Virus record (IMG/VR): IMGVR_UViG_3300042355_000294
Location: 1-28,806 of that record
Strand: one strand, 5' to 3'
DNA length: 28,806 nucleotides
DNA from: a virus
The stretch's first letter is position 1. Each line of letters begins with the position of its first letter. Below the pieces are notes generated by a model. That model saw only the letters and a program-made list of their open reading frames with translations. It ran no database searches and was not told the origin of the DNA. This document shows positions 1 to 28,806 of the stretch, in pieces. The position numbers were made by a program, and so were the translations under genes.

Positions 1-103
1 TGTCCTGGTCGGTCTGCGGCATCGAGTTCAGAATGATGCCTGATGGCCCGAGGTAGGCCAGGCCGCCGCTCATGCCCGGGTCAATTGCAAGGATGCGCTT
101 CAC
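1..103 (-). CDS. RuvC-like resolvase, 5' partial copy at window edge
   Basis: This is the first 34 codons of the resolvase gene, identical in sequence to 28622-28724, and it runs off the left edge of the window. It includes the RNase H-fold opening motif AIDPGMSGG with the first catalytic Asp. The start is GTG at 103-101 and overlaps the stop of the upstream gene as GTGA. It is the same gene as 28269-28724 seen twice because the contig ends overlap, not a second paralogue. Confidence 0.85.
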   Translation of the reverse strand, partial: MKRILAIDPGMSGGLAYLGPSGIILNSMPQTDQD

Positions 104-186
104 TTGGCAGCCTTTCTCAGCCAGGCGGCAATCGCCTTGTCGGCCACGGCCTGCAGTTTTAGGCCGGCAGCGAGGCAGTAGTTGCG
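1..186. repeat. Left copy of terminal redundancy (circle overlap)
   Basis: Positions 1-126 are identical to 28622-28747. From 127 to about 180 the copies differ only at 127, 130, 133, 160 and 169, and then diverge near 181. The five differences all fall at third codon positions of the 45-aa RHH-like gene and are synonymous. The simplest reading is a circular or circularly permuted genome whose contig ends come from two closely related variants. A true direct terminal repeat is possible but fits the sequence drift less well. Confidence 0.85.
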
Positions 187-237
187 CAGGGCCTTGTGGG
201 TGGTGGGTGTCACGTTGATGGTTTTCGGTTTGGTCAT
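100..237 (-). CDS. Small ribbon-helix-helix-like protein (45 aa)
   Basis: This 45-aa protein has the layout of a minimal ribbon-helix-helix DNA-binding domain: a basic N-terminus, a short strand (TINVTP), then helix A (THKALRNYCLAAG) and helix B (LQAVADKAIAAWLRK). Such proteins normally bind operators as dimers. The ATG at 237 was chosen because it overlaps the stop of the upstream gene as ATGA; an upstream alternative start would extend far into that gene. Its own stop overlaps the GTG of the resolvase. A variant copy of the 3' part lies at 28721-28806, with only synonymous changes over most of its length, which shows selection on the protein. The RHH assignment rests on pattern only. Confidence 0.65.
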   Translation of the reverse strand: MTKPKTINVTPTTHKALRNYCLAAGLKLQAVADKAIAAWLRKAAK

Positions 238-587
238 TGTAGTTTCCCGTACATCTTGAGCCAAAAACAATACATAGTGGTTCCTTCGTTCCAAACACCT
301 GATTTGATATCAATATTAAGATTCATGCTTTCCGCAAAACAAAGTGCTTCTTTGCGCACATCGTTATATGGTTGTGTTATGATAACAGGTATGTGTTTTA
401 TCCATGCAGATCCCCAGTGATCAAAAAGTGGATAGCTTAAAACACGGTTGTCGTCATACTTGCTCCAATCCCTAAGAACAATGGCAGCATTGATCTTTGG
501 TTTCAGCCACTTTGGTATGTGGTGGATTTTAAATGTTTTATTCCATGCGAGCATCGCTTCGTGTCCTGTTAGTTTCATTTGATTCAT
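234..587 (-). CDS. Hypothetical protein, AT-rich gene (117 aa)
   Basis: I do not recognise this protein. It is rich in Trp, Lys and Ile, begins MNQMKLTGHEAMLAW and has no clear signal peptide or membrane segment. The ATG at 587 overlaps the lysozyme stop (584-586) as ATGA, which fixes the start, and its stop overlaps the ATG of the RHH-like gene. The base composition is clearly more AT-rich than the surrounding late genes, as is the 88-aa gene at 919-1185, so it may be a recent acquisition. Its place between the lysozyme-like gene and the RHH-like gene gives no firm hint of role. Confidence 0.7.
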   Translation of the reverse strand: MNQMKLTGHEAMLAWNKTFKIHHIPKWLKPKINAAIVLRDWSKYDDNRVLSYPLFDHWGSAWIKHIPVIITQPYNDVRKEALCFAESMNLNIDIKSGVWNEGTTMYCFWLKMYGKLQ

Positions 588-922
588 TGCTTTAATTGCT
601 TCTTCACCTTTGCCCAATAAGCCTCGGTGGCCTTCTTCCTGTTGTGACCCTGAGGTCCCGCATTCCATATCCGGGCCTGCTCCTCGGTCGTCTTGCCCTT
701 GCCGTAGTGGGTCAGGTAGGCAGCACACACCGCCCTGGCCTGTGCCCGGTTGGTCATGTCCTGGTGGCGGTAGTGGCTGCCGGTAATACGGTTGACGTCC
801 AGGACAACGGCCTTGTGAATCTGGAGGCATCCAATGGCCCGGCCTTGGTCACCGATGGCCAGGTCGTTCCCGCTGGACTCGACAATGATGAGTGCGCTAA
901 TGAGGTTGGAGATAGTGGTCAT
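584..922 (-). CDS. Lysozyme-like (transglycosylase-fold) muralytic enzyme
   Basis: This 112-aa protein resembles the soluble lytic transglycosylase/lysozyme fold and would cleave the glycan strand of peptidoglycan. The probable catalytic Glu is residue 15 in IIVESSGND. It is followed by the usual G-x-x-Q-I element (GCLQIHK, residues 31-37) and later by a WNAGPQG segment, comparable to the AYNAGPG motif of the family. There is no signal peptide, so access to the wall would need a holin, or the enzyme could be virion-borne. It lies about 12 kb from the holin candidates at 12.4-12.75 kb. The ATG at 922 overlaps the upstream stop as ATGA. Endolysin is the best guess for its role. Confidence 0.75.
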   Translation of the reverse strand: MTTISNLISALIIVESSGNDLAIGDQGRAIGCLQIHKAVVLDVNRITGSHYRHQDMTNRAQARAVCAAYLTHYGKGKTTEEQARIWNAGPQGHNRKKATEAYWAKVKKQLKQ

Positions 923-1185
923 GGTTTCTTTAAAAGTTCCTGCAGGTAGTCGAACTGAAACGCAGAGAGTTGATATGGATCTCGTTTTAGCCTTTGCACG
1001 ATGTACTTCTCTGCTTTGCGAATAGCACTTTTAGATCCGTTCGCTTTCATCATAAATATTGGCATATCGTCTTTGGGTTCATCAAATGCTGCCACATACC
1101 ACCTGTCAGTTCCTCTGGTGTTTTCAATTACATGAAGATCTCGATAGATTAATTCAGACCCATCTGGATTAAAATTGTCTTTCAT
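919..1185 (-). CDS. Hypothetical protein (88 aa)
   Basis: This is a small, charged, soluble protein with no recognised motif. It contains a WYVAAFDEP segment and a basic C-terminal helix region (KAEKYIVQRLKRD). The start ATG at 1185 has no Shine-Dalgarno; the leader ends TCCAAACC. The stop overlaps the lysozyme start as ATGA, so the two are probably co-translated. It is relatively AT-rich, like the 117-aa gene nearby. The 101-bp gap upstream (1186-1286) holds a short GCGCG/CGCGC inverted repeat (1201-1205 and 1215-1219) and no convincing gene. Confidence 0.65.
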   Translation of the reverse strand: MKDNFNPDGSELIYRDLHVIENTRGTDRWYVAAFDEPKDDMPIFMMKANGSKSAIRKAEKYIVQRLKRDPYQLSAFQFDYLQELLKKP

Positions 1186-1286
1186 GGTTTGGAGAATTGT
1201 GCGCGTTGACCAGTCGCGCCCCTGTGCTCCGTATTCCTCACGAGCCGGATGGGTGGTTTGATGGGCGCCACCGGCCCTGAAAGGTG

Positions 1287-1532
1287 TCAGCCGATGTAAC
1301 CGCCGCTTGCTTGGTAATTCTTACTGAGTTCCTGCTGCTTCGGAGTCTGGTAAGTTCCGCCGGACGTTTCCCAAAGCTGATTCAGGCAATCCAATTGCTG
1401 TTCAGCAAGTTCCGACGACTTGCCTTCTGACTTTCTACGAGTGATCCGATCTTGAAGCACATCAACCGCGGCGCTGATTGATCCGCTGTTGTCGATCAAC
1501 TCATTCGCTGCCGTCAGAATCGCGTTACTCAT
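1287..1532 (-). CDS. Hypothetical protein (81 aa)
   Basis: This is an unrecognised protein, mostly helical by composition (MSNAILTAANELIDNSG onward), with a Gln-rich second half and no membrane segment. I chose ATG at 1532; a GTG nine codons upstream (1559) is possible. The leader before the ATG is A/C-rich (AAGCAAAATACC) without a Shine-Dalgarno. It is the first gene after the intergenic palindrome at 1596-1623, so it may be the first gene of a transcription unit. Confidence 0.6.
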   Translation of the reverse strand: MSNAILTAANELIDNSGSISAAVDVLQDRITRRKSEGKSSELAEQQLDCLNQLWETSGGTYQTPKQQELSKNYQASGGYIG

Positions 1533-1595
1533 GGTATTTTGCTTTGGACTTGATTGCACCGACGGCAGTCAAGTTGCCATGAGCCTCATTCACTG

Positions 1596-1623
1596 TCTAC
1601 AGACTTTTAGCTTTTTCTGTAGA
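1596..1623. promoter_or_regulatory. Perfect 8-bp inverted repeat, candidate operator
   Basis: The arms TCTACAGA (1596-1603) and TCTGTAGA (1616-1623) are perfect reverse complements separated by 12 AT-rich bases. It sits in an AT-rich 131-bp gap (1533-1663) between two minus-strand genes. The minus-strand 3' flank is not T-rich, so it does not look like a terminator in the direction of transcription. An operator for one of the phage's small DNA-binding proteins is plausible. I see no strong -35/-10 pair in the gap; TTGACC upstream has only a poor -10 partner. Confidence 0.4.
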
Positions 1624-1663
1624 TTTTGAAGAAAACCCAATATTTACGCGGGTCAAACAGGGG

Positions 1664-1846
1664 TCACTTTTCTGCGGGCGCAGCGAACTTCAGGAAGAAC
1701 TCGGCCTTAGGACGGCAGTGGATTTGGCCGTCGTCGACCCTGCGGTAGACCACGGCTTCCCATTTGGTCTCGCCGACGCGCAGCTTGGCGTCCAAGCTGA
1801 CTACTTCGACTTCGATGGATGGCTTGGATTTGTTGAAGAAACGCAT
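1664..1846 (-). CDS. Hypothetical protein (60 aa)
   Basis: This is a small, unrecognised protein, basic at both ends (MRFFNKSKPSIEVEV and PKAEFFLKFA) with a beta-rich centre (WEAVVYRRVDDG). The ATG at 1846 lies inside the 3' end of the upstream winged-helix-like gene, giving a 46-bp overlap in a different frame. A longer version starting at 2002 would double that overlap and is less likely. It is the last gene before the AT-rich gap with the palindrome. Confidence 0.6.
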   Translation of the reverse strand: MRFFNKSKPSIEVEVVSLDAKLRVGETKWEAVVYRRVDDGQIHCRPKAEFFLKFAAPAEK

Positions 1847-2073
1847 CGGTAGTGTGGTATTGGGTAGGCTCCGCGGGTGGGTGTCGAGACTCGGAATCGT
1901 TGCATTTCCATCAGGCCAGACTCCATGCCTTGCAAAATCATTTTGCTGGTCTGCGCCGGTCCAAGTCCCCACACAATGCCCCACTGCCGAGCGGTTTTCC
2001 ACTCACAATCGGGCACCTGCAGTTTTTTGCCTAGCTCGTCCCTGATGCGTTTTAGAAGCTCGGCAGATTCCAT
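1801..2073 (-). CDS. Small winged-helix/HTH-like protein (90 aa)
   Basis: The protein is 90 aa. Residues about 22-50 (EWKTARQWGIVWGL, then a helix SKMILQGMESGLM) look like a helix-turn-helix followed by a short wing (MQRFRVSTPTRG) and an AYPIPHYR tail. Small phage proteins of this layout are common, but I know no confirmed role. The ATG at 2073 overlaps the 3' end of the phosphoesterase gene by 22 bp. DNA binding is inferred from pattern only. Confidence 0.6.
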   Translation of the reverse strand: MESAELLKRIRDELGKKLQVPDCEWKTARQWGIVWGLGPAQTSKMILQGMESGLMEMQRFRVSTPTRGAYPIPHYRCVSSTNPSHPSKSK

Positions 2074-2771
2074 AGCTTTTCTCCCTGTTTCCACTGATGC
2101 ACGTAGAGCTGGGCGCTGTCGTCGGTGTACTCGCCGAACACGATGCCATGGGACCAAGCCAGCGTGCCCCTTCGCCTCAGCGCGTAATCCATGCATGGCG
2201 CGTCCGCCAGTGTTCCCGGGGACAGGCACACCGGATGGTCGCTCCGGCGCCCTGTAGCCATCCCTGCGCGATGTGCATGGGCTACCACGGTGTTGCCCCA
2301 AGTCTCCGCGGTGTCGCGCAGGAAGTTCTCGGAGTAAAGGATGCCATGGCCCCAAGAGAAGCCGCCTAACTTGTACCAGGAGCGCGGAAGGACATCGTGG
2401 GTCTTGATGATCACCCTAGCGTGCCTTTCTATCGGCTCCAGCATCCGCTGCCAGACTGCCTCCGCAAATCCACGCACAACGGCATTGTGGTGGGTCAGTA
2501 GGCGCAGGGCTCGTTCATCATGATTCCCCACGAGAAAAACGGTAGGCCGCAAGGCCCCCAGAAACCTCCGCCCCTCGTCGATATCGTCAAGGTAGTCGTC
2601 TGCTGCATCGGAGTCGCCTTGGTTGTTCAGAGCGCCTGCGCGAAGACTCGCAAGGTCATAGGCGTCCCCAAGGTGAATGACCTCATCGGGTCGGTACTGC
2701 TCGCGGAACAACAGGGCAGCAGCAAGCGCATCTTTGTTGGCCCGGTTGCCGTGAGAGCATCCGATAGCCAT
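2052..2771 (-). CDS. Calcineurin-like metallophosphoesterase
   Basis: This 239-aa protein has most metal-ligand motifs of the calcineurin-like phosphoesterase family: GD (residues 35-36, HLGDAYD), GNHDE (82-86), a WGHG element, and a C-terminal VAHAHRAG matching the family GHxH position. The first motif, normally D-x-H, reads C-S-H (C5, H7) here, so one canonical metal ligand is missing. The substrate is unknown; phage members act on nucleotides, cyclic nucleotides or phosphorylated ends. ATG at 2771 places motif I directly after the start, as is usual. A TTG at 2813 would add 14 residues. It is divergent from the plus-strand gene at 2842. Confidence 0.85.
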   Translation of the reverse strand: MAIGCSHGNRANKDALAAALLFREQYRPDEVIHLGDAYDLASLRAGALNNQGDSDAADDYLDDIDEGRRFLGALRPTVFLVGNHDERALRLLTHHNAVVRGFAEAVWQRMLEPIERHARVIIKTHDVLPRSWYKLGGFSWGHGILYSENFLRDTAETWGNTVVAHAHRAGMATGRRSDHPVCLSPGTLADAPCMDYALRRRGTLAWSHGIVFGEYTDDSAQLYVHQWKQGEKLWNLPSF

Positions 2772-2841
2772 GACACGCTTGCGCGCTGGAACAATGTTCA
2801 CGGATGATTGCAAGCATTATTTCAGCTCAAACTCAAGCACT

Positions 2842-3090
2842 ATGGCAACGCCCAGAATCAAAATCACGGAACGGAAACTCAAACGATTCAGAGCAGATGG
2901 TATTGCATGGGTCGGAGATGGCCGTATCGAGATCGACCCAAGGCTAGGCGAAAAGTACCGACTTGAAGTACTGGTTCATGAGTTACTGCACCACATGCAT
3001 CCCGAATGGAATGAGGATGAAGTCGACCGCCACGGGCAATGGCTCGGGAATATCCTGTGGAGGCAGGGGTATCGACGGGTCAAGAACTAG
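2842..3090 (+). CDS. Small HExxH putative zinc metallopeptidase
   Basis: This 82-aa protein has HELLHH at residues 46-51, the HExxH zinc-peptidase signature, followed by an acidic NEDEVDRHG stretch that may supply the third ligand and a typical basic end (LWRQGYRR). Small phage proteins of this kind are widespread; whether they cleave anything is not established. It is the only plus-strand gene in the window. ATG at 2842 follows a C/A-rich leader (CTCAAACTCAAGCACT) without Shine-Dalgarno. It shares the palindrome CTAG with the convergent tail gene, so both use TAG stops there. Its promoter would have to lie in the 70 bp before it or within the phosphoesterase gene. Confidence 0.75.
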   Translation: MATPRIKITERKLKRFRADGIAWVGDGRIEIDPRLGEKYRLEVLVHELLHHMHPEWNEDEVDRHGQWLGNILWRQGYRRVKN

Positions 3091-5861
3091 GCACTCAACT
3101 CATTCGGCAGACGCAAGTCAACGTATCGGATCGACAGGTACTTGTCGGCGCCAGCCGTCACGTCGTAGTACCCACCGGACTGGTTTGTTTCGCCGACTCC
3201 ATACGATCTCAATGGGATGTATTTGGTCGAAGGCACAGGGACGGCCTCGTTTGGCTGTCCGTTTTCGGCGTCGAAGTTGAAACTATTGAAACCTCGTCCG
3301 CGCACATAGGTGGCCAGATTTATCGCCGGGACATACCAATAATCGTTGCCGCCTGCGTCCTGGTCCTTGTAAGCCGTCACGCCGTTGGCGATCAGGATGT
3401 CGTGGCCAGCCTCAGAGACGTAATAAGATGGCAAGCTGCCGGCAGACTCTAGGCCTGTTCCAAAGGTGAGTAGGCTGCCGACAGTGTAAAGGGCCGATGC
3501 GTCGTAAATCGGGCAGACGCCCTGGCCTTGGCAAAGCGGCACTGCGCGGGTCCATGACCGGATGGTCCATTCCAGCAAATTCCACAGCCAGGCCGACTTC
3601 GGTATCTTGTGTAAGAACGGGCCGCCACCGGGCTGGTACGGGTTCTCGATTGGGTTGTACGGAAGGAGGAATCCAACCTGCTCGACGCCACCCGTCCAGG
3701 AGATGGTCGTCATGTTGTCCCGGTAGGGCGGCGAATAGGTCGAGCTGGCGAACGGCACCGTCGAGGCGAATGAGGCCTGCCGCTGGTCTTTGAAGATATC
3801 GTCGGCGCCGGCCTCGGTGAGGTCCACGAATGACGAATTTGGCGCCTCGGGAACGAAAGCGAACTGTTGGGTTTGGTTGGGGCTGCCCGGGATCCGCACC
3901 GAGGCATCGGATCCATTCTGGCCGCCCCATTTGTTGCGCCAGAAGTCGCCGCCCCAAGGCCTGTCGTCGGTGCTGCCGGTGGCCATGTCGATCTGATAGG
4001 CGCGAACCAGTTCGAAGTCGTAGACACTCGATGAAAAGCCCCAAGGTCCACCAGGAGGGATGAAGGCCGAATTGACTGCCTCGACCTGCTGGATTGCTCC
4101 GGTGCTCGATGTGCAGCTCCGGGCCGGGAGCACGTTGCCCCATTGCAAGGCCGTGGATGCCCCTGGGACAGCGAGTAGGAAGGATTTCTGCCCTGCAGTG
4201 AACCTGAAGTTGGCCCACGGTCCTACGCCAAAGCCGGTGGGTCTGCTTTCAATCCATAGGCTGTCATTCGTTGCCGTGGTCTCGAAGTTAAGCAATAGGT
4301 CGCCGTCGATGCCGGTTGATGTGGAGCCTCTGACAGACAGCCCGGCCGGCGTCATGGTTACAATGCTGACCTTTTCCTCCTCAATATCGACCACCTCGTC
4401 GAAGGTGTTCAGGAATCCCAGCTCAACGGCCACCCGGCGCCGGAGGTCACGCATTGACTCGAAGATGGTGGGCTCATTGCCTGCCGCCCATGTGACCGAT
4501 CCAGAACCGCTCCCCGGTGTCTCGGTGGTGTATTGCGCCGGGTAAATTGTTGAGATCGTGGTTCCTGCCGTGGTGATCTCCCAGAACGGGTCGAAAACGG
4601 TGGTGAAGATGTTGGCGTCGATAGGGTAGATGCGAATGGTGCCGCGGCGGCTGACCATTGTGATGCTGGTCGGGTTGACCGTCACATCCACACCCAAGTC
4701 CTTGATCTGCTCGGCGAAAGCGATGGTTCCGGTGAAGATCCTGATTTGATCATCAAAAACATCACCGGCTGCGTTGCTGTAGGTCACCCGGGCACGGCCC
4801 CAGGTGAACACGGCGTTGCCTATCGTGGTGTTTCCATTGGCCGGGTCGTCATACACGCCGGAGTAAACCTGCCGGATGTCGTATGGTAGCGACGGGTCGT
4901 AAACCGCCTGCATCACTCGGCGCCATTCGTTGATTATGAACGGATTGGCGACGTTGTTGGCCTGGGCGGATCGTTCCAGACTCAAGAACTCCGATTGGGT
5001 CGACGTATCCGACCAGGATGGCGGGCCTTCAGCAAGGAACGGGATGTCGCCGGTGAAGTACGGGAAAAAGTAACGGCTGAAAGATCCGCCCGGAAAACGG
5101 TATCCCCATGTGCCATCAGGCCGGCGCCGGAAGCTCCGGCATTCACCTGGAGCCACAAATTGCCTGTCCGAACTGCCGTCGGGCAGTTGGAGAAACACCG
5201 TCACCGGCTTGTCGTTGCAGTTGTGGACACGCCAGCAATCGTACCGCTGATACGTTTTGAGGATCCTGAACTCGTTTGGCCCCTCGATGGCGATCTCGGC
5301 CACCGACAGCCGGTGCTTGTGGATTCGCCCTGGGGGCAGTGTGGGGTCGATGGCTGCACCTAGGCTGCCACGGACATAGGAGGTGCCGTTGCCGTCGTCC
5401 GGATCCCAGCCGAGGTGGATGTCGTACCGAACACCATTCACATCCCGGGTCAACAGCTCGAAGCTGAAGTGGATGGTGCCTATGTCACAGGTGAACGGGT
5501 CGACCCCAATGATCGGATGGTCGACGTAGACCTGACCGCCTTGGGTGTCGAGGTACTGGTTCTCCAGCTTCGATAGCTCGATGGCTACCTGCGTCTGGTC
5601 GTGGTTGTCCCGGTAGACTGAGCCGATGCCGGGAATGCCTGTTCCCGGGTCTCTGAGGCGCCTACAAGAGGCCGGATCGTTCCGGAAGACGTACCATACC
5701 CCATACGGGTACTGGCCCTGCCAGACGCCTGCCGCGGAGTTGGCGAACAGAGGGGACTTACCATCGAGCACCCGAGCACATTTCTGGTCGGCTCGGCCAT
5801 AAAGGCTGTTCAGGTTCCGGGCCGTGAACATCCGGTCGGTCCGGCTGGTGGCGAATGGCAT
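3087..5861 (-). CDS. Large tail protein, probable tail tip or receptor-binding component (924 aa)
   Basis: At 924 aa this is the largest protein encoded. It lies at the end of the tail module, after the tape measure and distal small proteins, where lambda-type phages place host-recognition and tip proteins. I recognise no named domain. The sequence is Gly-, Tyr- and Trp-rich and beta-rich, with Cys-containing stretches (YDCWRVHNCND), which suits an extracellular virion protein. A role in adsorption is inferred from position and size only. It is preceded by the 67-aa gene with a 3-bp gap. Its TAG stop overlaps the TAG stop of the plus-strand gene at CTAG (3087-3090). Confidence 0.75.
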   Translation of the reverse strand: MPFATSRTDRMFTARNLNSLYGRADQKCARVLDGKSPLFANSAAGVWQGQYPYGVWYVFRNDPASCRRLRDPGTGIPGIGSVYRDNHDQTQVAIELSKLENQYLDTQGGQVYVDHPIIGVDPFTCDIGTIHFSFELLTRDVNGVRYDIHLGWDPDDGNGTSYVRGSLGAAIDPTLPPGRIHKHRLSVAEIAIEGPNEFRILKTYQRYDCWRVHNCNDKPVTVFLQLPDGSSDRQFVAPGECRSFRRRPDGTWGYRFPGGSFSRYFFPYFTGDIPFLAEGPPSWSDTSTQSEFLSLERSAQANNVANPFIINEWRRVMQAVYDPSLPYDIRQVYSGVYDDPANGNTTIGNAVFTWGRARVTYSNAAGDVFDDQIRIFTGTIAFAEQIKDLGVDVTVNPTSITMVSRRGTIRIYPIDANIFTTVFDPFWEITTAGTTISTIYPAQYTTETPGSGSGSVTWAAGNEPTIFESMRDLRRRVAVELGFLNTFDEVVDIEEEKVSIVTMTPAGLSVRGSTSTGIDGDLLLNFETTATNDSLWIESRPTGFGVGPWANFRFTAGQKSFLLAVPGASTALQWGNVLPARSCTSSTGAIQQVEAVNSAFIPPGGPWGFSSSVYDFELVRAYQIDMATGSTDDRPWGGDFWRNKWGGQNGSDASVRIPGSPNQTQQFAFVPEAPNSSFVDLTEAGADDIFKDQRQASFASTVPFASSTYSPPYRDNMTTISWTGGVEQVGFLLPYNPIENPYQPGGGPFLHKIPKSAWLWNLLEWTIRSWTRAVPLCQGQGVCPIYDASALYTVGSLLTFGTGLESAGSLPSYYVSEAGHDILIANGVTAYKDQDAGGNDYWYVPAINLATYVRGRGFNSFNFDAENGQPNEAVPVPSTKYIPLRSYGVGETNQSGGYYDVTAGADKYLSIRYVDLRLPNELSA

Positions 5862-5864
5862 GGG

Positions 5865-6068
5865 TCAATAGAACCAAGACTCCTCGGCTGTCTGGGTGAC
5901 GGCCGGCTGTGTCTTCAGCACCGTGCCGTTGGCGTTCTGCTCCACACGCTGACCGGGGCCGGCGACGATCTGCACCCGTCGCACGGCCTCGATCAGTTGG
6001 TTAATGGCCCGAGCATGGTCTGCCTTTAGACCGCGCTCGGAGAGTTTGGCTGGCAGTTGTAAAGGCAT
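5865..6068 (-). CDS. Small tail-region protein (67 aa)
   Basis: This is an unrecognised 67-aa protein with a helical, basic N-terminal half (LSERGLKADHARAINQLIEAVRRVQIVAGPG) and a Thr/Gln-rich end. It sits three bases from its neighbours on each side, between the paired 127/121-aa proteins and the 924-aa tail protein, so it is probably a minor virion protein or assembly factor. The LKADHARAINQLIEAVR pattern is often seen near the start of short phage structural proteins. Confidence 0.6.
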   Translation of the reverse strand: MPLQLPAKLSERGLKADHARAINQLIEAVRRVQIVAGPGQRVEQNANGTVLKTQPAVTQTAEESWFY

Positions 6069-6071
6069 AGC

Positions 6072-6455
6072 TTACAGCTCGCAGAACTGCACCATGATTT
6101 TGACCGTGCCGGCGCTGGATTTGACCAGTGTAGTCCAGCCTGAGTCGATGCGCGGAATCAGGCAGAACTCGCCGGGGGCGATTCGGATGGGCCAGACGAT
6201 ATTCGGCGAGATCACCGAGTCGTACCCACCCACCAGCACGCTGTTGATGGTGTCCAGGTTGCGGATTAGCACGCGGTAGGGCGTCGAGAGGTCGGCCGTC
6301 AGGTCGAGGGCCTCGGAGCCTGTGCCGACGTCCTGCGTCTGCTGGCCCATATCGGTGCCGGTCATGTTGGCCGTCACCGTGTAGGTTGTACCGTCGATGG
6401 TGGCCCCGCCCTTGGCGGCGAACAGCCTGGCCGACATTTGAACTTCGTTTGCCAT
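6072..6455 (-). CDS. Tail-region protein, paralogue A (127 aa)
   Basis: The sequence aligns along its whole length with the next gene (6469-6834). Both open MA[ND]E[VI]QM[ST]ARL[FY]AAKGG, share a GTDMG-QTQ block and a PYR/PYK-L-NLD block, and end in FCE[LI]. The protein is beta-rich and soluble. It lies between the 278-aa tail protein and the 924-aa protein, so it is likely a distal tail or baseplate-like component; the biochemical role is unknown. The 13-bp leader before ATG is C/A-rich (GAACCACCCGCC) without Shine-Dalgarno. Confidence 0.7.
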   Translation of the reverse strand: MANEVQMSARLFAAKGGATIDGTTYTVTANMTGTDMGQQTQDVGTGSEALDLTADLSTPYRVLIRNLDTINSVLVGGYDSVISPNIVWPIRIAPGEFCLIPRIDSGWTTLVKSSAGTVKIMVQFCEL

Positions 6456-6468
6456 GGCGGGTGGTTCG

Positions 6469-6834
6469 TTAGATTTCGCAGAAGGTGGCCTGCACGGTCA
6501 CCGCGGCGGTGTCGGCTCGGAAGTAGAGCGTTTGGCCTGATGCAACGTAAGGGATCAGCATGGTCTCGCCGGCCGGGATTCGCATGGTGTAGGTGCCGCT
6601 GACAAAGCCGAGGTCGACGAAGTTGGTGGAGTCTAGGTTGCTCACTAGGAGCTTGTAGGGGGCTGTGACATCGACGGGCACATCCAAGGCCTCGACGGTG
6701 GTGCCGATGATTTGGGTTTGGCTGCCCATGTCGGTGCCGGACATGGTCACGCTCTTGGTGTAGGTGACGCTGGGAAGGTAGGCGCCGCCTTTGGCTGCGT
6801 ACAGCCGGGCCGTCATTTGAATTTCGTCTGCCAT
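6469..6834 (-). CDS. Tail-region protein, paralogue B (121 aa)
   Basis: This is the tandem paralogue of 6072-6455, about six residues shorter, with the same conserved opening and closing motifs. Divergence is greatest in the central loop, where paralogue A has extra residues. A heteromeric ring, or one copy serving adhesion and the other structure, are both possible. The leader before the ATG is strikingly C/A-rich (CAACAACCCCCAACACCCC), again without Shine-Dalgarno. Confidence 0.7.
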   Translation of the reverse strand: MADEIQMTARLYAAKGGAYLPSVTYTKSVTMSGTDMGSQTQIIGTTVEALDVPVDVTAPYKLLVSNLDSTNFVDLGFVSGTYTMRIPAGETMLIPYVASGQTLYFRADTAAVTVQATFCEI

Positions 6835-6861
6835 AGATTGTAGGGGTGTTGGGGGTTGTTG

Positions 6862-7698
6862 TTAGATGATCGGGTAAATGTCGGTGTCGTACGGCGCGAA
6901 CGTCCAGGAGATGTTCTGCTCAACCATGTTGGTCTTGACGATCAGGCTCGACGAATAGTTGGTCTGCTTCCAGCCCCATACCGTGCCGGCGGGCGCTGCA
7001 GGCCTTCCGGTCCTTGGATCAATAGGAACTGAAGGCAGCATCGAGTAGACCGAAAAGGGAAGGTTCCATGAAACAATGAAGCTGGCCGGTGTGTAAACTG
7101 GCGGGATGCTCTGAGGCACCTGGGGAAGCCCTAGGCTGCCCGAGAACATGGCCACACGGCTTAGGCTAACACGTCCCACCGGGAAGGATTCTTCGCCGCG
7201 GCAGAGTTTCTGGAAAACCTTTCTAGCCAGCGGCAGGTTTGCCAATGGCGAGACGTCGGTAAGTTGTTGGCCGCTGGCTACAGCGTCCTCGATGGTTTTC
7301 TTGTAGAAGGCTGGGTCGCCTATCGACTGGGCCTCGTCGGCAACAGCAGGAAGCGCAAAAAGAGAGACGTCGAGATAGTCCGTCCGGAATTCATACCGGA
7401 TGTCCGGTGTCTCCTGGCCGGCGACTGGTACGATTGCGGCGTCTATCGGGTCGCCTGGGTCGGCTGTCGGGCCTGAGAAGATGACGGTGGCCGATGCGTA
7501 GGGGCCGTCCTCAATGGTGCTGTATTTGGCGCCGATGCTCGACCAGCCGAATGTGGCGGTTCGAATGGCGTCCTTGGTGCCGCGGTACTCAATGGTCCAC
7601 ACCGGGCCAGTGCCGGATCCGGTTTGATCGAATCGTCGGCTGACCTCGATGTACCCTGGGAAGTCCGACAGCTCGGTGGATTGTTGGATCGTTGCCAT
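6862..7698 (-). CDS. Tail protein downstream of tape measure, possible distal tail protein (278 aa)
   Basis: I do not recognise a named family. The 278-aa protein is beta-rich and soluble, with Trp-containing strands (VWTIEYRGTKDAIRTATFGW) near the N-terminus and a TNYSSSLIVKTNMVEQNISWTF-type end. The gene directly after the tape measure usually encodes the distal tail protein or hub, which is the basis of this call. The ATG at 7698 follows the tape-measure stop by one base and has AGGA five bases upstream, one of the few Shine-Dalgarno-like sites here. Confidence 0.6.
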   Translation of the reverse strand: MATIQQSTELSDFPGYIEVSRRFDQTGSGTGPVWTIEYRGTKDAIRTATFGWSSIGAKYSTIEDGPYASATVIFSGPTADPGDPIDAAIVPVAGQETPDIRYEFRTDYLDVSLFALPAVADEAQSIGDPAFYKKTIEDAVASGQQLTDVSPLANLPLARKVFQKLCRGEESFPVGRVSLSRVAMFSGSLGLPQVPQSIPPVYTPASFIVSWNLPFSVYSMLPSVPIDPRTGRPAAPAGTVWGWKQTNYSSSLIVKTNMVEQNISWTFAPYDTDIYPII

Positions 7699-7699
7699 G

Positions 7700-8794
7700 T
7701 TATTCCTGAACGGCGTCGGCTGTTCTCTTGGTGTTCTTGGCGATGTCCCGGATGTCTTGGGCTTGCGTCCTTACGTTGCCAAAGTAGCGGTCCATGTTCG
7801 ATTGAAAAGCGGTGAATCCACCAGTGCGGGCGAGTTGGTCGCCGGTGGCTGACGATACCATGACCGTCTTGAACTTCTCGCCTTCGGGTTCAATCTGGCT
7901 TTGGCGCCTTGCTTCAGCGCTTCGTTTCGCGGCTTCCTTCTTAGCTTGCTCGTCGATGTCTGTCTGCTCGTATGAAGTGACAAACGCCTGTTTAGCCTGA
8001 GAAAACATGTGCTTGATGTTGTCCATTGCCTTCAGCTCTTTGCCTCCTTCTGGAGTTGCGGAAGCTAGGAAAAAGGCTTGAACAGCAGAGGTGACATGCT
8101 CAATTCCATTCAGCATCGGTTGAATGATGCCTCCAATTACGGTTCCGATGCCTGCAGTGGTTTTTGCCTTTAGGATGTCCATTCTGTCGTTTGCGTCGTC
8201 CATTGCTGTGATGACCTCATTCGACATGATGACGCCAAGGCTCCGGGCTTGGTTTGCTGCTTCGGCCAGTCCTGTCGCCATGGCTGGAATTAATGCGCCT
8301 GCGCTTTTGCCTGCCAGCTCCCTGAATGGAGCAATTAAGTTTTGAGGGTTGGCATCTCCTTCAAATGCTCGGCCAATCTTCAGGAAGATGTCCTCAATCT
8401 TGGCCGTCTTAATCTCTTGTGCGGTGATTCCAAATCTGGCGAATGCATCAAGAAGGCCTTGATCTCCACCAAGCGCCTTTCCTCTTGCTATGGTAACCTT
8501 TTCAAGCGCCGCGGCAACCTCCTCAAGGCTAGCCCCTCCAAGATCCGCAGCAAACTTCATTTCCTGCAGAAACTCGGCAGAGACTCCTAACTGGTTGGAA
8601 AGATCCTGCAGCTTTCCGGCTGTCTCTATTGCTTGCATGCCGAACTGCGCCAATTTATCCACCGCAAAAATACCAGCCAGGGTGCCTGATATTTCACGTC
8701 CGACGCCTTTAGCCATCGACTGAGACCTCTTTAGGCCTGACTCGAAGTTGGTGCCATCGAGGCCGAGTTTGGCGAGTAGAGAGAAGATGGCCAT
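7700..8794 (-). CDS. Tail tape measure protein (364 aa)
   Basis: The N-terminus (MAIFSLLAKLGLDGTNFESGLKRSQS) is the usual opening of tape measure proteins. The body is long and helical, with hydrophobic patches around residues 210-235 (TTAGIGTVIGGIIQPML). The Ala/Lys/Gln-rich C-terminus looks like coiled coil. The protein sets tail length and enters the tube with the DNA. At 364 aa it is short for the family and implies a tail of roughly 50-60 nm by the usual 1.5 angstrom per residue rule. It follows the 187-aa gene in the chaperone position, with ATG after a TGATACC junction. Confidence 0.85.
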   Translation of the reverse strand: MAIFSLLAKLGLDGTNFESGLKRSQSMAKGVGREISGTLAGIFAVDKLAQFGMQAIETAGKLQDLSNQLGVSAEFLQEMKFAADLGGASLEEVAAALEKVTIARGKALGGDQGLLDAFARFGITAQEIKTAKIEDIFLKIGRAFEGDANPQNLIAPFRELAGKSAGALIPAMATGLAEAANQARSLGVIMSNEVITAMDDANDRMDILKAKTTAGIGTVIGGIIQPMLNGIEHVTSAVQAFFLASATPEGGKELKAMDNIKHMFSQAKQAFVTSYEQTDIDEQAKKEAAKRSAEARRQSQIEPEGEKFKTVMVSSATGDQLARTGGFTAFQSNMDRYFGNVRTQAQDIRDIAKNTKRTADAVQE

Positions 8795-8798
8795 GGTA

Positions 8799-9362
8799 TC
8801 AGTTCTTGATTGCTTCCTGCTGCTTCATCCAGCGCCACAAGGCTTCATCCTTCGGGCTCCACAGCTCGACGTCGCCATGGGTCTCTGCACGGGCCAAAAC
8901 AAGGCGCTCGGCATCACCGATAGGCATGGCCAGCACAGTGTCCTCCTCGAGGCCGATCTCGAGGCAGCAGGCCAGCATCCGCTCGGGCCAAGGCATCGAG
9001 AGCTGCCTGGAGCTGCCTTGCTTCATCAGGATTTCCGGCGCTGTCGACTGGCCGGCCATCCATTCGTTCCACTTGTCTAGCTCGGCATCGAATGACAGGC
9101 GCTTCACCTTCCATGACCAGGCCTTCAAGGCTAAGTTCCGGAGGGGCGAATAGATCGCCGCCAGCGACTCCTGGATGGGCTGTGAACAGATGAGCACCGC
9201 GGTCATAAGATCCGCGCGGCCGACGTGGCCACCGACAACCAGAGGCGAGCCGATGCGGTGAAGCACCAGTGAGTGCCCCACCGAATACGGCAACAGCCGG
9301 AGCCCCATTACCACCGGGCAGGGCTTGGTTGTCGCCGTCAGGATGTCGGCCAGTTGGCTCAC
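8799..9362 (-). CDS. Tail assembly protein in chaperone position (187 aa)
   Basis: The gene lies between tail tube and tape measure, where lambda-like phages encode the G/GT tail assembly chaperones. There is no room for a frameshifted extension: the tape measure starts four bases after the stop. The 187-aa product is helical in its second half (MPWPERMLACCLEIGLEEDTV, then LWRWMKQQEA). I do not recognise its family; a single-product chaperone is an inference from position. The start is GTG at 9362, overlapping the tail-tube stop as GTGA. Confidence 0.6.
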   Translation of the reverse strand: MSQLADILTATTKPCPVVMGLRLLPYSVGHSLVLHRIGSPLVVGGHVGRADLMTAVLICSQPIQESLAAIYSPLRNLALKAWSWKVKRLSFDAELDKWNEWMAGQSTAPEILMKQGSSRQLSMPWPERMLACCLEIGLEEDTVLAMPIGDAERLVLARAETHGDVELWSPKDEALWRWMKQQEAIKN

Positions 9363-9862
9363 AACGTGGTAGCGGCGCCGGTAATGGTCACACCCATGGC
9401 GGCGTAGCGCTTAAGAGTAATCGTGCCGGTGGCCTTGCCGGTGGCCGTGGTCTTAATAGAACCACCGCCGGCGTAGATCCATCGACCGCCAGGACCAGCA
9501 CCAGGAGTTCCAGGAGCGTTCAGGGCGTCCAAATAGCTTCCCACCTCAATCACCGGTGCGCCAGTGATAACGCAAGTGCCATTCACGTCGGGTAAGGCAG
9601 CCGAAAGCCGGGCGTTGGCCACGCTGGTCGCGTTGGCCGGTATGAAGTTGATGGTCAGGGTCAATCGGTTGTTGTAGCCGATGTGGCCGACAACCTCGCC
9701 GGAGCTGTTCCGAACCTCTTCGGTGTCGGCCTCGTGCGTGATGTCGTACGACTCCATATCGGGCGAAACGTACCCGGTGACAACGAGAGCGCCTGAGGCG
9801 TCGTAAAGTTCCATCGTCGCCGGTGAACCGAAAATGTATTTGCTGCCTTGAGTGTTAGCCAT
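9359..9862 (-). CDS. Probable major tail tube protein (167 aa)
   Basis: This 167-aa, beta-rich protein has the character of a tail tube subunit. It opens with a Ser/Gly segment and strands (TMELYDASGALVVTGYVSPDMESYDITHEADTEEVR shortened here to residues about 15-50), has an NNRLTLTINFIP strand in the middle and a Gly-rich loop. Its position after the tail terminator candidate and before the chaperone and tape measure fits the siphovirus order. The leader TAACCCAAACCACAC before the ATG is C/A-rich without Shine-Dalgarno, as expected for a highly expressed gene in this genome. Confidence 0.75.
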   Translation of the reverse strand: MANTQGSKYIFGSPATMELYDASGALVVTGYVSPDMESYDITHEADTEEVRNSSGEVVGHIGYNNRLTLTINFIPANATSVANARLSAALPDVNGTCVITGAPVIEVGSYLDALNAPGTPGAGPGGRWIYAGGGSIKTTATGKATGTITLKRYAAMGVTITGAATTL

Positions 9863-9874
9863 GTGTGGTTTGGG

Positions 9875-10357
9875 TTAGAGGGTTGCCGAACAGTAAAGAG
9901 TGAAGGTCCTGGTGAACGTCCTGGACCGATTAGAGATTGAGGCCGCCCCAAAGTCTAGAGGGGCTGCGAATTGCGCCGTAAACGGGCCGCTGGCGTCGTT
10001 TGATGGAGCATCCAAGGCGGAGGCCCCGGCGTCGTCAAAGAGCGGCAGGATCCGATTGTCGAGCACCTGCACGGTGGTCAGCACATCAGCCTCGTCGGTA
10101 TCGTCGGCAGATAGCTGAAGTTCGACGGAAACCTCAACCTCGTTTGTGAGGTCGACACGTTGAACAGGCCGGGCCGAGTTGGTCGAGACAACCAGCCTCG
10201 GGAAGTTGGGCATGACGTCCTCGAGGTCCGGGTCGTCGTACAGGCCGCGGCTGTAGGACGTCAAGCAGGTCGGCGTGCCGGCCCCGGAGCCTGACCAGTC
10301 GGCGGCTGCCAGGTAGTCTGCTACGGCCTTCTCTGCTCTGAGTGCGACGGCGTTCAT
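9875..10357 (-). CDS. Probable tail terminator protein (160 aa)
   Basis: The protein (160 aa) starts with a helix (MNAVALRAEKAVADYLAAAD) followed by a beta-rich body (PRLVVSTNSA, VEVSVELQLSADD, RTFTRTFTLYC). This is the organisation of lambda gpU-type tail terminators, which cap the tail tube and join it to the head. It lies immediately before the tube gene. ATG at 10357 overlaps the upstream stop as ATGA. Function is inferred from layout and order, not from a specific signature. Confidence 0.6.
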   Translation of the reverse strand: MNAVALRAEKAVADYLAAADWSGSGAGTPTCLTSYSRGLYDDPDLEDVMPNFPRLVVSTNSARPVQRVDLTNEVEVSVELQLSADDTDEADVLTTVQVLDNRILPLFDDAGASALDAPSNDASGPFTAQFAAPLDFGAASISNRSRTFTRTFTLYCSATL

Positions 10358-11151
10358 TTGATGTCTATGCCATTGTTGACCAGCTCGTCGGCGTTAATCA
10401 ATAGCGCCTCGGCCATGTGGGCCTCGAGCTCTGCACGCTCATCGTCCAAAGCCTTTTGCATTGCCGGGTTGTAGATTCCGGAAACTCGGTTGTATTGGTT
10501 GTCGGCGATGCCTGTCCGCATTGAGACGAAGGCGGTCGGGTTCCATCCAGGGACGGCTTGAACACCTTTTGCCACCGTCCCCTTGTGGACAGCCACGTTT
10601 TCCTGTGGAAGGCCGTACTGGTTCGCCATGGCAAGCAACGCCTTGTTAGTCGGTGGCACACGCTTGGCGGTCGAAGGCTTCTTGAGCTTCTTGCGTTTGG
10701 CCGACTCGAACTGGGCAAAGCCCCGGTTGTAAATCCGGATCGACTTCACCACGGCAGACCGGAGGTAGCCGACCGAGCCCAAGGCTTTCCGCATCAGCTC
10801 CGAGGCGGCGTCTTTCATTCGCTCGCCGTACAGGCCCCGGCCGCCTTGCTTCTGGTTGCGCGCTTGGGCGATCAGATGCACCCGGCGAAAGATCCGGCTG
10901 CGACCGACTTTCTTGCCGGTCTTGCGGTCCTTGCGGTTGATGTTGCCAAGAGGTGCCCCGAGGTAGTCAGCAATGCGGCGCCGTTCTTGCCCCGGGCTCT
11001 TAGGCGGCACCAGGACGAACAGCCGAACCATTAGGAAGAAAAACCGGCTGTTGATCGCTTTATGCAGGTCTCGCTTCGTTGACAGCAGATACTGCTTCAT
11101 GGCCGCGTCAAAACGGCTTGTGTCGACGTCCATGTAGACAGCCGGCCTCAT
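10354..11151 (-). CDS. Head-tail or tail completion protein, gp10/gpZ-like position (265 aa)
   Basis: This 265-aa, very basic protein opens with MDVDTSRFDAAMKQYLLSTKRDLHKAINSR, which resembles HK97 gp10-like tail completion proteins that begin with such helices. It contains Lys/Arg-rich stretches (KRKKLKKPSTAKR). ATG at 11151 was chosen because it overlaps the previous stop as ATGA; a second ATG six codons on is possible. The gene lies between the connector candidate and tail terminator. It is longer than a typical gp10, so the assignment is tentative. Confidence 0.55.
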   Translation of the reverse strand: MRPAVYMDVDTSRFDAAMKQYLLSTKRDLHKAINSRFFFLMVRLFVLVPPKSPGQERRRIADYLGAPLGNINRKDRKTGKKVGRSRIFRRVHLIAQARNQKQGGRGLYGERMKDAASELMRKALGSVGYLRSAVVKSIRIYNRGFAQFESAKRKKLKKPSTAKRVPPTNKALLAMANQYGLPQENVAVHKGTVAKGVQAVPGWNPTAFVSMRTGIADNQYNRVSGIYNPAMQKALDDERAELEAHMAEALLINADELVNNGIDIK

Positions 11152-11603
11152 TTGGTCTTGGCCCCCAGGTCGAGGCTGTAGTAGGCACCGGAGGCATCCA
11201 CACGGCAGGATAGGATCCGGAGGGTCCGGCCTTGGTACACCAGCGTGCGCCCGACCACCGGCCGAGGTTTGCAAAAGGTCAGCGCGATGCGGTCGGTGTT
11301 CTCCTGGAGGATGAATAGGCCGTCCTCTTTGAGCAGCCTGGAGAATGTGGTCCCCTGGTCGAGCGTGTAGAGCGTCGAGTCCATCGAGACCAGGGTGCTG
11401 TCGCAGGTCTTCCAGTCGGAGAACATGACCAGGATCCGGGAGGTCACATTGTCCTGGAACCCACCGGCCACCGGGTTGTTGGCGTCGGTGACGGCTGCCG
11501 GGATGCACCGGATCGACGTCCCCTCCCAGATGAACATGGGCGCCCCCAGCATCTGCTGGAGCACCGCCATGCCCTGCTGGAGACTGGATCCGATGGTGGT
11601 CAT
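11148..11603 (-). CDS. Probable head-tail connector protein (151 aa)
   Basis: This 151-aa protein has a helical opening (MTTIGSSLQQGMAVLQQMLGA) and a beta-rich remainder ending RILSCRVDASGAYYSLDLGAKTK. It directly precedes the tail completion and terminator candidates, the place of head-tail adaptor or stopper proteins. I cannot match it to a named family. The ATG follows the TAA of the 166-aa gene with no spacer. Confidence 0.5.
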   Translation of the reverse strand: MTTIGSSLQQGMAVLQQMLGAPMFIWEGTSIRCIPAAVTDANNPVAGGFQDNVTSRILVMFSDWKTCDSTLVSMDSTLYTLDQGTTFSRLLKEDGLFILQENTDRIALTFCKPRPVVGRTLVYQGRTLRILSCRVDASGAYYSLDLGAKTK

Positions 11604-12104
11604 TTAGGCGGTGAAGTAAGTGCCAGAGACTATTAGGCGGCTGGTGGCATGGAGATGGGGGGCTAGGCTATCGGCTGCTCCGGTCTCGAAGTGCGACAGC
11701 TCAAGGTAGCTGGTGCCGGCGATTAGCCTGGCGATGATTGCAGTCTTGGCCTGGTTGGGGGCATTGGTCAGCCACACCGCGGCGGCGGCCTCGTAGGTCA
11801 CGGCATCAGGCAGCGACAGCCGGAGGTTGCCTGTGGCGGATCCGGTCACCGAGTTGACGGTGACGTCCGCGGTGAATGTGGTCACGCATCCGATGGTGGT
11901 GTGTCGGGCGGTGTTGGTGGTGATGCTGAAGGTGCGGCCACCGCCGGAGTCGATGAGGGTCGGCACCCAGGTCGTCGGTGTAACCAGCGGCAGGGCGGCA
12001 TACAGCTCGTCGAAGTTGTCGTTTATCTTCTCGCCGGCGCCGCGGAGGGTGTCCCCGGTGTTGTCGTTGGCGATGGTGCCGATGTTGATCGTTTGCTGGG
12101 CCAT
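11604..12104 (-). CDS. Fibre-like virion protein with NTGDTLRxAxEKINDNFxEL motif (166 aa)
   Basis: Residues about 4-36 (INIGTIANDNTGDTLRG, then AGEKINDNFDELYAALP) form a motif often seen at the N-terminus of phage tail spikes and fibres, probably a virion-binding element. The remainder is a compact beta domain ending SGTYFTA, short for a fibre. It may be a head or neck fibre, a collar protein or an adaptor for the S74 fibre. Its place between the lysis-like genes and the connector is unusual. The start follows a TGATATG stop/start junction. Confidence 0.65.
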   Translation of the reverse strand: MAQQTINIGTIANDNTGDTLRGAGEKINDNFDELYAALPLVTPTTWVPTLIDSGGGRTFSITTNTARHTTIGCVTTFTADVTVNSVTGSATGNLRLSLPDAVTYEAAAAVWLTNAPNQAKTAIIARLIAGTSYLELSHFETGAADSLAPHLHATSRLIVSGTYFTA

Positions 12105-12105
12105 A

Positions 12106-12324
12106 TCAGTTCTTAGGCAGGACGTACCAGCCGGCAGGCAGCGTCACCTTGGACGGCCCCACCAGCTTCTTGTTTGCATCGAAAGCGTACACACTGGCCT
12201 TCACCGGTTTGGCCAGCATCACCGGGTCACCGTGCGGGACCATCACCACCTTGGTCTGGCAGCCCAGGCAGGTCAGCAACACGGCCAGCCAGGTCAGCCT
12301 TGAGATCTTCGGGTGCTTTTCCAT
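12106..12324 (-). CDS. Small lipoprotein, candidate outer-membrane spanin (Rz1-like, 72 aa)
   Basis: The N-terminus has a basic start (MEKHPKISR), a hydrophobic stretch (LTWLAVLLTCLG) and a Cys at 20 (CLGC), resembling a lipoprotein signal, though the -3 residue is Cys rather than Leu. The mature part is about 52 aa and ends GWYVLPKN. The start codon lies inside the 56-aa gene 12227-12397 in another frame, the arrangement of Rz/Rz1 spanin genes. With two membrane proteins immediately upstream, a lysis role is a reasonable inference. A different envelope role cannot be excluded. Confidence 0.65.
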   Translation of the reverse strand: MEKHPKISRLTWLAVLLTCLGCQTKVVMVPHGDPVMLAKPVKASVYAFDANKKLVGPSKVTLPAGWYVLPKN

Positions 12325-12397
12325 GTTGGATGTCGGCGGGTGGTGTTTCACGGATCCAGTCGAGGAAGGCCAGGACAATCTGGTAAACCCAGTTCAT
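12227..12397 (-). CDS. Small overlapping membrane-type protein (56 aa), candidate inner spanin or lysis accessory
   Basis: This 56-aa reading frame opens MNWVYQIVLAFLDWIRETPP, a short hydrophobic N-terminus, then a charged helix (APEDLKADLAGRVADL) and a Pro/Gly end. Its ATG at 12397 overlaps the stop of the 60-aa membrane gene (12394-12396) as ATGA, the same coupling used throughout this genome, which argues that it is real. It fills what would otherwise be a 69-bp gap. The lipoprotein gene starts inside it out of frame. It is much shorter than classical Rz, and the hydrophobic stretch is only about 13 residues, so the spanin role is uncertain. Confidence 0.5.
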   Translation of the reverse strand: MNWVYQIVLAFLDWIRETPPADIQHGKAPEDLKADLAGRVADLPGLPDQGGDGPAR

Positions 12398-12576
12398 TCC
12401 GGTTTCTTCTCGGCGTCCTTAGCCATTACCAAGCCGATGCCGGCAGAGATGGCAGCAATGGTGGCAGCCGGGTCGACCGAGGTGGTCGGGTCGCCGTCGA
12501 AGATGGCCTTCAAGGCCCCACCGACTGCGACGAGGATAGCTCCGATACCGGCGAGAGTTGTCTTGGTGTTTTTCAT
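12394..12576 (-). CDS. Small two-helix membrane protein, candidate holin (60 aa)
   Basis: This 60-aa protein has two hydrophobic segments: residues about 7-26 (TLAGIGAILVAVGGALKAIF) and about 37-52 (AATIAAISAGIGLVMA), with a short acidic loop and a charged tail (KDAEKKPE). That is the shape of small class II holins. ATG at 12576 overlaps the stop of the preceding membrane gene as ATGA. Together with the next gene it could form a holin/antiholin pair. Confidence 0.6.
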   Translation of the reverse strand: MKNTKTTLAGIGAILVAVGGALKAIFDGDPTTSVDPAATIAAISAGIGLVMAKDAEKKPE

Positions 12577-12749
12577 TTCTTAATTGCTTTGTAGAGGGCA
12601 ACACAGGCCGCAAGGAGGCCAACCACGGCGGAGATCAATCGGATTTGGTCGGTGAGCTGGGGAAGCATTGAAGCTGCCGTCGCTGCCGCCGCGGTGATCA
12701 GTGAGAGCGCCAGTCCATTCGTTCCACCGCCGTGGTTGGTTGCGTCCAT
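12573..12749 (-). CDS. Small membrane protein, candidate holin/antiholin partner (58 aa)
   Basis: This protein has a Gly-rich polar N-terminus (MDATNHGGGTNG), then hydrophobic stretches at about 13-30 (LALSLITAAAATAASMLP) and 35-53 (LISAVVGLLAACVALYK), and a basic end (AIKK). It is similar in size and topology to the following gene but not obviously homologous. The start ATG at 12749 sits one base after the TAA of the 50-aa gene (TAACATG). Which of the two proteins is the pore-former cannot be judged from sequence. Confidence 0.6.
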   Translation of the reverse strand: MDATNHGGGTNGLALSLITAAAATAASMLPQLTDQIRLISAVVGLLAACVALYKAIKK

Positions 12750-12750
12750 G

Positions 12751-12903
12751 TTACTCGGGTTTGTGTTGCGCGGCTGCGGTTTCGAGGATTTCAACGAGCG
12801 GCAGTCCGACCTTCATGTTTTGGACGTTGCCGGCCTTCATACCAATGACCAGCAGTTCATAGAGCTGGTTGAATTGCTGCGGAGTCAGTTCGATCTTGAT
12901 CAT
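12751..12903 (-). CDS. Small helical protein (50 aa)
   Basis: This 50-aa acidic helical protein (MIKIELTPQQFNQLYELLVIGM, then LPLVEILETAAAQ) has no recognised family. It has no membrane segment. The start is at a TGATATG junction with the previous gene and the end is one base before the next ATG, so it belongs to the same message. Longer in-frame versions would overlap the 134-aa gene heavily and are unlikely. Confidence 0.55.
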   Translation of the reverse strand: MIKIELTPQQFNQLYELLVIGMKAGNVQNMKVGLPLVEILETAAAQHKPE

Positions 12904-12904
12904 A

Positions 12905-13309
12905 TCAGGCGGCAGTGTCGGAAGCGACGGGCTCCTCCGCAACCAAAACCGGCTCCACCTGCGGCAACATCGGAGGAACGATTTCAACCGGCGGTAACCA
13001 CGGCAGCGGCGGAGCGATGATCGGCGGGTTGATCTGGTTCTCGATCTGCAACGAGACGTTCGCCTCAATCGCCGCTTGATCGACTCCATTGGCGTAGCAC
13101 CAGCCGAGGACTTGTTCTTCAGTCAAATCTTCGTACGGCGTGAAGTTACCACTCGGCGGAGCGAACGAGCAGGAGCCGTAGCAAGTTCCGCTGTACTGAT
13201 CCTGCGAGCCGTTGCATCGCCAATCGGCGGTGATGACGACATCGGTGAGAGTGCCTTCGGTCGGCTTAACGAGAAGGCGTTCGATGATCCAGTTGATGGA
13301 GATGTTCAT
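12905..13309 (-). CDS. DUF7936-like protein (134 aa)
   Basis: The sequence has the pattern I associate with the DUF7936-type phage proteins: an opening strand set (TLTDVVITADWRCNG), a Tyr/Cys/Ser-rich YGSCSF segment, a FTPYEDLTEEQVLGWCYANGVD block and an INPPIIAPPLPW stretch. A Pro/Val-rich C-terminus follows. The function of this family is unknown; members sit among structural genes of many phages, often near fibres. The ATG follows a TAATATG junction with the fibre gene. Confidence 0.65.
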   Translation of the reverse strand: MNISINWIIERLLVKPTEGTLTDVVITADWRCNGSQDQYSGTCYGSCSFAPPSGNFTPYEDLTEEQVLGWCYANGVDQAAIEANVSLQIENQINPPIIAPPLPWLPPVEIVPPMLPQVEPVLVAEEPVASDTAA

Positions 13310-13310
13310 A

Positions 13311-14849
13311 TTAGGCGTTCTTCAGAGCGTTGACTTCAGCCGACAGTTCTTTGATGGCGGCAACCAAGATGGGGACGATGCGGGACATATCAATTCCCTG
13401 AGTTTTAATTGTTCCATCTTCGTTTACAGCGTCCTTTTCTCCAGTCACAGCAAACGGAACGACTTCAGCGAGTTCATGGGCCAAGAATCCTTCGCCAGCG
13501 GAACCGTCAGACTTCCAATTATAAACGGAAGGCTTGAGAGCGTTGACGCGAGCAAGACCGCCAGATAGCGGAACAACAGATTCCTTGAGTCGATAATCAG
13601 AAGTGATATTGTAAAGAACACCAGTGGTTCCATCCTGGGAAATGGAACCAATGACAACTCCATTATGCGTGAACTCTGCGTAAGAATTGCCGGTTCCAAC
13701 GGCGGTTCTGTGGTTGATAATCACAGAGGAACCAAATGCGCTAGACGCGCTCCTGACCCAGATTCCACCGCTTGCATCAAGACCAGCAGTGGTTTGCCCC
13801 ACCAACAGATCGCCACTCGCCGTGAGCGTCATCGCTTGGGTGAAGGTGATGGCGTTGCCAGCGGTACCGAGTGGTGCGTTGAACCACTTGTGTACGTTTG
13901 CATCTATGCTGTACAAACCAGCAAAAGAGTTAGCAACGTACTTGTATCCACCAGAGGCATAATAAGCGTTATTTGCAACATTTGCTTCAGTGCCAACTCC
14001 GAAAAACATCGACCTAGCACCAACTTGAATGGCTTTGTATGTATCCCACGCACTCGGCGTAACCCCCACGCCGACGTTGCCGGAGGAGTCCAGCGTCAAA
14101 CGGATGGCGCTTGCGGTATCATCGCTGATATAGAGATTACCGGCAGCAGTAGCTCCGGTTCCGCTTCCGCCAACGGTGATTCCGTATGTTCGTCCAGAAG
14201 CTCCGGTGTTGCGAAGAGTAAGCGTTGAATAACCAGTCGTCGATGTGCTGGTAATTCGCGCCATCGGGCTAGTCTGCTGAAGCTCAAACCCAACCGCCGG
14301 ACTAACCCCCACGCCCAGCCCCGTAGAGTTCAGGGTCATGCGAGTGCCGCCTGCGCCGTCGTACCAAGAGAACACGCCAAGCGGGGCAATCCGGTATTGC
14401 TCTATTGCGTTTGCACCGAAAGATAGAGCGTCCCCATTGTGAAGATAGCCAATATATCCACGATACCTGTCAGTAGTGACTGTTCCGTCTGCAAAACATA
14501 GGTATCCGGTGTTGGCTGTTCCGGTGTAAATGGTTGCTCCAGCGTCTCCAGATCCACTACCAATCCCAAGACCATTTACAAGCCACGCTGAAGGATTGGT
14601 TTGATTGATTCCGACATTGTTTGTCGACGTATCAACCTTCAGGACGTTCGTATCCACCGTCAGATCGCCGGTGATGGTGGCGCTGGCGAGGGTGGCGGAT
14701 GGCGAACAAGCGAGGATGTTGTTGATCGAGATGCGCTTGGTATTCCCTGACGCTGGTGGCGTGTCTGACACATCCACAATAGGGATCATGTCATTGGCGG
14801 GATCGGCGGCGGTCAACGCCGTCAGTGCTGTAATCTTTGAGTCTGCCAT
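13311..14849 (-). CDS. Tail or head fibre with C-terminal S74 intramolecular chaperone
   Basis: This 512-aa fibre begins MADSKITALTALTAADPAND, a common attachment-type N-terminus. Repeated beta segments follow, of the form LTLDSSGNVGVGVTPSAW / LTLNSTGLGVGVSP. Residues about 415-512 form an S74 chaperone: ITSDYRLKES with the nucleophile Ser417 and nearby Lys, GFLAHELAEVVP, and a coiled-coil end (IVPILVAAIKELSAEVNALK). In this family the domain trimerises the fibre and then cuts itself off before the Ser. The middle of the gene looks more AT-rich than its ends, which suggests mosaic exchange. It lies next to capsid genes rather than tail genes, so the attachment point is open. Confidence 0.9.
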   Translation of the reverse strand: MADSKITALTALTAADPANDMIPIVDVSDTPPASGNTKRISINNILACSPSATLASATITGDLTVDTNVLKVDTSTNNVGINQTNPSAWLVNGLGIGSGSGDAGATIYTGTANTGYLCFADGTVTTDRYRGYIGYLHNGDALSFGANAIEQYRIAPLGVFSWYDGAGGTRMTLNSTGLGVGVSPAVGFELQQTSPMARITSTSTTGYSTLTLRNTGASGRTYGITVGGSGTGATAAGNLYISDDTASAIRLTLDSSGNVGVGVTPSAWDTYKAIQVGARSMFFGVGTEANVANNAYYASGGYKYVANSFAGLYSIDANVHKWFNAPLGTAGNAITFTQAMTLTASGDLLVGQTTAGLDASGGIWVRSASSAFGSSVIINHRTAVGTGNSYAEFTHNGVVIGSISQDGTTGVLYNITSDYRLKESVVPLSGGLARVNALKPSVYNWKSDGSAGEGFLAHELAEVVPFAVTGEKDAVNEDGTIKTQGIDMSRIVPILVAAIKELSAEVNALKNA

Positions 14850-14850
14850 A

Positions 14851-15084
14851 TCAGTAAACGGTTAGAATGAATTTGCCGAGGTCTTCTTGTAAAAGGAAAC
14901 TGGTCCCATCTTCCAGCACTATGCTGTCGAAGGTTCCAAATGAAATGACGAGCTTGCTCACACCATCCTCTTGAAGAAGAAAGGTCTCGTCCTCTTGCAG
15001 AACATCCCTCCGCATGATCGGAGGCTCGGGCATGATCTGGCTTACAGATCGTGTCCTGTTGATTGATGTTCCGAGTGAAATCAT
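14851..15084 (-). CDS. Hypothetical virion-region protein with FLLQED repeats (77 aa)
   Basis: This 77-aa protein contains two close copies of an [ST]FLLQED motif within a beta-type repeat (ETFLLQEDGVSKLVISFGTF and TSFLLQEDLGKFILTVY). The function is unknown. It overlaps the previous gene as TAATG and ends one base before the TGATATG junction of the fibre gene, so it may be a fibre-associated or capsid-decorating protein. Confidence 0.6.
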   Translation of the reverse strand: MISLGTSINRTRSVSQIMPEPPIMRRDVLQEDETFLLQEDGVSKLVISFGTFDSIVLEDGTSFLLQEDLGKFILTVY

Positions 15085-15344
15085 TAGGCGCGAGCGTTAA
15101 ACGCCACCACACTACCGGAGGAGATCTGGAAGCCGGTGATGTTGCCCACCAGCGGGGTTCCAGCGGGAATCGTCTTGGAGGTCCAAGTTCCGGCAATGCG
15201 GTATCCAGTGATCGACGTGAACACCGTCGGCTCAATCGGGATCAAGCCAGACCAAGCGCCGGTCTGCGCTGCGGTAGTGGTGAACAGCTCGAAGCCTTCT
15301 CGGCCCATGCTGTACTCGGTTGAAATGTCTGCTTGAACGGCCAT
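15084..15344 (-). CDS. Small virion-region protein (86 aa)
   Basis: This 86-aa protein is Thr/Gly/Ile-rich and beta-type (GLIPIEPTVFTSITGYRIAGTWTSKTIPAGTPL, residues about 33-65). It is the first gene after the stem-loop that follows the capsid gene. It could be a capsid decoration or stabilising protein, by position only. The leader GATTAAACACA before the ATG is A/C-rich without Shine-Dalgarno. Confidence 0.6.
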   Translation of the reverse strand: MAVQADISTEYSMGREGFELFTTTAAQTGAWSGLIPIEPTVFTSITGYRIAGTWTSKTIPAGTPLVGNITGFQISSGSVVAFNARA

Positions 15345-15361
15345 TGTGTTTAATCAGTAGA

Positions 15362-15391
15362 GGGGGCCCCGGCCGTATTACCGAGGCCCCC
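15362..15391 (-). terminator. Strong GC-rich stem-loop after capsid genes, possible terminator or attenuator
   Basis: On the minus-strand RNA the sequence folds as an 11-bp stem (GGGGGCCTCGG with CCGGGGCCCCC, one U-G pair) around the 8-base loop TAATACGG. The wobble is a C/A mismatch on the other strand, so the element is better formed in the transcribed direction. The 3' flank is TCTACTGATTAAAC, not a clear U tract. It may partially terminate or protect the capsid message, reducing expression of downstream genes. It lies in the 57-bp gap between the 58-aa and 86-aa genes. Confidence 0.5.
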
Positions 15392-15401
15392 GGGTTGTGT
15401 G

Positions 15402-15578
15402 TTATCCTTTGCGAACTTTCGGTGCCAGGGCTCCCTGTATCCACAGGATGAGCTTGCCTCCTTCGGGAACGGTCGCGGTGTTGAAGCCGTCGCGCTGGAG
15501 AGACGCGTCGACTTCGGGACCAGAAACGAGCTTGGTTTTGCCGTTCTTGTCCACCGAGATGGTTGTGGCGATTCTCAT
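15402..15578 (-). CDS. Small protein after major capsid gene (58 aa)
   Basis: This 58-aa reading frame translates as a compact beta-type protein opening MRIATTISVDKNGKTKLVSG and ending GALAPKVRKG. It fits tightly between the capsid gene (stop at 15590) and the stem-loop at 15362-15391, with codon use like its neighbours. The leader AATCGGCCAAGTC has no Shine-Dalgarno. The position suggests a small capsid accessory or decoration protein; I cannot identify it. Confidence 0.6.
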   Translation of the reverse strand: MRIATTISVDKNGKTKLVSGPEVDASLQRDGFNTATVPEGGKLILWIQGALAPKVRKG

Positions 15579-15589
15579 GACTTGGCCGA

Positions 15590-16744
15590 TTAGGCGGTGG
15601 TCAGGATCTCGGCCTGGGTCGTGTCCGCGGCCGCGGCTCCGAACATGATGTCGTAGGAAGCCATGTGGCTGCGGCTCGCCCGGCTGTACCAGACCGACAA
15701 CAAGCAGCTCAAGCCGTTGTTGGTGGTCACCGTGCGCTGCTCGATGAACTCACCGGCGATCATGCCGACCGGCAGGCCGGAGGCGATGGCAATGGCATCA
15801 GGGCCGCAAACGAAGCCGACCGTGTTAGTCTCGGCCGAGGTCCAACGGTTGTTCTCAGCGATCACATCGAAACCGAATCGGCCGTTGTTCAGGGGACCAT
15901 AGCGGCTGTCGGGCATAGCCACGGTGCCGGCGGAGGCGGTGCTCAGGCCGGAGAACTGGATGCGAGCCAGGTGGCCACCGTCCAGGATGAGGTTCTTGCT
16001 GCGGTAGTTCTTGGCCAGCGCCAGAATTGCAGGAAGGTCCGAGCTGTCGAAGTTGGCGGCAGCGCCGATTCCGGTAACGGCGCCGTAGTTACCAGTGACC
16101 ATCAAGGCGGTCAGAACATCGCTGATGCCGTAGGCGAACAGGTCGGCAGAGCCAGCGGCCAGGTCAGCCAGGCTGAAGCCTTGGTTGAGCTCGGCCTGAG
16201 TCACGGTGAAGTTCTTCGAGATCTGGTTCACGGTCACCGAGGTGGCCGCCAGGGTCGAATCGTTGTTGGTTTCCCAAGACGTCGGGTTGGTCTGGGCCGC
16301 GGTGCCGGTGGTGTACTTCTTGACCTGCACGGAAGCGCGGGGCCTGAGGTTGTCCAGACCGACATTGCGGCTGAACGCGGAGACCAGCGCCAAGCGGTTC
16401 GCAGCGACAGTGATCACGGCGTCCGCGAGGTAATCAACCACGAGGCCTGAGGCGAACGTGTTGGCGTTCTGCGGAGCGTGGATCTGGCTCTGGCGCAACA
16501 GCTCGCTGTGGTTCGAGATCAACCAGGAGCGGCGGTCGGCACCGGCCTGCATCTTCTTGTGAGCCTCAAGCAACGGGTTGCCGAGATTCTCGATGCGAAC
16601 CGGGGCGATGGGCTCCGGAGCCGGGGCGGCGGTGGGGGCCTTGGCGCTGATGGCAGCGGCGACGGCCTTGGCGACGATGGCGTCGATGTCGAGGGCGGTC
16701 GGCGCACTAGGAGCGGCCGCCACCACGGTGTTGGATTCAGTCAT
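15590..16744 (-). CDS. Major capsid protein from possible internal start (384 aa)
   Basis: This is the same frame as the 716-aa fusion, initiated at ATG 16744 (MTESNTVVAAAPSAP). The bases before it (GCAGACACCACACAAC) match the C/A-rich leaders of genes such as ssb and the tail tube gene, whereas inside a coding region nothing requires that composition. An excess of free capsid protein over protease is needed for a shell, so internal initiation would solve the stoichiometry. Alternatively the whole fusion is made and cut by its own protease. Confidence 0.5.
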   Translation of the reverse strand: MTESNTVVAAAPSAPTALDIDAIVAKAVAAAISAKAPTAAPAPEPIAPVRIENLGNPLLEAHKKMQAGADRRSWLISNHSELLRQSQIHAPQNANTFASGLVVDYLADAVITVAANRLALVSAFSRNVGLDNLRPRASVQVKKYTTGTAAQTNPTSWETNNDSTLAATSVTVNQISKNFTVTQAELNQGFSLADLAAGSADLFAYGISDVLTALMVTGNYGAVTGIGAAANFDSSDLPAILALAKNYRSKNLILDGGHLARIQFSGLSTASAGTVAMPDSRYGPLNNGRFGFDVIAENNRWTSAETNTVGFVCGPDAIAIASGLPVGMIAGEFIEQRTVTTNNGLSCLLSVWYSRASRSHMASYDIMFGAAAADTTQAEILTTA

Positions 16745-17740
16745 GTTGTGTGGTGTCTGCTGTGATGTCGGCGCGGTTGTCGCGCCATCTTCGGAGGCGG
16801 AAGTGCCTGCCGTAGAAAGTGTGTCGTCCGGAGATTCATCCGGTGTTTCGCCTTCCTCGATTTCGAGCTGGGCATAGAGGGCCTTGAACCAGTCACGGCC
16901 GGCGGCGCCTCCCCAAAGGTTGGCTGCCACGTCGGCCGGTGTGTTGGGCTCGGCTTCGAGGAAGCGCTCGTTGCGTCCCCACCAGGCGTTGGCTGTGCGG
17001 ATCTTGTCCTCGGTGGGCGCCTCACCGGCCACCAGGGCCTCGGCGTCCAGGACGGTCTGCTTCTCAAGGCCATCACCGGCGAGACCTTCGGCATACTGCT
17101 CAAGGCCGCGGCGGAGGTTGTTTCGGACGGTCTCCGGGGCGGTCTTGGTGACGGCCCGAGGATGCCAGCAGGCTGCCATGGCGAGCTGCTCGGTCGAGCG
17201 TTGAGCCAGTCCAAACTGGATGGCTTCCTGGGCGGTAAACCAAGTTTCGGCCTTCATGGCTGCCCGGATCTGCGAAGTCGGTTTTCCGGTGGCCTTGGCG
17301 TAGATCGAAGCCAGAACCTCGGCGTGTTGGTCCAAGGCGTCGGCCATCTTCCGCATATCCTCCGAGGTGCCTGCCACCATTCCGGAGGGGTCGTGAATCA
17401 TGAACAGAGACGCTTCGGCCATCTCAACCGTATCGCCGGCCAGGGCGATGATTGAAGCAATCGAGGCCGCGATGCCGACCACCCGGGTGGTGACGGGCGC
17501 CTGACGGCCTCGGAGCATATTGTAGATCGACAAACCATCCCAGACGTTGCCGCCGGGGCTGTTGATCTCGACCACAAGGGGGCCTTGGCCGACGTCCTGC
17601 AGGGTTTGGCTGAAGGCCTTGGCCGACACACCGGATCCGCCGAACCAGTCCTCACCGATTTGGTCGAAGATCTGGATGGTGGCGGGCTCCATGGCCGAGG
17701 CCCGCGGCTGGTAGGAAAGCCAGTTGGTTACTTTAGTCAT
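15590..17740 (-). CDS. ClpP-like head maturation protease fused to major capsid protein (716 aa)
   Basis: Residues about 20-175 are an S14/ClpP-type prohead protease: NSPGG at 60-64, nucleophile Ser93 in GIAASIAS, His116 in FMIHDPSG, and an acidic AETWFTAQEA segment at the third catalytic position. Residues about 175-390 are a scaffold-like linker rich in Ala, Pro, Thr and Glu. The rest is the major capsid protein, ending GAAAADTTQAEILTTA. The protease would cut scaffold and N-terminal segments during prohead maturation. An internal in-frame ATG at 16744 (Met333) has a C/A-rich leader and could yield a separate capsid protein of 384 aa. The ATG at 17740 overlaps the portal stop as ATGA. Confidence 0.9.
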   Translation of the reverse strand: MTKVTNWLSYQPRASAMEPATIQIFDQIGEDWFGGSGVSAKAFSQTLQDVGQGPLVVEINSPGGNVWDGLSIYNMLRGRQAPVTTRVVGIAASIASIIALAGDTVEMAEASLFMIHDPSGMVAGTSEDMRKMADALDQHAEVLASIYAKATGKPTSQIRAAMKAETWFTAQEAIQFGLAQRSTEQLAMAACWHPRAVTKTAPETVRNNLRRGLEQYAEGLAGDGLEKQTVLDAEALVAGEAPTEDKIRTANAWWGRNERFLEAEPNTPADVAANLWGGAAGRDWFKALYAQLEIEEGETPDESPDDTLSTAGTSASEDGATTAPTSQQTPHNMTESNTVVAAAPSAPTALDIDAIVAKAVAAAISAKAPTAAPAPEPIAPVRIENLGNPLLEAHKKMQAGADRRSWLISNHSELLRQSQIHAPQNANTFASGLVVDYLADAVITVAANRLALVSAFSRNVGLDNLRPRASVQVKKYTTGTAAQTNPTSWETNNDSTLAATSVTVNQISKNFTVTQAELNQGFSLADLAAGSADLFAYGISDVLTALMVTGNYGAVTGIGAAANFDSSDLPAILALAKNYRSKNLILDGGHLARIQFSGLSTASAGTVAMPDSRYGPLNNGRFGFDVIAENNRWTSAETNTVGFVCGPDAIAIASGLPVGMIAGEFIEQRTVTTNNGLSCLLSVWYSRASRSHMASYDIMFGAAAADTTQAEILTTA

Positions 17741-19278
17741 TCGGTTTTCTTGGCCCTAGGTTTGCGTTTCTTCGGGCCTGCCACGGCGACAACCTCTTGG
17801 ATGGGCTCGGCCGGGATTTGTTCAGGCATAGTGCCCGACGGGTTTTCCTGCATGGCCATGTCGGCTGGCTCCGGGGCGATGGGCTGCTTCTGGGCGGTCG
17901 AGATTTGCGAGACGTCGATGCCGTACTTGCCAGCGAGGTCTTGAATGTATTTAGCCTGTTGTGCCTTCGACTCCAAGGCGGAGCGCCAGTCGATACCGCG
18001 GGCGCCATAGATCTCGTCGAAAGTTGTCACACCGGCTTCCAGCTCGGCCAGTTGGGCCGCGGAATTACGGCCGACGTCGACATTCGGGGCCCGCGGCGCC
18101 TGGATGGAGACTTCGTACCAGTCGTCGGGAGAGTCGCGCAGGCTGGGATCCACCCGGATGGCGTACTCCATGACGTGTTCCCAGATACGGCGTGCGGCCG
18201 ATGCCATCACCTGGTGGCGGCTCCGGAACCACACCGACGACATATCGAGGGCGCCGCGGTAGACGGTGCCCTGCATTCCCTCGGGGAATACCAGGATGTA
18301 CGGGATGCCGACGCCGGCGCAGACCTTCTCGGTCAGGTTGCGCCAGTATTCGCGCATGTTGACGTTGGGGCGGTCGGCTTGGAACTGCTCGAACTCGTCG
18401 CCGGACTTCAGCACCTTCACCGAGGAACCGAACACGTTCTCGTAGTAGTTCTGGGCAGTGCCTTGAGAACCGGCCACACCCGAGCGCAGGCTGGTGGCTT
18501 GGACCTCACCGGAGCTGGTCTTGATCACCTGGGCCACACTGGAGGCCAGCTTACAGGATTCCATCTCCAGCTTTTGGAGATCGTCCAGGTCGTGAAGGTC
18601 GTTGATCACACAAGCCACGAACGGCAGGCCGCGGAGCTGGCCGGCACGCTGGGCTTCGTAGATGTGAATGATTGAGTCGGATGAGATCGAGCGAATGTCG
18701 GCGAGCTGTCCCTGTTGTTGCTCCTGGCCGACGAAGTAACTGAGAGCCCGACCGGTGCGAGTATCGAACCGCACACCATCGAAGATGTCCGGTTGATTCT
18801 CCTGCCCGGTAGGGGTGGAAACCTGCTGCGGCTCGATGAGCTGCAGGCGGGGCCGGCCGGTTTCGCCCTTAGTGAGCAGGATGAAAGATTCGCCGTCGTA
18901 GAACCAACCGCGGGCAGCCAATGACATCAGGGTGCCGAAAGACTGCCGGGATCCGATGTCCGGATATCTGCACCAGATATCCCACCATTTCTTGGCCTTG
19001 AGATTCCATTCCGGATCCGAGGAAGCCGGCTGCACCGAGAAGTTGCTGCCGACCGTGTAGTTCTCGAACAGGTCACCCAGGCGATTCATCACCGCGTTGT
19101 TCTGTTCAAAGAAACGGGACTTTCGGACGATCTGCTGCCGGGTGGAGCTGGTGACATCGAACCGCACCGAGGTGTACGACGTGTCGAGGAAGGATCGGCG
19201 AATCGAGTTCGAGGCGCCCTCATAACGGTCGACGGGTGCCGAACGGAACTTAGCCAGGATGGTGTCGAGGAAACCCAT
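17737..19278 (-). CDS. Portal protein (lambda gpB-like family, 513 aa)
   Basis: The protein has the features of the lambda-type portal family: an N-terminal arginine-containing helix (SIRRSFLDT), a central WWDIWCRYPDIGSRQSFGTL / YDGESFILL segment and a PYILVFPEGMQGTVYRGAL block. An Ala/Glu-rich helical region near the end (RSALESKAQQAKYIQDLAGKYG, residues about 445-466) is followed by a Pro/Lys tail. Twelve subunits would form the DNA entry ring. ATG at 19278 gives a TAATG overlap with the upstream gene, so a longer frame to 19464 is rejected. Confidence 0.9.
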   Translation of the reverse strand: MGFLDTILAKFRSAPVDRYEGASNSIRRSFLDTSYTSVRFDVTSSTRQQIVRKSRFFEQNNAVMNRLGDLFENYTVGSNFSVQPASSDPEWNLKAKKWWDIWCRYPDIGSRQSFGTLMSLAARGWFYDGESFILLTKGETGRPRLQLIEPQQVSTPTGQENQPDIFDGVRFDTRTGRALSYFVGQEQQQGQLADIRSISSDSIIHIYEAQRAGQLRGLPFVACVINDLHDLDDLQKLEMESCKLASSVAQVIKTSSGEVQATSLRSGVAGSQGTAQNYYENVFGSSVKVLKSGDEFEQFQADRPNVNMREYWRNLTEKVCAGVGIPYILVFPEGMQGTVYRGALDMSSVWFRSRHQVMASAARRIWEHVMEYAIRVDPSLRDSPDDWYEVSIQAPRAPNVDVGRNSAAQLAELEAGVTTFDEIYGARGIDWRSALESKAQQAKYIQDLAGKYGIDVSQISTAQKQPIAPEPADMAMQENPSGTMPEQIPAEPIQEVVAVAGPKKRKPRAKKTE

Positions 19279-19685
19279 TAGGACATCCCCACCCGGTAGC
19301 TCGCCTCTCGGCGAAAGTTTGAGAAGTCGCCGCCGTAAGACGTGGCAGCCACGAGCACCACGGCCATCATCTTGTTGTAAATCTGGGTGTCGGTGGGGCT
19401 GGCAATGCCGTCCTGGCCGAGGTAGTAAACAGCCAGCTCGTAGTCCCCGATTAGACTTTCCCACATCTCGACCATCTCGGACGGGGTGGGGGCGCCTTTG
19501 CCGGGCTCGGCAAACTCGACGGACACATCTGACGATGAGGTCGACCGGACAACCTGTCCGGATTCGATCACCGACGATGCCGCCACGGACTTGGCCGACA
19601 AGGCAGCCAATAGGGTCACGCCACCGAGCGTCGAGTAGACAGCCCGGAGGTAGCTCCTTTTGATGGCCACCGTGAATGTGAACAT
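19278..19685 (-). CDS. Hypothetical protein between terminase and portal, gpW-like position (135 aa)
   Basis: This 135-aa protein lies between TerL and portal, where lambda has the small head-tail joining protein W. The first 35 residues include a weak hydrophobic stretch (TLGGVTLLAALSAKSVAAS). The middle is a Ser/Val beta segment (SSVIESGQVVRSTSSSDVSVEF) followed by helices (SEMVEMWESLIGDYELAVYYLG). It is longer than W and shows no direct sequence match that I can confirm. ATG at 19685 has no Shine-Dalgarno. The 51-bp gap before it holds nothing recognisable. Confidence 0.55.
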   Translation of the reverse strand: MFTFTVAIKRSYLRAVYSTLGGVTLLAALSAKSVAASSVIESGQVVRSTSSSDVSVEFAEPGKGAPTPSEMVEMWESLIGDYELAVYYLGQDGIASPTDTQIYNKMMAVVLVAATSYGGDFSNFRREASYRVGMS

Positions 19686-19736
19686 TCCGGCGGAGACCCT
19701 GCAGGTGTTTGGCCTGCCTTCAACCAGTTAGTAAAA

Positions 19737-21584
19737 TTATTGGTCGGGTGTTGAAACAAGGTCGTTCCACAGCATCACCATTGCGAGCTGCATGATTTCG
19801 CAGTCGTGAAGGTGATCCGGCCATTTCTGGTTGCGCTTCACCCAGACGTGTTTGATCCGGCCGGCACGATTTGCCTGTGGGCGAAGGACGTGTGAATCCA
19901 AGTGGCGCCAGTAAAGGTCAGGATCCGCCACGTAAGCACCTTCGGCCTGGACGTTGGGCGGTTGCTGGTGGACGCCCCATTCTCGGTCGATGTCGCCCTT
20001 CCTCAGCCTTGAGAGCATATCGCGAAGGTGCTCGGTGTCGAACACTAGGAGCGGCTGCACCACGTCAGTCCGCATCGAGGAGGATGTCGACAGGCCGAAC
20101 GGATGGACAGCACCGGATGCCGATGTGAACCGGGCGCCGGTCTCTCGTCCTTTGAGCGGCATCCAGCCGATCACCATGGGCTTCCTTAGGCCGCCTTCCG
20201 GTGGGTATCGGAGACCACACGGGAACGTGATTGGGTTGGACGTCACCGAGGAATAGGCGGCACAGGCGTCGTAGACCGTCTGCGTGTTGAATCCTGAGTC
20301 GATGCCGACATCCATGTCGTGCACATTGAGGGCCACCTGCACCCGGCGGAGGGCTGCGAAGTCGTCGGCATGGCCGGCTGCGATCAGGGTGGAGTTGCCG
20401 TCCTTCCATTCGCGGCATACCCACCACAGGAACGGCGCCACGGCCTGGACGTCTGCGGTCAGGTAGCGGCGGCCGCCATCGAGCGTCACCGTGGCGGATG
20501 TCTCGGGCCGTTCCTGTTGGATGTCCTGTTGTTCCCAGGGCTCGGCCAAGTTGCCGTTGATGAAGCCCTGGAGGCCGGCCATCGAGGATTTGGCTTCAAG
20601 GAAGGCCACGGCCAAATGGCCCCAGGTGCACTTCCGGTCGGGGCTGTAAAGGCTGCTTAGATGGTAGGACCGAACACCGGGCATGGCGTTGGGATTCTCT
20701 GGGCGCCATTGTCCATGGCGGAGGGCTGCCACCTTGTGGGCGTCGGTGATCTTACCGAGGCAGAGCTGGCAGACGTAGTGGGCGGAGGCCCGGACTTTGG
20801 CTAGGTCGTGTTTGCCTCCATCGGTCTTGGCGTCGTCCCATGTCACTTGGCGCCATTCGAGTTTGATGTACTCCCGGCAGTGAGGGCAGGGCAGGTAGTA
20901 CCGGCGCTGGTCGCCACGAAGGAACCGTTGCCATATCCGGCCTTCGACCACGGTGGGCGTCGAGGTCATGAAGGCCTTGGAACTGCTGAAGCTCTTGAGG
21001 CGCTGTTCAGCCAGGTCAAGGGCGTCGGCTTCCTTGCTGGTGGCCTCGGCGAACTTGTCCACCTCGTCGGCGATCAGCACCCGTACCGGACGAGAAGCAA
21101 GGTTTGCCGGGCTGTTGGATCCGACAAACGTCAGGGTCGACCGTGTAAAGTTCTGCTCGAGGTTGGTGATTTTGTCGGCCTCGGCCGGGAAACATTCCAA
21201 CATGGTCGGGCTGTCCTCCAACATGGGCAGCCAGCGGGACTTCGAGAAGGATCGGGCAAGATTCTCGGAAGGCATCAGCCACAAGGCTGGGCTGGGCTCG
21301 TTGGCAATTAGCCAGGCCAGGCCGGCCATCAGGGTGGTGGTCTTCGATGTCTGTGACCCCCAGCACAGTGTCACCTCGGAGACCGATGGGTTCTTCCAGT
21401 CTTCCATGGGCTCCCGGGTGTACGGCCTGACAGACGTCGAAAACGGTCCCGGGTGCTCGGTCTGCCGTTGTGTAAGCCGGAGGTTGGCCTCGGACCATTC
21501 GACCACGGTCTGCTGCGGGGTGGGTCGGTAGAGGTTGCGGCGGTAGTCCAGGAGACTGCGCTGGAGGTCGGTCAAGCTTTCCAT
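19737..21584 (-). CDS. Terminase large subunit (GpA family, 615 aa)
   Basis: This is the packaging ATPase/nuclease of the lambda GpA family. Visible motifs are Walker A-like GSQTSKT at residues 76-82, Walker B VLIADEVD near 169-176, and a zinc-ribbon-like pair of CxxC motifs (CPHC and CQLC, residues about 245-290). A nuclease-type acidic motif, DVGIDSGFNT, follows in the C-terminal half. It drives DNA into the prohead through the portal and cuts the concatemer. The ATG at 21584 overlaps the TerS stop by 13 bp; an extension to 21629 would overlap more. Confidence 0.92.
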   Translation of the reverse strand: MESLTDLQRSLLDYRRNLYRPTPQQTVVEWSEANLRLTQRQTEHPGPFSTSVRPYTREPMEDWKNPSVSEVTLCWGSQTSKTTTLMAGLAWLIANEPSPALWLMPSENLARSFSKSRWLPMLEDSPTMLECFPAEADKITNLEQNFTRSTLTFVGSNSPANLASRPVRVLIADEVDKFAEATSKEADALDLAEQRLKSFSSSKAFMTSTPTVVEGRIWQRFLRGDQRRYYLPCPHCREYIKLEWRQVTWDDAKTDGGKHDLAKVRASAHYVCQLCLGKITDAHKVAALRHGQWRPENPNAMPGVRSYHLSSLYSPDRKCTWGHLAVAFLEAKSSMAGLQGFINGNLAEPWEQQDIQQERPETSATVTLDGGRRYLTADVQAVAPFLWWVCREWKDGNSTLIAAGHADDFAALRRVQVALNVHDMDVGIDSGFNTQTVYDACAAYSSVTSNPITFPCGLRYPPEGGLRKPMVIGWMPLKGRETGARFTSASGAVHPFGLSTSSSMRTDVVQPLLVFDTEHLRDMLSRLRKGDIDREWGVHQQPPNVQAEGAYVADPDLYWRHLDSHVLRPQANRAGRIKHVWVKRNQKWPDHLHDCEIMQLAMVMLWNDLVSTPDQ

Positions 21585-22204
21585 GGGTCGGTATTGTGTA
21601 ACGTCTTGAGGCAGACCTCCTGCACCCACCGGGTCAATTCACGTTCGGCATGCTCGGGGTCATGCGGTGCTATCCGGCCGGAGAGTTGCTTTGGCATCGC
21701 CTTCAGCAGCGAGGCCACCGCCCCATCGTGCTCCTGCATCACCTTCCGCACCCAGTCGCCGGAGACCAGTCGCCGTTCCTTCTCGGCCTGGGCGATCACC
21801 TCGTCACGGGCCGACGTAAGGTTCTTTGCCGCGGCTGCATGGATTGAGACAAGGCGGGCGGTGTCGGCTCGTCCTTCTTTCAGGGCCACGACCACTAGCT
21901 TGTAGGCTTCGAGCTCTATTTGCCGTTGTCGTTCGTAGGCGCCTTCTGGGGAATCGCAGGAGGCTGTTGCTGTGTTGATATGGTTTGAGGCCTCGGCCGG
22001 CCTGTAGGGGCCTTCCTGTTCGATTGCGGAGGGTTCCTGTTGGTGCGGTGTGTCGATGTGTTGCGTAGTGGCCTTGGCGCGGATGTTTTTCTTCCGCCAG
22101 GCATCGGCGGCTTCGGGACTATCCATGGGCATTCCCTTGGCAACCAGTTGGGTGACATAGCCATGGGAAACACCGGCGTGTTTGGCGTAGCCTCTTTGGG
22201 TCAT
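21572..22204 (-). CDS. Terminase small subunit, Nu1-like (210 aa)
   Basis: The N-terminus (TQRGYAKHAGVSHGYVTQLVAKGMPM, residues 2-27) is a MerR/Nu1-type helix-turn-helix, followed by a polar Gln/Thr linker and a long helical region (residues about 90-170). The position directly before TerL supports recognition of the packaging site and recruitment of the large subunit. ATG at 22204 overlaps the previous stop as ATGA. No cos-type sequence could be identified by eye. Confidence 0.8.
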   Translation of the reverse strand: MTQRGYAKHAGVSHGYVTQLVAKGMPMDSPEAADAWRKKNIRAKATTQHIDTPHQQEPSAIEQEGPYRPAEASNHINTATASCDSPEGAYERQRQIELEAYKLVVVALKEGRADTARLVSIHAAAAKNLTSARDEVIAQAEKERRLVSGDWVRKVMQEHDGAVASLLKAMPKQLSGRIAPHDPEHAERELTRWVQEVCLKTLHNTDPWKA

Positions 22205-22428
22205 GGTTTCAAGGCTCCTAGGATCTCCGGAGGCAGCATCGAATTGGGAACGGTGGCGGCGTATTGCAAAGCCCGGAACACACCGTCACGCCGGCTGTCC
22301 TGAGCATTTGGAACGCAATATCCGGCCAGTTGCTCGGGCAAAGTGCCTTGCTTCATCAAACGGATAAACCAGGCCACGTTTGCCACGCCGTACTGGTCGA
22401 CGAGAAACCGAATGTGATTGTTTTGCAT
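22201..22428 (-). CDS. Hypothetical protein upstream of terminase (75 aa)
   Basis: This is an unrecognised 75-aa protein (MQNNHIRFLVDQYGVANVAWFIRLMKQG, then RDGVFRALQYAATVPNS), soluble and helical. It couples to TerS by an ATGA overlap. It could be a DNA-binding or packaging accessory protein; no motif supports this strongly. Confidence 0.6.
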   Translation of the reverse strand: MQNNHIRFLVDQYGVANVAWFIRLMKQGTLPEQLAGYCVPNAQDSRRDGVFRALQYAATVPNSMLPPEILGALKP

Positions 22429-22497
22429 AGGTATTGTTCTTGACGGTTACTCACACAGAATCATAGGGGTCTCGCGTTCACCTGTTCTGGCACTGTA
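22429..22497 (-). promoter_or_regulatory. Gap before packaging operon, weak -10-like site
   Basis: This 69-bp gap separates the small HTH gene from the packaging genes. On the minus strand it contains TATGAT (22465-22460), close to a sigma70 -10 box, about 32 nt before the 75-aa gene. The matching -35 position (around CAGAAC) is poor. It might be a late promoter that needs an activator, such as the HTH protein encoded immediately upstream. Evidence is weak. Confidence 0.2.
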
Positions 22498-22875
22498 TTA
22501 AGGAGACTCCTTAGTGCTAGTAATAGAACTATTGGACAATGGTTTCACTTGTGACAGACGCTGCTCTTTTAGTATAGCTTCATGACCCTTTGCTATAATG
22601 TAAGCAACAGAACCAGTCGCCACATGGCAGAAAGTCGCAACCTGTTCGAGTGTGAGACCGCGTTCCCTTAGGATGTAGGCCTGCCTGCATACCTCGGGCG
22701 TATGTTTGGTGATGCGGTCGTCGTAGTCGTCGTCTGGGTCGACAACGGGAGATCCGTCCTCGGTTGTCTGTGTTCCGATTGGGTAGGACATCCAGCCGGC
22801 TTTGACTGCCTTCTTGAATAGGATTGGCGCTTCACTGAGTAACTTGACTCGTTCGAGGTCGTATGGTGCTTTCAT
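22498..22875 (-). CDS. Small helix-turn-helix protein before packaging genes (125 aa)
   Basis: Residues about 66-97 (QAYILRERGLTLEQVATFCHV and then GSVAYIIAKG) form a helix-turn-helix of the sigma-region-4/resolvase-like type. The N-terminal half contains an acidic DPDDDYDD stretch, and the C-terminus is Ser/Thr-rich. It lies between DnaB and the packaging genes, a plausible location for a late-gene regulator, but that is inference. ATG at 22875 has leader CTAAACAAACA, A/C-rich without Shine-Dalgarno. Confidence 0.6.
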   Translation of the reverse strand: MKAPYDLERVKLLSEAPILFKKAVKAGWMSYPIGTQTTEDGSPVVDPDDDYDDRITKHTPEVCRQAYILRERGLTLEQVATFCHVATGSVAYIIAKGHEAILKEQRLSQVKPLSNSSITSTKESP

Positions 22876-22882
22876 TGTTTGT

Positions 22883-24181
22883 TTAGAATGTAGGTGATGG
22901 GTCGGTGAACCGGCAGAACTGGCCGTCGTAATGTAGTTTGACGTGGCCACATTCGCCGTCTCTCTGCTTGGCGATGATGATGGCAGCTTCGCCGGAAGGT
23001 TCAGTTCTGTCACGGTTTAGAAGTGCCACCAGGTCACTGTCGCGCTCCAGTTGTCCGCTATCTGCTAGGTCAGATAGCTTCGGTTGGCGGCCCTTTTCTT
23101 TCTCGGATTCCCGGTTGAGTTGCGCCAGGGCTAGCATAGCCACACCTGTCTGCACGGCGATCTCCTTTAACTTGCCGCTGACTTCGGCAACCTCGTAGGT
23201 GCGCTTCTCTGATCGGTCGGCTGCTTTGACCTTCTGGATATAGTCGACGATCACAAGGCGCACCTTGTGTTTGCGGACAGCCCGTCTGACATGGGCAGTG
23301 ATGCTGGAGATGCTGTGGCTGCTTGGTCCATCGAGGAACCACAAGGGGCTGTTTGCGATCTTGGCCGAGGCCGCGGTCATGGATCTCATGTCGCCATCAG
23401 TCAGGTCGCCAGACTTTAGGTTCTGCATCGGGATGCTTCCAATGGTCGAGACCATGCGTCGAAAGATGGCCTCTCGGGACATCTCCAGGCTGACGAATAG
23501 GGTCGGCACCTTGTCCTGGATGGCTGCCTTGTGAGCAATGGCGATTGCGATGGCGGTCTTTCCGATGGAAGGCCGGGCTGCAAATAGTGCCATCTCCCTA
23601 AGCTGAAGGCCGTCGGTCTTGTGATCGAACCAGTGAAAGCCTGTGGCGATTCCGGAAAGTGTGCCCTTACGGTTGAACCGGTCCTGCATTTGGTCGATGA
23701 AGTTGCCGGCAACCTGTTTGCTGGTTGATAGAGTCTCTCTAGAGACCTCAATGCTGAGCCCTGATTCGGCATTAGAGACGATTTGATCGGGCTGGAGGGT
23801 CAACATAGCGGACTCACGAATCAAACGGTCCCCAGTGTCTCTGAGCTGACGTCGATGGGCGCACTCGGTGATGCCATGGATGTAATAGGGCAGGTTTGCC
23901 GGCGATGGGCAGGCCTCCATGGCTTGGTCCCAGATCTCAAAAGGCATTGGTAATTGGCCGTAAGCCTTCTTCCATTCCTTACCGAGTTCTCCAATGGTTG
24001 GCTGCCGGTTCTCCTGCACCATTCCTCGGAGGATATCGAAGGTTAGTCGGAGGTTGTCATTCAGGATCCAGTCGCTTCTGACGTCAGCCAGAGCATCAGC
24101 GCAGGTGTCGACAGATCCGGTGAGGCAGGCTCCGATCATTCCCAACTCGTCGTCTTGTGGATAAAAAACATCGTTACTCAT
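22883..24181 (-). CDS. dnaB: DnaB-like replicative helicase (432 aa)
   Basis: The protein has an N-terminal helical domain (about residues 1-120) and a RecA-type ATPase domain. Walker A is ARPSIGKT at 202-209, SLEMS follows at about 230, and Walker B is VIVDYIQ. A DSDLVALLNRD segment near the C-terminus matches the DnaB family. It would unwind the phage fork after loading by the initiator encoded directly upstream. ATG at 24181 overlaps the initiator stop as ATGA. A TTG five codons upstream is rejected. Confidence 0.93.
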   Translation of the reverse strand: MSNDVFYPQDDELGMIGACLTGSVDTCADALADVRSDWILNDNLRLTFDILRGMVQENRQPTIGELGKEWKKAYGQLPMPFEIWDQAMEACPSPANLPYYIHGITECAHRRQLRDTGDRLIRESAMLTLQPDQIVSNAESGLSIEVSRETLSTSKQVAGNFIDQMQDRFNRKGTLSGIATGFHWFDHKTDGLQLREMALFAARPSIGKTAIAIAIAHKAAIQDKVPTLFVSLEMSREAIFRRMVSTIGSIPMQNLKSGDLTDGDMRSMTAASAKIANSPLWFLDGPSSHSISSITAHVRRAVRKHKVRLVIVDYIQKVKAADRSEKRTYEVAEVSGKLKEIAVQTGVAMLALAQLNRESEKEKGRQPKLSDLADSGQLERDSDLVALLNRDRTEPSGEAAIIIAKQRDGECGHVKLHYDGQFCRFTDPSPTF

Positions 24182-24906
24182 GCGCTTAACCTCCAATCAA
24201 TCTCCTTTTTAACTGCTGGTTGAGTACATCCAGACTGGCTTGATTCGTCCCTCCTCAATTTCCATCCGGTAAGAGATGATTTCCACGAGTGCATTTTGGT
24301 TTTACCAACAACCCAGTTTTTTGACTCGTAGTAGTTGATGAACTTTTGAGCCTCAATCAATGGCAGCTCAATTTCTGCGCATCTAGCCTCAACCTCTTGC
24401 AAAGTAGGTGGGACAAAACGAACACGGGGCGACTTCGGAGCCATTGTCTTTTCTGTCTTCTCTTCTCTGTCTTCTCTATCGGTTACCCCATGGGTTATCT
24501 GTGGGTTAACCTGATTCGGTTCTGGGTTAACCTGTGGGTAACCCGTGGGTAACCCGTGGGTTTTCTGTGGGTTACCTGTGGGTTTTTTAGGGCGTCCACC
24601 TTTGCCTCCGTTTGACCAGGAGGCTATCAGGCCGGCATTCACCTGGTCCCATTGGTGGGCTACCAGGTGGCCGTTTTCTACTCGGCAGAAGGTTTGCAGC
24701 ATGGCCGACCAAAACAAATCAGCATCACCAGGCCATCGGCAAACTGATGAGAGTATGACCGGGCTCCAGTCTGGAAAAATGTTGGTCTTCCTTGTTTGGC
24801 AATGTGACCACAGCCGGATGACGTAATTAGGTGCTGACTCAGTTTCCAAAAGCCTCATCAGTAGACGGGTCTTCCAGTGATCTAAGAAGTCGGGTTCGAT
24901 TATCAT
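24178..24906 (-). CDS. Replication initiator/helicase loader-like protein with iterons inside the gene (242 aa)
   Basis: The N-terminal 100 residues (FLDHWKTRLLMRLLETESAP, WPGDADLFWSAMLQTF) look like a winged-helix domain of the phage O/DnaD type. A Lys/Pro/Asn linker (residues about 104-142) follows. The C-terminus (PPTLQEVEARCAEI, KFINYYESKNW, MHSWKSSLTGWKLR) resembles the DnaT/DnaD-type C-terminal helices of helicase-loading proteins. The linker is encoded by the 11-bp iteron array at 24478-24587, so gene and origin probably coincide, as with lambda O. It directly precedes dnaB. A large stem-loop lies 15 nt before the ATG. Confidence 0.8.
   Translation of the reverse strand: MIIEPDFLDHWKTRLLMRLLETESAPNYVIRLWSHCQTRKTNIFPDWSPVILSSVCRWPGDADLFWSAMLQTFCRVENGHLVAHQWDQVNAGLIASWSNGGKGGRPKKPTGNPQKTHGLPTGYPQVNPEPNQVNPQITHGVTDREDREEKTEKTMAPKSPRVRFVPPTLQEVEARCAEIELPLIEAQKFINYYESKNWVVGKTKMHSWKSSLTGWKLRRDESSQSGCTQPAVKKEIDWRLSA
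24478..24587 (+). repeat. Iteron-like array GTGGGT[T]AACC, probable replication origin
   Basis: Nine related units with core GTGGGTWACC occur on the plus strand. Five start exactly 11 bp apart (24534, 24545, 24556, 24567, 24578). Others are at 24501, 24490, 24522 (degenerate) and 24478 (degenerate). An 11-bp period is one helical turn and not a multiple of three, so the repeat is not explained by the encoded protein. A purine/pyrimidine-asymmetric tract (24445-24480) lies next to it. The location inside the initiator gene mirrors lambda ori within O. Confidence 0.75.
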
Positions 24907-24909
24907 GAT

Positions 24910-25002
24910 TCAAACGGAAAACCCCACCCAGACCGTGGTGAGAACTCGCGCAGAACCAACGCGACGTAACACGGAAAGGGTGGGGAAAAGTTTGTTGAGC
25001 AT
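24910..25002 (-). CDS. Possible small leader peptide gene (30 aa)
   Basis: An ATG at 25002 opens a 30-codon frame (MLNKLFPTLSVLRRVGSARV, ending VWVGFSV) whose stop is three bases before the initiator ATG. The bases upstream (GACACCACAACCAGGACCC) resemble the C/A-rich leaders of other genes. The frame lies across the large stem-loop, so the peptide may be only a by-product of that structure. Confidence is low. Confidence 0.25.
   Translation of the reverse strand: MLNKLFPTLSVLRRVGSARVLTTVWVGFSV
24922..24985 (-). other. Three-tier stem-loop before the initiator gene
   Basis: Nested perfect inverted arms are CCCCACCC (24922-24929) with GGGTGGGG (24978-24985), CCGTG (24933-24937) with CACGG (24970-24974), and TCGCG (24946-24950) with CGCGA (24960-24964). 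The innermost loop is 9 bases and the tiers are separated by small internal loops (3x3 and 8x5). On the minus strand the last arm is followed by TTTTCCGTTT and, 15 nt on, the initiator ATG. It could act as an attenuator or terminator-like element, a structured leader, or a replication structure. It lies in the 183-bp gap 24907-25089, which holds no other clear signal. Confidence 0.6.
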
Positions 25003-25089
25003 GGGTCCTGGTTGTGGTGTCGGCGTTGGCTTCTCACGGCTCACGTCGACGGCCTCTCTCTATCTGCCGGCCTTGTATCTGTCCATGCC

Positions 25090-25752
25090 TTAGTACGCCG
25101 GAATCAGAATATCCGCCACCGCCTGGGTGAGCCTCACATCCTGCAGGCAGTAGTCGATGGCCGCCTGTCGGTCGGTATTCCACAGCAGGCTGAAGTCGGC
25201 GCCATTGCCAGCCTTGTCACCGAGTCCCAGATGTCGACTGATGGCCCCAAGGCTCCCGGTTGCCCGGATGTCTCCGAGCTGCCACACCTCGCGCAGGTCT
25301 ATCACCAGGTCGTTCCAGTACCGGCCTTGGCGCAACCAGTAGGGCGGGGCAATGCGGTGGCGCCAGGAGCGCTTGATAAGGAACGGCAGGTCGAAGGCCT
25401 TGATGTTGAAGCCAATGAGTCTTGGGGTCCTTTCGTAGTAGTTCAGCAGCGCCCACCATTGCCGGAGCATGGCGGCCTCGCCATCGGCTTCTGCCGACAG
25501 CACCGCGGTCTCCTGATAGTCCTTGCGGTAACCGATGCACAGCACTTGGCCGGACATGGCATCCAGGGCGGCGTTCTTGATGTAGTCCGCGGCGTGGTTC
25601 TCCTCGGCCTTCTGGATCTTCTCTGCGATCAGGTCCGGGTTCTTGATGTTTCCCAGCTTCATGTCGGCCGGATTGAATGGCGGGATGTTGAGCTGGTCGA
25701 CCGGCAGCGGCCCGGTCTCGATGTCGAAGATGATTGTCGGATTGGCTGGCAT
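25090..25752 (-). CDS. DnaQ-like 3'-5' exonuclease (220 aa)
   Basis: All three exonuclease motifs of the DEDD superfamily are visible: FDIETG with Asp10 and Glu12, GFNIKAFDLPFL with Asp121, and YCLQD (201-205) with Asp205. It would degrade single-stranded or 3' DNA ends in proofreading or recombination; no polymerase domain is attached. It sits in the replication cluster upstream of the initiator. ATG at 25752 follows an A/C-rich leader (AACACAAAGCAATTTAGCAAT). Confidence 0.88.
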   Translation of the reverse strand: MPANPTIIFDIETGPLPVDQLNIPPFNPADMKLGNIKNPDLIAEKIQKAEENHAADYIKNAALDAMSGQVLCIGYRKDYQETAVLSAEADGEAAMLRQWWALLNYYERTPRLIGFNIKAFDLPFLIKRSWRHRIAPPYWLRQGRYWNDLVIDLREVWQLGDIRATGSLGAISRHLGLGDKAGNGADFSLLWNTDRQAAIDYCLQDVRLTQAVADILIPAY

Positions 25753-25809
25753 ATTGCTAAATTGCTTTGTGTTAGTAGTTGATGCGCGTTTGTCCCGATG
25801 CGCGCCCCC

Positions 25810-25819
25810 GGTTACCCAC
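25810..25819 (-). repeat. Outlying iteron copy GTGGGTAACC
   Basis: The 10-mer GGTTACCCAC on the plus strand is the exact reverse complement of iteron units at 24534 and 24545. It lies in the 101-bp gap upstream of the exonuclease gene, 1.25 kb from the array and in inverted orientation. A single 10-mer match can occur by chance in a genome of this size, but its location in one of the few gaps of the replication cluster makes it a candidate extra initiator site. Two copies of GATGCGCG (25781-25788, 25797-25804) lie beside it. Confidence 0.35.
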
Positions 25820-25824
25820 GAGTC

Positions 25825-25845
25825 CCAGCAGCAACAGGCTGCCGG
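25825..25845 (-). other. Hairpin after the HTH gene
   Basis: On the minus strand CCGGCAGC and GCTGCTGG pair over 8 bp (one G-U) around the loop CTGTT, eight bases after the stop of the 138-aa HTH gene. There is no U tract downstream, so simple intrinsic termination is unlikely. It may stabilise the upstream 3' end or separate expression of ssb/HTH from the exonuclease. Confidence 0.35.
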
Positions 25846-25853
25846 AAAGTGTA

Positions 25854-26270
25854 TTATGTGTGCTTACCGCAATGGATGCACGTCTTGTAGTGGCGCGGCT
25901 TCCTAGGCAATGGCTCGACTTCCAGCCATTCGCAGATTTCACGGTAGCTCTTCCAGCCGAATGACCAGATGGCGCCCGGGTACAGGTGGCCGGACTTGTA
26001 GAGGGCCATGGCCTCGTCCTTGGTGTGGATGCAGAGATCCTCCACGATGCGGAAGGTACGATTTGAGAACGGGAAGCCCCAGAGGGCCGTGATCTCTTCC
26101 ATCTCCTTGGCGCCTTTGATTACCTGGTGGATGCGCTGCCTAGTGAGCTGCAGCCTGTCGCCGATCTCCTGCAGGGTCATGCCCTCGGAGCGCATTTGGA
26201 CTACCTGAGGCACCATCGGTGCCACCTTCATGTAGACCTTCTTGGGCTTGGCCTCAGAAAGGGATGTCAT
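25854..26270 (-). CDS. Helix-turn-helix protein with Cys/His tail (138 aa)
   Basis: Residues about 24-54 (VQMRSEGMTLQEIGDRLQLTRQRIHQVIKG) form a sigma-region-4-like helix-turn-helix. The C-terminal half is Trp/Tyr-rich (YPGAIWSFGWKSYREICEWLEVEPL) and ends CIHCGKHT, possibly half of a zinc site. It overlaps the ssb gene by 17 bp (ATG at 26270, ssb stop at 26254). It could be a transcription regulator or an origin-binding protein; nothing decides between them. Confidence 0.65.
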   Translation of the reverse strand: MTSLSEAKPKKVYMKVAPMVPQVVQMRSEGMTLQEIGDRLQLTRQRIHQVIKGAKEMEEITALWGFPFSNRTFRIVEDLCIHTKDEAMALYKSGHLYPGAIWSFGWKSYREICEWLEVEPLPRKPRHYKTCIHCGKHT

Positions 26271-26982
26271 CTAAAGGGATCTCCTTGTTGGCTTTGATCT
26301 CTTCGAGGCGGGCGTTGACCGCGGCAATGAGGCGCTTGTCCTCGGGCGTGATGTCCTTGTTGGCCATGGCTTTCGGAATCCACACCTCGGCCAGGCCATT
26401 GACGGCCGACTCGGTGAGGTCGGAGATCGCCGTGCCTTTGAACTTGCCGACGTGCACCTGCACCTTGCTCAGGTCGACATTGGCGGGCGCCTGGGGCTGC
26501 CCCTGCTCGTCCTTGGGCGGCCTGTCCTCCAGGCGTACCCACAGGCCCGATGGCTTGAGCGGCTCACCGACCTTGTGTGGCATGATGAGCTTGATGTTGG
26601 CGAACGTCTTGGTGCCGTCCTGACTCTTTTCATGGACGATCACCACGGTGGCCGGTCGGCCGATGAGGTTGTCGAGGTTGAGGCTGGTGGTGTCCTCCGC
26701 GGTGAGGGCTCGGCCATACCAGTCCTTAATGAACCGGGTGAGTCCTGCCTTTTCGTGAAGGCTGGCGGTCATTGGGGCTGTCATGACCACCCAGGGCTGC
26801 ACCGGGTTGCGAGTCTTGTCGATTAGGTCCAGCTCGAATGCGATCTTGAACTTTTGCTTGATGCCATACTGCGTTTCGTAGGCCTTGAGCGGCGTGATGT
26901 CGACGCATACCGCGCGGCCTGTGTATTCCGGGCACGGCTCGAAGTTGCCGCCGCCCTTGTTGCTTGTGACTGTGATTCCCAT
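26254..26982 (-). CDS. Single-stranded DNA-binding protein (242 aa)
   Basis: The protein has a beta-rich OB-like core (RAVCVDITPLKAYETQYG, KFKIAFELDLID, ATVVIVHEKSQDG) and a linker. It ends in an acidic tail IPLDDIPF, the SSB C-terminal peptide type that recruits replication and repair partners. It would coat single-stranded DNA during phage replication. It lies next to exonuclease, initiator and resolvase genes. The 28-nt leader before the ATG contains only C, A and two G, with no Shine-Dalgarno. Confidence 0.8.
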   Translation of the reverse strand: MGITVTSNKGGGNFEPCPEYTGRAVCVDITPLKAYETQYGIKQKFKIAFELDLIDKTRNPVQPWVVMTAPMTASLHEKAGLTRFIKDWYGRALTAEDTTSLNLDNLIGRPATVVIVHEKSQDGTKTFANIKLIMPHKVGEPLKPSGLWVRLEDRPPKDEQGQPQAPANVDLSKVQVHVGKFKGTAISDLTESAVNGLAEVWIPKAMANKDITPEDKRLIAAVNARLEEIKANKEIPLDDIPF

Positions 26983-27010
26983 GTGTTGCTGTGTTGTCGT
27001 TGTTGTTGTG
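26983..27010 (-). promoter_or_regulatory. C/A-only translation leader of the ssb gene
   Basis: The entire spacer between the 63-aa gene stop and the ssb ATG is C/A with two G and no T on the coding strand (for example CAACAACAACGACAACAC). It has no Shine-Dalgarno and would be unstructured. It is the clearest example of a leader type also seen before 6834, 9862, 12324, 16744 and 22875. Confidence 0.5.
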
Positions 27011-27202
27011 TTATTTCGAGGCCTGCTTTTCGACCTCGGAAAGTTGCTTTGCCATCCGTGCGTATTGGCTCCAGTACTCGGGCCAGGTGGCCTTGATGCG
27101 GTTGAGGTTCTGCTGGTCGGCCACCAAGGCAGCGGCGCCTAGTTTGCGAACGAAGCTGCCGCCGTATTCCATCATTGTCTCGATAGTCTTCTTATCGGTC
27201 AC
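27011..27202 (-). CDS. Hypothetical early protein (63 aa)
   Basis: This 63-aa helical protein (MTDKKTIETMMEYGGSFVRKLG, then ATWPEYWSQYARMAKQ) is of a type frequent in the early regions of phages; its function is unknown. The start is GTG at 27202, overlapping the preceding stop as GTGA. Confidence 0.65.
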   Translation of the reverse strand: MTDKKTIETMMEYGGSFVRKLGAAALVADQQNLNRIKATWPEYWSQYARMAKQLSEVEKQASK

Positions 27203-27348
27203 TTGGTTGCCTTTCCGCGTTTACGTGTCCAGTAGGAGGTCGTTTCAATCTTCTTGGCCCGTGCTGCCTTGAATGCTGCGCCCACTTCTCCGCGGGACAG
27301 CACGCGCAGACCGTCTCCCTCACGCTGTATTTCTTTGGTTGATCTCAT
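27199..27348 (-). CDS. Small basic protein (49 aa)
   Basis: This 49-aa, highly basic frame opens MRSTKEIQREGDGLRVLSRG and ends TRKRGKATK. Both ends use the genome's coupling signals: ATG at 27348 overlaps the upstream stop as ATGA and its TGA overlaps the next GTG. That context makes it a likely real gene. A nucleic-acid-binding role is possible from the charge, with no motif. Confidence 0.6.
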   Translation of the reverse strand: MRSTKEIQREGDGLRVLSRGEVGAAFKAARAKKIETTSYWTRKRGKATK

Positions 27349-27569
27349 GGTTTTAGGTCCCTGCATTGCTTTATCGCGTCGTCGATTGCCTTACGCATCA
27401 TCGGCCACTCTTCGGGGTTGATGCTGATTTTGCCATGACCATCAGCGGATTGGCTTACCTCGACGTATTCGCCGCCCCCTTCATCGACGATTTCGATGTC
27501 AGTGCATTCCATCGAGAGCATGTGGTCGTCGGTGGGTGACAGCACCCATTTGATCGGTCGCAGTTTCAT
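27345..27569 (-). CDS. Hypothetical early protein (74 aa)
   Basis: This is an acidic 74-aa protein (MKLRPIKWVLSPTDDHML, then PEEWPMMRKAIDDAIKQCR), likely alpha/beta, of unknown function. I chose ATG at 27569 because it overlaps the upstream stop as ATGA; an ATG five codons upstream (27584) is an alternative. Confidence 0.65.
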   Translation of the reverse strand: MKLRPIKWVLSPTDDHMLSMECTDIEIVDEGGGEYVEVSQSADGHGKISINPEEWPMMRKAIDDAIKQCRDLKP

Positions 27570-27907
27570 CGTCCCTCTAACCATTTCTTGAGGTCGTTCA
27601 GTTCGTCCTCTTTGAGTTCCAGTTCTTCGATCCGCTCACGGGCTTTGATCAGCTCGGCGCGATAGTTGTCGCACCTCGTTCCTAGCGTGTAGATGCGTTC
27701 TCCGTCCTCAATGGCTTTGACCTTGAATGCTTGGATGTCCAATTCCAGCTCGAGGACACGACTGTTTGCACCCCGCAGTTGACGCTCTAGCTGACGGGCG
27801 AAGCCGATCTTCACAAACTGAGTAAATCCCGCCGTGATGTAGGTCTGTCGGTCTGTGCGCGGGGTTTTACTGACGACCATTTTGTTGGCGTTAACAAGAT
27901 GGCTCAC
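27566..27907 (-). CDS. Coiled-coil early protein, paralogue of the next gene upstream (113 aa)
   Basis: After a short N-terminus with SKTPRTDRQ, the protein has FARQLERQLRGANSRVLELE and a long heptad-like acidic coiled coil to the end (RERIEELELKEDELNDLKKWLEG). The TPRTD plus AR-LERQL-AN-R block recurs in the 122-aa neighbour, so the two are probably tandem paralogues. Such proteins are common in phage early regions and have no known role. GTG at 27907 (GTGA overlap) is preferred; ATG at 27880 is possible. Confidence 0.65.
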   Translation of the reverse strand: MSHLVNANKMVVSKTPRTDRQTYITAGFTQFVKIGFARQLERQLRGANSRVLELELDIQAFKVKAIEDGERIYTLGTRCDNYRAELIKARERIEELELKEDELNDLKKWLEGR

Positions 27908-28272
27908 GGCTTGGCCTCCTTGGCTTGGTGTTCTGACAATCTGAATGCAGGGTGGAACTGTTCGTCACGCCAACGAATCGCCGCTTCACGCCAATCGGAT
28001 CGTTGTTCTCCCCAGCTTCCACTGTCTACATTTGCGATGATTCCCCATGATATTTGAGTGCATTCCTCCAGCCGCTTGATGCGCTGATTGGCACTCTCAA
28101 GATCCTGATAGGCGTTCACCTTGTCGATGTTTTCGACGGTACAAAGCGCAGATTCCAAGTTCTTGATCCGCTCATTGGCCGCGTTGAGTTCGCGTTCCAA
28201 CTTCCTGCACAGCATACCAAGCTCTGCCACATTGTGTGGAGTGCTGTCTGATATTGGGGTGTCGCTGATCAC
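27904..28272 (-). CDS. Coiled-coil early protein (122 aa)
   Basis: This protein has an N-terminal DTPISDSTPHN segment, then LCRKLERELNAANERIKNLE, a second shorter ANQRIKRLEEC helix, and a Trp-rich end (DWREAAIRWRDEQF). It is related in layout to the 113-aa gene downstream. Start GTG at 28272 overlaps the ruvC stop as GTGA. Function unknown. Confidence 0.65.
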   Translation of the reverse strand: MISDTPISDSTPHNVAELGMLCRKLERELNAANERIKNLESALCTVENIDKVNAYQDLESANQRIKRLEECTQISWGIIANVDSGSWGEQRSDWREAAIRWRDEQFHPAFRLSEHQAKEAKP

Positions 28273-28724
28273 TTCAGCCCCTCCGCAATCATGGCGTGCT
28301 CCAAGAGCAACACGGCGTCCGCGGTCTTGAGGGTAATCACCTGTCGGGGTTGGCGCTGCTGAGCAATACCCTTAAGGTGGCTCTTCCACTTGGCGCCGTG
28401 TGTGGCTTTGCTGCCGACCCCAATTGTCTTCTGCCAGCGCTGTGGCGGCACCTCGATCACCCGGGTCTTAGACGCTGCGATCAGGCCGTGCAGGAATCCG
28501 ACGTTGTAGCCGAAATTGAACATTGAGCTGCCCGGGGCGCCCTTACCTCCGACGTACCCACCCACCTTCTCGATGTAGCAGACATCCGAGATCGCCAACC
28601 TGTCGGTCACCAGGATGCTGATGTCCTGGTCGGTCTGCGGCATCGAGTTCAGAATGATGCCTGATGGCCCGAGGTAGGCCAGGCCGCCGCTCATGCCCGG
28701 GTCAATTGCAAGGATGCGCTTCAC
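28269..28724 (-). CDS. RuvC-like Holliday junction resolvase (151 aa)
   Basis: This RNase H-fold nuclease has the RuvC-type acidic residues: Asp8 in AIDPGMSGG, Glu52 in CYIEKVGG, and an acidic pair near Asp136 in KTADAVLLLEHA. It also has a SSMFNFGYNVG motif. It would cut branched DNA formed during replication or recombination before packaging. The GTG start at 28724 is coupled to the RHH-like gene as GTGA. The 5' end is repeated at positions 1-103 because the window ends overlap. Confidence 0.85.
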   Translation of the reverse strand: MKRILAIDPGMSGGLAYLGPSGIILNSMPQTDQDISILVTDRLAISDVCYIEKVGGYVGGKGAPGSSMFNFGYNVGFLHGLIAASKTRVIEVPPQRWQKTIGVGSKATHGAKWKSHLKGIAQQRQPRQVITLKTADAVLLLEHAMIAEGLK

Positions 28725-28806
28725 TTGGCAGCCTTTCTCAGCCAGGCAGCGATGGCCTTGTCGGCCACGGCCTGCAGTTTAAGGCCGGCGGCGAGGCAGT
28801 ACTCTC
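28622..28806. repeat. Right copy of terminal redundancy
   Basis: This is the counterpart of positions 1-185, offset by 28,621 bp. It contains the 5' end of the ruvC-like gene and the 3' part of the RHH-like gene. Joining the ends restores the order RHH-like gene then ruvC-like gene with no break in frame, which supports a circle of about 28.6 kb. Confidence 0.85.
28721..28806 (-). CDS. RHH-like protein, 3' partial variant copy at window edge
   Basis: This encodes the last 27-28 residues of the 45-aa RHH-like protein (YCLAAGLKLQAVADKAIAAW onward), with the same amino acids as the copy at 100-237 but five synonymous base changes. At the edge the copies diverge and Asn is replaced by Glu. It shows the same locus in a second sequence variant. 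Confidence 0.75.
   Translation of the reverse strand, partial: EYCLAAGLKLQAVADKAIAAWLRKAAK

Follow-up and report, generated by a model that had tools for sequence, protein, structure and literature searches.

Plasmid iterons usually lie outside the initiator gene. Those of phage lambda lie within it: in our control analysis of lambda O, the four annotated iterons fell mid-gene, encoding residues 117 to 144, and were followed by a purine-rich, strand-asymmetric tract. The lambda iterons are inverted repeats of 18 to 19 bp, bound by O dimers and spaced 20 to 24 bp apart, with a strand-asymmetric tract behind them (PMC5043065). Stx phages have six iterons compared to four in lambda, with 13 additional amino acids in O (PMC7466680). 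For phage P1, the abstract of a study of repL and oriL reports that origin function resides within the initiator gene and that it is impaired when an AT-rich stretch is recoded synonymously (PMC9948254). In oriC of E. coli, low-affinity DnaA nine-mers lie 2 bp apart, an 11-bp pitch, and hold a packed row of initiator (PMC6727663).

Here, we analyzed an array of short repeats within a putative replication initiator gene on a 28,806-bp virus record; we refer to this whole stretch of DNA as the window. We infer binding, opening, and origin function: very probably, the array consists of iterons bound by the initiator and makes up half of a lambda-like origin inside a gene. Our search of the open-access literature found no description of this array, and a search for a plasmid match returned none.

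The initiator gene and its neighborhood

The minus strand of the window carries head, portal, protease, and terminase genes, then genes for DnaB, the 242-aa putative initiator, and an exonuclease. The features discussed below are as follows.

22883 to 24181, minus strand: DnaB-type helicase gene (Pfam DnaB_C, E = 3e-72), with a 4-bp overlap with the initiator stop
24178 to 24906, minus strand: putative replication initiator gene, 242 aa, assigned from PHROG, family, and model, with a winged-helix-like N-terminal domain, an array-encoded linker, and a helical C-terminal domain
24592 to 24906, minus strand: N-terminal domain, residues 1 to 105, presumed to bind the iterons, conserved in 125 loci and in initiators that consist of this domain only
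24481 to 24591, minus strand: putative iteron array coding for residues 106 to 142, with ten WWCC cores as direct repeats in one orientation, toward DnaB
24445 to 24480, minus strand: purine tract GATAGAGAAGACAGAGAAGAGAAGACAGAAAAGACA, directly behind the array and beginning GATAGA, presumed unwinding region
24181 to 24417, minus strand: C-terminal domain, presumed helicase-recruiting part, with unrelated domains in its place in relatives

The identification of the 242-aa protein as a replication initiator, made in the original prediction, is supported by PHROG matches, a structural model, and the adjacent DnaB gene. The protein matched phrog_15768 (E = 2e-18), phrog_9474 (replication initiation protein, E = 4e-4), and phrog_28809 only; lambda O matched phrog_277, phrog_2365, phrog_678, and others, and the O-like phrog_678 was matched by the C-terminal domains of some relatives. 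Pfam gave no match to the window protein at an E value of 1, hence it is without the PF07120 (DUF1376) N-terminal domain. The AlphaFold2 model of the N-terminal domain (pLDDT 86.5) is helix rich with a two-strand hairpin and appears winged-helix-like. Its top viral fold matches were a replisome organiser (E = 2e-5) and a primosomal protein (E = 9e-5), followed by more replisome-organiser and DUF1376 proteins. Among PDB folds, the model found only weak MarR/CRP-type matches (best E = 0.14), and a PDB sequence search with the domain returned no match. The domain lacks close relatives among solved structures, so the winged-helix assignment is one of fold class.

Of 61 distinct relatives that could be tested, 54 have a homologue of the window DnaB downstream of the initiator. 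Cellular genomes gave relatives only in Pontiella and in two further assemblies, of Pontiellaceae or Verrucomicrobia; we regard the host assignment that this suggests as weak. Upstream of the exonuclease gene (25854 to 26270, minus strand), the window encodes a small helix-turn-helix protein resembling Sigma70 region 4 (Pfam E = 2.5e-6).

The proposed analogy to lambda O proved apt. The lambda iterons and the window array (about residues 106 to 142) occupy nearly the same codon position, mid-gene between the DNA-binding and C-terminal parts of the initiator. In both, a strand-asymmetric tract lies directly behind the repeats, a neighboring gene serves the helicase, and unit number varies in frame. 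Sequence and initiator family differ, as was also predicted: unlike ori-lambda, the array consists of short directional direct repeats (11/12-bp units with core AACCCA, 5 to 11 per array) spaced about one helical turn apart, the window protein has no O-family PHROG match, and the phage has a different N-terminal domain and its own DnaB instead of lambda's P. By analogy, the best reading is that the array would work like ori-lambda with an initiator from outside the O family. With iteron plasmids (P1, RK2, and F), the array shares directional direct repeats near helical phase and presumed monomer binding (PMC5043065), as well as the general iteron-origin trait of a direct-repeat cluster, conserved as DNA, in or next to the initiator gene; unlike theirs, its unit is only ~11 bp and is translated. 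The initiator of P1 repL is unrelated, and the abstract describes no iteron array (PMC9948254). The oriC nine-mers differ in protein and motif and lie outside any gene.

The pyrimidine-rich tract predicted alongside the array is present on the plus strand (24480 to 24445) and is the purine tract GATAGAGAAGACAGAGAAGAGAAGACAGAAAAGACA read from the opposite strand. The 42-bp tract adjacent to the array has 40% GC, compared to 58% in the window, and is purine rich rather than very AT rich. Across the family, AGA accounts for 117 of 124 Arg codons in the purine tract and 37 of 334 in the C-terminal domain, counts that are phylogenetically non-independent. Such strand asymmetry beside the repeats, seen here as purine tract and AGA bias, is a lambda-type trait. 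The cumulative GC skew that had been suggested as a check showed no clear inflection and is uninformative.

Structure of the array

As predicted, five GTGGGTWACC-like units on the plus strand start exactly 11 bp apart, at 24534, 24545, 24556, 24567, and 24578 (three of the five are perfect). Independently, TRF reported a period of 11 with 8.5 copies at 24491 to 24584 and scored no other tandem array of the window as high. The coding-strand consensus of the unit is roughly GGTWACCCA. On that strand, WWCC cores start at 24584, 24573, 24562, 24551, 24540, 24528, 24521, 24507, 24496, and 24484, with successive spacings of 11, 11, 11, 11, 12, 7, 14, 11, and 12 bp. The array had been placed at 24478 to 24587 with nine units; it is real, and its limits and unit number are better given as 24591 to 24481 with ten cores. 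Because one unit is off register and some steps are 12 bp, exact 11-bp spacing holds for only half of the window array. Strict 11-bp spacing therefore did not hold up as the defining trait; steps of 12 bp are also common among close relatives.

The longest chain of 11- or 12-bp steps in the window is formed by six cores of the array, and the maximum in 300 Markov resamples of the window was four. Lag-11 identity of the array was 0.57, compared to 0.41 ± 0.04 in 5,000 synonymous recodings, none of which reached 0.57, and 0.46 ± 0.03 when the gene's own synonymous codons were permuted (p = 4e-4).

A pitch of 11 bp would also suit an array bound by host DnaA, given the low-affinity 9-mers placed 2 bp apart in E. 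coli oriC (PMC6727663), and one array unit, TTACCCACA, is a single mismatch from a DnaA box. Against this, the best DnaA-box score per array is only 6 to 8 of 9, and the constant part of the units is AACCCA. The window does contain a perfect DnaA box, TTATCCACA (24156 to 24164, minus strand), at the start of DnaB, which is probably there by chance; none of 61 relatives has one near the array. We consider DnaA binding highly unlikely as the function of the array.

Selection on the DNA of coding arrays

We scanned IMG/VR with the initiator protein and a profile of its N-terminal domain, which matched 125 loci and yielded 38 distinct linkers after filtering; the protein search placed 52 viral loci in the initiator family. 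To compare synonymous change, we used 15 genes that share one C-terminal domain type. At identical residues, the linker showed 6.4% synonymous differences and the purine tract 8.4%, compared to 36.9% in the N-terminal domain and 37.7% in the C-terminal domain, and linker-sized windows elsewhere in the 15 genes never fell below 33%. Amino acid identity in the linker (86%) was no higher than in the N-terminal domain (89%). The 38 linkers contain 286 cores, compared to 195 ± 7 in 500 recodings, and 121 of the gaps between cores are 11 bp, compared to 31 ± 5 (maximum 47) in the recodings; a further 74 gaps are 12 bp. Outside the linker, no chain exceeded three in 455 kb from 62 distinct loci.

In two distant relatives (L051 and L124), the 11-bp steps pass through all three codon frames; in L051 (54% identity in the N-terminal domain), all eleven units keep the 11-bp step exactly. 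Linkers most often measure 84 or 117 bp, lengths that lie three units (33 bp) apart. A point against the iteron reading is that, in about half of the relatives' linkers, the longest 11/12-bp chain is only three because a central unit is off register. Loss of the 11-bp spacing in close relatives had been named as grounds for rejecting the prediction; such relatives exist, as L113 and L090 keep the gene and use runs of 12-bp steps, which stay in frame, and spacing is thus a poor test. These 12-bp arrays encode the in-frame amino acid repeat RDNP, that is, pitch is traded for frame. We read 11 to 12 bp as one helical turn, tolerated within limits. Steps of 11 bp drift from a 10.5-bp helix, which would fit close packing in a row better than binding along one face.

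Synonymous suppression, the recoding null, three-frame cycling, 33-bp length steps, and above all the non-coding copies described below bear out the original prediction that the DNA itself is selected with a period independent of codon frame. Selection on the array as DNA is strongly supported. The comparison with homologous phages that had been suggested came out the same way, as the repeats persist with different linker frames, with different C-terminal domains, and even without coding.

Among the relatives, several unrelated C-terminal domains are found behind the linker and tract. The locus could accordingly be a recombination hot spot that shuffles such domains onto one N-terminal domain, with the linker serving as shared homology, the switch falling just behind linker and tract, and recent exchange accounting for the low synonymous change. 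The motif is nevertheless kept in distant relatives with other spacers and frames, in other N-domain families, and in genes that encode the N-terminal domain only, and we find this explanation quite unlikely. Shuffling of C-terminal domains at the linker is probably a consequence and not the function of the array.

Arrays outside coding sequence

Among the matches listed in a protein-blind scan, ten contigs (L141, L142, L159, L166, L170, L190, L192, L196, L199, and L202) have an N-domain open reading frame, 35 to 41% identical, that stops 1 to 17 bp before the array. These non-coding arrays keep the 11-bp pitch; the shortest have five cores and others six, a difference of a single 11-bp unit. 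The tract behind them is GATAGATAGA, or GATAGAGTAGA in L142 and L196, and in most of the ten contigs a DnaB-like open reading frame begins ~150 bp after the array. The ten non-coding arrays are the strongest evidence that DNA, not peptide, is being kept.

They also decide against the view that a proline-rich, low-complexity linker is maintained at the protein level and that codon choice makes its DNA look repetitive. Such a view has some basis, as the linker is rich in NP, TH, and EP and probably disordered, and the codons for N, T, P, and H favor AACC-like words to the extent that 195 cores persist in recoded linkers. However, periodicity exceeds that expected from recoding and codon permutation, synonymous change in the linker is suppressed sixfold, and persistence of the array without coding in ten contigs refutes the protein linker as sole cause. 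We regard this explanation as extremely improbable.

Between the non-coding array and DnaB, the ten contigs carry a hairpin-like inverted repeat (e.g., GATAGATAGAATATCTATC). Together with a fold of the array region somewhat better than that of shuffled sequences (z = −2.8), this could point to an RNA structure controlling translation in the initiator-DnaB message. Against this, repeats of the GGTTAACC kind are imperfect palindromes, which may suffice to explain the folding; there is also free variation in spacers and unit numbers, and one core occurs across many gene contexts. The chance that RNA structure explains the array is accordingly very slight.

Distribution of the array

The query of the protein-blind scan was a run of four WACCCA cores spaced 11 bp apart, and we examined 80 loci among the matches listed. 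A GGRP-type motif lies upstream of the array in 62 of these 80; at random positions, its rate is 3.3%. Units have diverged in 79 of the 80, again among the matches listed. Control scans gave 45 stretches at 10 bp (motif in 21), 17 at 13 bp (motif in 3), and at least 120 at 12 bp, where 15 of 80 examined had the motif and 32 of 80 were tandem repeats of identical units; totals of the 11- and 12-bp scans are lower bounds and not comparable with each other.

Of 75 proteins that carry or abut 11-bp arrays among the matches listed, 36 matched primosomal, 31 replication-initiation, and 21 O-like profiles (the categories overlap); a few unrelated proteins are among the 75. DUF1376 (PF07120) was found in 31 of the 75, and the record of phage zth2-2 has the array within a DUF1376-like gene. 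After the 11-bp cores, several DUF1376 loci (L136, L139, L143, L157, and others) have a coding-strand tract that is G poor and AACCA rich (TAACCATAAACCA), possibly a counterpart of the purine tract.

This association with initiator genes runs contrary to a plasmid-type centromere, or par site, with short repeats. The parC site of R1 does have short direct repeats near 11 bp. Among the window open reading frames scanned, we found no match to ParM, ParA, or ParR, and we put the probability of a par site at close to nil.

Because the scan preselected an AACCCA-type motif, it is silent on the repeats of other initiators. Vibrio phage 1.079 and Flavonifractor phage Chenonceau have different repeats at the equivalent place: their initiators (L130 and L132) combine a window-type C-terminal domain with other N-terminal parts, and their linkers carry 21-bp TGACA/TGTCA and 12-bp CCTTTACAG repeats, respectively. 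Among isolated phages that share the C-terminal domain or DUF1376, the repeats of Vibrio phages 1.079 and 1.183 (21 bp) and Chenonceau (12 bp) exceed most recodings. This generic period test did not single out Mx9, Seahorse, Ab105-1phi, Rb1, or even lambda itself, and it is thus insensitive to repeats that have diverged or are inverted. In Vibrio phage 1.183.O (L256, 1861 to 1890), a CRISPR spacer is annotated in the DUF1376 gene near the 21-bp periodic linker; it is possibly a misread repeat array.

Discussion

In the origin that we propose, the gene for the initiator would itself contain the initiator-binding half. The winged-helix-like N-terminal domain would bind as monomers to successive AACCCA cores, about one turn apart and in a single orientation, so that the monomers line up in close packing. 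Strain from this row may open the neighboring strand-asymmetric purine tract (GATAGA...), and the C-terminal domain, or a partner, would recruit DnaB from the next gene. The array keeps a fixed place behind the N-terminal domain. Because it is also read as protein, it encodes a flexible linker rich in Pro, Asn, and Thr; the three frames of AACCCA give NP, TH/TQ, and EP/KP.

Degenerate AACCCA cores every 10 to 12 bp may be common to N-domain groups that are unrelated in sequence (the window family, DUF1376, DUF6291, and DnaD/HTH), either through exchange of domains at a constant site or through reading of AACCCA by some shared factor that is not the initiator. We put this forward tentatively, as a possibility somewhat short of even. 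Which protein reads AACCCA is now a directly testable question. If the shared-iteron reading is true, the 'NPxxTQxxP' linkers that are widespread in these phage proteins are translated origins. The arrays would also explain the low-complexity NP/TQ/EP linkers of DUF1376-type proteins as translated iterons. These phages also offer a natural experiment on dual coding: arrays held to a reading frame vary in length by 33 bp or take 12-bp steps, and arrays outside coding sequence stay at 11 bp and gain or lose one unit at a time. The array may provide a way to recognize, from DNA alone and independently of protein, where many uncultured phages are likely to have their origins.
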